Shown: piece by piece, positions 1 to 64,000 of the stretch
How positions within the stretch are numbered: position 1 is the stretch's first letter
Layout: each line of letters starts with the position of its first letter
Program-made: the position numbers and the translations under genes
Notes under the pieces: model-generated
Told to the model about the DNA's origin: nothing
The model's input: only the letters and a program-made list of their open reading frames with translations
Database searches by the model: none
Source: Pseudarthrobacter enclensis
GTDB lineage: Bacteria; Actinomycetota; Actinomycetes; Actinomycetales; Micrococcaceae
Length of the DNA stretch: 64,000 nt
Direction of reading: 5' to 3'
NCBI RefSeq assembly: GCF_001457025.1
Contig: NZ_KQ758600.1
Location: 310,001-374,000, forward strand

Positions 1-1
1 C

Positions 2-1081
2 GGCAAGGACAGCGGCAGCGAGGCAAGCCGCCGGTCCGGACGCCGGAACGCGCCGGCCGGCCCCGACCCCGCCGCGGAGGTTGACGGCGGCGTGGCGGGC
101 GCCGTCGTCGCCCTCGCCTACCCGGACCGGGTTGCTCGGCTGGTGCCCGGCGATGGACCCGCCCGGTACCTCCTGGCGTCCGGCACCAGGGCAGGTCTGC
201 CCGCGGGCAGCTCCCTGGGCGGTCACGAATGGCTGGCTGTTGCGGAGGTGTCCCGGGCCGGCGGCCGCGACGCCGCCGGGACGGGCGCGGTCATCCGGTC
301 GGCCGCGCCGCTGACCCCGGACCGCGCCGAAGCGGCCGCCGCCCACCTGCTGGCGGAATCCGTCGAAGCCGGCTTCGGCCAGGGGCGGGTCACCGCGCGG
401 AAGGTCCGGCGGCTGGGGGCGATCATCCTCGCGGACACGCCGGTCCGGCCCACCCCCGAGGCCGGGCAGGCAGCGGTTGCCGAGGCTCTCCGCCGGGACG
501 GCCTGGGCCTGCTGGAATGGTCGACGGCGGCACGCGGCCTGCGCGGCCGTCTCGACCTGCTGCGGCGGGAGCTGGGCGAACCGTGGCCGGACGTTTCCGA
601 CGAGGGGCTCCTGCGGCGCCTCGATGAGTGGCTGGGTGCGGAACTGAAGGCTCTTGCCGGCGGCGCCGCCGTCGGCAGCCTGGACCTTGCGGGGGCGCTG
701 CGGAATCTCCTGCCGTGGCCCGAGGCGGCACGGTTCGATGAGCTGGCGCCGGAATGGATTGACGTCCCCAGCGGCTCCCGGGTGCGGATCGCCTATCCGG
801 TGCCGGGGGAGGAAACCACCCGGCCGGTGGCGGCGGTGAAGCTTCAGGAGTGCTTCGGCCTGGCCGAATCGCCGCGGCTTGCCGGCGGCCGGGTCCCGGT
901 CCTGTTCCATCTGCTGTCCCCGGCGCGGCGGCCGCTGGCGGTCACGGACGACCTCACCTCGTTCTGGTCCGGCCCGTACGCCCAGGTGCGGGCCGAGATG
1001 CGGGGACGGTACCCCCGGCACCCGTGGCCCGAGGATCCCTGGACGGCCCCTGCAACGGCCCGGACCAACCGCAGGAACTGA
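2..1081 (+). CDS. hrpB: ATP-dependent helicase HrpB, C-terminal part (5' truncated by window edge)
   Basis: The reading frame is open from the window edge, so the start and the helicase core lie upstream. About 359 residues are visible. The last third carries the hallmark HrpB C-terminal domain: VPSGSRVRIAYP, then VAAVKLQECFG, then LLSPARRPLAVTDDL, then FWSGPYAQVRAEMRGRYPRHPWPEDP just before the stop. HrpB proteins are DEAH-box (DExH) helicases of uncertain substrate, thought to act on RNA. No helicase motif is inside the window, so the family call rests on this C-terminal signature. The preceding residues are Ala/Gly/Arg-rich helical sequence, consistent with the HA2-type region. Confidence 0.88.
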   Translation, partial: GKDSGSEASRRSGRRNAPAGPDPAAEVDGGVAGAVVALAYPDRVARLVPGDGPARYLLASGTRAGLPAGSSLGGHEWLAVAEVSRAGGRDAAGTGAVIRSAAPLTPDRAEAAAAHLLAESVEAGFGQGRVTARKVRRLGAIILADTPVRPTPEAGQAAVAEALRRDGLGLLEWSTAARGLRGRLDLLRRELGEPWPDVSDEGLLRRLDEWLGAELKALAGGAAVGSLDLAGALRNLLPWPEAARFDELAPEWIDVPSGSRVRIAYPVPGEETTRPVAAVKLQECFGLAESPRLAGGRVPVLFHLLSPARRPLAVTDDLTSFWSGPYAQVRAEMRGRYPRHPWPEDPWTAPATARTNRRN

Positions 1082-1232
1082 CACCGGGCGGGTTCGGCCA
1101 TGGCCCGGTACAGCGGAGTGAGAACTCCGATACGCCCGCGAAACGCGGCGTCGACGTGTTGAAACATCCCTTGCCTACGCTGGTTCCCACGCGGACACGG
1201 TGGTCCGCTCCCGCCGACACGAAGGATCCACC

Positions 1233-1397
1233 ATGATGTTTCTCCTGGACAGCCTCACCCTCCTGCTCGACGGCCGCCGCAGCGGCTCCGGCTCGTCCCC
1301 GGACAGCGCCGCCGGCGCCTTTCCCGCGGGCAGGCTGACCTCGGAAGCATGGGAAGGGTGGTGGCACGAGGACGCCGGCCACGCCGGGTCCCGGTAA
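1233..1397 (+). CDS. Small hypothetical protein, 54 aa
   Basis: The ATG at 1233 follows a GAAGGA ribosome site at 1221-1226 with a 6-nt spacer, which favours it over the in-frame GTG at 1200. The product starts MMFLLDSLTLLLDG, then a Ser/Gly/Ala linker, then a Trp-rich end (SEAWEGWWHEDAGHAG). There is no clear membrane segment beyond the short hydrophobic N-terminus and I recognise no family. It stands alone between hrpB and a convergent hydrolase whose stop is only 10 bp away. The good ribosome site and the non-random aromatic tail are the only support that it is translated. Confidence 0.5.
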   Translation: MMFLLDSLTLLLDGRRSGSGSSPDSAAGAFPAGRLTSEAWEGWWHEDAGHAGSR

Positions 1398-1407
1398 TCC
1401 TGCCCGG

Positions 1408-2094
1408 TCAGCGCAGGGACCGGACGAACTCCGCCACGGGCGCCGCCAGGGAGGCGCCCACCTCATCTGCCGGCCGTTTGGTGCCGGCCACCGCAAACGA
1501 GTGATCACCGCCGTCCACCCACTGGAGCGCCGCCGTCGGGCCGATCCTGGCCACCACATCCTCCAGGAGGTGGGCGGTGGCAAAGGTGTCCCGGCTGCCC
1601 TGCAGGAAGAGCATGGGGGTGGTCATGCCGTACAGGTGTTCGTCCCGCAGCTTCTCCGGCTTTCCCGGCGGATGCAGCGGGTAGCCGAGGTAAACCAGCC
1701 CGGCGGCGGGCATCCCCTCAGCGACTGCCATGGACGCCATCCGGCCGCCGAAAGACTTGCCGCAGGCCACCAGGGGACCAGTGTCGCCGTTGTCTGCCGC
1801 GTGTCCGGCGGCGGCCTCCATCACCGCCCGCCACGTTGCGATGGCCAGCGGCGGCCGGTCCGGAAACTTCCGCCCGGCGTCGCGGTAGGGAAAATTGAAC
1901 CGCAGCGTGGCAGCCCCCAGAGCATTCAACGCATCAGTGAATCCGCGGAGGAAGGGGTGCTCCATCCCGGCGCCGGCGCCGTGGGCCACCACCACCGTGG
2001 GTACCTGCGCTCCAGGATCGCCGGGCCGGGCGTAGGCGGCGGACACCACGGTGTCGCCAACCGGGATGGACAATTGCTGGTCGGTGTCAGGCAT
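1408..2094 (-). CDS. Alpha/beta hydrolase (dienelactone hydrolase/KANL3-Tex30-like)
   Basis: A 228-aa cytoplasmic hydrolase. Oxyanion-type HGAGAGM is at residues 38-44, the nucleophile elbow GKSFGG has Ser114, and the other triad candidates are Asp169 (GSRDT) and His198 (GGDHSF). The double Gly after the nucleophile is typical of the small hydrolases related to human TEX30/KANL3. The substrate is unknown. I chose ATG at 2094 over an upstream GTG because it heads the conserved beta strand and because a CATGAT hexamer (2106-2101) ends 6 nt before it. It diverges from the LigD polymerase gene across 69 bp. Confidence 0.85.
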   Translation of the reverse strand: MPDTDQQLSIPVGDTVVSAAYARPGDPGAQVPTVVVAHGAGAGMEHPFLRGFTDALNALGAATLRFNFPYRDAGRKFPDRPPLAIATWRAVMEAAAGHAADNGDTGPLVACGKSFGGRMASMAVAEGMPAAGLVYLGYPLHPPGKPEKLRDEHLYGMTTPMLFLQGSRDTFATAHLLEDVVARIGPTAALQWVDGGDHSFAVAGTKRPADEVGASLAAPVAEFVRSLR

Positions 2095-2151
2095 GGCTCC
2101 ATCATGCCGGACCCTGCAGCGCAAATGTGCCCCGCCGCTGCCGGCGGGGTG

Positions 2152-2157
2152 TACGTT
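2152..2157 (+). promoter_or_regulatory. Probable -10 box of leaderless LigD-polymerase gene
   Basis: TACGTT ends 6 nt before the ATG at 2164 and no Shine-Dalgarno sequence precedes it. The spacing puts the transcription start on the start codon itself. It also rejects the long in-frame upstream extension that runs antisense through the hydrolase. Confidence 0.5.
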
Positions 2158-2163
2158 GGCCCC

Positions 2164-3186
2164 ATGGCGAGCGAACAGACCACCATCACCGTCCCGGGCC
2201 CCAACGGCGAGCGCGCGATGCGCATATCAAGCCCCAGCCGGGTCCTGTGGCCGGCGCTCGGCCTGACCAAGCTCGACCTTGCACGCTATATCTGCGACGT
2301 CGGTGAGGCGTTCATCGCGGCCAACGGCGACCGGCCGGTATCCCTGCAGCGGTACCCGGACAACATCGACGGCGAGATGTTCTTCTCGAAGAACCCGCCC
2401 CGCGGCACGCCGGACTTTGTCCGCTCGGTCAAGGTGGTGTACCCCAGTGCGCGTTCCCACCCGCAGCTGGTGCTCGACGAACCGGCCGCCGCCGTCTGGG
2501 CGGTCCAGATGAACACCGTGGTGTTCCATCCCTGGCCGTCGCGGGCGGAGAACACGGACAGTCCGGACCAGTTGCGCATCGACCTGGACCCGCAACCGGG
2601 CACTGACTTCGACGACGCCATTCCTGCTGCCAAGGTCCTGCGGGATGTCCTGGCCGAGGCTGGACTGGAATCCTTCATCAAGACCTCCGGCAACCGCGGC
2701 CTCCACGTCTACGCACCCATCAAACCCGTCCGCGAGTTCCTGGACGTCCGGCACGCCGTCATTGCGGCCGCCCGGGAGGTGGAACGGCGGATGCCGGACA
2801 AGGTGACCACGGCCTGGTGGAAGGAGGAACGCGGTGAGCGGATCTTCCTCGACTTCAACCAGGCGAACAGGGACCGGACCATCGCCGGCGCCTACAGCCC
2901 CCGCGCCCTGCCGCACGCCCCGGTGTCCTGCCCCATCACGTGGGACGAACTGGAAACGGTTGATCCGAAGAACTTCACCGTCCTCACCGTCCCGGACCGG
3001 CTCAAGACCGTCGGGGACCCGTGGGCCGGGTTCGGGGACAAGCAAGGCAGCATCGACACGCTGCTGGAGTGGTGGGAGCGGGACACGGCCTCCGGCCTCG
3101 GCGAAATGCCGTTCCCGCCCGATTACCCCAAGATGCCCGGCGAGCCGCCGCGCGTCCAGCCGAGCCGCGCCCGCAAGCAGGACTAA
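2164..3186 (+). CDS. Stand-alone LigD polymerase-domain protein (DNA repair primase-polymerase)
   Basis: A 340-aa protein matching only the polymerase (PrimPol/AEP) module of LigD; there is no ligase or phosphoesterase module in frame. The metal-binding DxD is at Asp140/Asp142 (RIDLDPQ), the nucleotide-binding SGNRGLHVY at about 175-183, and the third acidic position likely in RIFLDFNQ near residue 227. In actinobacteria such proteins take part in Ku-dependent end joining or gap filling, adding nucleotides, often ribonucleotides. Ku is not in this window. The tail is Pro/Arg-rich. It is convergent with the following YciO-like gene, 36 bp apart. Confidence 0.92.
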   Translation: MASEQTTITVPGPNGERAMRISSPSRVLWPALGLTKLDLARYICDVGEAFIAANGDRPVSLQRYPDNIDGEMFFSKNPPRGTPDFVRSVKVVYPSARSHPQLVLDEPAAAVWAVQMNTVVFHPWPSRAENTDSPDQLRIDLDPQPGTDFDDAIPAAKVLRDVLAEAGLESFIKTSGNRGLHVYAPIKPVREFLDVRHAVIAAAREVERRMPDKVTTAWWKEERGERIFLDFNQANRDRTIAGAYSPRALPHAPVSCPITWDELETVDPKNFTVLTVPDRLKTVGDPWAGFGDKQGSIDTLLEWWERDTASGLGEMPFPPDYPKMPGEPPRVQPSRARKQD

Positions 3187-3222
3187 GCCGCACACCCCGA
3201 AACGGGCAACCGCGGCACGGAT

Positions 3223-3843
3223 TTACTCGAAACGGGAAGGATCGCCCATCCCGCGGCGGACCACTTCCGCAACCCCGCTGGAGAAGTCCACCACCGTGGT
3301 GGGCTCGGATCCGCAGTCGCCGGCGTCGATCACCGCATCCACCTGGTGGTCCAGCCGCTCCTTGATCTCCCAGCCGACGGTCAGCGGCTCATCCTCGTCC
3401 GCCAGCAGCAGGGTGCTGGAGAGCAGCGGCTCACCGAGTTCGGCCAGCAGGGCCTGCACCACCCGGTTGTCCGGGATCCGCACTCCCACCGTCTTCTTCC
3501 TGGGGTGCAGCAGCCGCTTGGGGACCTCCTTCGTGGCAGGGAGGATGAACGTATAACTGCCAGGGGTGACGGACTTGATGCTCCGGAACACGTCGTTGCC
3601 GATGTTCACGAACTGCCCCAGCTGCGCGAAGTCGCGGCACACCAGCGTGAAATGGTGCTTGTCGTCCAGGTGGCGGATGCTCCTGATGCGGTCCAGTGCT
3701 TCCCGGTTGCCCATCTGCGCCCCCAGGGCGTAGCAGGAATCCGTGGGGTAGGCGATCAGGCCGCCGTCGCGCACAATGCGGACGGCCTGCGCGATGGCGC
3801 GGGGCTGCGGATCGTGGGGGTGGACATCGAAGAACTTTGCCAT
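3223..3843 (-). CDS. YciO/Sua5/YrdC-family protein (L-threonylcarbamoyladenylate synthase-like)
   Basis: A 206-aa single-domain YrdC-fold protein. Family members make threonylcarbamoyl-AMP from threonine, bicarbonate and ATP for the t6A37 modification of tRNA; the YciO branch is weaker and its role is less clear. YPTDSCYALG near residue 32 and the basic stretch RSIRHLDDKHHFTLVC fit the nucleotide pocket. Length and the absence of the C-terminal Sua5 domain place it with YciO or TsaC. I prefer ATG 3843 to GTG 3846 because a TAGGCT box ends 6 nt before it. Whether it is the cell's true TsaC cannot be told here. Confidence 0.85.
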   Translation of the reverse strand: MAKFFDVHPHDPQPRAIAQAVRIVRDGGLIAYPTDSCYALGAQMGNREALDRIRSIRHLDDKHHFTLVCRDFAQLGQFVNIGNDVFRSIKSVTPGSYTFILPATKEVPKRLLHPRKKTVGVRIPDNRVVQALLAELGEPLLSSTLLLADEDEPLTVGWEIKERLDHQVDAVIDAGDCGSEPTTVVDFSSGVAEVVRRGMGDPSRFE

Positions 3844-3849
3844 CACACG

Positions 3850-3855
3850 AGCCTA
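3850..3855 (-). promoter_or_regulatory. Probable -10 box of leaderless yciO-like gene
   Basis: On the minus strand TAGGCT ends 6 nt before the ATG at 3843, with no ribosome site between. Same layout as at 12276, 13318 and 16200. Confidence 0.55.
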
Positions 3856-3919
3856 CGTTCCTTTTGGTCGGCGGCCAGCACATTTCCCGGTTGCGTCGCC
3901 CCTCGGGCGGCGGGGCGGG

Positions 3920-5896
3920 TCAGCCAACATGCACCCACGGCCGCTGCGTCACATCGGGTTCGGCCTCGCGCAGGATTTCGCGGGTGACCGGGGCGATCTC
4001 GCCTTCCCCCAGCACCAGGAAGCGCAGGAGGTTGGACACCGGGTTGCCTTCGGTCCAGCGGAAGTAGATGTGCGGCATCAGGCCGGTGACGTCCCGGATG
4101 TGGAGCAGCACGGAGGCGATGGTGTTGGGCACCACCGGTCCGTGGACCTCCAGCACCGGGTAGCCGTGCCGGAGGATCCCGCGCACTTCCAGGGCCGTTT
4201 CGAAGTCGGATGAATCGTCCACCACCACCTCCAGGAACAGGGGCGTGACGTTGTCCGGGAAATGGCTTGCCTCGGTGGCGGAGGCCAGCTTGCGGCGGTA
4301 GGCCTCGGCGGACTGGCGCAGCGGTTCGTGGGCGATGATGCCAATGGGACCGGACACCGCCGAGGTCACGAATTCCAGCGCCTGGGTGTCCAGGCGCACG
4401 TGCGTGGCGTGCAGCTCGAAGGAGCGCAGCACCCTGGACAGCAGCGAGATCGCCACGATGGCCAGGATGAAGAACCCGGCGATCCGGATGCCCTCGGGCC
4501 GTTCAAAGATGTTCGCGACGGTGGTGTAGGTGAACAGCAGGGCAATGACGGCGAACGCGGCCGTCCGGCGCCGCTGCCGCAGCCGCCGGGCCGACAGCGT
4601 TACGGCCACCGCTGCGGACGTCATCAGCACCAGTACGCCGGTGGCGTACGCACCACCCTGGGCGTCGACGTCGGCCTCGAACAGGATGGTGACCAGGAAC
4701 CCCGTCAGCGTGAACACCAGCACCAGGGGGCGGACCGCCTTGGCCCACTCGGGCGCCATGCCGTACCGGGGAAGGTACCGGGGCACCAGGTTCAGCAGGC
4801 CGGCCATGGCGGAAGCACCGGCGAACCAGAGGATGGCGATGGTGCTGATGTCGTAAACGGTGCCGAACTCGGGACCCAGGTAGGTGTGGGCCAGGAATGC
4901 CAGGGCGCGCCCGTTTGCCTCCCCGCCGGGCTGGAACTGCTGCTCCGGGATCAGCACCACCGTGGCGAAGCTGCTGGTGATCAGGAAGGTGCTCATGATC
5001 AGGGCGGCCGTGGTCAGCATCCGGCGCGTCCCCCGGATGCGGCCGGCCGGGTTGGCGTCGGTGTCGCCGGCGGCGCCCTTGATCTGGGGCATCACCGCCA
5101 CCCCGGTCTCAAAACCTGACAGGCCCAGTGCCAGGCGCGGGAAGACCAGCAACGCCACCGCTACCGCCATCAACGGGTTTCCGTGGCTGGTGGTCAGGGC
5201 ATCCCACCACCCGCTGACGGCCACCGGATGCGTGGCGGCTTCGCCCAGCGCCCGGGCCACCACCACGACGTTCAGGGCAAGGTACACAGCCACCAGCAGC
5301 ACCGCGACGCCGATGGCTTCGCGGAAGCCGCGCAGGAAGACGGCGGCCAGCAGGCACAGCAGGACCAGGGTGATGGTGACGTTCTGGCCGTGCAGCCAGC
5401 CGGGTGCGAAAGGGTTCTCGATCAGGTGGGCCGTGGCGTCGGCTGCCGAGAGGGTCATGGTGATCATGAAGTCCGTTGCGGCGAAGCCCAGCAGGACCAG
5501 CACCAGCAGCTTGCCGCCCCAGCGGGGAAGGAGGCGCTCCAGCATGGCAATGGACCCTTCGCCGCGGGGACTCTCCGCGGCCACCCGCCGGTACACGGGC
5601 AGCGCGCCCAGCAGCGTCACGGCCACCAGCACCAGGGTGGCCAGCGGGGAGATGGCGCCGGCGGCGAGGGCGGCGATGGCCGGCTGGTAGCCCAGGGTGG
5701 AGAAGTAGTCCACGCCGGTCAGGCACATCACCTGCCACCAGTGGTGTTTCCGGTGCCCGCTGCCGGACACCCCGCCCGGACCCTGGTGCGTGCCCTTTGC
5801 GTCCTGCAGCCCGAAGAGCAGCCAGTTCTTCAGCACCACCGCACGGGGCAGCGGAGGGGCCGAAGGGTCAGCCGGGGGCCGGCTCATGGTGGTCAT
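3920..5896 (-). CDS. APC-superfamily permease, candidate K+ transporter
   Basis: About 658 aa with around twelve hydrophobic segments between residues 55 and 475 and a long cytoplasmic C-terminal tail. The sequence [20 protein letters not shown] opens the first membrane segment, as in APC-fold transporters, and [10 protein letters not shown] is APC-like. Many relatives are annotated only as amino acid permease. Its divergent neighbours are a KdpD-like kinase and KdpE-like regulator, and some APC members (KimA) import K+, so K+ uptake is a reasonable inference but not shown. ATG 5896 follows GGAAG/AAAGG; the in-frame open stretch up to 6202 crosses the divergent kinase start and is rejected. 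Confidence 0.85.
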
Positions 5897-5988
5897 CGCC
5901 ACGCCTTTCACTTCCTGCCCCGGCACGGCGCCCGGGCACAGCCGAACGTAGCACCGGGCCAGGGCCGCGGCCCCCGGAAACCGGGGAT

Positions 5989-6005
5989 CTTGACGCATCC
6001 TTAAC
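5989..6005. promoter_or_regulatory. Candidate KdpE-type binding site (11-bp-phased direct repeat)
   Basis: CTTGAC at 5989-5994 and CTTAAC at 6000-6005 repeat with an 11-bp period (read on the other strand GTTAAG then GTCAAG). OmpR/PhoB-class regulators such as KdpE bind tandem half-sites spaced this way. It lies in the 184-bp gap between the permease and the kinase gene, so it could serve both. Inferred by pattern only. Confidence 0.4.
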
Positions 6006-6080
6006 GCCGCTGTGAGCAGACCCACACGGCGGCGGCCGGGGTGGCATCCGGGCGGCGTCCGTAGTGGAAGAATGTGCCTC

Positions 6081-7925
6081 ATGGCAACCGAACGGATCGT
6101 CGTCGGGCTCAAGGGCGGGGACGACGGCGGACCCCTGGTGCAGCGCGCCGCCCGGCTTTCCCGGCGCAGCGGCGGTGACGTCCTGGCCGTGCACGTCCGC
6201 ACGGCGTCGGGCTCCCGGCGGGAGTCTCCCCGCGCCCTTGAAGAACAGCGCCGGGCCGTGGCCGGGCTAGGCGGCGAATACCACGCCCTTGCCGGGCCCG
6301 ACGTCGCCCGTGCTCTGCTGGACTATGCCCGGTCAGTCCAGGCCACCCACATCCTGGTGGGACAGTCCCGCCGCAGGAGGTTCGCGGGACTGTTCAAGGG
6401 CAGCGTCGAAGCCCGGGTGGTGCGGGACGCCGGAGACATCGACGTCCAAGTGGTTCCGCGCAGTCCGGGCCCCGCGCCGGTGCGGCGGCCGCGCACGGAA
6501 CTGGGCAGGGCACGGACCCTGGCCGGCTTCGCCCTCGCAGCGTTTGTCCCGGCCGGCCTGCAGCTGCTCCTCGCCGTGTTCGACCACAGCGTGGCCACGG
6601 CGGTGCTGGTCCAGCTGGCCGGGGCGGTTGCGGTCGCCCTGGTCGGAGGCCTGTGGCCGGCGGTGGCCGGTGCCCTGTGGAGCAGCCTGCTGGTCAACTA
6701 CTTCTCAACCCCGCCGGTGGGGGACCTGGCCATTCACGACCCCCAGGACGTCCTGGCGCTGGTGGTTTTCGTGGGAGTGTCCGTGGCGGTGGCCGGAGTG
6801 GTGGACGGCTCCGCCAGGCGCTCCAAGGAAGCGGCACGGGCCCGATCCGAAGCGGCCACCCTGGGCGACCTGGCCCTGGGCGCCTCCCGGTCCGAGGATT
6901 CGCTGCAGGGCCTGCTCACGGAATCACTCAGCGCCTTCGGCGTGGCGGGCGCGGCCGTCATCGGGGCGGCGGAACCGCCGGGCGGCTGGCGGCTGCTTGC
7001 CGGGGCAGGCGACACCACCGGCTGGGAGGACGGCCCCCGGGGTATGGCCCGGAGCGCGGAACCCGTGGACGGCACCACCTGGCTGGTCCTGTTCGGCCGC
7101 GACGTCCCGGCCTCCGGGCGGCGCCTGCTGGGTGCCTTCGCCGTGCACGTGAGGGCGCGGCTGGAACGGCGGCAGCTTGAGGCCAGCCGCGCCGAAATTT
7201 CCCGGCTGGCCGAGGGGAATGCGATGCGCACCGCCATCCTGCGGGCCGTGTCCCATGACCTGCGCACCCCACTGGCCGGCATCAAGCTGGCCGCGGGCGG
7301 CCTGCTGCAGGACGGCGTCGGCTACGGTCCGGAGGAGCGGAGGGAACTGCTGGAAACCATCGACCAGTGCACGGACCGCCTGGACACGCTGGTGGGGAAC
7401 CTCCTGGACATGTCACGGATTACGGCCCAGTCGGTTGAACCGCTGCTGGAACCGGTCCGGTGGCGGGAGGCGGTGGACCATGCGCTGCGGCCGCTCCCGG
7501 CGGGCGCGGTGACTCTCGCGCTGCCGACCAACATGCCGCCCGTGGACGCGGACCCCGGCCTGCTGGAGCGGGCCATCGCCAACATCGTAGAGAATGCCGT
7601 GAAGTATGCGGCCGGTACGGGCATCACCATTTCGGGAGTCCCGGCGGGCCTGACCGGTGCCGCGGCCGGCGGCCACCCCGCCGGCGAACTGCGGATCATC
7701 GACCACGGCCCGGGCGTTCCGGCCCGGAAGGTGGTGGAGATGTTCCAGCCGTTCCAGCGGCTGGGCGACGCGGACCAGGGGACGGGCATCGGCCTGGGCC
7801 TTGCGGTGGCGCAGGGCTTCGTGCAGGCGATGCGCGGAACCCTTGAGGCGGAGGAAACGCCGGGCGGCGGACTGACGATGGTCATCCGGTTGCCGCTTTC
7901 GGCCGGAGCGCCGGTGGCGGCATGA
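6081..7925 (+). CDS. KdpD-like sensor histidine kinase without the KdpD K+-sensing N-domain
   Basis: 614 aa. Residues 1-125 are the universal-stress-protein domain found in KdpD ([36 protein letters not shown]). About 140-235 hold the DUF4118-type membrane block, then a GAF-like linker, then the kinase: His392 in [10 protein letters not shown]-box [11 protein letters not shown]-boxes DHGPGVP and [13 protein letters not shown]. Full KdpD begins with a Walker-containing sensor domain of over 200 aa; it is absent here. ATG 6081 is chosen over 6072 because GGAAG at 6066-6070 suits it. Its stop overlaps the next start by 4 bp. Likely a membrane sensor for K+ or osmotic state. Confidence 0.9.
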
Positions 7926-8644
7926 CGGAGAACGGCGGAGGGACGACGGCGGCAGCCGGCACCGGGGGCGGCGCCCGGGTGCTGGTGGTGGATGACGATC
8001 CCCACCTCCTGAAAGCCCTGCGGATCACCTTGGGCGCCCACGGCTACACGGTGGATTCAGCCGGCGACGGGGCGGCGGCGGTAGAGGCCGCCTCCAGGAC
8101 CGCCCCGGATGTGCTCGTCCTGGACCTCGGCCTCCCGGACATGGACGGCGTGGACGTGCTGCGGGACGTGCGGCGCTGGAGCAACCTGCCCGTCTTGGTG
8201 CTCTCGGCCCGACACGGCTCATCGGACAAGGTCGGCGCGCTGGACGCGGGCGCGGACGACTACATCACCAAGCCTTTCGGCCTTGATGAGCTGCTTGCCC
8301 GGCTGCGCGCCCTGCTGCGGCGGGTTCCGGCCCCGGAAGCCGCGCCGGTGGTGGCCTCGGCGGCGTTCAGCGTGGACCTGGCCGGCCGCCGGGTGGACCG
8401 AGGCGGCAGCCCGGTCCGGCTGACGCCCACGGAATGGAAGATCCTCGAAATCCTCGTGACGAATCCTTCCAGGCTCGTCACGCAGCAGCAGCTGCTGGCC
8501 CGGGTGTGGGGGCCGGGATATGTCAAGGAAGCAAACTACCTGCGCGTGTACATGGCCCAGCTGCGGCGGAAGCTGGAGCCTGACCCCGGCAAGCCCCGCC
8601 ACCTGCTGACCGAACCGGGCATCGGATACCGGTTCGTTCCCTGA
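7922..8644 (+). CDS. KdpE-like response regulator (OmpR/PhoB family)
   Basis: 240 aa. Receiver domain at about 18-130 with acidic pocket VVDDDP (24-26), phospho-acceptor Asp68 in VLDLGLPDMDG and the conserved Lys in DDYITKPFG. Winged-helix DNA-binding domain at about 145-240 (LTPTEWKILEILV, ending GIGYRFVP). The ATGA overlap with the kinase makes it its cognate partner. KdpE normally activates kdpFABC; no kdpFABC genes are in this window, and the closest candidate target is the divergent APC permease. An extra Gly/Ala-rich stretch of about 18 residues precedes the receiver. Confidence 0.92.
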   Translation: MTENGGGTTAAAGTGGGARVLVVDDDPHLLKALRITLGAHGYTVDSAGDGAAAVEAASRTAPDVLVLDLGLPDMDGVDVLRDVRRWSNLPVLVLSARHGSSDKVGALDAGADDYITKPFGLDELLARLRALLRRVPAPEAAPVVASAAFSVDLAGRRVDRGGSPVRLTPTEWKILEILVTNPSRLVTQQQLLARVWGPGYVKEANYLRVYMAQLRRKLEPDPGKPRHLLTEPGIGYRFVP

Positions 8645-8753
8645 CGCAGGGGGCCGCCGGACCTTCCACGGACCCCTACCACCCGGGCAGCCTTTGGGGC
8701 AGGATGTTGTCTGGTTCCACCATGAGCACATCCCCACGCGAAGGAGATTCAGC

Positions 8754-9185
8754 ATGCCGACCATCCTCAACCCCTACATCAGCTTCCGGGACAACGCCCG
8801 GGAGGCGCTGAACTTCTACCAGTCCGTCTTCGGCGGCGACCTGCGGGTCAGTACCTTCGGCGAATACCAGATGGCCGAGGACCCGGCCGAGGCGGAGAAG
8901 ATCATGCACGGGATGCTGACCACTCCCAACGGCCTGGTCCTCATGGGGTCGGACACGCCCAGCAGCATGGAATTCTCCGAGGGCTCCGCCATTTCCATTT
9001 CGCTCAGCGGCGAGGACGAAACGGAACTGCGCGGCTACTACGACAAGCTCAGCGACGGCGGCTCGGTGACGGTGCCCATGGAGAAGTCCCCCTGGGGTGA
9101 CGTGTTCGGCATGTGCACGGACCGGTACGGCGTTGCGTGGCTGGTCAACGCCAACGCAGGGGAGCGCGCCGCTGACGCGCCCTGA
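8754..9185 (+). CDS. VOC-superfamily protein, PhnB-like
   Basis: 143 aa. ATG 8754 follows a strong AAGGAG at 8741-8746. The sequence NPYISFRDNAREALNFYQSVFGG and WGDVFGMCTDRYGVAWLVN is the glyoxalase/bleomycin-resistance fold of the PhnB (DUF1338-unrelated, 3-demethylubiquinone-like) group. Such proteins are small dimeric enzymes or binding proteins with a paired beta-alpha-beta-beta-beta fold. The substrate is unknown. It is a single-gene unit followed by a terminator hairpin. Confidence 0.88.
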   Translation: MPTILNPYISFRDNAREALNFYQSVFGGDLRVSTFGEYQMAEDPAEAEKIMHGMLTTPNGLVLMGSDTPSSMEFSEGSAISISLSGEDETELRGYYDKLSDGGSVTVPMEKSPWGDVFGMCTDRYGVAWLVNANAGERAADAP

Positions 9186-9203
9186 CAGCAGGCCCGCAGC
9201 GCA

Positions 9204-9238
9204 GGGGTCCGGTCCGCGGGATGCGCGGGCCGGGCCCC
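9204..9238 (+). terminator. Rho-independent-type hairpin after the VOC gene
   Basis: Arms 9204-9218 and 9224-9238 pair over 15 bp with two G-U pairs and a 5-nt loop, very GC-rich, followed by only two T residues. It sits 18 bp after the stop codon. Confidence 0.6.
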
Positions 9239-9324
9239 TTGCCTGAGGGACGGACTTGTGCGCCCCGCGGGAGCGGGGGAGAGGGCGCCTTGAGGGAGCC
9301 TGTGGTCCCTGCGAGGATGGGGGA

Positions 9325-10005
9325 GTGGAATCCCTTTTTGAGTTCCTCTCCGACAAGTGGTGGCTTGTCTTTCCGTTGACCGCGTTCGCCGGGCATTACG
9401 CGAATTCGTGGCGCAAGGCCAGCGAACGCCGGCACCGTCGGAAGGTGGAGCTGCTCACGCTGAAGAACCAGGCCCGGGAGTCCGGGAGGGCCGCCACCGC
9501 GGAGGTCGAGGCCCTGATGGCCACCCACGACGCCACCAACCGCCGGTGGCTGGAATACGAACTCGACGTCGGCAAACTCATCGACTTCCCGCTGATGACA
9601 GACGTGCGTGAACCGCTGACCGTGGCCTTCCTGCGGGCCAAGCGCGACGCCGACGGCCAGCGGCCCGTCTCCCCGGCGGACCTGCCGGCCGCCCACATGG
9701 AGTCCTACCGGAAGGCCGTCAACGCTTTCGCGGTGGCCCTGGAGGTGGCTGAGAGGGAAGCGCGGCGGATCCGTGACAGCAAATTCACCGGTCCGGAGCG
9801 GGAGCGCCTGGCCACTGCCCGGAAGCTGCTCATGATTGCCGAGAACGGTGCCGCGACCCCGGCCGAGCGGCAGGCGGCCTACAAGCGGGCACGCCGTGAG
9901 CTGGACGGGCTGATCGTGCTGCCGGACGTGACCATTGCCGCGCTGGAGAGGCGGGCCGCGCCGGGCCTGGACACCGGCCGCGCGCCGTCGGACCAGCCGG
10001 GCTGA
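9325..10005 (+). CDS. Hypothetical protein with one N-terminal membrane segment
   Basis: 226 aa from GTG 9325 (start VESLFEFLSDKWW). A hydrophobic stretch WWLVFPLTAFAGHYA at about 11-25 is followed by a basic, helical soluble part rich in Arg, Glu and Ala (KASERRHRRKVELLTLKNQ), likely coiled coil and cytoplasmic. Similar proteins occur in Arthrobacter without known function; I recognise no domain. GTG is preferred because GAGGAT ends 6 nt before it, although GGGGGA directly before it may also act in initiation. The next gene begins 17 bp after its stop, so they may be co-expressed. Confidence 0.75.
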   Translation: MESLFEFLSDKWWLVFPLTAFAGHYANSWRKASERRHRRKVELLTLKNQARESGRAATAEVEALMATHDATNRRWLEYELDVGKLIDFPLMTDVREPLTVAFLRAKRDADGQRPVSPADLPAAHMESYRKAVNAFAVALEVAEREARRIRDSKFTGPERERLATARKLLMIAENGAATPAERQAAYKRARRELDGLIVLPDVTIAALERRAAPGLDTGRAPSDQPG

Positions 10006-10021
10006 ACCACCGGGGCATGCG

Positions 10022-10528
10022 TTGGCACGGACGCTCTACCTCGACGTCGACGGCGTCATTTGCCCTTTCGGACCGGCTGGTACCACCGGCTGGGGCACCC
10101 CGTGGCGGACAGCCGACGCCGGACTGCTGCCGGTTGCCTACGCCGCCGAACTGGTCGCAGGACTCAACAGCATCTCCCGTCAGGACGGCGTCCGCTGCGT
10201 CTGGCTGACCAGCTGGGAGGAACTCGCGCCCCGGTATCTGTGCCCGGCCATCGGGCTCGACGGCGGCACGTGGCCTTGGCTGTCCGCTGACGGGCCGGCC
10301 TCCGGAGACGGCTGGTGGAAGCTGAGGGCCCTTCAGGCCGACCTGGAGGCCACCGGGCCGGAGGCCGTTGCCTGGATCGATGACCAGCTCGACCATGAGG
10401 CCGAAGCAGGGCTTTGGGCCCGGCTGCTCGGTCCGCGGCTGCTGGGGGTTTCGCCCGATCCGCGGCACGGAATTTCACCCGCCCAGTTGCAGTCCGTGAC
10501 CACTTTCCTGGCCGGGCCGGTGTTTTGA
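10022..10528 (+). CDS. HAD-like protein of the Swiss-army-knife RNA-repair type
   Basis: 168 aa from a TTG at 10022, 6 nt after GGGG; an ATG at 10017 is in the wrong frame. It starts LARTLYLDVDGVICPFG: DVDG is HAD motif I. VWLTSWEELA is motif II-like, and AWIDDQLDHEAEA supplies the acidic motif IV. This layout is that of the HAD domain found associated with predicted Swiss Army Knife RNA repair proteins. It is a stand-alone domain here. A phosphatase acting on nucleic acid ends is a family-based guess; activity is not known. Confidence 0.75.
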   Translation: MARTLYLDVDGVICPFGPAGTTGWGTPWRTADAGLLPVAYAAELVAGLNSISRQDGVRCVWLTSWEELAPRYLCPAIGLDGGTWPWLSADGPASGDGWWKLRALQADLEATGPEAVAWIDDQLDHEAEAGLWARLLGPRLLGVSPDPRHGISPAQLQSVTTFLAGPVF

Positions 10529-10681
10529 CCTGCTGCCCGGGGCGCGTACGATCGATAGGGTTTCACACCGGCTTGGTAAACCGCACAGGACATTCCCCGC
10601 GAACATCCGGTGAATTATGCTGTGCAAGGCAGCCGGGGGCACAGAAACTGCTGAACGCCAACACTGCAGATTGGGCAACAG
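10529..10681 (+). other. Intergenic leader region before pit
   Basis: 153 bp with no coding sequence. GAATTATGCTGT near 10611-10622 contains a TATGCT that could be a -10 box, which would give a leader of about 55 nt. I see no clear -35 box or terminator. Confidence 0.3.
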
Positions 10682-12001
10682 GTGGACATCACCTTCATGG
10701 TGGCGCTGGTCATCGCACTGGCTCTATTTTTCGACTTCACGAACGGCTTCCACGACACCGCGAACGCCATGGCAACCCCCATCGCCACGGGGGCCATCAA
10801 GCCGAAGACAGCGGTCACTCTGGCGGCCCTGCTGAACCTGGTGGGTGCCTTCCTGTCCACGGAAGTGGCCAAGACGGTCTCCGGCGGCATCATCCGTGAA
10901 GGTGCCGACGGGGTCCAGATCACGCCGGAGATCATCTTCGCCGGCCTGATGGGCGCCATCCTCTGGAACATGATCACGTGGCTCAAGGGCCTGCCCTCCA
11001 GTTCCTCCCACGCGCTGTTCGGCGGGCTGATCGGTGCTGCAATTGCCGGCATCGGCTTTGGCTCGGTGAACCTGGAGACCCTCCTGCAGAAGGTCATCCT
11101 CCCCGCCGTGTTCGCCCCACTGATCGCGGGACTGGTGGCCTACGTCTGCACCCGCCTGGCCTACGCCCTGACTTCCCGGCACGACCCCGAAACGGGCAGC
11201 AAGCTGACGCAGAAGCGCGGCGGTTTCCGGACCGGCCAGATCTTCACCTCCAGCCTGGTGGCCCTGGCCCACGGCACCAATGACGCCCAGAAGACCATGG
11301 GCATCATCACCCTGGTCCTCATCGCAGCAGGCACCCAGGCACCCGGCACCGGGCCGCAGTTCTGGGTCATCGCCGCCTGTGCCTTCGCCATCGCCATCGG
11401 CACCTACTCCGGCGGCTGGCGGATCATCCGCACCATGGGCTCCGGCCTCACGGAGGTGAAGCCTGCCCAGGGCTTCGCCGCCGAGACCAGCACGGCGTCC
11501 GCCATCCTCGCCTCCTCGCACCTGGGCTTCGCCCTGTCCACCACGCAGGTGGCCTCCGGCTCAGTCATCGGCTCCGGCATGGGCCGCCGCGGCACCACGG
11601 TCCGCTGGAGCATGGTGGGCAGGATCGCGCTCGGCTGGCTGTTCACCCTGCCGGCCGCCGGAATCGTGGGCGCCCTGACCGCCCTGCTGGTCAACACCGG
11701 CGTCGTGGGAATCCTCATTGCCGCCATCGCAGGAACCGGCGCGGTCCTGTTCATGTTCTTCTACTCACGCAAGTCCGCCGTGGGCCACCACAACGCCGTC
11801 GAGGTGGAAGAAGCGGGCCAGGCCGTCCGCTTCGCCAAGAAGAAGGCACGGGCGAAAGCCCGGGCCGACGCCAGGGCCAAGGCCTCGGCAGAAGCCAAGG
11901 CCAAAGCCGACACCAAGGCCCAACCCAAGCCCCGCGCGGAAACGGACGCCGCGGCACAGTCCGACGCCGATGCCACCACCCCCAAGGAGACGCAGCGATG
12001 A
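10682..12001 (+). CDS. PiT-family inorganic phosphate transporter with long basic C-terminal tail
   Basis: 439 aa. The PiT signature FDFTNGFHDTANAMAT is at about 14-29, and its second copy, ALAHGTNDAQKTMGI, near 200. About ten membrane segments end near residue 365. The remaining about 75 residues are Lys/Ala/Arg repeats (KKKARAKARADARAKASAEA) ending in an acidic Asp/Ala stretch. It imports phosphate (or metal-phosphate) with the proton gradient. No DUF47/PhoU-like accessory gene precedes it here. GTG 10682 is the listed start; ATG 10697 is possible. Its stop overlaps the next start by 4 bp. Confidence 0.92.
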   Translation: MDITFMVALVIALALFFDFTNGFHDTANAMATPIATGAIKPKTAVTLAALLNLVGAFLSTEVAKTVSGGIIREGADGVQITPEIIFAGLMGAILWNMITWLKGLPSSSSHALFGGLIGAAIAGIGFGSVNLETLLQKVILPAVFAPLIAGLVAYVCTRLAYALTSRHDPETGSKLTQKRGGFRTGQIFTSSLVALAHGTNDAQKTMGIITLVLIAAGTQAPGTGPQFWVIAACAFAIAIGTYSGGWRIIRTMGSGLTEVKPAQGFAAETSTASAILASSHLGFALSTTQVASGSVIGSGMGRRGTTVRWSMVGRIALGWLFTLPAAGIVGALTALLVNTGVVGILIAAIAGTGAVLFMFFYSRKSAVGHHNAVEVEEAGQAVRFAKKKARAKARADARAKASAEAKAKADTKAQPKPRAETDAAAQSDADATTPKETQR

Positions 12002-12219
12002 AGTGGTTGGAACTCCTGACGGTGGCCGGCGCCACCCTGATCGCCGCCGCAACCGTGGTGACGCTCTACTCGCTCGGGGTCCGGCTCACCGCGATCGCCG
12101 CGGACGCCGAGCAGCCATCACCGGGCACCAAGCGCTCCCTGGCCTACCTCTGCTTTGGCCTGTGCGGGCTGGCGGTGCTGTTCGGGCTGTACCTGATCAT
12201 CCCGTACTTCTCCAAGTAG
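11998..12219 (+). CDS. Small membrane protein coupled to pit
   Basis: 73 aa, ATGA overlap with the phosphate transporter, so co-translated. Two hydrophobic segments (about 5-28 and 47-67) are separated by a polar loop (AADAEQPSPGTKR). It ends with a Lys. I recognise no family. The tight coupling suggests a small accessory subunit of the transporter, which is inference. Confidence 0.75.
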   Translation: MKWLELLTVAGATLIAAATVVTLYSLGVRLTAIAADAEQPSPGTKRSLAYLCFGLCGLAVLFGLYLIIPYFSK

Positions 12220-12275
12220 CGCCCCCGGGCATCTGCCGCCGCTGCAAAGTGCTGTCCAGCCGTTGCGCGGTTGGC

Positions 12276-12281
12276 TAGGCT
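12276..12281 (+). promoter_or_regulatory. Probable -10 box of leaderless reductase gene
   Basis: TAGGCT ends 6 nt before ATG 12288 and there is no Shine-Dalgarno sequence. Confidence 0.55.
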
Positions 12282-12287
12282 TGGCCC

Positions 12288-12839
12288 ATGCCACGGATCC
12301 AGTACTACGTCGCCGCCTCCCTGGACGGCTTTATCGCCACCTCCGCCGACGACCTCGGCTGGCTCCTGCAGTTTGACGGCTTCGAAGGCGGCACCGAAAG
12401 CTACGAGGCGTTCATGGCCGGCGTCGGCTGCATCGTCATGGGCGGCGAAACCTATGCATGGCTGATGGCGCACGAACCCGGCCAATGGCCGTACCCGGGC
12501 ACCCCGTGCTACGTCTTCACCCACCACGAGCACAGTGCGCCCCCGGGCGCCAACATCACGTTCGTCCGTGGACAGGTCACCGAATTCGTGGACGACTTCC
12601 GCAGCGACGCCGCCGGGAAGAACATCTGGGTGGTGGGCGGCGGGAACCTGGCCGCCCAGTTCGCCGCTGCCGGCCTGCTGGATGAGATCATCCTGTCCGT
12701 CATTCCCGTTGTCCTCGGCGACGGCAAACGCCTGCTGCCGGTCCAGGGCCCGACGCCGGCCCTTGAGTTGACTGCCTCGCGCACCCTGGGCAGGGGCGTG
12801 GTGGAACTGCGGTACCTCCTGGGCGGCAGCGCTTCCTGA
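12288..12839 (+). CDS. Dihydrofolate reductase-family protein (RibD C-terminal fold)
   Basis: 183 aa. It begins MPRIQYYVAASLDGFIATSADDLGWL, the usual start of the RibD-C/YwjB/YyaP group, and has the cofactor loop IWVVGGGNLAAQFAAAGLLDEIILSVIPVVLGDGKRLL near 110-150. Such proteins bind NAD(P)H and reduce pterin- or pyrimidine-like substrates, but most small stand-alone members have no known role. It is a single-gene leaderless unit, convergent with the thioesterase gene 4 bp away. Confidence 0.88.
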   Translation: MPRIQYYVAASLDGFIATSADDLGWLLQFDGFEGGTESYEAFMAGVGCIVMGGETYAWLMAHEPGQWPYPGTPCYVFTHHEHSAPPGANITFVRGQVTEFVDDFRSDAAGKNIWVVGGGNLAAQFAAAGLLDEIILSVIPVVLGDGKRLLPVQGPTPALELTASRTLGRGVVELRYLLGGSAS

Positions 12840-12843
12840 CCCG

Positions 12844-13311
12844 CTAGTCCCGGGCGTTGTCCCGGAGCATGTTGGTGATCCTCGCCGTGGACAGCCGGCG
12901 CCCCCCGCTGTCGGTCATGACAATCTCATGTGTGGTGAGCGTGCGGCCCAGGTGGATGGCCGTGCACGTGCCGGTGACCAGGCCCTGCGAAATCGACCGG
13001 TGGTGGGTGGCATTGACCTCGATTCCCACGGCGTGGCGTCCCGGGCCGGCGTGCATTCCCGCCGCGAAGGAGCCGAGGGTCTCCGCCAGCACCACGTGCG
13101 CGCCGCCGTGCAGGATCCCTGCCACCTGCGTGTTGCCCTCCACCGGCATGGTGGCCACCGTCCGTTCCGGGCTCATCTCCAGAAAACGGATTCCCATTTT
13201 CACCACCAAAGCACCGATGCCGTACCGTCCCAGCCATCCGTGCAGGTGGTCCGGGATGCCGGCGGCGGCCAGCTCCCCGGCATAGGGGCCCGGCGTGAAA
13301 TTGTCCATCAT
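12844..13311 (-). CDS. Hotdog-fold thioesterase (PaaI/YbdB-like)
   Basis: 155 aa from ATG 13311, or 154 aa from the adjacent ATG 13308. The motif GILHGGAHVVLAETLGSFAA at about 75-95 is the catalytic helix of the PaaI/EntH type, with the acidic residue in the helix. GIEVNATHHRSISQGLVTGT follows. Members hydrolyse acyl- or aroyl-CoA. The specific substrate is unknown. It diverges from polA across only 19 bp, so their promoters must overlap; the polA -10 box lies inside this gap. Confidence 0.88.
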   Translation of the reverse strand: MMDNFTPGPYAGELAAAGIPDHLHGWLGRYGIGALVVKMGIRFLEMSPERTVATMPVEGNTQVAGILHGGAHVVLAETLGSFAAGMHAGPGRHAVGIEVNATHHRSISQGLVTGTCTAIHLGRTLTTHEIVMTDSGGRRLSTARITNMLRDNARD

Positions 13312-13317
13312 GCCAAC

Positions 13318-13323
13318 TAGGCT
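13318..13323 (+). promoter_or_regulatory. Probable -10 box of leaderless polA
   Basis: TAGGCT ends 7 nt before GTG 13331. This supports GTG 13331, rather than a later ATG at 13454, as the polA start. Confidence 0.55.
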
Positions 13324-13330
13324 GGCACCT

Positions 13331-16138
13331 GTGAGTGAAACAACCAAACCGGCCCCTTTTCCATCCCCAGTTCTGCCGCAGGCCGCCGACCCCCGGGTGT
13401 CGGCACCCTCAGCCGGTGGGTCGGTTTCAGCCACTGACGCCCCCGTCGTCCCCATGACCGGCCAGCCTCGGCTGCTGGTCCTGGACGGCCACTCGATGGC
13501 CTTCCGCGCGTTCTTTGCCCTCCCGGCGGACAAGTTCTCCACTTCCAACGGGCAGCACACCAACGCCATTCACGGCTTCACGTCCATGCTGATCAACCTG
13601 ATCAAGGAACAGCAGCCCACGCACATCGCCGTCGCCTTCGACGTCTCGGATGAATCCACGCACCGGAAGGCCGAGTACAGCGAATACAAGGGCGGCCGGA
13701 ACGAGACGCCGCGCGAGATGAGCGGCCAGATCGACCTCATCGCCCAGGTGATGGAAGCCTGGGGCATCAAGACCATCAAGATGCCCGGCTACGAGGCCGA
13801 CGATATCCTCGCCACCCTCGCCGCCATGGGCGAGAAGGCTGGCTTCGAGGTCCTGCTGGTCTCGGGCGACCGGGACGCCTTCCAGCTCGTCACGGACAAC
13901 GTCTTCGTCCTGTACCCGAAAAAGGGCGTCAGCGACATCCCCCGGATGGACGCCGCCGCCATCGAAGCCAAGTACTTCGTCCCCCCGTCCCGGTACTCCG
14001 ACCTCGCCGCACTCGTGGGCGAAACGGCAGACAACCTCCCCGGTGTTCCCGGCGTGGGCCCCAAGACGGCGGCCAAATGGATCAACCTCTACGGCGGCCT
14101 CGAAGGGGTCCTGGAGCACCTCGACTCCATCGGCGGCAAGGTGGGCGACGCCCTCCGGGAGAACGTGGAGAACGTCAAGCGCAACCGCCGCCTGAACCAG
14201 CTGCACACTGACCTTGAACTGCCGGTCACGCTGGAGGACCTGCATGAGCCCCGCCCGGACCAGGCGGCGCTTGAGGACCTGTTTGACCAGTTGGAATTCA
14301 AAACCATCCGCAGCCGGCTCTTCGCCCTGTATGGCGACGCCGACGCACCGGCTGCCGAACGGGAAACCATCGAAGCGCCTGCCTTCACCACCCCGGCCAC
14401 TGCCGCTGAGCTGGCCGCGTTCCTGGCCGGGGGAGAAGGCCTACGGTCCGCCCTCGCCGTGGACCTGGTACCCGGCCGGATCGGGGAGGACGCCGCCGGC
14501 GTGGCGATCGTCCGGGCCGGCGCCGCCGCCTACATCGACCTCGCTACACAGGACGCCGACGCCGAAAACGTGCTGGCGGGGTGGCTGCGGGACCCCGGGG
14601 CGGCCAAGGTGCTGCACGGGTACAAGGCGGCTCTCAAAGCGCTCACCGCCCGCGGGCTCGACCTTGAAGGCGTCGTGGACGACACCGCCATCTCGGGCTA
14701 CCTCATCCAGCCTGACCGCCGCACCTACGAGCTGGCCGAGCTGGCCCAGCACCACCTCAACGTCGGCATCCCCGCAGCCACCGCGAAGGCCGGCCAGCTG
14801 GAGCTGTCCTTCGACGGTGACGACGCAGCCGCAGCCGGGGCACTCGTCCAGGCTGCCGCCGTCGTGCTCGCGCTCAGCCGGTTCTTCGAGACGGAACTGA
14901 AGGACCGCCGCGCCGAGGAGCTGCTGTCCACCCTGGAACTGCCCGTCAGCCGGGTCCTGGCGGACATGGAACTGGCGGGTATCGCCGTGGACATGGACCG
15001 CATGGACGAGCAACTCGCGGACCTTGCCCGGGTCATCGACCAGGCCCAGGAACAGGCCTTCGCCGCGATCGGGCACGAGGTCAACCTTGGCTCTCCCAAA
15101 CAGCTGCAGACTGTGCTCTTCGAGGAGCTGCAGCTGCCCAAGACCAAGAAGATCAAGTCCGGCTACACCACAGACGCCGCGTCCCTCAAGAATCTCCTCG
15201 AGAAGACCGGGCACGAGTTCCTGGTCCAGCTGATGGCGCACCGCGAAGCGGCCAAACTGCGGCAGATGATCGAGTCGCTGAAGAAGTCCGTGGCGGAGGA
15301 CGGCAGGATCCACACCACCTATGCGCAGAACGTTGCAGCGACCGGCCGGATCTCCTCCAACAACCCCAACCTGCAGAACATCCCCATCCGCAGTGAGGAA
15401 GGCCGCCGGGTCCGCGGGATCTTCGTGGTCAGCGACGGCTACGAGTGCCTGCTCTCCGCCGACTACTCGCAGATCGAGATGCGGATCATGGCCCACCTGT
15501 CAGGCGACGAGGGCCTGATCCAGGCCTACCGTGACGGCGAGGACCTGCACCGGTTCGTCGGCTCGAACATCTTCCACGTGCCCACCGACCAGGTCACCAG
15601 CGCCATGCGTTCGAAGGTCAAAGCCATGTCCTACGGCCTGGCCTACGGACTGACGTCCTTCGGCCTGTCCAAGCAGCTGGAAATCTCCGTGGACGAGGCC
15701 CGCACCCTGATGAAGGACTACTTCGACAGGTTCGGCGCCGTCCGCGACTACCTTCGCGGCGTGGTGGACCAGGCACGCGTGGACGGCTACACGTCCACCA
15801 TCGAGGGCCGCCGCCGCTACCTGCCGGACCTCACCAGCACCGACCGGCAGCTGCGCGAAAACGCCGAACGCATCGCCCTCAACAGCCCCATCCAGGGCTC
15901 GGCGGCTGACATCATCAAGCGCGCCATGCTGGGCGTGCATGCCGAACTGCAGTCCCAGGGCCTGAAGTCGCGGATGCTGCTGCAGGTCCACGACGAACTG
16001 GTCCTCGAAGTCGCCGCCGGGGAGCGGGCGGCCGTGGAGAAACTGGTGACCGAGCAGATGGCTGCCGCGGCCGACCTGAGCGTTCCGCTGGAAGTCCAGA
16101 TCGGCGTCGGGCCCAGCTGGTACGACGCCGGACACTGA
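13331..16138 (+). CDS. polA: DNA polymerase I
   Basis: 935 aa. After a low-complexity head of about 40 residues comes the 5'-3' exonuclease/flap domain (LLVLDGHSMAFRAFF, VALVGETADNLPGVPGVGPKTA). The central 3'-5' exonuclease-like region lacks the acidic first motif (AVDLVPG where FDxE is expected), so proofreading is probably lost, as in other actinobacterial Pol I. The polymerase has motif A DYSQIEMRI, O-helix KAMSYGLAYGL and motif C QVHDELVLEV. It fills gaps in excision repair and removes RNA primers; uvrB, uvrA and uvrC lie downstream in this window. Monocistronic. Confidence 0.97.
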   Translation: MSETTKPAPFPSPVLPQAADPRVSAPSAGGSVSATDAPVVPMTGQPRLLVLDGHSMAFRAFFALPADKFSTSNGQHTNAIHGFTSMLINLIKEQQPTHIAVAFDVSDESTHRKAEYSEYKGGRNETPREMSGQIDLIAQVMEAWGIKTIKMPGYEADDILATLAAMGEKAGFEVLLVSGDRDAFQLVTDNVFVLYPKKGVSDIPRMDAAAIEAKYFVPPSRYSDLAALVGETADNLPGVPGVGPKTAAKWINLYGGLEGVLEHLDSIGGKVGDALRENVENVKRNRRLNQLHTDLELPVTLEDLHEPRPDQAALEDLFDQLEFKTIRSRLFALYGDADAPAAERETIEAPAFTTPATAAELAAFLAGGEGLRSALAVDLVPGRIGEDAAGVAIVRAGAAAYIDLATQDADAENVLAGWLRDPGAAKVLHGYKAALKALTARGLDLEGVVDDTAISGYLIQPDRRTYELAELAQHHLNVGIPAATAKAGQLELSFDGDDAAAAGALVQAAAVVLALSRFFETELKDRRAEELLSTLELPVSRVLADMELAGIAVDMDRMDEQLADLARVIDQAQEQAFAAIGHEVNLGSPKQLQTVLFEELQLPKTKKIKSGYTTDAASLKNLLEKTGHEFLVQLMAHREAAKLRQMIESLKKSVAEDGRIHTTYAQNVAATGRISSNNPNLQNIPIRSEEGRRVRGIFVVSDGYECLLSADYSQIEMRIMAHLSGDEGLIQAYRDGEDLHRFVGSNIFHVPTDQVTSAMRSKVKAMSYGLAYGLTSFGLSKQLEISVDEARTLMKDYFDRFGAVRDYLRGVVDQARVDGYTSTIEGRRRYLPDLTSTDRQLRENAERIALNSPIQGSAADIIKRAMLGVHAELQSQGLKSRMLLQVHDELVLEVAAGERAAVEKLVTEQMAAAADLSVPLEVQIGVGPSWYDAGH

Positions 16139-16199
16139 CAACCTGGCCCCGGGCTGCTCCCGGGCGTGTCTGTGCTGGTCAGGCGCCGGATGTTTTGGC

Positions 16200-16205
16200 T
16201 AGGCT
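16200..16205 (+). promoter_or_regulatory. Probable -10 box of leaderless eis-like gene
   Basis: TAGGCT ends 7 nt before GTG 16213; the start MARL at 16195 would lie upstream of the predicted transcript and is rejected. Confidence 0.5.
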
Positions 16206-16212
16206 CTCAGCT

Positions 16213-17511
16213 GTGGCTGATCTGAGCGGAAACTATGACATCCGGCGCTTCCCCGCCGTCTCCCAGGGCAAAGCCGGGTATGCGGAGGCCGAAACCTGGG
16301 CCAAGGCCGTAGGGTTCGGTTTCCACGAATCCACCCGGACGCCGGAACACCGGGCACGGTCCCTGGCCACCTATGAGGTGGACGGCCGGATCTTCACCGG
16401 GGCCTACCAAACGGGTGAGGTGGCGCCGTCGTCGCTGCCGGCCGACGTCCCCGTGGCCACGTTCGGCACCCTCCGCAAAACCCTCAACATCGGTTTCGGC
16501 CGGATGCTGGAGGCCCAGCTGGTCACCGCGGTGACCGTGCGGACCTCGCACCGGCGGCGCGGGCTGCTGCGGCGGATGATGACCGAGGACCTGCAGGCCG
16601 CCAAGGACGACGGGATCGCGGTAGCCGCGCTCACCGCCTCCGAGGGCACCATCTACGGCCGCTTCGGCTACGGCGTGGCCAGCCTGGAACGGTCCGTCAA
16701 GGTGGACACGACGGCCAGGTTCAGGCTGCTGCACCAGCCCACCGGGACCGTTGAGGTCGCCGAACCCAAGGTGCTCCTGGACGTCGCGCCGGCTGTCTTC
16801 GACCGCGTCCACCGGCATACCCCGGGCTCCGTCGGCCGCCAGGAGTTCTACCGCCAGATGGCCTCCGGCGAGCTGGGCCGTGACGGCAAGGAGGACCCCG
16901 CCATCAAGGCGACACTGCATTACGGTCCGGACGGCGGCATCGACGGCTACGTGTCCTACAAGTTCCTCGGCTGGGACACCGAGCCTTACACCGTGGAAGT
17001 GGTCGATCTCGTGGCCGCCACCGACTCCGCGTACCTTGAGCTTTGGCAGTACCTCGCGGCGATCGACCTCGTGGACCGCGTCTCCTGGCCCGAGGCTCCC
17101 GTGGATGATCCCCTCGCCTGGGCACTGGCCGACCCGCGCTGCATCGACGCCTCCGACAGCAGGGACATGCTCTGGGTGCGGATCCTCGATGTGCCCGCGG
17201 CACTGGAGGCCCGGCACTACCCGGCAGACGGCAGCCTGGTCCTCAGCGTGACGGACCCCCTCGGACTCACCGGCGGAACCTTCCGGCTGGAGATCAATGG
17301 CGGGCAGGCCGCCGTCGAACCCGTCCCCGCGGGGACCCCCGCCGACCTCGAGCTGGACGTGTCCGCCTTGTCGTCCATCTATTTGGGCGGAGTGTGTCCG
17401 GTGACCCTGCGGGCGGCCGGAAAGATCAGGGAACTGGCCTCCGGATCCGCGCTGCGCGCCCGGCAGATGTTTGCCGTGGAGCGGGCAACCCACTGCCTGA
17501 CGCACTTCTGA
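16213..17511 (+). CDS. Eis-like GNAT N-acetyltransferase
   Basis: 432 aa with the three-part Eis layout: an N-terminal GNAT domain (VTAVTVRTSHRRRGLLRRMM is the acetyl-CoA loop, near residue 115), a second tandem GNAT-like domain, and a C-terminal sterol-carrier-protein-like fold (LELDVSALSSIYLGG). It ends in Phe, as Eis proteins do, where the C-terminal carboxylate is thought to act in catalysis. Eis enzymes acetylate several amines of aminoglycosides or of protein lysines. The substrate here is not known. Start GTG 16213. Confidence 0.88.
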   Translation: MADLSGNYDIRRFPAVSQGKAGYAEAETWAKAVGFGFHESTRTPEHRARSLATYEVDGRIFTGAYQTGEVAPSSLPADVPVATFGTLRKTLNIGFGRMLEAQLVTAVTVRTSHRRRGLLRRMMTEDLQAAKDDGIAVAALTASEGTIYGRFGYGVASLERSVKVDTTARFRLLHQPTGTVEVAEPKVLLDVAPAVFDRVHRHTPGSVGRQEFYRQMASGELGRDGKEDPAIKATLHYGPDGGIDGYVSYKFLGWDTEPYTVEVVDLVAATDSAYLELWQYLAAIDLVDRVSWPEAPVDDPLAWALADPRCIDASDSRDMLWVRILDVPAALEARHYPADGSLVLSVTDPLGLTGGTFRLEINGGQAAVEPVPAGTPADLELDVSALSSIYLGGVCPVTLRAAGKIRELASGSALRARQMFAVERATHCLTHF

Positions 17512-17532
17512 GGGACGCCTGGATTGCTGGTT

Positions 17533-17562
17533 TTGACCCCGTGTTGGGGCTGCGACTAGAAT
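17533..17562 (+). promoter_or_regulatory. Housekeeping sigma promoter of rpsA
   Basis: TTGACC at 17533-17538 and TAGAAT at 17557-17562 with an 18-nt spacer make the clearest -35/-10 pair in the window. It lies 22 bp after the previous stop. Transcription would start near 17569, leaving a leader of about 180 nt before rpsA that holds no ORF I can support; this may be the site of S1 autoregulation (inference from other bacteria). Confidence 0.7.
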
Positions 17563-17748
17563 AAACGGGCGTGTACCACGTGCACGCTTCTGCGGTGATA
17601 AAACACGGCAGTAAGAACTACACCAATCCACAAAATCAGGATGACCCGGGGAATCCAACGGATTTGCCGAGAATCGCGCCTGCGTTCCACGACGCGGGCG
17701 CGCCGGTTTGCCTGACCGACTAACTATCCACAACGGAGCCCCTACTAC

Positions 17749-19224
17749 ATGACCATCACCTCCACCGAGAAGCCCGGTACCCCGCAGGTCGCCATCAACG
17801 ACATCGGTACCGCTGAGGACTTCCTCGCAGCAGTCGACGCGACCATCAAGTACTTTAACGACGGAGACCTCGTCGAAGGTACCGTCGTCAAGGTCGACCG
17901 CGATGAAGTCCTGCTCGACATCGGTTACAAGACCGAAGGTGTCATCCCCTCCCGCGAGCTTTCCATCAAGCACGACGTTGACCCCGGAGAAGTTGTCTCC
18001 GTCGGCGATCAGGTCGAAGCCCTGGTGCTCACCAAGGAAGACAAAGAAGGCCGTCTGATCCTCTCCAAGAAGCGTGCTCAGTACGAGCGTGCCTGGGGCG
18101 ACATCGAGAAGGTCAAGGAAGAAGACGGTGTTGTCACCGGTACCGTCATCGAGGTTGTCAAGGGTGGTCTTATCCTCGACATCGGCCTGCGCGGCTTCCT
18201 GCCCGCATCCCTCGTCGAGATGCGCCGTGTGCGCGACCTGGCTCCGTACATCGGCCAGCAGATCGAAGCCAAGATCATCGAACTGGACAAGAACCGCAAC
18301 AACGTGGTCCTGTCCCGCCGTGCATGGCTCGAGCAGACCCAGTCCGAGGTCCGCTCCACCTTCCTCAACAAGCTGGAAAAGGGCCAGGTCCGTCCCGGCG
18401 TCGTTTCCTCCATCGTCAACTTCGGTGCCTTCGTGGACCTGGGCGGCGTAGACGGCCTGGTTCACGTTTCCGAGCTGTCCTGGAAGCACATCGACCACCC
18501 GTCCGAGGTTGTCGAGGTTGGCCAGGAAGTCACCGTCGAGGTCCTCGAAGTGGATCTGGACCGCGAGCGTGTCTCCCTGTCGCTCAAGGCTACGCAGGAA
18601 GATCCGTGGCAGACCTTCGCCCGCACCCACGCCCTGGGCCAGGTTGTTCCGGGTAAGGTCACCAAGCTCGTTCCGTTCGGTGCGTTCGTCCGCGTCGAAG
18701 ACGGCATCGAAGGCCTCGTCCACATCTCCGAGCTGGCTGTCCGCCACGTGGAACTGGCCGAGCAGGTTGTGTCCGTTGGCGACGAACTGTTCGTCAAGGT
18801 CATCGACATCGACCTCGAACGCCGCCGCATCTCGCTGTCCCTCAAGCAGGCCAACGAGGGCGTCGACGCCGACAGCACCGAATTCGATCCTGCTCTGTAC
18901 GGCATGGCCGCAGAGTACGACGAAGAGGGCAACTACAAGTACCCCGAGGGCTTCGACCCCGAGTCCAACGAATGGCTCGAAGGCTACGAAGCGCAGCGCG
19001 CCGCATGGGAGCAGCAGTACGCTGACGCCCAGGCACGTTGGGAATCCCACAAGAAGCAGGTTGCCCAGCACGCTGCCGACGACGCTGCCGCAGCGACGTC
19101 CGGTGACGGCGACTCCGGCGCCACCAGCTACTCCTCCGAGCCCGCTTCCACCGACTCCGGTGCAGGCACCCTGGCATCGGATGAGGCTCTTGCCGCACTG
19201 CGCGAGAAGCTGACCGGCAACTAA
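17749..19224 (+). CDS. rpsA: 30S ribosomal protein S1
   Basis: 491 aa with four S1 RNA-binding domains beginning near residues 40, 128, 212 and 297 (repeated signature GxVxxxxxxGAFVDLG-DGLVHISEL, seen best in repeats 3 and 4). The first two are the divergent ones that bind the ribosome. An acidic Ser/Asp/Ala tail of about 50 residues follows. Four domains, rather than the six of Proteobacteria, is the actinobacterial type. It helps mRNA docking on the 30S subunit. Codon use is more biased than in neighbours, as expected for a highly expressed gene. Strong promoter before it and terminator after it make it monocistronic. Confidence 0.97.
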   Translation: MTITSTEKPGTPQVAINDIGTAEDFLAAVDATIKYFNDGDLVEGTVVKVDRDEVLLDIGYKTEGVIPSRELSIKHDVDPGEVVSVGDQVEALVLTKEDKEGRLILSKKRAQYERAWGDIEKVKEEDGVVTGTVIEVVKGGLILDIGLRGFLPASLVEMRRVRDLAPYIGQQIEAKIIELDKNRNNVVLSRRAWLEQTQSEVRSTFLNKLEKGQVRPGVVSSIVNFGAFVDLGGVDGLVHVSELSWKHIDHPSEVVEVGQEVTVEVLEVDLDRERVSLSLKATQEDPWQTFARTHALGQVVPGKVTKLVPFGAFVRVEDGIEGLVHISELAVRHVELAEQVVSVGDELFVKVIDIDLERRRISLSLKQANEGVDADSTEFDPALYGMAAEYDEEGNYKYPEGFDPESNEWLEGYEAQRAAWEQQYADAQARWESHKKQVAQHAADDAAAATSGDGDSGATSYSSEPASTDSGAGTLASDEALAALREKLTGN

Positions 19225-19254
19225 TTGCCACCGGCCCGGGTCCTCCGGGCCGAC

Positions 19255-19297
19255 AAGCAGCAGACCCCCTGCCCTTCCGGCAGGGGGTCTGCTGCTT
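19255..19297 (+). terminator. Terminator of rpsA
   Basis: Arms 19255-19273 and 19279-19297 form a perfect 19-bp stem with loop CTTCC, 30 bp after the rpsA stop. The T-run is short (TTT). Between here and 19420 lies a second, weaker GC-rich inverted repeat (19363-19370 with 19381-19388) of unknown use. Confidence 0.85.
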
Positions 19298-19420
19298 TAA
19301 GGTCGATGCCCCGGCCCAAAGGCCTGGTTTTTGGCTGCCCGAAACGGAAAGTTCCCTACTGTGCACCGGGGCGCAGGCCGCCCGGTGCGCATAAATGACG
19401 CATTCCGGTCGGCCGGGCGG

Positions 19421-19921
19421 TCAGAGTTCGACGACGGCGAGCACCGTACCGTCGTCGTCATGCGCCAGGGCCGCCCCGGCGGACGCCAGAAGCCGCTGGG
19501 CACTTCCGTTGGCGGCCAGGGTGCGGGCAGTGACGCGGCGCAGGCCCGCGCGGCGTGCTTCCGCGAGGACCAGGTCCAGCGCTGCTGCGCCGATCCCGCG
19601 GGAGCGGAAGCTGCGGCCCAGCCAGATGCCGGTTTCCGCCGTGGGAACATCCGCGCCGGCATCCCGCTTAAGCCGGATCGATCCGGCCGGTTCGCTGCCG
19701 CTGAAGACAGCCCAGGACTTCTCACCGGCCGGGCCGTCGAGTCCGGCGGCGGCCGCATGGTGGTAGCCGAAGAACCAGGCCGTGCGCTCAAGGTTCCAGC
19801 CAGGGCCGCCGAGCGGGGGAGCGACCTCGTCCGGGGACGCGTCGCGCTTGGCCAGTTCCAGGAGCTGGTCCGCCATGGCGTCATCAACGTCATGCAGGGT
19901 TACCTCAGGCGAGGACTTCAT
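19421..19921 (-). CDS. GNAT-family N-acetyltransferase
   Basis: 166 aa from ATG 19921 (MKSSPEVTLHDVDD). The acetyl-CoA loop is GRSFRSRGIGAAALDLVLAEA near 105-125, followed by TARTLAANGSAQRLLASAG, the usual alpha4 region of RimJ-like acetyltransferases. The substrate is unknown. The start overlaps the upstream yigZ-like stop by 17 bp, so the two genes form a translationally coupled pair on the minus strand. Confidence 0.85.
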   Translation of the reverse strand: MKSSPEVTLHDVDDAMADQLLELAKRDASPDEVAPPLGGPGWNLERTAWFFGYHHAAAAGLDGPAGEKSWAVFSGSEPAGSIRLKRDAGADVPTAETGIWLGRSFRSRGIGAAALDLVLAEARRAGLRRVTARTLAANGSAQRLLASAGAALAHDDDGTVLAVVEL

Positions 19922-20594
19922 CGACCCATTCCGTTCCTTCGGGGACAAGGCTGGCAGCACCGGCGGTGAGCTGCAGGATTCGTTCGGCCGCGGCGGCAAC
20001 AGCGTCGGCGTCATCGGGCACGGCGATCCGCAGCACTGTGTGCCGGTCCCGGTACTCGGGGCCGGCCATCACCATACCCGCGGACCGCAGGTCGTTCTCC
20101 AGCCGTCCCGCTGCCGCGTGCGCCACCGCCGCCGAGCAGATCCGCAGCCGGCTGCGGCGCACCATGGGGGCCTGGTCCAGGGACGCAGAGATGGATTCCG
20201 AGTAGGCCCGCACCAGGCCGCCCGCTCCGAGGAGGACGCCGCCGAAGTAGCGGACGACGACGGCGCTGACGTCGCTGAGGTCCGTCACCCCGGGCCCGGT
20301 TTCCCTTTTCAGGAGGGCCTCAAGCATGGGGACGCCGGCCGTCCCGGAGGGTTCGCCGTCGTCGCTGGAACGCTGGATGGTCCGGTCCGGCCCGAGCACG
20401 AACGCCGAGCAGTGATGACGGGCATCATGGAACTCGCGGCGCAGGCCTGCCACCAGGTCCCGGGCCTCCTCCTCGGTGCCTGCCCGGCGGAGCACCGTGA
20501 TGAACCGGGAGCGCTTGATCTCCAGTTCGTGCCGGTAATCCGTCCCGGGCGCCAGGGTTGTGTAGGCCGTGGCCCGGCTGTCGTTATCCTGCAC
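19905..20594 (-). CDS. IMPACT/YigZ-family protein
   Basis: 229 aa. The N-terminal UPF0029 (Impact_N) domain contains KRSRFITVLRRAGTEEEA, the signature HHCSAFVLGP, DDGEPSGTAGVPMLEAL and VVVRYFGGVLLGAGGLVRAY. A C-terminal DUF1949-type domain follows. Eukaryotic IMPACT regulates translation control through GCN2; the bacterial role is unsettled. GTG 20594 is used as the start; a TAGACT box ends 6 nt before it. It diverges from coaE. Confidence 0.92.
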   Translation of the reverse strand: MQDNDSRATAYTTLAPGTDYRHELEIKRSRFITVLRRAGTEEEARDLVAGLRREFHDARHHCSAFVLGPDRTIQRSSDDGEPSGTAGVPMLEALLKRETGPGVTDLSDVSAVVVRYFGGVLLGAGGLVRAYSESISASLDQAPMVRRSRLRICSAAVAHAAAGRLENDLRSAGMVMAGPEYRDRHTVLRIAVPDDADAVAAAAERILQLTAGAASLVPEGTEWVDEVLA

Positions 20595-20600
20595 TCGGCA

Positions 20601-20606
20601 AGTCTA
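20601..20606 (-). promoter_or_regulatory. Probable -10 box of leaderless yigZ-like gene
   Basis: On the minus strand TAGACT ends 6 nt before GTG 20594. Confidence 0.55.
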
Positions 20607-20694
20607 AGGGCTGCCGGCCGGCCCCGCGGCGACGCCCGGTCCGCGGTGACCTGGGCTGGGCCTGCCGCAGCGGGGTCAAGGGGAGTCCGGCGCG

Positions 20695-20700
20695 TAGGGT
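20695..20700 (+). promoter_or_regulatory. Probable -10 box of leaderless coaE
   Basis: TAGGGT ends 6 nt before GTG 20707. The intervening GGGAGG abuts the start codon and is too close to act as a normal ribosome site. Confidence 0.55.
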
Positions 20701-20706
20701 GGGAGG

Positions 20707-21921
20707 GTGCTGAAGATCGGATTGACGGGCGGTATCGCCTCGGGGAAGTCAGTGGTTGCCGCCCGCCTGAGGGAACGCGGCGCCGTGCTCGTCGACGCCG
20801 ACGCCCTGGCCAGGGAGGTGGTGGAGCCCGGCACCGACGGCCTGGCCCGGATTGTCGCGGAGTTCGGCGCCGGGATGCTCGACGCCGAAGGCCGGCTTGA
20901 CCGGCCCAGGCTCGGCGAAGCGGTGTTCGGCAACAAGGACCGGCTCGCCGTGCTGAACGGAATCGTCCATCCGCTGGTCCGTGCCCGAGCCGCGGCCATG
21001 ACTGCCGCGGCCGCCGCTGACGCCGTGGTGGTCCAGGACATCCCCCTGCTGGTGGAAACCGGCCAGGGGAGCAGCTTCCACCTCGTCGTCGTCGTGGACG
21101 CCCCGGACGACATCCGGCTGCAGCGCATGCTGGAGCACCGGAACATGGACGCCGACGCCGCCCGCGCCCGGATGGCTGCACAGGCGGCGCGCGAAGTGCG
21201 GCTGGCCGCTGCCGACGTCGTCCTTGACAACTCAGGGTCCCTGCAGCAGCTGCTGGACCAGGTGGACCGGCTGTGGGACTCCCGCCTGGTGCCGTTCGCA
21301 CGGAACCTGGCCGCGGGAACCCGTGCGCCGCGGTCCGGGGGCCCGGTGCTGGAGGCCCACCGGCCGGAATGGGCCCGGGAAGCAGCCAGGCTGGCCGCGC
21401 GGATCACGGCGGCCGCGCCGGAACTCGTCCTGGCCGTCGACCATGTCGGTTCCACGTCCGTCCCCGGGCTCGCCGCCAAGGACGTCATCGACCTGCAGGT
21501 TGCGGTGCGGGACCTCGACGCCGCGGACCGGCTTGCCCCGCTCCTGGCCGCAGCAGGATTCCCGGCAGTCCGCGGCGTGGAACAGGACACCCCGAAGCCG
21601 GACGATCCGGACCAGTCCGCGTGGCTGAAGCGGTTCCACGCCAACGCCGATCCCGGACGCCCCGTCAACGTCCACGTGAGGGCTGCAGGATCTGCCGGAT
21701 GGCGGTACGCCCTGATGTTCAGGGACTGGCTGCGGGACGACTCCGAAGCGCGGGGCCGCTATGGAGACCACAAGCTGGCCCTGGCCGGCCGCTTCGCCGG
21801 TTCGCCAGGCACCCGGGACTACGCGGAGGCCAAGGAGCCCTGGTTCACGGACGTCGCGTGGCCCCTGATGGCCGCCTGGGCCGCGGCAACCGGGTGGGAA
21901 CCGCCGTCGTACGCTTCCTGA
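20707..21921 (+). CDS. coaE: Dephospho-CoA kinase fused to a GrpB/UPF0157 domain
   Basis: 404 aa. Residues 1-195 are dephospho-CoA kinase, the last step of coenzyme A synthesis: P-loop GGIASGKS at 8-15, DADALAREVVEPG, and the lid with DIRLQRMLEHR. Residues about 210-400 are a GrpB/UPF0157 domain (VDHVGSTSVPGLAAKDVIDLQV near 240-261), a nucleotidyltransferase-like fold. This fusion is known in actinobacteria, including Mycobacterium, where the extra domain has been linked to enzyme stability. The core active residues are intact in the kinase half. Confidence 0.95.
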   Translation: MLKIGLTGGIASGKSVVAARLRERGAVLVDADALAREVVEPGTDGLARIVAEFGAGMLDAEGRLDRPRLGEAVFGNKDRLAVLNGIVHPLVRARAAAMTAAAAADAVVVQDIPLLVETGQGSSFHLVVVVDAPDDIRLQRMLEHRNMDADAARARMAAQAAREVRLAAADVVLDNSGSLQQLLDQVDRLWDSRLVPFARNLAAGTRAPRSGGPVLEAHRPEWAREAARLAARITAAAPELVLAVDHVGSTSVPGLAAKDVIDLQVAVRDLDAADRLAPLLAAAGFPAVRGVEQDTPKPDDPDQSAWLKRFHANADPGRPVNVHVRAAGSAGWRYALMFRDWLRDDSEARGRYGDHKLALAGRFAGSPGTRDYAEAKEPWFTDVAWPLMAAWAAATGWEPPSYAS

Positions 21922-21988
21922 CGCCCCACGCGCACCGGCCGGTGTTCGCCCGTAACGGACTCGGCGGTCCGGTGTCAGTGGCCGGTTG

Positions 21989-21994
21989 TAGATT
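21989..21994 (+). promoter_or_regulatory. Probable -10 box of leaderless uvrB
   Basis: TAGATT ends 6 nt before ATG 22001; no Shine-Dalgarno sequence is present. Confidence 0.6.
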
Positions 21995-22000
21995 AGATGC

Positions 22001-24115
22001 ATGAGCCTTGCGCAGGATATCAACCGTGTTGTCGCTCCCTTCGAAGTCATCAGCGAGTTCAAGCCCGCCGGTGACCAGCCCACGGCCATCGCGGAACTGA
22101 CTGAACGCATCAACAACGGCGAAAAGGACGTGGTGCTGCTCGGAGCCACCGGTACGGGCAAGAGCGCCACCACCGCCTGGCTCATCGAACAGGTGCAGCG
22201 CCCCACCCTGGTGATGGTGCAGAACAAGACCCTCGCCGCCCAGCTGGCGAACGAGTTCCGGGAACTCCTGCCCAACAACGCGGTGGAATACTTCGTCTCC
22301 TACTACGACTACTACCAGCCCGAAGCCTACGTGGCGCAGACGGACACCTTCATCGAGAAGGATTCCTCCATTAACGAGGAAGTCGAACGGCTCCGCCACT
22401 CCGCCACCAACGCGCTGCTGACCCGGCGCGATGTCATCGTGGTGGCCACGGTGTCCTGCATCTACGGCCTGGGAACCCCGGAGGAATACATTTCCGGCAT
22501 GGTCACCCTGCGAAAGGGTGCCGAAATGAACCGGGACGACCTCCTCCGCAAGTTCGTCTCCATGCAGTACGCCCGCAACGACGTCGACTTCCACCGCGGC
22601 ACGTTCCGGGTGCGGGGCGATACCGTGGAAATCATTCCGATGTACGAGGAACTGGCCATCCGGATCGAGTTCTTCGGCGATGAGATCGAGAACATTTACA
22701 CGCTCCATCCGCTCACCGGCGAGGTCATCCGCGACGAGGAAGAGATGTACGTCTTCCCGGCCTCGCACTACGTGGCCGGCCCGGAACGGATGGCGCGGGC
22801 CATCAAGCGAATCGAGGACGAACTGGCGGACCGGCTGAAGGTGCTGGAAAGCCAGAACAAACTCGTTGAAGCTCAGCGCCTGCGGATGCGCACCACGTAC
22901 GACCTCGAAATGATGCAGCAGATGGGTTTCTGCAACGGCATCGAGAACTACTCGGCGCACATCGACGGGCGGGGGCCGGGCACCGCACCCCACTGCCTTT
23001 TGGATTACTTCCCGGATGACTTCCTGCTGGTGGTGGACGAGTCCCACGTGACCATTCCGCAGATCGGCGCCATGTACGAAGGTGACATGTCCCGCAAACG
23101 GAACCTGGTGGACTTCGGCTTCCGCCTGCCGTCCGCCATGGACAACCGGCCCCTGAAATGGGACGAGTTCCTGGAGCGCATCGGCCAGACCGTCTACCTT
23201 TCCGCCACCCCCGGCAAGTATGAGCTGGGCAAGGCCGACGGCTTCGTTCAGCAGATCATCCGTCCCACTGGCCTGGTGGATCCCGAGGTGGTGGTCAAGC
23301 CCACCAAGGGGCAGATCGATGACCTCCTGGGCGAGATCAAGACCCGGGTGGAGAAGGACGAACGCGTCCTGGTGACCACGCTGACCAAACGCATGGCGGA
23401 GGACCTCACCGACTACCTGCTGGGCCACGGCGTGAAAGTCGAATACCTGCACTCCGACGTCGACACCCTGCGGCGCGTGGAGCTCCTGCGTGAGCTGCGG
23501 TTGGGATCCTTCGACGTCCTGGTGGGCATCAACCTGCTCCGTGAAGGACTCGACCTTCCCGAAGTGTCCCTGGTCAGCATCCTGGATGCGGACAAGGAAG
23601 GCTTCCTGCGTTCCTCCACTTCGCTCATCCAGACCATCGGACGTGCCGCACGCAACGTCTCCGGCCAGGTGCACATGTACGCGGACCGGATCACGGACTC
23701 GATGGCGAACGCCATCGACGAAACCAACCGGCGCCGCGCCATCCAGGTGGCGTACAACGAGGAACATGGCGTCGATCCCCAGCCGCTCCGGAAGAAGATC
23801 GCCGACATCACGGACCAGTTGGCCAAGGAAGATGCCGACACCGACGCCCTGCTGGGCAGCTTCGACTACGGCAAGGGCAAGCGCGGCATCACCGGAGCCA
23901 CCAAGCCCGGTGCCAGGAAGGGCGCCGCGCAGGTCCGTTCCGACGGGCTGGCCGCGGCGCCGGCCGAGGACCTGGTGGGCCTGATCGAGCAGCTCACGGA
24001 GCAGATGCACGGGGCGGCGGCGGAACTCCAGTTCGAGGTCGCCGCACGGATCCGGGACGAGGTCTCCGAACTGAAGAAGGAACTGCGGCAGATGCAGTCG
24101 GCCGGGCACGCCTGA
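22001..24115 (+). CDS. uvrB: UvrABC excinuclease subunit B
   Basis: 704 aa. Walker A GATGTGKS near 46, the beta-hairpin region [13 protein letters not shown] near 100, DESHV (DEAD-like motif II) near 345, helicase motif [11 protein letters not shown] near 545, and a C-terminal UVR domain ([25 protein letters not shown]). UvrB is loaded by UvrA, verifies the lesion with its hairpin and recruits UvrC for incision. Length and motifs are complete. Monocistronic, followed by terC. Confidence 0.98.
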
Positions 24116-24155
24116 CACATACGTCACCGGGCGGTCGCGTCCGGCCGGGCTGCGG

Positions 24156-24161
24156 TACAGT
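24156..24161 (+). promoter_or_regulatory. Probable -10 box of the terC riboswitch transcript
   Basis: TACAGT would start transcription near 24168, just before the conserved start of the riboswitch at 24170. I see no good -35 box. Confidence 0.4.
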
Positions 24162-24167
24162 TAACGT

Positions 24168-24300
24168 CACGTAGGGGAGTATCCCAAGCGCTACGATCGT
24201 CAACACGCAGGGCATGGTTGCCCGGCCGGGCGTAGCGGGCCGCCACATCAGCACCAAGTGCACAGGCAGGCCGGAGAGACTTACACCGCTTCTCTGTGCC
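24168..24300 (+). promoter_or_regulatory. Probable yybP-ykoY Mn2+ riboswitch in the terC leader
   Basis: The 5' conserved GGGGAGTA is at 24174-24181. GCTACG (24190-24195) pairs with CGTAGC (24231-24236), enclosing the conserved ATCGTCAACA (24196-24205) and a small hairpin GGGC/GCCC (24210-24223). Those two conserved stretches in this order are what define the yybP-ykoY class, which senses Mn2+ and often precedes terC/mntP-type genes. Further down GCACAG (24260-24265) can pair with CTGTGC (24294-24299) just before the terC ribosome site, a possible expression platform. Known family knowledge plus visible motifs; no covariance search was run. Confidence 0.8.
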
Positions 24301-24317
24301 CCGCGAAAGGTTTACCT

Positions 24318-25346
24318 GTGCTCGAATTGCCCTTGTGGTTCGAGGTCGGCTCTTTTGTCGTCCTCGGACTGATCCTCCTGATCGACCTCCTCCTGGTGGT
24401 CCGACGCCCGCACGAGCCCTCCATGAAGGAGGCAGGCCTGTGGGTGGCGTTCTACGTCACCCTGGCACTGCTGTTCGCCGGCGCCATGTTCGTCTTCGCC
24501 GGACATGAGTACGGCGGCCAGTTCGTGGCGGGCTGGGTCACGGAGTACAGCCTCAGCATCGACAACCTGTTCGTCTTCATCATCATCATGGCCCGGTTCT
24601 CCGTGCCCCGTAAGTACCAGCAGGAAGTGCTGATGGTGGGCATCATCATCGCGCTGGTCCTTCGCGGCATCTTCATCCTGCTCGGCGCCATCGTGATCGA
24701 GCAGTTCAGCTGGGTGTTCTACATCTTCGGCGCGTTCCTGCTGTGGACCGCATGGAAGCAGGCCCAGGACGAGGGTGAAGACGAAGAGGACCGGGAGAAC
24801 CCGCTGATCGCCAGGATCCGCAAGGTCATCCCCATGTCGGAGAAGTTCGACGAAGGCAAGCTGCGCACCACCGTGAACGGCAAGCGGGTCTTCACCCCCA
24901 TGCTGATCGTCTTCATCACCATCGGCCTAACGGACCTGCTGTTCGCCGTCGACTCGATCCCCGCCATCTTCGGCCTCACCCAGAGCCCCTTCATCGTGTT
25001 CACCGCCAACCTGTTCGCCCTGATGGGCCTGCGCCAGCTGTACTTCCTCCTCGGCGGCCTGATGAACCGGCTGGTCTACCTCAAGCACGCACTGTCCTTC
25101 ATCCTGGCGTTCATCGGCGTCAAGCTGGTCCTGCACGCCATGCACGTCAACGAGCTGCCCTTCATCAACGGCGGCAAGCACATCGAGTGGGCCCCTGAAA
25201 TCCCCACGTTCGTGTCGCTGGCGGTCATTGTCGGCACCATCATCATCGCCGTGGTCGCCAGCCTCCTCAGCTCCAAGGCCAAGGAAGCCCACCTGGACCC
25301 CCGTCTCGAAGAGGACGTCCGCAAGAGCCACAGCGAAGTCGAGTAG
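24318..25346 (+). CDS. TerC-family integral membrane protein, probable Mn2+ exporter
   Basis: 342 aa with about nine membrane segments. GTG 24318 follows GAAAGG at 24304-24309. It has the TerC signature EYSLSIDNLFVFIIIMARF near 75-95 and, in the second half, LTDLLFAVDSIPAIFG, both carrying acidic residues within membrane helices that bind metal. A charged linker (DEGEDEEDRENP) lies between the halves. Members such as Alx and MeeF/MeeY export Mn2+; the upstream Mn2+-type riboswitch supports that role here. Older annotations call it tellurium resistance. Confidence 0.93.
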   Translation: MLELPLWFEVGSFVVLGLILLIDLLLVVRRPHEPSMKEAGLWVAFYVTLALLFAGAMFVFAGHEYGGQFVAGWVTEYSLSIDNLFVFIIIMARFSVPRKYQQEVLMVGIIIALVLRGIFILLGAIVIEQFSWVFYIFGAFLLWTAWKQAQDEGEDEEDRENPLIARIRKVIPMSEKFDEGKLRTTVNGKRVFTPMLIVFITIGLTDLLFAVDSIPAIFGLTQSPFIVFTANLFALMGLRQLYFLLGGLMNRLVYLKHALSFILAFIGVKLVLHAMHVNELPFINGGKHIEWAPEIPTFVSLAVIVGTIIIAVVASLLSSKAKEAHLDPRLEEDVRKSHSEVE

Positions 25347-25375
25347 CAGTCTCCACTGCCGCCCGGCACGTGGAT

Positions 25376-25414
25376 CAGCAGTCCCGGCCCGTTCCCACGC
25401 GGCCGGGACTGCTG
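25376..25414 (+). terminator. Terminator of terC
   Basis: Arms 25376-25389 and 25401-25414 form a perfect 14-bp stem with an 11-nt loop, followed by CGTTTC, 29 bp after the stop. Confidence 0.8.
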
Positions 25415-25472
25415 CGTTTCGGGTGCTGCGGGCTGGGGCCCGCCGCCCCTGCCCTCCGCCGTGCTGCAGGAC

Positions 25473-25478
25473 TATCCT
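25473..25478 (+). promoter_or_regulatory. Probable -10 box of leaderless MFS gene
   Basis: TATCCT ends 6 nt before ATG 25485, which favours this ATG over the upstream in-frame start at 25461. Confidence 0.5.
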
Positions 25479-25484
25479 CAAGAC

Positions 25485-26813
25485 ATGGCCCCTACGATGA
25501 TGACGGAGCAGGACGTCCGGCGGGTGCAGCGGCGCACGGTGGCGCTGCTCGGGACCGCCCAGGTTTTCGGCGGCATCGGAACAGGCGCCACCGTTTCCAT
25601 CGGCTCCATCCTCGCCGTCGATCTTTCCGGCTCCAACGCCTGGGCCGGAGCCGTGGCCACCGTCATGACCCTGGGGGCAGCCCTCGCTGCCATCCCCCTG
25701 GCATCGCTGGCTGACCGCCGGGGACGCAGGGCGGGCCAGGTCACCGGGATGCTGGCAGCCTTTGCCGGTGCGGTACTGATGGTGCTCTCAGTCGTGCTGG
25801 CGGCCTTCCCGCTCCTCGTCCTGGGTGCCGCAGGCATTGGTGCCGGAACCGCCGCGAACCTGCAGGCCCGGTTCGCCGCCGTCGACCTCGCTGAAGCCGA
25901 GCACCGCGGCCGGGCGCTGGCCACCGTCGTGTGGGCCGTGACGCTCGGCGCCGTCGCCGGCCCAAACCTGATCCAGCCCGGCGCGGCGGTCGGACTGGCG
26001 CTGGGCCTGCCGGCGGTAGCCGGACCGTTCGTCATCTCGGGCGCGGGGCTGCTGATCGCCGTCATCCTGGTCTTCGCAGGCCTCAGGCCGGATCCCCTGC
26101 TGCTTGCGCGGGAGCTGGCCGCCCGGACCACGGCCGGGGACAGTGCCATGCCCGGCGCGGCTCCCGGCGGCAGGCTGCGCAGGGGACTGCGGGCCATCCG
26201 GGCGTCCAGGCCCGCGGTCCTGGCCGTCAGCGCAATCGTTGGGGCCCACGCCGTCATGGTGGGGGTCATGTCCATGACGCCGGTGCATTTACAGCACCTG
26301 GTCGAAGGGCCGGGCGCGTCCCACGCCGGCCACGCTGCCGAGGGCGGGGTCCTGGTGATCATTGGTTTCACCATTTCCCTGCACATCGCCGGCATGTTCG
26401 CCCTGTCGCCGGTGATGGGATGGCTGACGGACAAAGCCGGCAGGACGGAAACCATCATGCTCGGCTTCGCCGTCCTGATCGCGGGAGTCGCCGTCGCCGG
26501 CTTCGGGGAGGACTCCACGACCGCCGTCGCGGTGGGCCTGGTGCTGCTGGGACTGGGCTGGTCCGCCTCGACGGTCGCCGGCTCCACCCTGCTGGCCGAA
26601 AGCGTCGGCCAGGACGCCCGGGTGGCGGTCCAGGGCGTCTCCGACATGCTGATGGGCGCCGCCGGAGCGATCGGTGGGGCCGCCTCCGGCCTGGTGCTGA
26701 GCGGGACCGGTTACTTTGGCCTCAACATGCTGGCAGCCGCCGTCGCCGCCGGCGTCCTTGCCGCCGCCTCCGTCACCACCATCTCCGCGCGACGCAGGTC
26801 AGCGGCGGCCTGA
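25485..26813 (+). CDS. MFS transporter (drug/solute exporter type)
   Basis: 442 aa with twelve likely membrane segments. The loop 2-3 motif is LADRRGRRAG near 75-84, and a matching GWLTDKAGRTE occurs in the second half, both typical of MFS proteins. GAGIGAGTAANLQARFAAVDLAE lies after segment 4. The substrate is unknown. Its 3' end overlaps the convergent peptidase gene by 15 bp, so the two transcripts share complementary ends. Confidence 0.9.
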   Translation: MAPTMMTEQDVRRVQRRTVALLGTAQVFGGIGTGATVSIGSILAVDLSGSNAWAGAVATVMTLGAALAAIPLASLADRRGRRAGQVTGMLAAFAGAVLMVLSVVLAAFPLLVLGAAGIGAGTAANLQARFAAVDLAEAEHRGRALATVVWAVTLGAVAGPNLIQPGAAVGLALGLPAVAGPFVISGAGLLIAVILVFAGLRPDPLLLARELAARTTAGDSAMPGAAPGGRLRRGLRAIRASRPAVLAVSAIVGAHAVMVGVMSMTPVHLQHLVEGPGASHAGHAAEGGVLVIIGFTISLHIAGMFALSPVMGWLTDKAGRTETIMLGFAVLIAGVAVAGFGEDSTTAVAVGLVLLGLGWSASTVAGSTLLAESVGQDARVAVQGVSDMLMGAAGAIGGAASGLVLSGTGYFGLNMLAAAVAAGVLAAASVTTISARRRSAAA

Positions 26814-28118
26814 CCTGGCCATGCCCAGGAGCCTGGCAAAGATCCCCTCGCCGTCGTCGGCGATGCCGTCGTGGTGGAAGTCGCCGGTCTCCCACACCTG
26901 CAGGCCGCGGACGGCGGACGCTGTCTCCAAAGACAGCTTCCGGTCCACGTAGATATCGTCCGCGTAGACAGCGGCCGCCGCCGGGACCCGGTTGCGGGCC
27001 AGCCGCGCCATGTCGTAGAGCGGCTTCCAGTCGCTCTTGGCCGCCAGCAGGCCGGCAACGTCCCGCAGGGGCTGCAGCGCAGGGTCCTGTTCGAAGTACC
27101 AGGGGTAGACCATCTCGCCGGTCAGGAGCAGCGGCGTGGCATCGGGCCGGAATTCGGGGTACTCGTCCAGTACCCGCCACGCTGCCCAGTCCGTGGCCTG
27201 GCCCTGCCCGTAGATGGACTCGTGCATCAGGGCGTACAGCGGGTTGGAGCGGCGTGAGGCAACTCCCTGCATCTGGTCCAGGAAGCTGTCCGAGAGCCGG
27301 GGCCCGCCGGGGGTTTCAACGAACGCATCTTCCAGGAGGTAGTGCAGGCTGTCCACCCGGGTGTTGCCGCCCAGGAAGGCTCCCGCCATCTGGAAGCGTT
27401 CCACGGTGAGGGGGCTGCCGTCCGGAAGCTGTTCAGCGGTTGCGCGCAGGTGACCGGCAATGCGCTCGACGATCTCCCGGTCCTCCGGGTACCACGAAAA
27501 GTATTCGGCGTTCCGGGCCGCCACCCGCTGGAACGTTGCGCGGTACACGTCGTCCGCGGGGCCCGTCAGGGGCGCCAGGCCCCCGGTGATCAGCACCTCG
27601 CGGAGGGCTTCCGGGGCAAAGGACAGGTAGGTCAGTGCGCAGAACCCGCCATAGCTTTGGCCGTAGATGGTCCAGTAGGGGATGCCCAGGGCCTTGCGGA
27701 TCAGTTCGGCGTCGGCAACGATCGAATCCGCGCGGAAGTGTTCCAAGTAGGCAGCCTGGTCCCGCGCCGTGCCCCGCAGCGGCAAAGTGTTCCGGTCGGC
27801 AGGGGTGGACAGGCCGGTGCCACGCTGGTCCAGCATCAGGATCCGGAAGTCTTTGGCCGCTGCCTTGCTCCAGCCGCCCAGGGAGCCGAACCTGTTCCCG
27901 CGGCCGCCCGGGCCACCCTGCAGGAACAGCAGCCAGGGAAGGTTTTCCGCTTCCTCCGGCGTGTGCCCGGCAGCCACATACTCCCGCGCGAACACGGTGA
28001 TGGTTTCCGCGTCCCGGCCCGCGGCCGAGTGGTCAAGGGGCACGGTGAAGTAATGTTCCACGGTGCGCATGCCCCGGAACTCGTGGCGGGCGTGGATCCG
28101 GTGTACTGCCTCAGCCAT
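26799..28118 (-). CDS. Proline iminopeptidase-like alpha/beta hydrolase
   Basis: 439 aa from ATG 28118. Oxyanion GGPGG at 68-72, MLDQRGTGLS near 95-104, and nucleophile GQSYGG with Ser155 match the prolyl aminopeptidase (S33) family of the larger, bacterial multi-domain type, which also has a C-terminal GDFHHDG with the likely catalytic His. It removes N-terminal proline from small peptides. The start overlaps the upstream acetyltransferase stop by 8 bp, so they are coupled. The open frame above 28118 runs in the shadow of that acetyltransferase and is rejected. Confidence 0.9.
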   Translation of the reverse strand: MAEAVHRIHARHEFRGMRTVEHYFTVPLDHSAAGRDAETITVFAREYVAAGHTPEEAENLPWLLFLQGGPGGRGNRFGSLGGWSKAAAKDFRILMLDQRGTGLSTPADRNTLPLRGTARDQAAYLEHFRADSIVADAELIRKALGIPYWTIYGQSYGGFCALTYLSFAPEALREVLITGGLAPLTGPADDVYRATFQRVAARNAEYFSWYPEDREIVERIAGHLRATAEQLPDGSPLTVERFQMAGAFLGGNTRVDSLHYLLEDAFVETPGGPRLSDSFLDQMQGVASRRSNPLYALMHESIYGQGQATDWAAWRVLDEYPEFRPDATPLLLTGEMVYPWYFEQDPALQPLRDVAGLLAAKSDWKPLYDMARLARNRVPAAAAVYADDIYVDRKLSLETASAVRGLQVWETGDFHHDGIADDGEGIFARLLGMARSGRR

Positions 28119-28629
28119 GGGCTGCTGCGGGGACGGATCGGCCGTGCCGGGCTGTGCCCCCGAAGTCCTGCAGCGCCTCGCCGGCCAGCCGGAAGGTGGA
28201 CCAGCCGTCCATGGGGCGTGCCCCGAGTTTGCGGTAGAAGTTGATGGAGGGTTCGTTCCAGTCCAGCACGCTCCACTCCACCCGGGTGTATCCGTTCCGT
28301 ACTGCAATCCCCGCAAGGTGCTGCAGCAATGCCTTGCCGTGCCCCTCGCCGCGTGCCTCAGGCCGCACGTAAAGGTCCTCGAGGTAGATTCCGTGGACGC
28401 CTTCCCAGGTGGAGTAGTTGAGGAACCAGAGCGCGAAGCCCTGCACCTCGCCGGCCGCGTTTTCCGCCATGGCCGCATACACCCGGGGGTTGTCACCGAA
28501 CAGCACCCCGTGCAGCATCTCCGGCGTGTTCCGGACCGCGTCCGGCTCCTTTTCGTAGTGCGCCAGTTCGTGGATCATCCGGAGGATCCCGGGGACGTCA
28601 TGCTCGGTTGCGGGGCGGATTACACTCAT
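28111..28629 (-). CDS. GNAT acetyltransferase (diamine/spermidine acetyltransferase-like)
   Basis: 172 aa. It starts MSVIRPATEHDVPGILRMIHELAHYEKEPDAV, very like SAT1/diamine acetyltransferases, with GIYLEDLYVRPEARGEGHGKALLQHLA as the acetyl-CoA loop and WNEPSINFYRKLGARPMDGW near the end. Polyamine or thialysine is a possible substrate. Gene order peptidase-downstream suggests amino-acid or peptide chemistry. ATG 28629 fits a leaderless start (TAAGCT at 28641-28636). Confidence 0.88.
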   Translation of the reverse strand: MSVIRPATEHDVPGILRMIHELAHYEKEPDAVRNTPEMLHGVLFGDNPRVYAAMAENAAGEVQGFALWFLNYSTWEGVHGIYLEDLYVRPEARGEGHGKALLQHLAGIAVRNGYTRVEWSVLDWNEPSINFYRKLGARPMDGWSTFRLAGEALQDFGGTARHGRSVPAAAHG

Positions 28630-28635
28630 GGTCCG

Positions 28636-28641
28636 AGCTTA
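28636..28641 (-). promoter_or_regulatory. Probable -10 box of leaderless acetyltransferase gene
   Basis: On the minus strand TAAGCT ends 6 nt before ATG 28629. It lies between the helicase stop (28643) and this start, so the acetyltransferase-peptidase pair can be transcribed apart from the helicase. Confidence 0.5.
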
Positions 28642-28642
28642 C

Positions 28643-31186
28643 CTAAAGCCGGTTGACGGCCGTGACGCGCAGGACTGCCGTGCCTGTTTCGTCTGATCCG
28701 TCCAGGTCCACCTCCGCGGAGATGCCCCAGTCGTTGTTGCCCGCCGGGTCGTCGAAGATCTGCCGGACCCGCCAGAGGCCCTTTTCCTCGGTGATGATCA
28801 GCAGGTTGGGCCCGCGGGCGTCCGGTCCGGTGCCAATGTCGTCATGCTCGTCGAAGTAGGCGTCCAGGGCGTCTTCCCAGCGGTCGGCATCCCAGCCGGA
28901 GCCGGCGTCCAGTTCGCCCAGGGCGGCGCTGTCCTCGTCGGCGAACAGTTCCACCCGGCGGAACATTTCGTTGCGGACCATCACCCGGAAGGCGCGGATG
29001 TTGGACGTCAGCGACGGCGGGGGAGGCGGCGGTGCGTCGTGCGGGGTCGGCATGGCCCCGGACGCGAGTTCCTCCCACTCATCCAGCAGGCTGGAGTCCA
29101 CCTGCCGCACCAGTTCGCCCAGCCAGGCAACGAGGTCCTCCAGGTCATCGCGGAGCAGGTCCTGCGGGACGGTCTGGCGCAACGCCTTGAAGGCATCAGC
29201 GAGGTACCGCAATACAATGCCTTCGGAGCGGGCCAGCCCGTAGAACTGGACGAACTCGCCGAAGTTCATGGCGCGCTCGTACATGTCGCGGACCACGGAC
29301 TTGGGGGCGAGTTCGAAGTCGCCCACCCAGGGTGCCGCCTTGCGGTATACCTCAAAGCCCTCCGCCAGGATCCCCGCCAGCGGCTGGGGGTAGCTCACGT
29401 CCTCCAGCATGGCCATCCGCTGGTCATACTCGATGCCGTCGGCCTTCATGGCGGCCACGGCCTCGCCGCGGGCCTTCTTCTGCTGCGCCGACAGGATCTG
29501 GCGCGGCTTTTCCAGCGTCGCCTCGATCACGGACACAACGTCAAGGGCGTACGACGGCGACTCCGGGTCCAGGAGCTCCAGCGCCGCGAGCGCAAAGGGG
29601 GAGAGCGGCTGGTTCAGCGCGAAGTTGGGCTGGAGGTGGACCGTCAGCCGGACCGTCCGGCCGTCCTGGCCCCGTTCGGCCTCGGGGATGCGTTCGACCA
29701 CTTCCGCTGCCAGCAGTTCCCGGTAGATTCCCAGCGCCTTCTTCATCAGCCGCAGTTGTGCAGGGCGGGTTTCGTGGTTCTCCGTGAGGAGCCGGCGGGC
29801 AGCGGCGAAGGGGTCGCCGGGGCGTTCCATCAGGTTCATCAGCATGGCGTGGGTGACGGTGAAGCTGGACGCCAACGGATCCGGCACCGACTCCACGAGG
29901 CGCCGGTAGGTGGGCTCACCCCAGGACACGAATCCTTCCGGTGGCTTCTTCTTCACCACCTGCCGCAGCTTCTTCTGGTCGTCGCCGAACTTGGCTTTTG
30001 CCTTCGCCATGGCCCGGACATTCTCGGTGACGTGCTCCGGCGCCTGCACCACCACGGTCCCGGCGGTGTCGTACCCGGCCCGTCCCGCCCGCCCTGCAAT
30101 CTGGTGGAACTCACGGGAGTTGAGCAGCCGGGTGCGGACGCCGTCGTACTTGCTCAGTGCCGTGAGCAGGACGGTGCGGATGGGCACATTGATGCCCACA
30201 CCCAACGTGTCGGTGCCGCAGATGACTTTCAGCAGGCCGGCCTGCGCCAGTTGCTCCACCAGGCGGCGGTACTTGGGCAGCATGCCGGCGTGGTGCACGC
30301 CGATGCCGTGGCGGACCAGGCGGTTGAGGGTCTTGCCGAAACCGGCGGCGAAACGGAAGTTCGCGATCAGTTCGGCGATCCTGTCTTTTTCCTCACGCGT
30401 GCACACATTGATGCTCATGAGCGTCTGGGCGCGGTCGATCGCTTCGATCTGGCTGAAATGCACCACATACACCGGGACCTGCCTGGTGCTCAGCAGCTCC
30501 TCAAGGGTCTCGTGGACCGGCGTCTCGTGGTAGTAGAAGTGCAACGGGATGGGGCGTTCGGCCGAGCTGACGGTCGTGGTGGGACGCCCGGTCAGGTCCG
30601 TCAGCCCCTTCTCGAACCGGGTCACGTCGCCCAGGGTCGCGGACATCAGCAGGAACTGGGCCTGGGGCAGTTCCAGGAGCGGAACCTGCCACGCCCAGCC
30701 GCGCTGCGGGTCCGAATAGAAATGGAACTCGTCCATGACCACGGCGCCGAGGTCTGCTGCGGCGCCCTCGCGGAGTGCGGTGTTCGCCAGGATCTCCGCC
30801 GTGCAGCAGATGATCGGCGCGTCCTGGTTGACGCCGGAGTCGCCCGTGATCATGCCCACGTTCTCAGCCCCGAAAATGTCGCAGAGGGCAAAGAACTTCT
30901 CGGACACCAGCGCCTTGATCGGTGCGGTGTAGTAGCTGCGCCGCCCTTGGGCCATGGCCTGGAAATGGGCCGCGACGGCAACCAGGGACTTGCCGGAGCC
31001 GGTGGGGGTGGCGAGGATGACGTTGGCGCCCGTCGCCAGCTCCATGATGGCCTCGTCCTGCGCCGGGTACAGCGACAGTCCGCGGGCTTCGGTCCATTCC
31101 AGGAAGCGCGTGTACAGCTCGTCGGGGTCGACGGCGGACGAAGCGCCAGGTGCGGACAGGTGGGACAGCTGGTCAACGAGTTTCAT
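28643..31186 (-). CDS. Ski2-like DEAD/DEAH-box helicase with DUF3516
   Basis: 847 aa. Walker A ATPTGSGKS near 63, motif II VMDEFHFY (DEFH) near 160, SAT in LLMSATLGD near 187, and motif VI EFHQIAGRAGRAGYD near 365 make a superfamily 2 helicase of the Ski2/Mtr4 type. The C-terminal 400 residues are the DUF3516 part, with a Pro-rich linker (DAPPPPPPSL) and an acidic end. Actinobacterial members are thought to act on RNA. I use ATG 31186 (MKLVDQLSHL); TAAGCT at 31200-31195 lies 8 nt before it. A start at 31207 is possible. Confidence 0.92.
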   Translation of the reverse strand: MKLVDQLSHLSAPGASSAVDPDELYTRFLEWTEARGLSLYPAQDEAIMELATGANVILATPTGSGKSLVAVAAHFQAMAQGRRSYYTAPIKALVSEKFFALCDIFGAENVGMITGDSGVNQDAPIICCTAEILANTALREGAAADLGAVVMDEFHFYSDPQRGWAWQVPLLELPQAQFLLMSATLGDVTRFEKGLTDLTGRPTTTVSSAERPIPLHFYYHETPVHETLEELLSTRQVPVYVVHFSQIEAIDRAQTLMSINVCTREEKDRIAELIANFRFAAGFGKTLNRLVRHGIGVHHAGMLPKYRRLVEQLAQAGLLKVICGTDTLGVGINVPIRTVLLTALSKYDGVRTRLLNSREFHQIAGRAGRAGYDTAGTVVVQAPEHVTENVRAMAKAKAKFGDDQKKLRQVVKKKPPEGFVSWGEPTYRRLVESVPDPLASSFTVTHAMLMNLMERPGDPFAAARRLLTENHETRPAQLRLMKKALGIYRELLAAEVVERIPEAERGQDGRTVRLTVHLQPNFALNQPLSPFALAALELLDPESPSYALDVVSVIEATLEKPRQILSAQQKKARGEAVAAMKADGIEYDQRMAMLEDVSYPQPLAGILAEGFEVYRKAAPWVGDFELAPKSVVRDMYERAMNFGEFVQFYGLARSEGIVLRYLADAFKALRQTVPQDLLRDDLEDLVAWLGELVRQVDSSLLDEWEELASGAMPTPHDAPPPPPPSLTSNIRAFRVMVRNEMFRRVELFADEDSAALGELDAGSGWDADRWEDALDAYFDEHDDIGTGPDARGPNLLIITEEKGLWRVRQIFDDPAGNNDWGISAEVDLDGSDETGTAVLRVTAVNRL

Positions 31187-31290
31187 TGGTTTCCAGCTTA
31201 GTGCCACGCTGCGGGCACGGTCCGCGGACGCCCGCGGTGCGGCTAGGCTTCCCCGTAGCAGGGTGGCCGGCGGAGCAGGGAGATGCAGGG

Positions 31291-32070
31291 ATGAAATGGG
31301 ATCCGGTGAAGTACGTGGAGTTCGGGGACTACAGGAACCGGCCGTTCTTCGACCTGACCGGCAGGGTGCGGGCGGAACGGCCCCGCCAGGTGGTGGACCT
31401 TGGCTGCGGCCCCGGGAACCTGACCGCGACCCTTGCCGGCCGGTGGCCCGGCGCGCAGGTGACCGGTGTCGATTCCTCGGCCCACATGCTGGCCACGGCA
31501 GCGGAGGTTGCCGCCGGGACGCAGAACCTCGGCTTCGAGCAGGCCGACATCCGCGGGTGGATGCCCGCTGAAGCCACCGACGTCGTGGTCAGCAACGCGG
31601 CGCTGCAGTGGGTGCCGGGACACCAGGAGCTGATGCGCACCTGGCTGGCAGCGCTGCAGCCCGGCGCTTGGTTTGCCATGCAGGTCCCCGGAAACTTCAA
31701 CGCCCCGTCCCATCAGCTGATGCGTGAGCTTGCCGGGTCGCCGCGGTGGGCCGCCACGCTCGACGGCGTCCTGCGGGGAGGTGAGTCGGTCGCCGAACCG
31801 GCGGAATACCTGGAGATCCTGCTGGACGCCGGCTGTGCCGCCGACGCTTGGGAAACCACCTACCAGCAGGTGCTCCCCGGCGGGGACCCGGTCCTGGAGT
31901 GGGTGCGCGGCACCGCACTGCGGCCCGTCCTGGCTGTGCTGTCGCCGGAGGAGGGTGCGGCGTTTGAAGCGGAATACGCAGCAGCGCTCCGGGCGGCCTA
32001 CCCCCGCGGCCGGCACGGCACCGTGTTTCCTTTCCGCAGGATTTTCGCGGTGGGCCGCAAGGCAGGCTGA
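31291..32070 (+). CDS. tam: Trans-aconitate 2-methyltransferase
   Basis: 259 aa SAM-dependent class I methyltransferase. Motif I VVDLGCGPGNLT near 35-46, VTGVDSSAHML near 58, and VVVSNAALQWVPGH near 94-107 match Tam, which methylates trans-aconitate formed as a side product of the TCA cycle. The start MKWDPVKYVEFGDYRNRPFFDL is diagnostic. ATG 31291 follows AGGGAG. TAGGCT at 31244-31249 may be its -10 box, giving a leader of about 35 nt, so here the transcript is not leaderless. Confidence 0.93.
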   Translation: MKWDPVKYVEFGDYRNRPFFDLTGRVRAERPRQVVDLGCGPGNLTATLAGRWPGAQVTGVDSSAHMLATAAEVAAGTQNLGFEQADIRGWMPAEATDVVVSNAALQWVPGHQELMRTWLAALQPGAWFAMQVPGNFNAPSHQLMRELAGSPRWAATLDGVLRGGESVAEPAEYLEILLDAGCAADAWETTYQQVLPGGDPVLEWVRGTALRPVLAVLSPEEGAAFEAEYAAALRAAYPRGRHGTVFPFRRIFAVGRKAG

Positions 32071-32104
32071 CTGGCTGTTCCCGCGGCCGCACGGATCCAC
32101 GGTC

Positions 32105-32148
32105 CTGTCATGTCCTTGACAGCGGCAGAAAGTGATCTGGCTTACAAT
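32105..32148 (+). promoter_or_regulatory. Promoter of the ABC exporter operon with a candidate GntR operator
   Basis: CTGTCA (32105-32110) and TGACAG (32117-32122) form a perfect inverted repeat with a 6-nt centre. The right arm overlaps a TTGACA -35 box (32116-32121). TACAAT at 32143-32148 is a good -10 box, but the spacer is 21 nt, unusually long. A repressor on this repeat would block the -35 box. The GntR gene at the end of the operon is the obvious candidate; this is inference. Confidence 0.5.
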
Positions 32149-32216
32149 GACGGAGTGGCTTTGGGGGAGAAGCCGGCGTCAGGCCCCAACGGCCCCCGAT
32201 CGAAACTGGAGGTGCG

Positions 32217-33962
32217 TTGCTGATTGGTCTGATGAGGCGGCTGCTCTCCGACCAGAAGGGCGCCGTCACCGCCGTCGTCTTCCTGCAACTGGTCCAGGCA
32301 GCTGCCAACCTGTTGCTGCCCACCGTCAACGCAGCAATCATCGATGACGGCATCGTCCCCGGGAACACCGGAGTGATCTCCCGCCTTGGTGTGGTGATGG
32401 CGTGCATCGCTGCCGTCCAGGCGGCCGCAGCGATCGGAGCCGGGTATCTCGGCGCCGTGGTGGCCATGCGGATCGGGCAGCGGCTCCGGGCGGACATCTT
32501 CAACCGGATCCAGTCCCTGTCCTCGCTGGAAGTGGCGCGCTTCGGCACGCAGACCCTGACCACCCGGGCCACCAATGACACCCAGCAGGTCCAGTCCTTC
32601 GCCCTCCTGGTGCTGACCATGCTCGTGGCCGGGCCTGCCATGGGCATCGGCGGCATCATCCTGGCCCTGCAGCAGGACGTGGCACTGTCCGCCGTCGTCA
32701 TCGTCATCGTCCCACTGCTCGTGCTCATCATGGCCCTCATTGTCCGCCGGCTGATCCCGCTCTACCGCGACGGGCAGGAGCTGCTGGACAGGGCCGGGGG
32801 AATCCTGCGGGAACAGATCATCGGGGCCAACGTCATCCGGGCGTTCGTCCGGCAGGACCATGAGATGGACCGCTTTGCTCGGGCCAATTCCGGCCTGACG
32901 GCCAACAACCTGCAGTCCGCCCTGCTCGTGGCGGGAATGCTGCCCCTGATCATGCTGGTGGTGAACCTTTCCTCGGTGGCGGTGGTCTGGTTCGGCGGGC
33001 ACCGGATCCAAGCGGGGGAGATGAACCTGGGCGCGCTGACCGCCTTCATCGCCTACATCCTGCAGATCCTGTTGGCCATCATGATGTCGATGTACGTGCT
33101 CATGACCGCTCCCCGCGCGGCCGTATGCGCGGAGCGGATTTCCGAGGTGCTGGATACCGTCCCGTCCGTGACGCACTCCGCTGCGGCCTCCGGAGCCGGG
33201 ACGGCGCCTTCCGCAGGCACGGGCCACGTGGAGTTCCGGGACGTGGAGTTCGCCTATCCCGGAGCGGAGGAGCCAGTGCTCTCCGGCATCAGCTTCACCG
33301 CAGCCGCCGGCACGACGACTGCCATCGTAGGGTCCACCGGGAGCGGAAAATCCACGCTTTTGAACCTTGTTCCCCGGTTCCTCGACTCCACGCACGGCGA
33401 CATCTTCCTGGACGGCGTCAACGTCCGCGACCTGCCGCTGGACGTCCTGCGCAACAGCATGTCCATTGTGCCGCAGCATTCGCACCTCTTCACCGGCAGC
33501 ATTGCGGACAACCTGCGGATGGCCTCACCCGGCGCCTCGGACCAGGAACTCTGGGAGGCGCTGGAGGCCGCCCAGACCATGCGCTTCATGCGCGACCTGC
33601 CGCTGGGCCTGGCAACTCCCGTTGGCCAGGGCGGCACCAACTTCTCCGGCGGGCAGCGGCAGCGGCTGTGCATCGCCCGGGCCCTGCTGCGCCGGGCACC
33701 GCTGTATCTCTTCGACGACAGTTTCTCGGCCCTTGACTACGACACGGACACCAGGCTCCGCCGGGCGCTGGATACGAGGCTTGCCGCAGCCACCAGGATC
33801 ATCGTGGCCGAGCGCATCGCCGCCGTGGAGGACGCCCACCTGATCCTCGTGCTCGACGGCGGCCGGCTCGTGGCCCAGGGAACGCACCATGCGCTGCTGG
33901 AATCGTCGCCGACCTACCGCGAAATCGCCGAGTCGCAGCTGGCTTTGGACGGGCCACAATGA
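32217..33962 (+). CDS. ABC exporter half-transporter with degenerate catalytic site
   Basis: 581 aa: six membrane segments (about 15-300) then an ATPase domain. Walker A GSTGSGKST is near 371-379, signature FSGGQRQ near 476, and Walker B reads LYLFDDSFSALD near 496: the catalytic Glu is replaced by Asp (DD instead of DE). This is the degenerate half seen in heterodimeric exporters such as BmrCD and TM287/288. Start TTG 32217 follows GGAGGTG closely; ATG 32232 is possible. Overlaps the next gene by 4 bp (ATGA). Probable multidrug or lipid exporter. Confidence 0.9.
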   Translation: MLIGLMRRLLSDQKGAVTAVVFLQLVQAAANLLLPTVNAAIIDDGIVPGNTGVISRLGVVMACIAAVQAAAAIGAGYLGAVVAMRIGQRLRADIFNRIQSLSSLEVARFGTQTLTTRATNDTQQVQSFALLVLTMLVAGPAMGIGGIILALQQDVALSAVVIVIVPLLVLIMALIVRRLIPLYRDGQELLDRAGGILREQIIGANVIRAFVRQDHEMDRFARANSGLTANNLQSALLVAGMLPLIMLVVNLSSVAVVWFGGHRIQAGEMNLGALTAFIAYILQILLAIMMSMYVLMTAPRAAVCAERISEVLDTVPSVTHSAAASGAGTAPSAGTGHVEFRDVEFAYPGAEEPVLSGISFTAAAGTTTAIVGSTGSGKSTLLNLVPRFLDSTHGDIFLDGVNVRDLPLDVLRNSMSIVPQHSHLFTGSIADNLRMASPGASDQELWEALEAAQTMRFMRDLPLGLATPVGQGGTNFSGGQRQRLCIARALLRRAPLYLFDDSFSALDYDTDTRLRRALDTRLAAATRIIVAERIAAVEDAHLILVLDGGRLVAQGTHHALLESSPTYREIAESQLALDGPQ

Positions 33963-35764
33963 CCGCCATGGCCGAAACGGAAACAGAATCCGCAGGGTTC
34001 TGGCGGACCGGCGGACGGTTACTGGGCCTGCTGCGCCCGTTCCGCACGCTCATGCTGGGCGCCGTGGCCGCCACCTGCGCTTTTGCCGGGCTGAACGTTG
34101 CTGCTCCGAAGCTTCTCGGCGACGCCACCGACGTCGTCGTGGAGGGCGTCATGCGGGGAAGCCTGGACCAGGAGATGCTCGGCCTGCTGCTCGCCGCTGT
34201 GGCGGTGATGTACGTGTTCACCTCGCTGTTCAACTGGATCCAGGGAGCGTTGACCGCGCGCTCGGTCCAGGGCCTGATGTTCGGCCTCCGCAGCTCCGTC
34301 GAGGAAAAACTGCACAGGCTCCCGGCCACCTACTTCCGCGAGCGTTCCCGCGGCGACGTGCTCAGCCGTGCCACCAACGACATCGACAACATCTCCCAGG
34401 CCCTGAACCAGCTGCTGACCCAGCTGATCATGTCGGTCCTGATGCTCTGCGGCTCGCTGGCCATGATGCTGTGGATCTCGCCGCTGCTCGCCTGCATCGC
34501 CATCGCATCCGTTCCGCTGTCCATGGGCGTCACCGTCCTCGTCGCCCGCCGGTCGCAGGAGCACTTCGCCCGGCAATGGACCGAAACGGGGGAGTTGAAC
34601 TCCCACGCGGAGGAGTTCATCAGCGGCCACGAGGTGATCAAGGCGTTCGGGCAACAACCGCACGCTGCAGAAGTGTTTGCCGCGAGCAACGACCGGCTGG
34701 CCCGCGCCGCCACCAAGGCACAGTATTCCGCCGGGGTGGTGCAGCCCCTGATGGTGCTGATGGCTAACCTGAACTACATCGCCGTTGCCGTGGTGGGCGC
34801 CCTGCAGGTAATTGCCGGCGCCATGACCATCGGCGGGATCCAGGCCTTCATCCAGTTCAGCCGGCTGTTCACGCAGCCGGTCGGCCAGATCGGCGGCCTG
34901 CTGAACCTGATCCAGTCCTGCGCGGCGTCAGCCGAGCGGGTTTTTGCCCTCCTTGACGCCGAGGAAGACGCCGATACGGGAGTCCGGGACGCCCCCGCGG
35001 GAGGGCGGATCGTCTTCGACGACGTCACCTTCGGGTATCCCGGGGCGGCCCCTGCTGTCCGGAACCTTTCCTTCACCGTCGAACCCGGTCAGACCGTGGC
35101 CGTGGTGGGCCATACCGGAGCGGGGAAAACCACGGTGGTCAACCTCCTGATGCGCTTCTACGAGCCCGGCTCCGGACGGATCACCATGGGCGGCACCGAC
35201 ATTGCGGAGGTGCGGCGCGATCAGCTGCGGCGACAGTTCGGCGTGGTGCTCCAGGATGCCTGGCTGTTCGGCGGAACCATCCGGGACAACATCGCCTACG
35301 GCCTTCCCGGAGCCACCGACGAGGACATTGTGGCGGCCGCAGAGGCCAGCTACGTGGACCGGTTCGTCAGGTCCCTGCCGGAGGGCTACGGCACCTTCCT
35401 GGAAAACGGCGGCGAGCCCCTCAGTCAGGGACAGCGGCAGCTCATCACCATCGCCCGGGCCCAGCTGGCCCGGCGGGCCGTGCTGATCCTGGATGAAGCC
35501 ACCAGCTCCGTGGATTCCCGGACGGAACTGCTCATCCGGCAGGCCACCAGCCGGCTCCGGAAAGGCCGGACCAGCTTCGTGATCGCCCACCGTTTGTCCA
35601 CCGTCCGGAACGCTGATCTAATTCTCGTCATGGACCACGGACGCATCGTCGAGCAGGGAACCCACCAGGGACTGCTCGCGGCCAACAGCTTCTACACGAG
35701 GCTTTACAACGCCCAGTTCGCTGCCGCCCCGGGACGTGAACGGACCATCGAGGCCGGCCTGTGA
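33959..35764 (+). CDS. ABC exporter half-transporter, catalytic partner
   Basis: 601 aa, same membrane-then-ATPase layout. Walker A GHTGAGKTT near 385, Walker B VLILDEATSSVD with the catalytic Glu intact, and H-loop IAHRLSTVRNADLI. Its signature motif reads LSQGQRQ rather than LSGGQ, so one of the two composite ATP sites combines a variant signature with the partner's altered Walker B. This complements the preceding gene and supports one heterodimer with one active and one inactive ATP site. Its stop overlaps the GntR start by 4 bp (GTGA). Confidence 0.93.
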   Translation: MTAMAETETESAGFWRTGGRLLGLLRPFRTLMLGAVAATCAFAGLNVAAPKLLGDATDVVVEGVMRGSLDQEMLGLLLAAVAVMYVFTSLFNWIQGALTARSVQGLMFGLRSSVEEKLHRLPATYFRERSRGDVLSRATNDIDNISQALNQLLTQLIMSVLMLCGSLAMMLWISPLLACIAIASVPLSMGVTVLVARRSQEHFARQWTETGELNSHAEEFISGHEVIKAFGQQPHAAEVFAASNDRLARAATKAQYSAGVVQPLMVLMANLNYIAVAVVGALQVIAGAMTIGGIQAFIQFSRLFTQPVGQIGGLLNLIQSCAASAERVFALLDAEEDADTGVRDAPAGGRIVFDDVTFGYPGAAPAVRNLSFTVEPGQTVAVVGHTGAGKTTVVNLLMRFYEPGSGRITMGGTDIAEVRRDQLRRQFGVVLQDAWLFGGTIRDNIAYGLPGATDEDIVAAAEASYVDRFVRSLPEGYGTFLENGGEPLSQGQRQLITIARAQLARRAVLILDEATSSVDSRTELLIRQATSRLRKGRTSFVIAHRLSTVRNADLILVMDHGRIVEQGTHQGLLAANSFYTRLYNAQFAAAPGRERTIEAGL

Positions 35765-36141
35765 ACACCGGGCCTGACTTTCCCGGCACCTGGAAGCCCA
35801 ACCCCGGCAGCACCGTGGCCCTCTTCGAGCAACTGCGGCTCCAGGTGATCCACCAGGTGGACAACGGCACCTTGCCCCCCGGCGCCAGGCTCCCCGCCGT
35901 CCGCGCCCTGGCCGGCCTGCTGGACGTGGCACCGCACACCGTGGCACGGGCCTACAAGGAACTGGAAGCCGCCGGCGTCGTCGCAACCCGTGGCCGCAAC
36001 GGCACCGTGGTGTGCGCCCCCGATGAACGCCTCGGCGGGCTCTCCGCCGCTGCCGCCGCCTATGCCCGGACCGCAAAGGCCCAGGGAGCAACCTTCGCCG
36101 AGGCCGTCAAGCTGCTGGCAGCCGCCTACGATGTTCCCTGA
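35761..36141 (+). CDS. GntR-family regulator, YtrA type
   Basis: 126 aa from GTG 35761. The winged helix lies at about 20-85 (LFEQLRLQVIHQVDNGTLPPGARLPAVRALAGLLDVAPHTVARAYKELEAAGVVATRGRNGTVV), followed by only a short helical tail. That short tail is typical of the YtrA subfamily, whose members repress the ABC transporter operons they belong to. The GTGA overlap with the exporter gene puts it in the same transcript, so it probably controls its own operon through the inverted repeat at 32105-32122. Confidence 0.88.
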   Translation: MNTGPDFPGTWKPNPGSTVALFEQLRLQVIHQVDNGTLPPGARLPAVRALAGLLDVAPHTVARAYKELEAAGVVATRGRNGTVVCAPDERLGGLSAAAAAYARTAKAQGATFAEAVKLLAAAYDVP

Positions 36142-36159
36142 GGGCGGAACCGCGCGAGT

Positions 36160-36175
36160 TCGAAGAAGTTTTCGA
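36160..36175 (+). promoter_or_regulatory. Candidate LexA (SOS) box before uvrA
   Basis: The 16-bp site has arms TCGAAG and TTTCGA around AAGT; it matches 10 of 12 specified positions of the actinobacterial SOS box TCGAAC-N4-GTTCGA. It sits directly upstream of the uvrA -10 box, where a repressor would block polymerase. Confidence 0.45.
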
Positions 36176-36176
36176 T

Positions 36177-36182
36177 TAGCAT
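36177..36182 (+). promoter_or_regulatory. Probable -10 box of leaderless uvrA
   Basis: TAGCAT ends 6 nt before GTG 36189 and no Shine-Dalgarno sequence is present. Confidence 0.55.
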
Positions 36183-36188
36183 TATGGG

Positions 36189-39110
36189 GTGCCTAAAGCC
36201 GTAGCCGAAGAAACAGCCGCCCCCGCTTCCTTCACCGCATCCTCCGCTGACATCCCGCAGCGCCACGACCTTTCCCGCCTGGTGGTGAAGGGCGCCCGCG
36301 AGCACAACCTCCGCAACGTGGACCTGGACCTGCCGCGCGATGCCATGATCGTCTTCACCGGCCTGTCCGGCTCCGGCAAGTCTTCCCTGGCCTTCGACAC
36401 CATCTTCGCTGAAGGCCAGCGCCGCTATGTGGAATCCCTGTCCGCCTATGCCCGCCAGTTCCTGGGGCAGGTGGACAAGCCGGACGTCGACTTCATCGAG
36501 GGGCTCTCCCCGGCGGTGTCCATCGACCAGAAGTCCACCAGCAAGAACCCCCGCTCCACCGTGGGAACCATCACCGAGATCTACGACTACATGCGCCTGC
36601 TGTGGGCACGCGTGGGCCGCCCGCACTGCCCGGTCTGCGGGGAGCCGGTGGCCAAGCAGACTCCGCAGCAGATCGTGGACCAGCTCCTGGAACTGGACCA
36701 GGGGACGCGCTTCCAGGTCCTGGCGCCAGTGGTGCGCGGGCGCAAGGGCGAATTCGTCGACCTCTTCAAAGAGCTCACCGCCAAGGGGTACTCCAGGGCG
36801 CGCGTCGACGGCGACCTCATCCAGCTCAGCGACCCGCCCAAGCTCGGCAAGCAGTTCAAGCACACCATTGAAGTCGTGGTGGACCGCCTCGTGGTCAAGG
36901 AAGGCATCAGCCAGCGGCTCACGGACTCCATCGAAACCGCCCTCGGCCTGGCCGAAGGCCGGGTACTCGCCGAATTCGTGGACCTCGATGCCGACGATCC
37001 CCACCGGATCCGGGCTTTCTCGGAAAACCTGGCCTGCCCCAACGAACACCCGCTGGCCATTGACGAAATCGAGCCGCGCTCCTTTTCCTTCAACAACCCC
37101 TTCGGCGCCTGCGCCGCGTGCAGCGGCATCGGCACCAAGCTGGAGGTCGACGAGGAACTCATCGTCCCCAATCCGGAACTCTCGCTGTCCGAGGGCGCCA
37201 TCGCCCCCTGGTCGCTGGGAACGGCCACCACCGAGTACTGGAACCGGCTGCTTGAGGGCCTCGCCAAGGAACTCGGCTTCTCCATGGACACGCCGTGGGA
37301 AAAGCTGGGCAAGGACGTCCGCCAGACGGTCCTGCACGGCAAGGACCACAAGGTCGTGGTGCAGTACCGCAACCGTTTCGGACGCGAACGCAAATACAGC
37401 ACCGGCTTCGAGGGCGCCATCCAGTACGTCCACCGCAAGCACGGCGAAACCGACTCCGACTGGGCGCGCGACCGCTATGAAGAGTACATGCGGCAGATTC
37501 CGTGCCCCGCCTGCAACGGCGCGCGCCTGAACCCGGCGTCCCTGTCGGTGCTCATCAACGGCAAGTCCATTGCCGAGGTCGCAGCGCTGCCCATGCGCGA
37601 TTGCGCAGGGTTCCTGGACAACCTTGTCCTGACCGGCCGCGAAGCACAGATTGCCCACCAGGTGCTGAAGGAGATCCAGGCACGGCTGACCTTCCTGCTG
37701 GACGTCGGCCTGGAGTACCTGAACCTTGAGCGCCCGTCGGCCACCCTCTCCGGCGGTGAAGCACAGCGAATCCGCCTTGCCACCCAGATCGGCTCCGGCC
37801 TGGTGGGCGTGCTGTACGTGCTGGACGAACCCTCCATCGGGCTGCACCAGCGGGACAACCGCCGCCTCATTGACACCCTCACCAGGCTCCGCGACATGGG
37901 CAACACCCTCATCGTCGTGGAGCACGATGAAGACACCATCCACGTGGCGGACTGGATCGTGGACATCGGACCCGGCGCCGGCGAGCACGGCGGCAAGGTG
38001 GTCCACTCCGGGTCCTACAAGGAGCTCCTGGACAACACCGAGTCGCTGACCGGCGACTACCTGTCCGGCCGCAAGAGCATCGACATCCCCAAGAAGCGCC
38101 GCAAGTACGACCGCAAGCGTGAACTCAAGGTCGTCGGCGCCCGGGAGAACAACCTCAACAACGTCGACGCCGCGTTCCCGCTGGGGCTGTTGACCGCTGT
38201 CACCGGCGTCAGCGGGTCGGGCAAATCCACGCTCGTCAACGAGATCCTGTACAAGGTGCTGGCCAACAAGCTCAACGGCGCCAAGCAGGTGGCGGGCAGG
38301 CACAAGACGGTCCAGGGCCTGGAGCACCTGGACAAGGTGGTCCACGTGGACCAGAGCCCCATCGGCCGGACTCCGCGGTCCAACCCGGCCACCTACACCG
38401 GCGTCTTCGACAACATCCGCAAGCTCTTCGCGGAAACCACGGAAGCCAAAGTCCGCGGCTACCTGCCGGGTCGGTTCTCCTTCAACGTCAAGGGCGGCCG
38501 CTGCGAAGCCTGCTCCGGCGACGGCACGCTCAAGATCGAAATGAACTTCCTGCCGGATGTCTACGTGCCCTGCGAGGTGTGCCACGGCGCGCGCTACAAC
38601 CGCGAGACGCTCGAGGTGCACTACAAGGGCAAGACCATCGCGGATGTCCTGAACATGCCCATCGAGGAAGCCGCGGAATTCTTCGCTGCCTTCTCGCCGA
38701 TCGCACGCCACCTCAACACCCTGGTGGATGTCGGGCTCGGCTACGTCCGGCTGGGGCAGCCCGCCACCACCCTCTCCGGCGGCGAAGCCCAGCGCGTCAA
38801 GCTGGCCTCGGAACTCCAGAAGCGTTCCAACGGCCGCAGCGTGTACGTCCTGGACGAACCCACCACCGGCCTGCACTTCGAGGACATCCGGAAACTGCTC
38901 CTGGTGCTCCAGGGCCTGGTGGACAAAGGCAACACGGTCATCACCATCGAGCACAACCTGGATGTCATCAAGAGTGCCGACTGGATCGTGGACCTCGGCC
39001 CGGACGGCGGGTCCGGCGGCGGCCAGATCGTCGCCACCGGCACGCCTGAGCAGGTGGCAGCCGCCGCCGGCAGCCACACGGGGACGTTCCTCGCGGAAAT
39101 CCTCGGCTGA
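36189..39110 (+). CDS. uvrA: UvrABC excinuclease subunit A
   Basis: 973 aa. Two ABC ATPase modules: Walker [10 protein letters not shown] near 57 and GVSGSGKST near 675, signatures [12 protein letters not shown] and [12 protein letters not shown], and Walker [12 protein letters not shown] and [11 protein letters not shown]. Zinc-binding Cys pairs are CPVCGEP near 148, CPAC-N-GARL near 440 and CEACSGDG...[10 protein letters not shown] near 770-800. UvrA scans DNA for bulky lesions and loads UvrB. The N-terminal 30 residues are Ala/Ser-rich and not conserved. Complete length. Confidence 0.98.
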
Positions 39111-39144
39111 ACCCGGAGCGGCCGCCGCAGCGTGGCCGGGAAGT

Positions 39145-39187
39145 ATGCCTTCGCGGGCATGCGAGTTTCAGGCACCCGCGAAGGCAT
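39145..39187. repeat. 13-bp perfect inverted repeat between uvrA and the HAD gene
   Basis: ATGCCTTCGCGGG at 39145-39157 is matched by its exact complement at 39175-39187 across a 17-nt spacer. It ends 14 bp before GTG 39202 and 35 bp after the uvrA stop. There is no T-run, so it is a weak candidate as a terminator; it could be an operator or an RNA hairpin. Confidence 0.65.
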
Positions 39188-39201
39188 GAGAAACTAACCC
39201 G

Positions 39202-39918
39202 GTGACTTCAACAACAGTGCCCGTGATCTTCGACCTGGACGGCACTCTTGTCGATCCCGCCGGCGGCATCACCGAGGGAATTGCCTCGGCCCTGAGGGAA
39301 CTGGGGCTGCCGGTCCCGGCCCCGGAACTGCTCGATTCCATGATCGGACCCAAGCTCAGTGACGCGCTGCTGAACGTTGCACAGGTCCCGGCAGACCGTC
39401 TGGACGAGGTGATCCGCCGCTACCGTGCGTTCTATGCGGAGACCGGGATCGCGCAGAGCAGGCTCTACCCGGGCATCCGGGAGCTCCTGGAAAGTTTCGC
39501 CGAGGCCGGGCTGCCCGTCTCCGTCGCCACGCAGAAACCGCAGACGATCGCCCGCACCGTCCTGGCGCATCACGGCATTGACGGCTTCTTCCAGGGCATT
39601 CACGGCTCGGCGGACGACGAGTCCGCAGTTGACGGGGTGCCGCTGGGCAAAACCGAAATCATCGCCGCTGCCCTCAAGGACCTGGACACCCAGCACGCGC
39701 TCATGGTGGGGGACCGCGCCCAGGATGTCTCCGGCGCCATCGCCAACGGGCTGGACTGCATCGGTGTCGCCTGGGGATTCGCGCCCGACGGCGAGCTGGA
39801 GAACGCAGGCGCCTTCACAGTGGTCGCCTCCACCGCGGAACTGGTCAGGACCATCGAACGGCTGCAGGCAATCCACGCTGCCGCCATGAGCGAGGTGACC
39901 AACGATGGAAATGTTTGA
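39202..39918 (+). CDS. HAD-superfamily phosphatase (phosphoglycolate phosphatase-like)
   Basis: 238 aa. Motif I FDLDGTLVDPAGG (Asp at about 9 and 11), a helical cap, motif II SVATQKP near 112, Lys in GKTEII, and motif IV MVGDRAQDVSGA near 172. The Gph/PgmB class dephosphorylates small phospho-metabolites. GTG 39202 is the start; the weak GAAACT hexamer at 39190-39195 ends 6 nt before it. The 3' end overlaps the acyltransferase start by 14 bp, so the pair is co-translated; the enzyme might act in lipid-precursor phosphate removal, which is a guess. Confidence 0.88.
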   Translation: MTSTTVPVIFDLDGTLVDPAGGITEGIASALRELGLPVPAPELLDSMIGPKLSDALLNVAQVPADRLDEVIRRYRAFYAETGIAQSRLYPGIRELLESFAEAGLPVSVATQKPQTIARTVLAHHGIDGFFQGIHGSADDESAVDGVPLGKTEIIAAALKDLDTQHALMVGDRAQDVSGAIANGLDCIGVAWGFAPDGELENAGAFTVVASTAELVRTIERLQAIHAAAMSEVTNDGNV

Positions 39919-40573
39919 TGTCGTCCGCTGGACCACGCGCAACCTGATCTCCGGCACCTGCCGGCCCACCGTCGTCGGGCTGGAAAACGTGCCCACGGAC
40001 GGCCCGTTCATTGTGGCACCCAACCACCTCTCCTTCTTCGACAGCGTCATTGTCCAGGCCCTCATGCCCCGGCCGGTGGCGTTCTTCGCCAAGGCCGAGT
40101 ACTTCACCACCGGCGGGGTCAAAGGCAAGGTCATGAAGGCATTCTTCGAGTCCGTCGGGTCGATCCCCGTGGAGCGCGGTGAACAGGCCGCCAGCGTCCA
40201 GGCACTGAAGACCCTGCTGGACATCCTCGAGGCCGGCAAGGGAATCGGCATCTACCCCGAAGGAACCCGGTCCCGGGACGGCATCCTGTACCGAGGCCGC
40301 ACCGGTGTGGGCTGGCTGGCACTGACCACCGGTGCCCCGGTCATCCCGGTAGGCCTGATCGGTACGGAGAACCTCCAGCGTGCCGGCGAGAAGGGCGTCA
40401 AGCCGCAGCACTTCACCATGAAGGTGGGGGAGCCGCTGTACTTCGACAAGACCGGCCCGGACCACTCGCTGCCCGCACGCCGCGAGGTGACGGACCGCAT
40501 CATGGATGCCATCGCGGAACTGAGCGGCCAGGAACGGTCCACCAGCTACAACCAAAGCAAGGTCGCCGAGTAA
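39905..40573 (+). CDS. 1-acyl-sn-glycerol-3-phosphate acyltransferase (PlsC-like)
   Basis: 222 aa. Catalytic block I is NHLSFFDSVI near 37-46 (His and Asp of HX4D), block II near PRPVAFFAKAEYFTT, and block III YPEGTRSRDG near 117-126. Peripheral membrane enzyme that adds the second acyl chain to lysophosphatidate, making phosphatidic acid. A GAGGTG ribosome site inside the preceding gene serves ATG 39905. Several paralogues are usual in actinobacteria, so the exact acceptor is unsure. Confidence 0.92.
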   Translation: MEMFDVVRWTTRNLISGTCRPTVVGLENVPTDGPFIVAPNHLSFFDSVIVQALMPRPVAFFAKAEYFTTGGVKGKVMKAFFESVGSIPVERGEQAASVQALKTLLDILEAGKGIGIYPEGTRSRDGILYRGRTGVGWLALTTGAPVIPVGLIGTENLQRAGEKGVKPQHFTMKVGEPLYFDKTGPDHSLPARREVTDRIMDAIAELSGQERSTSYNQSKVAE

Positions 40574-40637
40574 CACCGCGCGTATCCCCGCCGCGGCCCC
40601 GGTCAGGGCGGCGGCAAAGACAGCCGGCGCGGCTCAG

Positions 40638-40643
40638 TAGAAT
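40638..40643 (+). promoter_or_regulatory. Probable -10 box of leaderless uvrC
   Basis: TAGAAT ends 6 nt before GTG 40650; no Shine-Dalgarno sequence is seen. Confidence 0.6.
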
Positions 40644-40649
40644 GGATAG

Positions 40650-42674
40650 GTGGCAAATCCAGCAAGTTACCGGCCCAAAACCGGTGAAATCCCCACCAAC
40701 CCGGGTGTCTACCGGTTCCGTGATCCGCACGGAAGGGTCATCTACGTCGGCAAGGCCAAGAGCCTCCGGTCGCGCCTGAACTCATACTTCGCCAACCCGG
40801 CCGGGCTGCTGCCCAAGACCTACGCCATGGTCCATGCGGCCAGCAGCGTCGAATGGACGGTGGTGGGCAGCGAACTGGAGTCGCTGCAGCTGGAATACAC
40901 CTGGATCAAGGAATTCAAGCCACGGTTCAACGTCGTCTTCCGTGACGACAAGACCTACCCCTACCTGGCCGTGACCCTCAGCGAGAAATACCCCCGCGTG
41001 CAGGTAATGCGCGGAGACAAGCGAAAAGGCACCCGCTACTTCGGCCCCTACACCGCCGGTGCCATCCGAGAAACCATGGACACCCTGCTCCGGGTGTTCC
41101 CGGTCCGCAGCTGCAGCGCCGGGGTGTTCAAGCGGGCCGAGGCCAGCGGCCGGCCGTGCCTGCTCGGCTACATCGACAAATGCTCGGCGCCCTGTGTGGG
41201 CCGGATCTCGCCCGAAGACCACCGCGCCCTGGCGGACGACTTCTGCGCCTTCATGGGCGGTGAAGCCAAGCGGTTCATCAACAAGCTGGAAAAGAAGATG
41301 GCGGCCGCGGTCAGCAGGCTGGACTACGAGCAGGCCGCCCGGATCCGCGACGACATCACCGCGCTCCGCAAAGTCTTTGAACGCAACGCCGTGGTGCTCG
41401 CCGAAGAAACCGACGCCGACGTGTTCGCCCTCCACGAAGACGAGCTCGAGGCGGCCGTCCAGGTGTTCCACGTCCGTGGCGGCAGGATCCGCGGCCAGCG
41501 CGGCTGGGTAGTGGAGAAGGTGGAGGATTTCACCACACCCGACCTCGTGGAGCACCTGCTGCAGCAGGTGTACGGCGAGGACGGCGACACGCACGGCCGG
41601 CTGCCGCGCGAAGTACTGGTCCCCGTGGTGCCAAGCAACGTTGATGAGTTGGCGCAGTGGCTGGGCGGCATCCGCGGCGCCAAGGTGGACATCCGCGTCC
41701 CCCAGCGCGGTGACAAGGCGGCCCTGATGTCCACCGTGCGGGAAAACGCCGAGCATGCGCTGAAGCTGCACAAGACCCGGCGTGCCGGGGACCTGACCGT
41801 GCGGTCACTGGCCCTCCAGGAACTCCAGGAAGCCCTGGACCTTCCCGTGCCGCTGCTCCGCATCGAATGCTTCGACATTTCACATGTGCAGGGCACCAAC
41901 GTGGTGGCCTCCATGGTGGTGGTGGAGGACGGGCTCCCCAAGAAGTCCGATTACCGGAAGTTCTCGATCACCGGCCCAGCCGCCGTGGATGACACAGCAG
42001 CCATGCACGACGTCCTTACCCGGCGGTTCCGCCACTACCTCCAGGACAAGTCCGCCCAGGTGGACGAGGACGTCCTCGAGGCAGGCACGGCCGAGGCTGC
42101 CGCGGAAGCAGCTGCGGACGCGGCCGCCGCGGCCGCCGTGGCGGACACCACCACGCCGGCGCCCAAGGGCAAGTTCGCGTACCCGCCCAACCTTGTGGTG
42201 GTGGACGGCGGCAAGCCCCAGGTGAACGCTGCCGCCAGGGCTTTGACGGACCTTGGCATCGACGACGTCTACGTGGTGGGGCTGGCCAAGCGGCTCGAGG
42301 AAGTCTGGCTCCCGGACAGCGATTTCCCCGTGATCCTTCCCCGCACATCCCAGGGCCTCTACCTGCTCCAACGCATCCGTGACGAAGCCCACCGGTTTGC
42401 CATCTCCTTCCACCGGCAAAAGCGCGGCAAGGCCATGACCGTCTCCGCGCTGGACGGTGTTCCAGGGCTCGGCGCCTCCAAACGCAAGGCGCTGCTGTCC
42501 CACTTCGGCTCGGTGAAAAGCGTCAAGGCCGCCACCGCCGAGGAGCTCGCCCAGGCCAAGGGAATCGGTCCCGCCCTGGCCGGCGCGATCGTCAGCCACT
42601 TCGCCGCGGACGGTCCCGGCGCGGTCACAGTGCCCGCCGTCAACATGACCACCGGCGAAATCATTGAAACTTAG
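40650..42674 (+). CDS. uvrC: UvrABC excinuclease subunit C
   Basis: 674 aa. N-terminal GIY-YIG nuclease ([20 protein letters not shown] near 14-33), UvrB-binding UVR region ([16 protein letters not shown] near 228), the RNase H-like 5'-incising nuclease ([20 protein letters not shown] and [14 protein letters not shown]), and C-terminal helix-hairpin-helix pair ([21 protein letters not shown]). An Ala-rich insert (about residues 475-500, [20 protein letters not shown]) separates parts of the second nuclease. Makes both incisions in nucleotide excision repair. Start GTG 40650. Confidence 0.97.
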
Positions 42675-42675
42675 C

Positions 42676-42681
42676 TAGGGT
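42676..42681 (+). promoter_or_regulatory. Possible -10 box of the rapZ-yvcK-whiA operon
   Basis: TAGGGT follows the uvrC stop immediately. It would give a leader of about 55 nt before ATG 42742. No -35 box is clear. Confidence 0.3.
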
Positions 42682-42741
42682 AAGTGGCGGGGTTCGCGCC
42701 GGCGCTGCCCCGGGAACAACAACGGAAACGGGGCGGACTTA

Positions 42742-43665
42742 ATGGCAGGAACTTCGGCGGAATCCGGGGCGGGGCAGGACGGAATGGAACCCGTCAAACC
42801 CCTTGAAGCGGAACTGCTGGTGGTCACCGGGATGTCCGGTGCGGGCCGCAGCACCGCCGCGGATGCGCTGGAAGACCACGGCTGGTACGTCGTCGAGAAC
42901 CTGCCGCCGCAGATGCTGGGCACCCTGGCCGAACTTGTCTCCCACGCCCCGCAGTCCATTCCGCGGCTGGCAGTGGTCATCGACGTCCGCAGCAAGGGAC
43001 TGTTCGCGGACATCAGGGCCGCCCTGGGCGCACTTGCCGCCAGCGGCGTCACCTTCCGTGTCCTGTTCCTCGACGCCAGCGACAACGTCCTGGTGCGCCG
43101 CTTCGAGCAGGGACGCCGGCCGCATCCGCTGCAGGGCGGCGGCCGCATCCTGGACGGCATCGCCGCCGAACGCGAGCTGCTGCAGGAACTGCGCGACAGC
43201 TCCGACGTCGTGCTGGACACCTCCGGCTACAACGTCCACGGCCTTGCCACGGCCATCACCGAGCTCTTCAGCGAAACCGGCCCGGTGGCACTGCGCCTGA
43301 ACATCATGAGCTTCGGTTTCAAGTACGGACTGCCCGTTGACGCCAACTACGTGGCGGATGTCCGGTTCATCCCCAATCCCCACTGGGTGCCCCAACTGCG
43401 ACCGCACACCGGGCTGGACAAGGACGTGAGCGACTACGTCCTGGAAGCCGAGGGCGTCAAGAACTTCGTGGACCGCTACGTCATGGCCCTGGAGCCCGTC
43501 CTGGAGGGATACCGCCGGGAGAACAAGCACTACGCCACCATTGCCGTGGGCTGCACGGGCGGCAAGCACCGCTCCGTGGCGGTCGCCGTCGAACTGTCCA
43601 AGAAACTGGCGCAGTATCCCCGCGTCACGGTGACCACCACGCACCGGGATCTGGGCCGCGAGTAA
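42742..43665 (+). CDS. rapZ: RNase adapter RapZ / P-loop nucleotide-binding protein
   Basis: 307 aa. Walker [10 protein letters not shown] near 32-40, DVRSKGLF near 78, [22 protein letters not shown] near 112, and the C-terminal domain with [26 protein letters not shown] and [13 protein letters not shown]. In E. coli RapZ guides RNase E to GlmZ; actinobacteria lack that sRNA system, so the role here is not settled. First gene of the conserved rapZ-yvcK-whiA block, and its stop overlaps the next start (TAATG). Confidence 0.93.
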
Positions 43666-44684
43666 TGGCGCTGTTCACCGGCGCACTCCCGCTGGTCCCC
43701 CCTGCCACGGGACCCGGCGCCAGCCAGCAGGACACCGACCCCAACATCGTGGCGCTCGGCGGCGGGCACGGGCTGTCCGCGTCGCTGTCCGCGCTCCGGC
43801 TGCTCACGTCCAAGCTCACCGCGATCGTCACGGTCGCGGACGACGGCGGCTCGTCCGGGCGCCTGCGCGAAGAGTACGGCGTCCTTCCGCCCGGAGACCT
43901 GCGGATGGCCCTTTCTGCGCTGTGCGACGACACTGACTGGGGACGCACCTGGCGGGACGTCATGCAGCACCGGTTCCGGCCGCGCAGCGGGCCCGGCGGG
44001 TCCCTCGACGAACACGCCATGGGCAACCTGCTCATCGTCACCCTCTGGGAACTGCTGGGCGACGCCGTCGCCGGACTCACCTGGGCGGGTGCCCTGCTCG
44101 GCGCCCGCGGCCAGGTGCTGCCCATGTCCACCGTGCCGCTCACCATCGAGGGCGACGTCCGCGTGCCGGCCCCCGACGGCGGATCGGTGCTGCAGACGGT
44201 CCACGGCCAGGCGCGCTGCGCGGTGGCCGGCAGCCTGGAAAACGTCCGCCTGCTGCCCGAGGCTGCACCGGCCTGCCCGGAGGCCCTGACTGCCATCGAA
44301 CTGGCCGACTGGGTCATCCTGGGGCCGGGCTCCTGGTACACCTCCGTGCTGCCGCACCTGCTGCTGCCGGAGATGCGGCAGGCCCTGTGCAACACCCCCG
44401 CCAAGCGGTGCCTGACCATGAACCTGGCCACGGACACCAAGGAAACATCCGGCATGACCGCGGCGGACCATCTGCATGTCCTGCGCCGCTACGCCCCCGG
44501 GTTCAGCGTGGACGTGGTCCTGGCGGACCCGGCTTCGGTCCCGGACCGCAAGGAATTCGAGGAGGCTGCCGGGATGATCGGCGCCGAGGTGGTCTTGGGT
44601 AAAGTAGGGGCGTCGGGACGCCGTCCCGTCCATGACCCCCTGCGTCTGGCCACGGCGTACCAGGACATTTTCGGGAACAGTTAG
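43665..44684 (+). CDS. YvcK/CofD-family gluconeogenesis and morphology factor
   Basis: 339 aa. Starts with ALGGGHGLSASLSALRLLTSKLTAIVTVADDGGSSGRLR near 26-65, the nucleotide-sugar-binding motif of the YvcK group, and has ILGPGSWYTSVLPHLLLPE near 220. Members bind UDP-sugars and are needed for growth on gluconeogenic carbon; in Mycobacterium the relative CuvA affects the cell wall. Translationally coupled to rapZ (1-nt overlap) and followed 9 bp later by whiA. Confidence 0.93.
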   Translation: MALFTGALPLVPPATGPGASQQDTDPNIVALGGGHGLSASLSALRLLTSKLTAIVTVADDGGSSGRLREEYGVLPPGDLRMALSALCDDTDWGRTWRDVMQHRFRPRSGPGGSLDEHAMGNLLIVTLWELLGDAVAGLTWAGALLGARGQVLPMSTVPLTIEGDVRVPAPDGGSVLQTVHGQARCAVAGSLENVRLLPEAAPACPEALTAIELADWVILGPGSWYTSVLPHLLLPEMRQALCNTPAKRCLTMNLATDTKETSGMTAADHLHVLRRYAPGFSVDVVLADPASVPDRKEFEEAAGMIGAEVVLGKVGASGRRPVHDPLRLATAYQDIFGNS

Positions 44685-44693
44685 GAAGGTGCC

Positions 44694-45674
44694 ATGGCAC
44701 TGACAGCATCGGTCAAAGAGGAACTGTCCCGTCTGGACATCAAAAAGTCGTCCGTTCGCAAGGCAGAAGTCTCCGCGATGCTCCGGTTCGCGGGCGGCCT
44801 GCACATCATCTCCGGCCGGATCGTCATCGAGGCGGAGGTTGACCTTGCCTCCACCGCACGGCGCCTGCGGGCAGCCATCGCCGAGGTTTACGGACACCAG
44901 AGCGAAATCATCGTCGTGTCCGCCGGCGGTCTCCGCCGCGCCAGCCGGTACGTGGTCAGGGTGGTGCGCGACGGCGAGGCGCTGGCCCGCCAGACCGGCC
45001 TCCTGGACGGCCGGGGACGCCCCGTGCGGGGGCTGCCGTCCGCCGTCGTCAACGGCTCGGCAGCCGACGCCGAAGCGGTCTGGCGCGGCGCCTTCCTGGC
45101 GCACGGGTCGCTGACGGAGCCCGGCCGCTCGTCGTCCCTTGAGGTCACCTGCCCCGGACCGGAATCCGCCCTCGCCCTGGTGGGCGCTGCACGCCGCCTC
45201 GACATCCAGGCCAAGGCGCGCGAGGTCAGGGGAGTGGACCGCGTGGTCATCCGCGACGGCGACACCATCGCCGCGCTCCTGACCCGCATGGGCGCGCACG
45301 ACGCGCTCATGGTGTGGGAGGAACGGCGGATGCGCAAGGAAGTCCGCGCCACCGCCAACCGGCTCGCGAACTTCGACGACGCCAACCTCCGCCGCTCGGC
45401 GCAGGCAGCCGTCGCCGCCGGCGCCCGCGTGGAACGCGCCCTGGAAATCCTTGGCGACGACGTCCCTGACCACCTCAAGTACGCCGGCGAGCTCCGCGTG
45501 GCGCACAAGCAGGCGAGCCTCGATGAACTCGGCCGCCTGGCGGACCCCGTCATGACCAAGGACGCCATCGCCGGGCGGATCCGGCGGCTGCTGGCCATGG
45601 CGGACAAACGCGCCGTTGACCTGGGAATTCCCGGGACCGACGCCAATGTGACGCCCGAAATGCTGGACGAGTAG
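44694..45674 (+). CDS. whiA: DNA-binding protein WhiA
   Basis: 326 aa. The N-terminal half resembles a LAGLIDADG homing endonuclease without activity ([32 protein letters not shown]), and the C-terminal helix-turn-helix begins near 230 ([38 protein letters not shown]). In Streptomyces WhiA with WhiB starts sporulation septation; in non-sporulating actinobacteria it is tied to division. ATG 44694 follows GGAAGGTG. Last gene of the rapZ-yvcK-whiA operon. Confidence 0.97.
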
Positions 45675-45682
45675 CAGCCCCA

Positions 45683-45717
45683 TAGAATCAAAATAATTCC
45701 GGGCGCCCGACGCCCGG
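45683..45717 (+). promoter_or_regulatory. Probable sodA promoter and leader hairpin
   Basis: TAGAAT at 45683-45688 is a good -10 box with no clear -35 box. Right after the predicted start, CCGGGCG (45699-45705) and CGCCCGG (45711-45717) form a 7-bp hairpin with a 5-nt loop. It could end the whiA transcript or protect the sodA mRNA. Confidence 0.45.
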
Positions 45718-45773
45718 ATGCACAATCCGAGAGTCACCAACCGGACCGACGGTCCACGATATTGGAGGATTTT

Positions 45774-46400
45774 GTGACTGAGTACGTATTGCCCGAACTC
45801 AAGTACGACTACGCCGCACTGGAGCCGCACATTTCTGCGCGGATCATGGAGCTGCACCACAGCAAGCACCACGCAACCTACGTTGCCGGCGCCAACAACG
45901 CACTGGCCCAGCTTGCCGAGGCACGTGAAAAGGGCGATTTCGCCAACATCAACCGGCTCTCCAAGGACCTCGCGTTCCACACCGGCGGCCACATCAACCA
46001 CTCCGTCTTCTGGAACAACCTGTCCCCGGACGGAGGCGACAAGCCCGAAGGTGAGCTGGCTGCCGCCATCGACGACGCCTTCGGTTCCTTCGACGCGTTC
46101 CGCGCCCAGTTCTCCGCTGCCGCCCTGGGGCTGCAGGGTTCCGGCTGGGGCTTCCTGGCCTACGAGCCCATCGGCGGCAACCTGGTCATCGAACAGCTGT
46201 ACGACCAGCAGGGCAACGTGGCACTGGGCACCACCCCGCTGCTGATGCTGGACATGTGGGAGCACGCCTTCTACCTGGACTACGTCAACGTCAAGGCAGA
46301 CTACGTCAAGGCGTTCTGGAACATCGTGAACTGGGCCGACGTTGCCAAGCGGTTCGACGCCGCCCGCAGCAACGCCACCGGGCTCATCACCCTCCCGTAA
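45774..46400 (+). CDS. sodA: Superoxide dismutase (Mn/Fe type)
   Basis: 208 aa from GTG 45774, served by TTGGAGGA at 45762-45769. Metal-binding region [11 protein letters not shown] at 27-37, [12 protein letters not shown] near 73-84 and [11 protein letters not shown] near 162-172 supply the three His and one Asp ligands. Converts superoxide to oxygen and peroxide in the cytoplasm; Mn or Fe use cannot be decided with certainty from sequence, although the terC Mn2+ export gene elsewhere in the window shows Mn2+ handling. Monocistronic. Confidence 0.97.
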
Positions 46401-46465
46401 CCTGCAGCACACACGCTTGTTACAAACTTCACATTCGGACTTAAACCGCCCGTGATGTGGACCGG

Positions 46466-46489
46466 CCGCCCCCGCACTTGCGGGGGCGG
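46466..46489 (+). terminator. Hairpin after sodA
   Basis: CCGCCCCCGC (46466-46475) and GCGGGGGCGG (46480-46489) form a perfect 10-bp stem with loop ACTT, followed by ACCCAATTAAA. It ends the sodA transcript and lies before the gap promoter. Confidence 0.6.
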
Positions 46490-46502
46490 ACCCAATTAAA
46501 CG

Positions 46503-47668
<1,166 letters not shown>

Positions 47669-47678
47669 GGTTAGACAC

Positions 47679-48905
47679 ATGACATCCCACACCCTCAACG
47701 AACTGATCGCTGAAGGTGTCCGCGGGCGGTACATTCTGGTCCGAAGCGACCTGAATGTGCCGCTCGACGGCTCTACAGTCACTGACGACGGCCGCATCAA
47801 GGCCTCCCTTCCAGTGCTGTCAAAGCTCACGGACGCCGGTGCCCGCGTGCTGGTAACAGCCCACCTTGGACGCCCCAAGGGCGCTCCCGAGGAGAAGTAC
47901 TCCCTCCGCCCCGCAGCAGACCGCCTCGCAGAGCTGGCGGACTTCAAGGTCACCCTCGCCGCCGACACCGTCGGCAGCTCCGCCAGGGAAGCTGCAGCCT
48001 CCCTGCAGGACGGTGAAGTGCTGGTCCTTGAAAACGTCCGTTTCGATCCGCGCGAGACCAGCAAGGACGACACCGAGCGTGGCGCCTTCGCTGACGAGCT
48101 CGTGTCCCTGACCGGAGACAACGGCGCCTACGTGGACGACGCCTTCGGCGCCGTGCACCGGAGGCACGCCAGCGTCTACGACGTCGCCACCCGGCTTCCC
48201 TCCTACCTGGGCGACCTGGTGCACACCGAGGTGGAAGTCCTCCGGAAGCTCACCGCCGACACCCAGCGGCCCTACGTCGTGGTCCTTGGCGGTTCGAAGG
48301 TCTCGGACAAGCTTGCCGTGATCGACAACCTGCTGGGCAAGGCGGACACCATCCTGGTGGGCGGCGGCATGCTGTTCACGTTCCTCGCCGCGGCGGGCCA
48401 CAAAGTGGCGTCCAGCCTGCTCGAGGAAGACCAGATCCCCGTGGTCCAGGACTACCTGAAGCGCGCAGCAGACGCCGGTACCGAATTCGTCATCCCCACG
48501 GACGTCGTCGTCGCGGAGAAGTTTGCCGCTGACGCCGCGCACGAGACGGTCGCCGCGGATGCCATCGAATCCAGCAGCTTCGGAGGCGGCGGCATCGGAC
48601 TGGACATCGGACCCGCTTCGGCTGCAGCCTTTGCGGAACGCATCAAGGGTGCCAAGACCGTTTTCTGGAACGGCCCCATGGGCGTTTTCGAGTTCGAGGC
48701 ATTCTCCGCCGGGACCCGGGCCATCGCCCAGGCTCTGACGAAGACCGGCGCGTTCACCGTGGTGGGTGGCGGCGACTCCGCTGCCGCAGTCCGTACCCTC
48801 GGCTTCGCCGATGACCAGTTCGGACACATTTCCACCGGCGGCGGCGCCAGCCTGGAATACCTCGAAGGCAAGGAACTCCCGGGCCTGAGCGTCCTGGACC
48901 GGTAG
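47679..48905 (+). CDS. pgk: Phosphoglycerate kinase
   Basis: 408 aa. [20 protein letters not shown] near 20-40, the substrate-binding [22 protein letters not shown] near 61-82, FVIPTDVVV, and the ATP site [22 protein letters not shown] near 335 with GGGDSAAAV. Makes ATP and 3-phosphoglycerate. ATG 47679 is chosen; an in-frame start at 47586 lies inside gap and is rejected. No strong ribosome site, hence the leaderless proposal, although read-through from gap is also expected. Confidence 0.97.
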
Positions 48906-48941
48906 CCAGGCCGCCGGAAGCAGTTCCTTCTTCACCCCTCC

Positions 48942-48974
48942 GGCCGGCAGGTTGCCAGCGGCAGCCTGCCGGCC
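48942..48974 (+). repeat. Intercistronic hairpin between pgk and tpiA
   Basis: GGCCGGCAGG (48942-48951) and CCTGCCGGCC (48965-48974) make a 10-bp stem with a 13-nt loop. There is no T-run and the tpiA ribosome site follows 20 bp later, so it is more likely an mRNA-stability element or weak attenuator than a full terminator. Confidence 0.5.
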
Positions 48975-49003
48975 GCACACATTTCACGACCTTTGGAGAA
49001 CAC

Positions 49004-49819
49004 GTGACGACGTCAACGAACGGTGCTTACGACCGCAAGCCCTTCATCGCCGGCAACTGGAAGATGAACATGGACCACGTGCAGGGCATCACCCTCCTGC
49101 AGAAGCTGGCCTGGACCCTTTCGGACGCCAAGCACGATTACAGCCGCGTCGAGGTTGCTGTGTTCCCGCCCTTCACGGACCTCCGCGGTGTGCAGACACT
49201 CGTCCAGGGCGACGACCTCGAGGTGGCCTACGGCGGCCAGGACCTGTCCCAGTTCGATTCCGGCGCCTACACCGGCGACATCTCGGGACAGTTCCTGAAC
49301 AAGCTGGGCTGCAAGTACGTCCTGGTGGGCCACAGTGAACGGCGCACCATCCATAACGAATCCGACGAGGTCCTCAACGCCAAGGTCAAGGCCGCCTTCA
49401 AGCACGGGGTGACTCCGGTCCTCTGTGTGGGCGAAGGGCTGGAGATCCGGCAGGCAGGGACCCACGTCAACCACACCCTGGAGCAGCTCCGGGCCGGGGT
49501 TGCCGGCCTGACCGACGAGCAGGCCGCCGAACTCGTGGTCGCCTACGAACCGGTGTGGGCCATTGGAACGGGCGAGGTAGCCGGACCGGAAGACGCCCAG
49601 GAGATGTGCGCTGCCATCCGTGCCGAGCTTGAGTCGCTGTTCGGAGCGGACGTGGCCGCGAAGACCCGGCTGCTGTACGGCGGTTCGGTCAAGGCGAACA
49701 ACGCCGCCGCCATCCTGAAGGAACGGGACGTTGACGGCGTGCTCGTGGGTGGCGGCAGCCTCGATCCGGCTGAATTTGCTAATATTGTCAGGTTCGAGAG
49801 CCACCTGGTGACGGACTAG
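49004..49819 (+). CDS. tpiA: Triosephosphate isomerase
   Basis: 271 aa from GTG 49004 after TTTGGAGAA. Catalytic Lys in GNWKMNMDH near 17, His in [14 protein letters not shown] near 105, Glu in [13 protein letters not shown] near 175, phosphate loop [12 protein letters not shown] near 225 and [11 protein letters not shown] near 247. Interconverts glyceraldehyde-3-phosphate and dihydroxyacetone phosphate. Complete; about 20 residues longer than the E. coli enzyme, mostly at the N-terminus. Confidence 0.98.
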
Positions 49820-49868
49820 TCTGTCCGCCATCCGTACTCCCGCCTTACCAACCACCTGAAAGGCCGTC

Positions 49869-50126
49869 GTGGACGTTCTTCATGTCATCCTGCAGATCCT
49901 CCTGGGCATCACCAGCCTCCTGCTGACGCTGCTCATCCTCCTCCATAAGGGACGCGGCGGAGGTCTGTCGGACATGTTCGGCGGCGGCATGAGCTCAGGC
50001 CTGAGCTCCTCCGGCGTGGCCGAACGGAACCTCAACCGGTTCACCGTCATCCTCGGCGTGACCTGGGGAGTGGTCATCATCGCCCTGGGCCTGATCATGC
50101 GCTTCAGCGGCGGAGGGGATTCCTGA
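49869..50126 (+). CDS. secG: Preprotein translocase subunit SecG
   Basis: 85 aa from GTG 49869 (GAAAGG before it). Two membrane segments (about 1-22 and 58-78) around a Gly-rich loop LLHKGRGGGLSDMFGGGMSSGLSSSGVAERNLNRFT, the SecG signature. It aids SecYE-dependent export. Its place after tpiA is conserved in actinobacteria. Confidence 0.95.
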   Translation: MDVLHVILQILLGITSLLLTLLILLHKGRGGGLSDMFGGGMSSGLSSSGVAERNLNRFTVILGVTWGVVIIALGLIMRFSGGGDS

Positions 50127-50183
50127 TCCTCCTCCCGTTGCAGGAAGGCCCTTTGGCCCTCCCGCCCTGCGGGCCAGCGAACT

Positions 50184-50218
50184 AAACTGTGGCTGTCGGC
50201 TTCCGACAGCCACAGTTT
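50184..50218 (+). terminator. Terminator after secG
   Basis: Perfect 16-bp stem, arms 50184-50199 and 50203-50218, followed by TGTTT. It closes the gap-pgk-tpiA-secG unit. Confidence 0.85.
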
Positions 50219-50255
50219 TGTTTAACCCGCAGAACCAGCAACGGCAGGAGCTCAC

Positions 50256-50651
50256 ATGGTCCATCCAGCAACAGGTTTCCGGGGCACCCGGGCGGGCGTG
50301 ACGGCGGGGTCCGGGTCGAGTCTCCGAGGCGGCGAGGACCACGGCAGCCCGCTGCCGCGGATCAGGGTTTCCTACTGGTGCGCCAAGGGGCATGTCACCC
50401 AGCCGGTGTTCCTGCAGTTGCCCGAAGTCCAGATTCCGGCCGTCTGGGACTGCCGGCGGTGCGGTGCCCCGGCTTCCAGGGACGGTTCGGACGCTGCGGG
50501 TTCCGAGGCACTCGAGGAAGGCTTCAAGACACACCTTGAGTACGTTAAAGAAACGCGCTCCGACCAGGACGCCGAAGACGTACTGGCCGGAGCGCTGGAG
50601 AGGCTACGCGCCCGTGGCATCCTTCCGGACGAGCTGCTGCGGGACACGTGA
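50256..50651 (+). CDS. rbpA: RNA polymerase-binding protein RbpA
   Basis: 131 aa. The core reads RIRVSYWCAKGHVTQPVFLQLPEVQIPAVWDCRRCGAPASRD, with Cys residues of the zinc-like fold, followed by the sigma-interacting C-terminal helix (THLEYVKETRSDQDAEDVLAGALERLRARG). RbpA is specific to actinobacteria; it binds the principal sigma factor and promotes open complex formation. The CDS end overlaps the convergent pgl gene by 48 bp. Confidence 0.96.
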   Translation: MVHPATGFRGTRAGVTAGSGSSLRGGEDHGSPLPRIRVSYWCAKGHVTQPVFLQLPEVQIPAVWDCRRCGAPASRDGSDAAGSEALEEGFKTHLEYVKETRSDQDAEDVLAGALERLRARGILPDELLRDT

Positions 50652-51422
50652 GGCAGCGTTCTCGTCAATAAGCCACAGGGTACGGGACGTGCCGCGAGGG
50701 CCCGCCGCCGGTACCTGAACAGGGGTTGCTCCCGCCAGGGCCAGCCCAACAGCGCCGGCCTTGTCCTCACCGGCCACCACCATCCAGACCTCGGCAGCCG
50801 TGTTGATGGCAGGCAGCGTCAGTGAAATGCGCAGCGGCGGCGGCTTGGGGGAGTTCCTCACACCCACCACCGTGCGTTCCTTCTCACGGATGCCTGCCTG
50901 TTCGGGGAACAGGGAGGCCACGTGGGCATCCGGCCCCACACCCAGCAGCACGACGTCCAGCCTGGGCAGCGCAGCGGGCTCCTCGGGCCGGTCATCGGAC
51001 ATGTCCGCAGCGTGCTCCGCGGCGGCAGCCTCACGCAGCCGACGCGCGTAGTCCTCCGCGGCTTCCTCCGGGGTCTCGAAGTCATCGGACGAACCCGGAA
51101 TGTGGACACGGTCAGGATCCACGGGGATCCTGGACAGCAGGGCATCAAAAGCCTGCCCCGCGTTCCGGTCCGGGTCGGCAGAACCGACGAAACGCTCGTC
51201 CCCCCACCAGAAGTTGACCTTTGACCAGTCGACGGCCGGAGCCGCCGGAGAGTCAGCAACAGCCTTCAGCGTACCGATGCCCACCGTGCCGCCGGTCAGC
51301 ACCACGGTGGCTTCACCGTACTTGTCCTGGACATCGACGAGCTTGGTGATCAGGCGGGCCGCAATGGCCGCCATAAGGACGGACGAGTCAGGATGGATGC
51401 TTACTCTTGGGTCAACGCTCAC
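50604..51422 (-). CDS. pgl: 6-phosphogluconolactonase
   Basis: 272 aa. DevB/Pgl-type fold: VVLTGGTVGIGTL near 40, VNFWWGDERFVGSADPDRNAGQAFDALL near 70-97, VLLGVGPDAHVASLFPEQ near 158, and RISLTLPAINTAAEVWMVVAGEDKAGAVGLAL. Hydrolyses 6-phosphogluconolactone made by Zwf. An acidic insert (AAAEHAADMSDDRPEEP) lies in the middle. Last gene of the pentose phosphate operon; overlaps opcA by 11 bp upstream and rbpA by 48 bp at its end. Confidence 0.95.
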   Translation of the reverse strand: MSVDPRVSIHPDSSVLMAAIAARLITKLVDVQDKYGEATVVLTGGTVGIGTLKAVADSPAAPAVDWSKVNFWWGDERFVGSADPDRNAGQAFDALLSRIPVDPDRVHIPGSSDDFETPEEAAEDYARRLREAAAAEHAADMSDDRPEEPAALPRLDVVLLGVGPDAHVASLFPEQAGIREKERTVVGVRNSPKPPPLRISLTLPAINTAAEVWMVVAGEDKAGAVGLALAGATPVQVPAAGPRGTSRTLWLIDENAASRVPQQLVRKDATGA

Positions 51423-52353
51423 TGGGCCGGACGCTCCTTAGGTTTGTACGTGGCAGTCCAATAGTAATCACTTCCCCGAACACCTCATCCGGGTCCAGCC
51501 GCCGCAGCTCCTCGGCGAGGCAGTCGCGCAGGCTGCGACGGGGAAGGGAGATGCGCTGGGCAGGCTGCCCGGGCTGGGTGAGTTCGGCGACGGTCAGTCC
51601 GGGCCGGAACAACTGGACATCCCCGCCGGGCCGGCTCAGCCGTACGCGCCGGATCCCTGTGCCGGCGGGATCGGCAACAATCGTCACGGGCGCGTCGAGC
51701 GTCATGGTGAGCCACGCCGCAAGGAGGATGGTGCTCGGGGAGTCCGAGGCCCCCTCCACGGCAACAGCCGTGACCGGGGAGCTGTCCACTTCGTCCAGGG
51801 CCGCGGCGAGCTGGATGCGCCAGTTGGTCAGGCGGGTCCAAGCGAGGTCGGTGTCGCCGGCCTTGTAGGTGGCGTGGATCCGTTCCAGTGCTGCCTGGGG
51901 GTCCGGCTCGTTCGCGGAGTCGGTGATCCGGCGGTGGGCGATGGCCCCGATGGAGGTTTCGCAGGCGTTTTCCGGGGCGCCGTGCGGCCACCAGGCCACG
52001 ATCGGTGCGTCCGGGAGCAGCAGGGCTGCAACCAGGGATTCGGACTCATGGGCCAGCTGGCCGTAGCCGCGCAGCACGATCACTTCCGAGGCGCCGGCGT
52101 CACCGCCGACACGGATCTGCGCGTCCAGCCTGTCGGGGGCCTCCTGGCCGGCGTCGGCCAGGACGATGATCCGGCAGGGGTGCTCGCGGGAAGCGTCGTT
52201 GGCGGCCTCGATGGCTTCTTCCTCGAGTCCGGACTTCGTGACCACCACCAGGGTCAGGACACGGCCCAGGGCGATCACGCCGCCCTGCTCGCGCAGGGCC
52301 ATGATCTCCTTGGAGACCTTGGACGTAGTGGTGTCGGGCAGGTTTACGATCAT
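51412..52353 (-). CDS. opcA: Glucose-6-phosphate dehydrogenase assembly protein OpcA
   Basis: 313 aa. MIVNLPDTTTSKVSKEIMALREQGGVIALGRVLTLVVVT at the start and SEVIVLRGYGQLAHESESLVAALLLPDAPIVAWWPHGAPEN near 105-145 are typical of actinobacterial and cyanobacterial OpcA, needed for active Zwf. The ATGA overlap with zwf fits a direct partnership. Confidence 0.95.
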   Translation of the reverse strand: MIVNLPDTTTSKVSKEIMALREQGGVIALGRVLTLVVVTKSGLEEEAIEAANDASREHPCRIIVLADAGQEAPDRLDAQIRVGGDAGASEVIVLRGYGQLAHESESLVAALLLPDAPIVAWWPHGAPENACETSIGAIAHRRITDSANEPDPQAALERIHATYKAGDTDLAWTRLTNWRIQLAAALDEVDSSPVTAVAVEGASDSPSTILLAAWLTMTLDAPVTIVADPAGTGIRRVRLSRPGGDVQLFRPGLTVAELTQPGQPAQRISLPRRSLRDCLAEELRRLDPDEVFGEVITIGLPRTNLRSVRPSER

Positions 52354-53921
52354 GGCCTTCTCCAGGTTCGTCCGTCACGGGCCAGCAGCTCATCAGCGCT
52401 GGCCGGTCCCCAGGAGCCCGGGGCGTAGGGTTCGGGCTGCTCGCTCAGCGATGCCCAGTATTCCTCGAACGGGTCAAGGATCTTCCAGGAGAGTTCCACT
52501 TCCTCGTGCCGCGGGAACAGCGGAGGCTCGCCCAGGAGCACGTCCAGGATCAGGCGTTCGTAGGCTTCCGGAGAGGACTCGGTGAAGGAGTGGCCGTAGC
52601 CGAAGTCCATGGTCACGTCCCGGACTTCCATCTGGGTGCCGGGCACCTTGGAACCGAAACGGATGGTCACGCCCTCGTCAGGCTGGACCCGGATAACCAC
52701 TGCGTTCTGGCCGAAGTCATCCTCGCCGTGGTCGCGGAACAGCAGGTTGGGGGCGCGTTTGAACACCACCGCGATTTCCGTCACCCTGCGGCCCAGGCGT
52801 TTGCCCGCCCGGAGGTAGAACGGAACCCCCGCCCACCGGCGGGTGTGGATGTCCACCCGCACGGCCGCGTACGTTTCCGTGGTGGAGTCAGCCGGGATGC
52901 CCTCTTCCTCCAGGTATCCGAGGACCTGCTCGCCGCCCTGCCAACCACCGGTGAACTGACCGCGGGCTGAGTGCGTGGACAGGTCCTCGGGGAGCTTGAC
53001 CGCAGCGAGGACTTTTTCCTTTTCCGCGCGCAGGTCATCGGCGTTGAACGAGATCGGCTCTTCCATCGCCGTCAACGCCAGCAGCTGCAACAGGTGATTC
53101 TGGATCACGTCGCGGGCGGCGCCGACACCGTCGTAGTAGCCTGCGCGGCCCCCGGTGCCGATGTCCTCGGCCATGGTGATCTGCACGTGGTCCACGTAGT
53201 TGGCATTCCACAACGGTTCAAACAACTGGTTCGCGAAGCGCAGCGCCAGGATGTTCTGGACCGTTTCCTTGCCCAAGTAGTGGTCGATCCGGAACACGGC
53301 GTCGGCAGGGAAAACCGACTCCACGATGTCGTTCAGCTGGCGGGCGGACTCGAGGTCGTGCCCGAACGGCTTTTCGATGACCACACGCCGCCACTTGTCG
53401 CCGTCGGCCTGTGCCAGGCCGTGCTTGGACAGCTGCCGGCACACCTGCTCGAACGCCTTGGGCGGGATGGACAGGTAGAAGGCGTGGTTCCCGCGGGTGC
53501 CGCGGACGTCGTCGAGTTCCTTGATGGTCTCGCCCAGCCGCTCGAAGGCGGCGTCGTCGTCGAACTCGCCCTGGACGAACCGGATGCCCTCGGAGAGCTG
53601 GTTCCAGACCGACTCGTCGAAGGGCGTCCGGGCGTGGGCCTGCACGGAGGCCTTCACCTCGGCGGCGAAGTCCTCCTTGTCCCACTCACGGCGGGCGAAG
53701 CCCACCAGCGCGAAGCTCGGCGGCAACAGGCCCCGGTTGGCCAGGTCATAGACCGCGGGCATCAGTTTTTTCCGCGCAAGGTCACCCGTCACCCCGAAGA
53801 GCACCAGCGAGGACGGACCGGCAATCCGGTTCAACCGCCGATCCCGCGGATCCCGCAAGGGGTTCCGCCCTGCCCTTCCGGAACGCGTCCCGGATGTCCT
53901 GCCGTATTCAGTTTCTGGCAT
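52350..53921 (-). CDS. zwf: Glucose-6-phosphate 1-dehydrogenase
   Basis: 523 aa. NADP-binding VLFGVTGDLARKKLMPAVYDL near 40-60, the active-site RIDHYLGKETVQNILALRFAN near 205-225 with catalytic His, and VIEKPFGHD near 180. Oxidises glucose-6-phosphate to the lactone and makes NADPH. The 35-residue Arg-rich head before the dinucleotide fold is not conserved. Coupled to opcA; the preceding pgi gene ends 14 bp before its start. Confidence 0.97.
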   Translation of the reverse strand: MPETEYGRTSGTRSGRAGRNPLRDPRDRRLNRIAGPSSLVLFGVTGDLARKKLMPAVYDLANRGLLPPSFALVGFARREWDKEDFAAEVKASVQAHARTPFDESVWNQLSEGIRFVQGEFDDDAAFERLGETIKELDDVRGTRGNHAFYLSIPPKAFEQVCRQLSKHGLAQADGDKWRRVVIEKPFGHDLESARQLNDIVESVFPADAVFRIDHYLGKETVQNILALRFANQLFEPLWNANYVDHVQITMAEDIGTGGRAGYYDGVGAARDVIQNHLLQLLALTAMEEPISFNADDLRAEKEKVLAAVKLPEDLSTHSARGQFTGGWQGGEQVLGYLEEEGIPADSTTETYAAVRVDIHTRRWAGVPFYLRAGKRLGRRVTEIAVVFKRAPNLLFRDHGEDDFGQNAVVIRVQPDEGVTIRFGSKVPGTQMEVRDVTMDFGYGHSFTESSPEAYERLILDVLLGEPPLFPRHEEVELSWKILDPFEEYWASLSEQPEPYAPGSWGPASADELLARDGRTWRRP

Positions 53922-53935
53922 GGTGCGTCTGCGCC

Positions 53936-55567
53936 TTAGCTTTCGGTAGCGGATGCCCGGGAGGACAGTGCAGCGACGATGTCCTGCAGCTGCGCCACAC
54001 CGGCGGCACGGTCGGTCAGGTGCAGGCGGAGCACGGGCCGGCCGTGCTCTTCGAGTACCTGGGCGTCGCCTGCAGCCTGGGCGGCAATGAGCTCGCCGAA
54101 GGTGAAGGGACGCTCGGGGATGGCAAGGTCCTCCGCGGCGGCGGCAGTGACCTGCAGGAACACGCCGATGGCCGGTCCGCCCTTGTGGAACTGCCCGGTG
54201 GAGTGCAGGAACCGCGGGCCCCAGCCGAACGTCACGGGACGCCGGGTCACGGCGGCGAGCTCGTCACGGACGCCTTCGAAGCCGGCATAGGCCAGCCGGT
54301 CGAAGTAGGCCTGGACGCTGAGGTAGCTGTCCGCCGCCAGGGTGTCCAGCAGGGCGCTGACGGCCTCGGCCGCGGTGGACGCGCTGCGCAGCCACTGCCC
54401 GCCGCGGACCTCGATGGCACCGTCAACGAAGGCTGCCGGCGTGGGCTCGGGTTGTGCGTCCAGCAGGCCGCGGGCGGCCACCTTCGCGGCCTCCACATCC
54501 GGCTGGTCGAACGGGTTGATGCCCAGCAGCCGCCCGGCCACTGCCGTGGCGAACTCCCACACCATCATCTGCGCGGCCAGTCCGCCGGCGATGGCCACCT
54601 GGTTTTCAGCAAGGTCGACGTCGGCGTCCGCGGCCACGAGCCGCACCACCAGCACGTCGTCAGCGCCCTCGGCCACCTCGGGGGAGCCGGGACCAGCGAC
54701 GACGGGCAGCACACCGGTGCCCAGCTTGCCCGTGGATTCGGCGATGAGCTGCTCAGCCCAGTCAGCGAACCCCTTGATTCCGGACCCGTCCTCAGCGATC
54801 ACGATCTTGTTCCGCAGCGGGGTGGTGCCGCCCAGGGCGGTGCCAAGGGCCAGGCCGATGTTCTCCGGTGCGTCCTCGTTCAGGACCTCAGCCGTTTCCT
54901 CCGCCTCGTCCAGGAACGCCTGGATGTCCACGCCGGCCAGGCCGGAAGGGACCAGTCCGAAAGCGGTCAGCGCCGAGAACCGGCCGCCCACGTTCGGGTC
55001 GGCATTGAACACGGCACGGTAACCGGCTTCCCGGGAGGCCTTGTCCAGCGGGGAACCGGGGTCGGTCACGATGATGATGCGGCTGGCGGCGTCGATGCCG
55101 GCGTCGTTGAACGCCTGCTCGAAAATACGCCGCTGGGAGTCGGTTTCCACCGTGGAACCGGACTTGGAGGACACCACGATGGCCGTTTCGGCCAGGCGGT
55201 CCGCCAGGGCAGCACGGACCTGGTCAGGGTCCGTGCTGTCCAGCACAGTCAGCTCGACGCCAGCAGTACCGGCAATGACCTCGGGGGCCAGCGAGGACCC
55301 GCCCATGCCGCACAGCACGATGCGGGTGACGCCCTCAGCCCGGAGGGCTTCGCGCAGTTCCAGGATGTCCTTCACCAGCGGCTGCGAGACAGTGGCGGCC
55401 TCAACCCAGCCGAGGCGGATGGCCGACTCGGATTCAGCGTCGGAACCCCACAGCGTATGGTCCTTCGCGAAAATCCGGGTGGCAATCCTGTCCTCAACAA
55501 GGGCGGGAAGATGCTGTTCAAGTGCCTGCTGCGCGGCACCGGTGGCTTCGTAGCTGAGTGTGCTCAT
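53936..55567 (-). CDS. pgi: Glucose-6-phosphate isomerase
   Basis: 543 aa. Sugar-phosphate isomerase (SIS) folds: VLCGMGGSSLAPEVIAGT near 82, VVSSKSGSTVETDSQRRIFEQAF near 132-155 and, near the end, VTFGWGPRFLHSTGQFHKGGPAIG with the catalytic His. It resembles the divergent actinobacterial Pgi type rather than the E. coli one. Interconverts glucose-6-phosphate and fructose-6-phosphate, linking glycolysis and this operon. Only 6 bp separate it from tal. Confidence 0.93.
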   Translation of the reverse strand: MSTLSYEATGAAQQALEQHLPALVEDRIATRIFAKDHTLWGSDAESESAIRLGWVEAATVSQPLVKDILELREALRAEGVTRIVLCGMGGSSLAPEVIAGTAGVELTVLDSTDPDQVRAALADRLAETAIVVSSKSGSTVETDSQRRIFEQAFNDAGIDAASRIIIVTDPGSPLDKASREAGYRAVFNADPNVGGRFSALTAFGLVPSGLAGVDIQAFLDEAEETAEVLNEDAPENIGLALGTALGGTTPLRNKIVIAEDGSGIKGFADWAEQLIAESTGKLGTGVLPVVAGPGSPEVAEGADDVLVVRLVAADADVDLAENQVAIAGGLAAQMMVWEFATAVAGRLLGINPFDQPDVEAAKVAARGLLDAQPEPTPAAFVDGAIEVRGGQWLRSASTAAEAVSALLDTLAADSYLSVQAYFDRLAYAGFEGVRDELAAVTRRPVTFGWGPRFLHSTGQFHKGGPAIGVFLQVTAAAAEDLAIPERPFTFGELIAAQAAGDAQVLEEHGRPVLRLHLTDRAAGVAQLQDIVAALSSRASATES

Positions 55568-55573
55568 GGGTGG

Positions 55574-56689
55574 TTAGGAGGCCTTCCGTGCTGAGGCGAG
55601 GGCGCCTTCGACGTCAGCCAGCAGTTCTTTCCAGCTGGCCACGAACTTGTCCAGGCCCTCGGTTTCGAGGAGTGCGACGACGTCGTTGTAGGAGACGCCA
55701 AGCTTTTCGAGCGCGTCCAGGGTGGCGTTGGCCTCGGCGTAGGTGCCGGAGACGGTGTCACCGGTGACCACGCCGTGGTCGAACGTTGCGTCCAGGGTCT
55801 TCTCGGGCATGGTGTTGACGACGCCGGGCGCCACGAGTTCGGTCACGTAGAGGGTGTCCGGGTAGGCGGGGTCCTTCACGCCGGTGGAGGCCCACAGGGG
55901 ACGCTGGGGGAGGGCGCCGGCTTCGGCGAGCAGGGCCCAGCGTTCGGTACTGAAGAGTTCCTCGTAGACCTGGTAGGCGAGGCGGGCGTTGGCGACGCCG
56001 GCCTTGCCCTTGAGTGCCTTGGCCTCGTCCGTGCCGATCTTGTCCAGTCGCTTATCGATCTCGGTGTCCACGCGGGAGACGAAGAAGGATGCGACGGAGT
56101 GGATCTTCGAGAGGTCGTGGCCGTTTTCCTTTGCCTGCTCCAGGCCGGACTGGAAGGCGTTGATGACCGCGCGGTAGCGCTCCAGGGAGAAAATCAGGGT
56201 TACGTTGACGCTGATGCCCTCGGCGAGGGTGGCGGTGATGGCTTCCAGGCCCTCGATGGTGGCGGGGATCTTGATCAGGACGTTGTCCTTGTTGACCTTC
56301 TTGAAGAGGTGCTTGGCTTCGGCGATGGTGCCGGCCGTGTCCCAGGCAAGGCGCGGGTCCACCTCGATGGACACGCGGCCGTCCACGCCCTTGGTGGCTG
56401 CTGCCACGGGGGCGAACAGGTCGCAGGCGTCGGCGACGTCGGTGGTGGTGATCTCGAAGATGGTGTCCTCGACGCTGGCGCCGGCGGCCGCCTGGGCGGC
56501 GATGGTGGCGTCGTAGTCGGTGCCGGCCGTGATGGCGGCGTGGAAGATGGACGGGTTGGTGGTCACGCCGACCACATTCTTTTCCTCGATGAGCTTCCGC
56601 AGGGTGCCGGTGTCCAGGCGTCCGCGGGAAAGGTCGTCAAGCCAGATGGAGACTCCGGCTTCGGAGAGCTGCTGGGTGGGAGTAGTCAT
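55574..56689 (-). CDS. tal: Transaldolase
   Basis: 371 aa. [42 protein letters not shown] near the start is the actinobacterial class; the Schiff-base Lys is in [16 protein letters not shown] near 140, and [19 protein letters not shown] near 265. Moves a dihydroxyacetone unit between sedoheptulose-7-phosphate and glyceraldehyde-3-phosphate. Lies 25 bp after tkt. Confidence 0.97.
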
Positions 56690-56714
56690 GGTGTTTATCT
56701 CCTGGAAATCGTTG

Positions 56715-58841
56715 TTAGGCGTTCAGGCCTGCGAGGGAGTCCTTGGCAGCGGCGGTGACTGCTTCCGCCGTGATGCCGAACTCCTGGAAGAGGCGCTTGT
56801 AGTCGGCTGAGGCGCCGTAGTGTTCGAGGCTGATGGAACGGCCGGCGTCGCCGACGAATTCCTTCCAGCCGAGGGCCAGGCCGGCCTCGACGGAGACGCG
56901 GGCCTTGACTGCGGCGGGCAGCACGGACTCGCGGTAGGCGGCGTCCTGCTTGTTGAACCACTCGACGCACGGCATGGAGACGACGCGGGCGGCGATGCCT
57001 TCGGCCTGCAGGGCTTCGCGGGCCTGGACGGCCAGCTGCACCTCGGAGCCGGTGGCGATCAGGATGACGTCGGCCGGTGCGGTGGCGCCGTCCTTGGAGG
57101 CTTCGGCGAGGACGTAGCCGCCCTTGGCGGTGCCGGCTGCGGAACCGAACGTGTCGCCGTCGGCTGCTCCTTCGCCGCGTTCCCAGGTGGGGATGTTCTG
57201 GCGGGTCAGGACGATGCCGGCCGGGTTGGAGTGGTTCTCCAGCATGGTCCTCCAGGCGACGGCGACCTCGTTGGGGTCACCGGGGCGGACGACGTCCAGG
57301 CCTACGATGGCGCGCAGCGATGCGAGCTGTTCCACCGGCTGGTGGGTGGGGCCGTCTTCGCCGAGGCCGATGGAGTCGTGCGTCCAGACGTACAGGGACG
57401 GGACACCCATCAGGGCGCCGAGGCGGATGGCCGGGCGCTGGTAGTCGGAGAAGATCAGGAACGTGCCGGAGAATGCGCGGGTGTTGCCGTGCAGGCTGAT
57501 GCCGTTCACGATCGAGGCGGCGGCGTGCTCGCGGATGCCGAAGTGCAGGACGCGGCCGTACGGGTTGCCGGACCAGGCGTCGGTCTGCTTGGACGCGGGA
57601 ACGAACGACGGCGAGCCTTCGATGGTGGTGTTGTTCGATTCCGCGAGGTCGGCGGAGCCGCCCCAGAGTTCGGGCAGGACCGGGCCGAGGGCGTTCAGGA
57701 CCTTGCCCGACGCGGCGCGGGTGGACACGTCCTTGCCGGCCGGGAAGACGGGCAGCGCGGCGTCCACGCCTTCAGGGAGTTCCTTGGCCTCGATGCGCTG
57801 CAGTAGGGCCGCGCCTTCCGGGTTGGCGGCCTGCCAGGCGTTGAAGGACTCTTCCCATTCCTTGCGGGCTGCTGCGCCGCGGTCCACGACGGAGCGTGCG
57901 TGGGCGAGGACTTCGTCGTCGACCTGGAAGGACTTGGCGGGGTCGAAGCCCAGCACCTCTTTCAGGGCTGCGACCTCTTCGGCGCCCAGGGCGGAGCCGT
58001 GGATCTTGCCGGTGTTCTGCTTTTTCGGTGCCGGGTAGCCGATGATGGTGCGCAGCGAAATGATGGACGGCTTGGAGGTCTCGGCCTTGGCGGCGCGCAG
58101 GGCGGAGTAGAGCTCCTGCACGTCTTCCTTGTAGTCGCCGGTCTTGGTCCAGTCCACCCGCTGGGTGTGCCAGCCGTACGCTTCGTAGCGCTTCAGGACA
58201 TCCTCGGTGAAGGCGATGTCGGTGTCATCCTCGATGGAGATGTGGTTCTCGTCGTAGATGACCACGAGGTTGCCGAGCTCCTGGTGGCCGGCCAGCGAGG
58301 AAGCCTCGGAGGTGACGCCTTCCTGCAGGTCGCCGTCGGAGGCGATGACCCAGATGGTGTGGTCGAACGGGCTGGTGCCCGGTGCGGCATCGGCGTCGAA
58401 CAGGCCGCGCTGGCGGCGCTGGGAGTAGGCGAAGCCAACCGAGGACGCCAGGCCCTGGCCCAGCGGGCCGGTGGTGATCTCCACACCGGCGGTGTGCTTG
58501 TACTCGGGGTGGCCCGGGGTCAGCGAACCCCAGGTCCGCAGCGCCTCGAGATCCTTCAGCTCCAGCCCGTACCCGTTGAGGAACAGCTGGATGTACAGGG
58601 TCAGCGAGGTGTGGCCGGGGGACAGGATGAACCGGTCACGGCCCAGCCACTGCGGATCCCGCGGGTCGTGGCGCATCAGCTTCTGGAACAGCAGGTACGC
58701 GGCCGGCGCCAGGCTCATCGCCGTACCGGGGTGTCCGTTGCCCACCTTCTCCACGGCATCCGCGGCCAGCACGCGAATGGTATCCACCGCACGCTCGTCC
58801 AGGTTCGTCCAGGACAGTTCTTGCTCTTCCAAATGTGGCAC
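56715..58841 (-). CDS. tkt: Transketolase
   Basis: 708 aa from GTG 58841 ([20 protein letters not shown]), preceded by GAGAGGGG. Thiamine diphosphate site [39 protein letters not shown] near 160-200, [13 protein letters not shown] near 37, pyrimidine-binding domain with [14 protein letters not shown] near 420 and [24 protein letters not shown] near 475. First gene of the tkt-tal-pgi-zwf-opcA-pgl operon. An open 50-codon extension upstream is not transketolase-like. Confidence 0.97.
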
Positions 58842-59270
58842 GAAAACCGGGCCCCTCTCTTTGCTGACGGCGCACGGCACACCCGGTCCGGTTGTAGGCA
58901 CGGAATTGGGCGCCCGCTGCGGTGTGTACCAGTCGCCGTCGAATGTTGGTCTCTCGCTCAGCCGCGAGCCGCGTGGGAATGCGTTTTCCACCGCTTTCTT
59001 GCTGCGTGCTGATCTGGTGACAGCTTAGCTCCATTCCATCGGCCGGGAGGCCGGAATCTCACGTTGTGGACGCAATTTCCCCTTTTGTGAATCAGCCTGA
59101 AGTGAGGATGAGTTAATCTGCTCGAATCGGCCTGCGAGCGATCAAGTGCGCATATCAGCGGGCCTTTGGGCGGGCGCCGGCACGGTATGATATTCGGAGG
59201 CCAATGCCGGGCGCGGACCTATTTAGCCGCCCGCAGCTGCAATGCCAGATACAACTGCCACACAGAACGG
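58842..59270. other. Divergent promoter region between tkt and ctaB (429 bp, no gene)
   Basis: No protein gene is supported here. For tkt (minus strand) TAAGCT at 59027-59022 is a candidate -10 box, giving a leader of about 175 nt. For ctaB (plus strand) TATGAT at 59186-59191 is a good -10 box, giving a leader of about 70 nt; neither has a clear -35 box. The middle stretch 59060-59130 is relatively AT-rich. No known riboswitch was recognised in either leader. Confidence 0.45.
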
Positions 59271-60230
59271 GTGACTGCCACCGTGAGCACAACAGATACG
59301 CCGCTGAACGCTTCCCGGGCCACCCGCCCCGGGATTGCCCGTAAGGCGAAGGCGTATCTCGCCCTCACCAAGCCCCGCGTCATCGAACTGCTGCTGGTCA
59401 GCACGCTGCCCACCATGATCTATGCGGAACGGGGCTTCCCGTCGATTGGCCTGATCCTGGCCACGCTGGTGGGCGGTGCTTTCGCGGCCGGCAGCGCCGG
59501 TGCCTTCAACTGCTACATCGACCGCGACATCGACAAGCTGATGCACCGTACGGAGAACCGGCCCCTGGTTACCGGCGAAGTCACGCCGCGCGAGGCCCTG
59601 GTGTTCTCATGGCTCCTGGGGGCCGCCGCCATCGCCATTCTCTGGTTCGGCGCCAACCCGCTCTCCGCCTGGCTTGGCCTGGGTGCCATTTTCTTCTACG
59701 TGGTCATCTACACGATCATCCTCAAGCGACGCACGGCCCAGAACATCGTGTGGGGAGGGGCTGCCGGCTGCTTCCCGGTGCTGATTGCCTGGGCAGCCGT
59801 CACCAATTCGGTGGAATGGCCCGCACTGATCCTCTTCATGGTGATCTTCCTGTGGACGCCGCCGCACTACTGGCCGCTGTCCATGCGCTACGGCGAGGAC
59901 TACCGCAACGCCAAGGTCCCGATGCTCGGTGCCATTGCGGGGGCCAAGGTGGTCTCCGTCCAAGTGGTGCTGTACGCCTGGGCCATGGTGGCATGCTCCC
60001 TGCTCATGGTTCCCGCCGGCGGCGCCGGCTGGGTATACACCGTCACCGCTGTACTGGCGGGAGCGTGGTTCCTGTACGAATCGCACGCGCTGTACAACCG
60101 CGCGCAGCGTGAGGACATCCCGGACAAGCGGGCCATGAAGGTGTTCCACGGCTCCATCAGCTACCTCACCCTGCTGTTCATTGCCTTGGCGGTTGACCCC
60201 TTCGTGGGGCCGGCGGTCATCGGAGGCTAG
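59271..60230 (+). CDS. ctaB: Protoheme IX farnesyltransferase (haem O synthase)
   Basis: 319 aa, about eight membrane segments. First Asp-rich motif [27 protein letters not shown] near 80-106 (binds farnesyl diphosphate with Mg2+), second motif [13 protein letters not shown] near 207, and [17 protein letters not shown]. UbiA-family enzyme that adds a farnesyl group to haem B. GTG 59271 is used; GTG 59283 is an alternative. With ctaA at the window end it makes haem A for cytochrome oxidase. Single-gene unit. Confidence 0.95.
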
Positions 60231-60246
60231 GCTCCGCACCGTTTCT

Positions 60247-60278
60247 CAGGAAGGCCCGGACATCTCCGGGCCTTCCTG
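60247..60278 (+). terminator. Terminator of ctaB
   Basis: Perfect 14-bp stem, arms 60247-60260 and 60265-60278, loop CATC, then CATTTAG; 16 bp after the ctaB stop. Confidence 0.85.
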
Positions 60279-60383
60279 CATTTAGAAGACATCATTTGAC
60301 GGGCGTCCTCTGCGGGCGCTGAAGCGTACACCCCGGCTCCGGCGTATGCCCGCGCCCCCGTTGTTCCGGCGCTGTGCATGCAG

Positions 60384-60431
60384 TGACAAGTTTTGTCATA
60401 TCCGTCACTTTGAGTGTCATTACGCGTGACG
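60384..60431. promoter_or_regulatory. Cluster of TGACA/TGTCA repeats before the SulP gene
   Basis: TGACAA-GTT-TTGTCA at 60384-60398 is a perfect inverted repeat. CGTCAC (60403-60408) and GTGACG (60426-60431) form a second one, with a TGTCA (60415-60419) inside it. Such arrays often bind a dimeric regulator. They end 47 bp before the SulP start, over its likely promoter. Confidence 0.5.
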
Positions 60432-60478
60432 GACTGCTTACGGTGGAGTGGATCCTTCCCGAAAGCAAAGGAAATCCC

Positions 60479-62776
60479 ATGACGCCTGGCCCCTCCACCT
60501 CTGCCGCCTCCAACCACAGCCCGCCCGGCGCCGCGCGGAAAGGATCCAGCCGGTTCCTTTCCAACCTCGGCGCCGACGTCCCTGCCTCCCTGGTGGTCTT
60601 CCTGGTCGCGCTCCCGCTGTCCATCGGAATTGCCGCCGCGTCCGGAGCCCCGATCATGGCAGGGCTCATCGCTGCAGCCGTAGGCGGCATAGTCGCCGGC
60701 AGCCTCGGGGGCGCGGCACTGCAGGTCAGCGGGCCGGCAGCGGGCCTGACCGTGATCGTGGCCGGCCTCGTCCAGGAGTTCGGCTGGCAGGCGACCTGCG
60801 CCATCACGGCCGCTGCCGGCGTCGTGCAGCTCCTGCTGGGCATCAGCCGGGTGGGCCGGGCGGCGCTGGCCGTCTCACCCGTCGTCGTCAAAGCCATGCT
60901 TGCCGGCATCGGCGTCACCATCATGGTGCAGCAGATCCATGTACTGCTCGGATCAGGCCCTGCGGGATCGGCCGTCGAGAACCTGGCCAACCTGCCCGCC
61001 TCCATCACCAACATCGAGCTGCATGCGGCACTGCTGGGCCTGACGGTGGTGGCCATCCTGCTCGCCTGGAAGCACCTGCCCGCGGCAGTCCGCAAAGTAC
61101 CCGGCCCGCTGGCCGCTGTAGCCCTCGTCACGGCCATCTCCGTTCCGTTCGCACCGGGCGTCGAGCGGATCTCCTTCTCGGGTTCCATCCTGGATGCCGT
61201 CGCCCTGCCCGAGCTGCCGGACGGCAACTGGCGTGCCGTGGCCTTCGCCATCCTCTCCATGGCGCTCATCGCCAGCATCGAATCGCTCCTGTCTGCCGTG
61301 GCCGTGGACAAGATGCACTCCGGTCCCCGCACCAACCTGAACCGCGAACTGATGGGGCAGGGCACCGCCAACATTGTCTCCGGAGCGCTCGGCGGCCTCC
61401 CCGTCACCGGCGTGATCGTCCGCAGTGCCACGAACGTGGAGGCCGGAGCCGCCTCCCGGACCTCGGCCATCCTGCACGGCATCTGGGTCCTCGCCTTTTC
61501 CGCCTTCTTTGCAGGCCTGATCCAGCTCATTCCGCTCTCCGTCCTGGCCGGTTTGCTGTTGATCATCGGTGGAAAGCTCATCAAGGTCGCCGACATCCGC
61601 ACCAGCAGGCGCACCGGAGACCTGCTGATCTACGTGGTGACCCTTCTCTGCGTTGTCTTCCTCAACCTGCTGGAAGGGGTCCTGATCGGGCTGGCGCTTG
61701 CCGCCGCCAGCGTCCTGTGGCGCGTGCTGCGCACGGCGATCCGCGTGCACGAGCCGGTCCCGGCGTCGTCATCGTGGCGCATCACCATTGCCGGATCGTG
61801 CAGTTTCTTCGCCCTCCCGCGGCTGAACCGGGTGCTGCACTCCGTGCCTGAAGGCAAGGACGTGGTGGTTGAACTCAACGCGGATTACGTGGACCACGCC
61901 TTCCGGGAGTCACTGGTGGCGTGGCGGGACCAGTACACGGCCACCGGCGGCTCGGTGGAGCTGGAAGAGTACGGGAATACGCTGTTCCGCGACGCTGAGC
62001 ACCGCGCTCCGCAGCGGCAGGAAGCCCGGGAACTGCCGCTCCCGCCGCGCACCTCCCGCAACGCCGGCGGGGCCACGGGGGAGGACGTTCGCCCAGGCCG
62101 ACTGCCCGGCGTGCTGGCCGGCATCAGCAAATACCACCGGCGCTTCGCGGACCAGGTCCGCCCCCTCGTGGAAGACCTTGCCGAACAGCAGAACCCGGAC
62201 ACCCTGTTCGTCGCGTGCGTCGACTCCAGGGTTAATCCCAACCTCATCACCAGCAGCGGCCCCGGTGACCTCCTGACCCTGCGCAACATCGGCAACGTGG
62301 TCTGCCACGACGGGCAGGACGCCTCAATCGACTCGGCGCTGTCCTTTGCCGTCAAAGCCCTGCAGGTGGACACCGTAGTGGTCTGCGGCCACTCCAACTG
62401 CGGCGCCATGAAGGCTGTCATCTGCGACGCCGAAGGTGCGGGCAACAAGGACCTGGGCAAGGGCTTCGACGCGTGGCTGGAACATGCCCGCCCCAGCTAC
62501 CTTGAACTGATGGCCGGCCACCCGGTGGCGGAAGCCGCCGCGGCCGCCGGATTTTCCCGGCTGGACCAGCTGGGCATGGTCAACGTGGCGGTTCAGCTTG
62601 CCAAGCTCGACCAGCACCCGGTGGTGGGGCCGGCACTGGCAGCCGGCAACGTCCAGGCCACGGGGCTGTTCTACGACATCACCACTGCCCGCGTTGTCCT
62701 GGTGGCGCGGGACGGGATCGAATTCCTGGACCCGGCACAGGCAGCGGTGAAAAAGGCCAACGTGGGAGCCCGCTGA
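60479..62776 (+). CDS. SulP transporter - STAS - beta-carbonic anhydrase fusion
   Basis: 765 aa from ATG 60479 (AAAGGAAA before it). Residues about 30-425 form the SulP membrane domain (ALPLSIGIAAASGAPIMAGLIAAAVGG, SGPAAGLTVIVAG, GALGGLPVTGVIVRSATNVEAG). About 430-510 is STAS-like. About 545-765 is a beta-carbonic anhydrase with zinc ligands in CVDSRVNP (Cys and Asp) and GHSNCGAM (His and Cys). Related fusions (Rv3273 of M. tuberculosis) exist. SulP members move sulfate or bicarbonate; the fused anhydrase favours bicarbonate transport. All catalytic ligands are present. Confidence 0.94.
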   Translation: MTPGPSTSAASNHSPPGAARKGSSRFLSNLGADVPASLVVFLVALPLSIGIAAASGAPIMAGLIAAAVGGIVAGSLGGAALQVSGPAAGLTVIVAGLVQEFGWQATCAITAAAGVVQLLLGISRVGRAALAVSPVVVKAMLAGIGVTIMVQQIHVLLGSGPAGSAVENLANLPASITNIELHAALLGLTVVAILLAWKHLPAAVRKVPGPLAAVALVTAISVPFAPGVERISFSGSILDAVALPELPDGNWRAVAFAILSMALIASIESLLSAVAVDKMHSGPRTNLNRELMGQGTANIVSGALGGLPVTGVIVRSATNVEAGAASRTSAILHGIWVLAFSAFFAGLIQLIPLSVLAGLLLIIGGKLIKVADIRTSRRTGDLLIYVVTLLCVVFLNLLEGVLIGLALAAASVLWRVLRTAIRVHEPVPASSSWRITIAGSCSFFALPRLNRVLHSVPEGKDVVVELNADYVDHAFRESLVAWRDQYTATGGSVELEEYGNTLFRDAEHRAPQRQEARELPLPPRTSRNAGGATGEDVRPGRLPGVLAGISKYHRRFADQVRPLVEDLAEQQNPDTLFVACVDSRVNPNLITSSGPGDLLTLRNIGNVVCHDGQDASIDSALSFAVKALQVDTVVVCGHSNCGAMKAVICDAEGAGNKDLGKGFDAWLEHARPSYLELMAGHPVAEAAAAAGFSRLDQLGMVNVAVQLAKLDQHPVVGPALAAGNVQATGLFYDITTARVVLVARDGIEFLDPAQAAVKKANVGAR

Positions 62777-62795
62777 CGCCCGTCCCTGGCATGAG

Positions 62796-62831
62796 CAAGG
62801 CGCCCCGGTCCTGATGGATCGGGGCGCCTTG
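62796..62831. terminator. Shared terminator between SulP-CA and ctaA
   Basis: CAAGGCGCCCCG (62796-62807) and CGGGGCGCCTTG (62820-62831) form a perfect 12-bp stem with a 12-nt loop. It lies between convergent genes and can act in both directions. Confidence 0.7.
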
Positions 62832-62880
62832 GTGCGCGGCGGGCCGCGCAGACTGTCAGTGCAGCTGCTGCTTACTCCGC

Positions 62881-63825
62881 TCACTTCACGGGACTGGACT
62901 TCGCCAGGTCCCAGGCGTTGGTGGCAGTGCCCATCAGGAGCGCCGCGCCCAGCATGTGCGCCGCCACCAGCGGGGCCGGAATGCCGTTGTAGTACTGGGT
63001 GAAGCCGATGACTGCCTGCAGGACGGTGACCGCCAGGAGGGCAAAAACTGCTGTGCGGAACGGGCCGGGAATGCGCCGCATCAGCACCAGGGCCAGCGCC
63101 ACCAGCGTGCCCGCTGTCACCAGGTAGGCGGGCACGGCATGGATGTGGGAAAACAGGTCCCAGTCGAGGCCGTTCCGGGGGGCATCGGCGTCGCCGGCGT
63201 GGGGGCCGGCGCCGGTGACCACCACACCGAGCATCACGGCCAGGGCGGAAAAAACCGCGACGGCGGACGTCACCGGGCGCAGGGCTCCGGGCAGCGGGTG
63301 CAGCGCGGCAGTGCGGAACCGTCCGGTCCGCCCAAAGGCCCGGTTGACCAGCAGCGTGGCAAAGACAACCAGGGCCATGGACACGAGGAAGTGCAGGCCC
63401 ACCACCCAAGGATTCAGGCCGGTGAGGACGGTGACGCCGCCGATCACCGCCTGGGTCGGGATGCTGGCCAGGAGGCCGAGGGCCAGGAGGAACAGGTCGC
63501 GGCGTTCCTTGCGGAGGTTCCACAGGTACACCAGCATGAGGGCGGCCACGGCGGCCAGGGCGAAGGTGAGGAGGCGGTTGCCGAACTCGATGAAGCCGTG
63601 GATGCCCATCTCCGGCGTGTTGACCAGCGAGGTGTCGGTGCAGCGGGGCCAGGTGGGGCAGCCAAGGCCCGAGGCCGTCAGGCGCACTGCCCCGCCGGTG
63701 ACCACCAGGAGTGTCTGGCCCACCAAGGAGGCTACCGCGAGGCGGCGGACGCGGGCGTCAACGGTGCGGGGCAGCCGCGCCGCCAGGCGGCCGGTGATCT
63801 GGGGGAGGCGCGAAGCCGTGCTCAC
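62881..63825 (-). CDS. ctaA: Haem A synthase (COX15/CtaA)
   Basis: 314 aa with eight membrane segments. Haem-binding His candidates: MGIHGFIEFGNRLLTF near 74-90, VVGLHFLVSMALV near 140, and, in the second half, FSHIHAVPAYLVT and VAAHMLGAALL. TASGLGCPTWPRCTDTSLV near 50-68 gives the Cys pair typical of actinobacterial CtaA. Oxidises the C8 methyl of haem O to the formyl group of haem A, after CtaB. It lies 7 bp downstream of an ABC-2 permease gene, so part of that operon. Confidence 0.95.
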   Translation of the reverse strand: MSTASRLPQITGRLAARLPRTVDARVRRLAVASLVGQTLLVVTGGAVRLTASGLGCPTWPRCTDTSLVNTPEMGIHGFIEFGNRLLTFALAAVAALMLVYLWNLRKERRDLFLLALGLLASIPTQAVIGGVTVLTGLNPWVVGLHFLVSMALVVFATLLVNRAFGRTGRFRTAALHPLPGALRPVTSAVAVFSALAVMLGVVVTGAGPHAGDADAPRNGLDWDLFSHIHAVPAYLVTAGTLVALALVLMRRIPGPFRTAVFALLAVTVLQAVIGFTQYYNGIPAPLVAAHMLGAALLMGTATNAWDLAKSSPVK

Positions 63826-63832
63826 GAGTTTC

Positions 63833-64000
63833 TCAATTCCACTTGAACCAACGGATGGCTGCTGCCCCGGCGATTGCCGTCCAGAGCACCAGGATGACGG
63901 CGGCGCCGCCGTTCAGGGCACCCCCAAGGAACGCGGTGCGCAGGGATTCGCCCAGCGCACCGGAAGGCAGGAAATGCACCACGGACTGCGCAGCGGCCGG
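63833..64000 (-). CDS. ABC-2 type transporter permease, C-terminal fragment
   Basis: Only the last 55 residues are in the window; the rest lies to the right. They include VVHFLPSGALGESLRTAFLGGALNGGAAVILVLWTAIAGAAAIRWFKWN, a final membrane segment with the aromatic basic end of ABC-2 permeases of the DrrB type. In other actinobacteria an ABC transporter of this kind sits just before ctaA. The family call is moderate because so little is seen; the frame and stop are clear. Confidence 0.7.
   Translation of the reverse strand, partial: PAAAQSVVHFLPSGALGESLRTAFLGGALNGGAAVILVLWTAIAGAAAIRWFKWN

Follow-up and report, generated by a model that had tools for sequence, protein, structure and literature searches.

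What does a Kdp-type two-component system serve in a genome that lacks the Kdp pump? This question is raised by a locus of the soil bacterium Pseudarthrobacter enclensis within the 64,000-nucleotide stretch analyzed here (contig NZ_KQ758600.1, positions 310,001 to 374,000; hereafter the window), in which genes for a KdpD-like kinase and a KdpE-like regulator face a permease gene. The features, in window coordinates, are as follows.

3920..5896, minus strand: KimA-like APC-fold permease, 658 aa, ATG at 5896 (by open reading frame, fold, profile alignment and signature)
5904..5909, minus strand: Shine-Dalgarno-like GAAAGG, 5' of the permease ATG, read from the sequence; AAGG is conserved in the footprint
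5945..5953, minus strand: putative -10 element of the permease promoter, TGCTACGTT, whose spacing from the box hardly varies among relatives
5990..6006, no strand: TTGACG-N5-TTAACG box (17 bp; an 11-bp direct repeat), candidate site for the KdpE-like regulator
6081..7925, plus strand: KdpD-derived sensor kinase, 614 aa (by domain searches)
7922..8644, plus strand: KdpE-like response regulator, 240 aa, with phospho-acceptor D68 and a winged-helix C-terminus
10682-12001: Pit-like transporter; best NCBIfam model PitA, score under that model's cut-off

The open reading frames and coordinates of the permease, kinase and regulator in the initial annotation were correct, as was the layout, with the divergent permease opposite the kinase and the regulator following. 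The divergent pair is more than chance because the same pair is kept in five named relatives (L031, L033, L034, L036 and L041). The permease had also been called the only nearby transport target, which was slightly off given the Pit-like transporter. In the whole 4.23-Mb genome (99.97% complete), KdpA, the KdpD N-terminal domain (PF02702) and K_trans/Kup had zero matches, leaving it with neither kdpFABC nor a full-length kdpD; the genome carries two TrkH proteins, one KimA-like protein (L199) and one diadenylate cyclase. A cmscan of positions 1-12000 gave four matches, none at gathering score and none to a c-di-AMP riboswitch, and riboswitch control of the locus was rejected on this basis.

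Pfam searches placed in the kinase, above cut-offs, a USP domain (aa 4-117), a DUF4118 membrane domain (151-254), HisKA with H392 and HATPase_c with N505. Residues 255-382, whose place is held by a GAF domain in KdpD, had no Pfam match, and PF02702 was absent, confirming that the kinase retains the USP and membrane parts of KdpD without the N-terminal domain. Its nearest solved relative was a KdpD histidine-kinase core (6lgq; E 8.3e-24), and its score against the NCBIfam KdpD equivalog was 174 bits, below the cut-off of 1123. The regulator consisted of Response_reg and Trans_reg_C; KdpE was its top NCBIfam model at 253 bits, under that model's cut-off of 325, and the protein is therefore labelled KdpE-like. 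H392, N505, both G boxes and D68 of the regulator were intact. The tree nested the window kinase among KdpDs of the genus, and by this tree the kinase descends from a full-length KdpD of the kdpFABC-linked kind. Thus, the window pair shares with KdpD/KdpE the order of USP, DUF4118 and histidine kinase and the KdpE-like regulator, but lacks the PF02702 serine kinase and a genomic kdpFABC and has a symporter-like permease as its neighbor.

The missing N-terminal domain had been taken for the K+ sensor. This was wrong for the family as described in PMC11018627, in which the N-domain of Escherichia coli KdpD acts as a serine kinase on KdpB, with K+ sensing placed in the TM/GAF region. That paper, a survey of species with an annotated Kdp pump, also describes a short KdpD (KdpD plus USP only; Deinococcus and others) that is likewise domain-reduced; it keeps the serine kinase and loses the histidine kinase, the mirror image of the window kinase. 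The suggestion that the USP domain senses c-di-AMP or ATP was rejected, since neither the c-di-AMP motif of KdpD given in PMC8214093, (A/G/C)XSXSX2N(Y/F), nor the ATP-type G-X2-G-X9-G-S/T motif occurred in any of 67 related USP domains, the window's included. Ligand binding through other residues is possible.

The permease had nothing over cut-off in Pfam, including K_trans (PF02705) and AA_permease_2 (PF13520), and it is therefore classed as KimA-like only, neither Kup nor a KimA orthologue. NCBIfam gave zero matches, and direct sequence search of the PDB gave nothing from the single sequence or from a profile, the latter even at E 10. The routes that reached KimA were fold, hhalign and a profile search of the host genome. 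In Foldseek with two permease models, KimA entries occupied ranks 1-3 in each, with best E values of 2.8e-12 and 1.1e-14 versus 4.3e-7 and 2.1e-9 for the best non-KimA entries. VIA-align also ranked KimA 1-3 (Z 34.3 and 41.5; best non-KimA, 29.5 and 36.6); at Z 41.5, 512 residues of a model covering 49-658 were aligned at an rmsd of 14.3 A, which probably reflects domain placement. In profile-profile comparison by hhalign, the permease family matched 10 KimA-like proteins with a probability of 96.2 (E 2.4e-9; 419 columns), a set chosen by the motif SSVAY in which L199 alone was checked against KimA itself. Probabilities against single KimA-like sequences spread widely (97, 86, 10 and 3). Each of 14 amino-acid APCs of the host genome stayed at or below 1.27; these were 14 of the 16 non-KimA AA_permease_2 matches, L196 and L197 being omitted as poor frames. 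Membership in Kup was rejected, the match to four Kup sequences (4 of 7 Kup loci) being nil (probability 2.1). When the family profile was searched against the host genome, the second match was L199 (E 8e-5), which itself matched 6s3k at E 1.7e-102.

Like KimA of Bacillus subtilis (KUP family; PDB 6S3K, 8B70 and 8B71), the permease has an APC/LeuT fold and a C-terminal alpha/beta cytoplasmic domain, here starting at about residue 497; it differs in being ~15% identical with no Pfam family in common, and the host genome additionally encodes the closer KimA relative L199. With KimA numbering taken from PMC6994465 and the L199-KimA comparison, the corresponding permease residues were D63 (D36), Y70 (Y43), D142 (D117), T146 (T121), S150 (S125), S260 (T230), E263 (E233) and Y417 (Y377). 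D63, Y70, T146 and Y417 were placed by hhalign; E263 was placed by motif and spacing, TM6 lying outside that alignment. Seven KimA K+/H+-site positions (D36, Y43, T121, S125, E233, Y377 and, as Ser, T230) were invariant in 140/140 family rows, in which the window is counted twice and some organisms come from two collections (the contigs of L031 and L224 are equal in length, 95353), one homologue with a stop having been dropped. The four-site signature occurred in all 140 permease rows, in 9/10 KimA-like proteins (a score partly due to selection, because SSVAY includes Y43) and in none of the 14 amino-acid APCs. Fold and invariant residues point to a KUP-superfamily K+/H+ symporter of a family sister to KimA. 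The two would differ in control: the permease seems to answer to a two-component system, and KimA is reported to be inactivated by c-di-AMP (PMC10284832). For the c-di-AMP site of KimA, the one position compared was the invariant permease R373, which hhalign aligned to KimA R337 beside a 9-residue gap.

The footprint of relatives gave the box between the permease and kinase genes the consensus TTGAYG-N5-TTWACG. TTGACG-N5-TTAACG has one exact copy in the 4.2-Mb genome, that of the window, and three further one-mismatch sites; the one followed up lies near an open reading frame that we take to encode a glycoside hydrolase. The box site at C1:223466 appeared to be fortuitous. The box stood upstream of 47/51 close permeases, a set with duplicates like those of the 140 rows, versus 0/2000 random segments drawn from one side of named loci; four close permeases (L046, L125, L132 and L133) scored <18. 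Among more distant permeases it was found in 3/19 at 68-74% identity, 4/63 at 60-67% and 0/6 below 60%, and it is confined to the close permease clade. Because the matrix was trained on 28 boxes out of the same permease regions, what counts as independent support is the scanning of kdpA, of trkH and of the whole genome. The box was present 5' of kdpA in 13/13 kdp loci of the genus (rows L111 and L237 being one locus) and 5' of 3/12 trkH genes, being absent directly before trkH in the other nine; in L117 and L118 it sits between trkH and kdpA. The kdpFABC and trkH neighborhoods of Arthrobacter relatives thus have the same kind of box and clusters but differ in transporter class. The box was retained at permeases without linkage (L137, L138 and L143). 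The host TrkH and KimA-like loci (L283, L284 and L199) had no box site scoring >=10.

The permease family was present in 34/148 sampled genomes of the class. Many relatives adjoin kdpFABC, KdpDE or TrkH, with divergent, upstream and downstream arrangements relative to KdpD/E-like genes, although linkage is not universal. Permease-TrkH pairs within 12 kb numbered 12 versus 0.65 expected, and in genomes of the genus with a KdpD N-domain but without KdpA, a family member lay <=5 kb from the kinase in 12/12. The initial idea that an APC symporter replaces the Kdp ATPase holds only in part, since 10/40 mapped close permeases have KdpA <=12 kb away. In Streptomyces, kdpDE has been found near trkA (PMC13118837). 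Among open-licence PMC papers we found none describing such a pairing of KdpDE with a permease, which does not prove absence.

By the KimA fold and residues and the promoter box common to kdpFABC and some trkH genes, the permease most likely transports K+ in the service of the KdpDE-type pair, as initially proposed. We put at about 0.73 the probability that permease, kinase and regulator form one potassium-uptake module in which a KimA-like K+ symporter is under KdpDE-type control. At low K+, judging from the family, the kinase would sense through its membrane part and the region in place of GAF and phosphorylate the regulator; the latter would bind the repeat and activate the divergent permease promoter, and the permease would import potassium as a K+/H+ symporter. 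Since its full-length KdpD ancestor, indicated by the tree, the kinase has lost the serine-kinase domain, presumably because the known target, KdpB, is absent from the genome.

We considered the possibility that the permease instead carries an organic cation (agmatine, putrescine or a guanidino compound) or an amino acid, with the pair in charge of osmotic or polyamine balance and not of K+ uptake. Among related permeases, thirteen (62-77% identical; 69-71% for 11 of them) adjoin genes of one agmatinase-like cluster; its member at L046 is an agmatinase above the NCBIfam cut-off, and a ThDP enzyme nearby is closest to the guanidino-oxopentanoate decarboxylase model, below cut-off. This suggests another substrate or role. 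Amino-acid APCs, among them ApcT, AdiC and other cationic amino-acid transporters, reach high fold scores too (Z as high as 36.6), and a buried Asp could accommodate an ammonium group. KimA nevertheless outranks the amino-acid APCs in both fold searches and in the profile comparison, the four-site signature is missing from all 14 of them, and the close family has linkage to kdpFABC, KdpDE and TrkH and a promoter box in common with kdpFABC; for the window permease this explanation is unlikely.

That the pair is a decaying KdpDE remnant left after loss of kdpFABC beside an unrelated housekeeping permease would suit the missing N-domain, the kinase fragment of G002 (where the permease is retained), the broken permease copy of G188 and the few box sites in the host. 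We regard it as quite improbable, since the catalytic residues of both proteins are intact, the box is conserved, and a clade of window-type truncated kinases (n=10; 67-84% identical to the window kinase) is maintained across genomes. Least probable is that the regulator serves mainly other genes (e.g. a salt-stress regulon or that of the Pit-like transporter) and that the box is either bound by an unrelated regulator or part of the core promoter: TTGACG does resemble a -35 hexamer and one-mismatch sites exist elsewhere, but the spacing between box and permease start is maintained despite varied gene arrangements, and the box recurs at kdpA and between trkH and kdpA.

Beyond potassium uptake by the module, we give even odds to a broader proposal: that this is a separate K+ uptake system in which KdpDE, once serving a P-type pump, was rewired to KimA-like symporters of a family absent from Pfam and NCBIfam, that the pump-phosphorylating serine kinase (window clade, G162 and G161) or its catalytic lysine was lost repeatedly once KdpFABC was no longer served, and that a common KdpE box joins symporter, pump and some TrkH in one regulon. 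If so, K+ uptake could be assigned to an unnamed permease family, Kdp signalling would outlive its pump and switch clients, and the domain losses would allow a natural test of whether, as has been proposed, phosphorylation of KdpB is what the KdpD N-domain is for; with the predicted box, the regulon can be tested directly. The serine-kinase Walker-A lysine was retained in 21/21 kinases adjoining kdpFABC versus 8/29 others, a contrast that after phylogeny comprised only three independent pairs and was not significant. The idea that the N-domain simply went with the pump is weakened by these few contrasts and by G150 and G174, in which kdpFABC is present together with a truncated kinase. Five full-length KdpDs distant from kdpFABC retain GVGKT and an intact Walker B; in L234 and L277 the lysine is present and Walker B is altered. 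Five of the 10 window-type truncated kinases have no adjoining permease. A single origin of all 14 truncated kinases, a group chosen by trait, was rejected by the AU test; two of them (L248 and L249), in which a USP match is lacking, may be another kinase type.

The 658-residue permease lies divergent from a Kdp-like pair, and the features of the interval are as follows.

3920 to 5896, minus strand, permease ORF, with ATG at 5896 as the best start and GAAAGG immediately 5' of it
5990 to 6006, between permease and kinase, box TTGACGCATCCTTAACG, an 11-bp direct repeat
downstream of the box, at near-constant spacing in relatives, -10-like element TGCTAnnTTCGGC
6081 to 7925, plus strand, kinase ORF
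7922 to 8644, plus strand, regulator ORF, its start overlapping the kinase stop

Usp, DUF4118, HisKA, and HATPase_c domains were found in the kinase, and Response_reg and Trans_reg_C domains were found in the regulator; their best NCBIfam models were KdpD (174/1123 bits) and KdpE (253/325 bits), each under its curated cut-off. Among solved structures, the kinase core was also closest to KdpD (6lgq; E = 8.3e-24), with a weaker match of the membrane part to that of KdpD (2ksf; E = 2.4e-4). Residues H392 and N505 and the two glycine boxes are intact in the kinase, as are D68 and K117 in the regulator. The permease, whose closest named homologue is from P. chlorophenolicus (95%), had no Pfam match over the cut-off and no match in a direct sequence search of the PDB.

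Structure models and profiles both point to KimA. KimA was the top Foldseek match of the models built from 17 sequences (pLDDT 71) and, better, from 61 sequences (pLDDT 84), with E values of 2.8e-12 and 1.1e-14, versus 4.3e-7 and 2.1e-9 for the best non-KimA match; VIA-align Z scores were 34.3 and 41.5, versus 29.5 and 36.6 for the best other one. The KimA alignments covered 487 to 513 residues and extended to the final residue of the permease, 658, as otherwise did only those of human cation-chloride cotransporters; AdiC alignments covered 369 to 423 residues and ended at residue 634-635 at most. The rmsd to KimA was about 14 Å, probably because the cytoplasmic domain is placed differently. 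With hhalign, the permease family matched 10 KimA-like proteins of relatives (probability, 96.2; E = 2.4e-9; 419 columns), versus probabilities of at most 1.27 for 14 amino-acid APCs of the whole genome (G000) and 2.1 for four Kup proteins; four single KimA-like sequences gave 97, 86, 10, and 3. The KimA-like protein of G000 itself (L199) was the second match of the family profile in that genome (E = 8e-5).

In the available text of two KimA reports (PMC6994465, PMC10284832), K+ is coordinated by D36, Y43, T230, and Y377 in the higher-resolution map, T121 was added to the ligands from simulations and mutants, E233 is the H+-coupling residue, and D117 is the presumed mediator of trans-inhibition; the numbering was verified on the chain sequence. 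D63, Y70, T146, S150, S260, E263, and Y417 were present in 140/140 permease rows and D142 in 132. The match of S260 and E263 (TM6) is one of motif and spacing, because hhalign failed to place the pair on T230 and E233. A positional signature on the K+/H+ sites was found in all 140 permease rows, in 0/14 amino-acid APCs, and in 9/10 KimA-like proteins, a set chosen by the TM1 motif SSVAY, so that the TM1 part of its score is not independent. Judged from sequence and models, the permease probably belongs to a sister family of KimA and would act as a K+/H+ symporter, with the pair as its probable KdpDE-type control.

The G000 assembly (4,226,231 bases, 18 contigs, 99.97% complete) encodes two TrkH proteins, one DAC-domain protein, and one KimA-like protein (L199; E = 1.7e-102 to the KimA chain of 6s3k), and no K_trans/Kup was found in it. 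Since it also has neither KdpA nor a KdpD N-domain, there is no second locus at which a full kdpFABC operon adjoins a kdpDE pair, and the proposal of the initial annotation that pair and permease form a K+ uptake system withstands this comparison.

The family was matched in 34/148 genomes of a class sample and 24/246 of a phylum sample, a few weak or partial matches included, and its members are linked to KdpD/KdpE-like genes in three layouts (divergent, upstream, and downstream). Among 49 genus genomes, KdpA was found in 15 and the KdpD N-domain over the cut-off in 27; in all 12 with the N-domain and without KdpA, kinase and family member are no more than 5 kb apart (in G156 through its 54% paralogue only). 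Of 70 mapped permeases, 40 were close (at least 75% identical), and a DUF4118 kinase lies within 12 kb of 29 of these (22 full-length, 10 of them also with KdpA there, and 7 truncated) and of none of the other 11. The same held for 0/12 permeases at 68 to 74% identity, the single one at 65%, and 3/17 at 54 to 56%. The association of kinase and permease is real and conserved. Permease-TrkH pairs within 12 kb numbered 12, versus 0.65 expected, six being at most 750 bp apart. Six paralogues at 54 to 56% stand 105 to 738 bp from trkH (L230, L231, L233, L234, L238, and G174 C22), on the same strand in 4/6.

Direct repeats of this kind are used by OmpR-family regulators, and the box is a candidate binding site of the KdpE-like regulator. 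It was found by matrix upstream of 47/51 close permeases, in most cases between about -95 and -125 (-155 in L002), and in 0/2000 random 330-bp segments at the same threshold; it is rare at more distant permeases (3/19 at 68 to 74%, 4/63 at 60 to 67%, and 0/6 below). G000 contains a single exact copy of the pattern and three copies with one mismatch, versus none of either for the reversed control. One of the one-mismatch copies lies at G000:C1:223466-223482 (L279), near an ORF that is presumably a glycoside hydrolase. The box is retained at permeases without a nearby kinase (L137, L138, and L143). It also stands about 300 to 350 bp 5' of kdpA in 13/13 genus-level kdp loci, with scores of 14 to 23, the highest random score being 13.6 on segments shorter than those scanned at kdpA; 2/10 more distant kdp rows reached 15. 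Directly 5' of trkH it was present in 3 of 12 loci scanned, L238 (22.1) and both L117 and L118 (32.3), the last two with trkH opposite kdpA, and absent in 9; in L230, L231, L233, and L234 it precedes the permease that stands before trkH. The absence at 9 trkH loci and the partial self-selection of the KimA-like set lower confidence in the overall reading very slightly.

According to the available text of PMC11018627, the N-terminal domain of E. coli KdpD is an atypical serine kinase whose substrate is KdpB, K+ sensing is assigned to the TM/GAF part, and almost all KdpD versions in a survey of 5495 pump-bearing species retain the domain. The window kinase is one of ten truncated kinases that group together (support, 100) inside a larger clade, which also contains 20 full-length genus KdpDs, 15 of them kdpFABC-linked. 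A single clade of all 14 truncated rows was rejected (AU P = 3e-89), and truncation therefore had more than one origin; in the G161 kinase, all that is left of the domain is its first 30 or so residues. The Walker-A lysine in a full domain was found in 21/21 kdpFABC-adjacent kinases versus 8/29 others (domain absent in 14, lysine replaced in 7; Fisher P = 6.5e-8), a contrast that comprises only three phylogenetically independent comparisons, none contrary, and is not significant at that level. Full-length KdpDs with GKT changed to GTT or GMT were L236, L241, L251, L252, L255, L256, L257, and L037. Since G150 and G174 carry kdpFABC and a separate truncated kinase, domain loss seems to track the client of the kinase and not the pump content of the genome.

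Several observations count against the reading of a KdpDE-controlled K+ symporter. Five of the ten truncated kinases (G174, G181, G172, G157, and G163) occupy the same syntenic position but have no permease beside them, the permease gene being elsewhere in those genomes; in G002 the kinase is reduced to a USP/DUF4118 fragment (L232:3324-3845), with the divergent permease and box intact; and the permease copy at this position in G188 is broken. The surrounding block (2191 to 12001) comprises a gene we take to be LigD-like, Sua5/YrdC, the permease, kinase, regulator, a presumably VOC-like gene, and a Pit-like gene; it is syntenic in the relatives compared, with the permease sometimes there and sometimes not. 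The suggestion that the USP domain could bind c-di-AMP or ATP was not supported, both motifs being missing in 67/67 USP domains. Thirteen related permeases, 62 to 77% identical (L046, L049, L050, L052, L054, L056-L060, L065, L066, and L098), adjoin a gene of one agmatinase-like cluster, with NCBIfam names for neighbours at L046 and L050 only; the L046 neighbour is an agmatinase over the cut-off. In this group plus two neighbours, the K+ residues are intact in 15/15 rows and D142 in 14. Also near L046 are a ThDP enzyme and an EmrB-like MFS protein, both below the cut-off, and an SSS-type symporter lies near L050.
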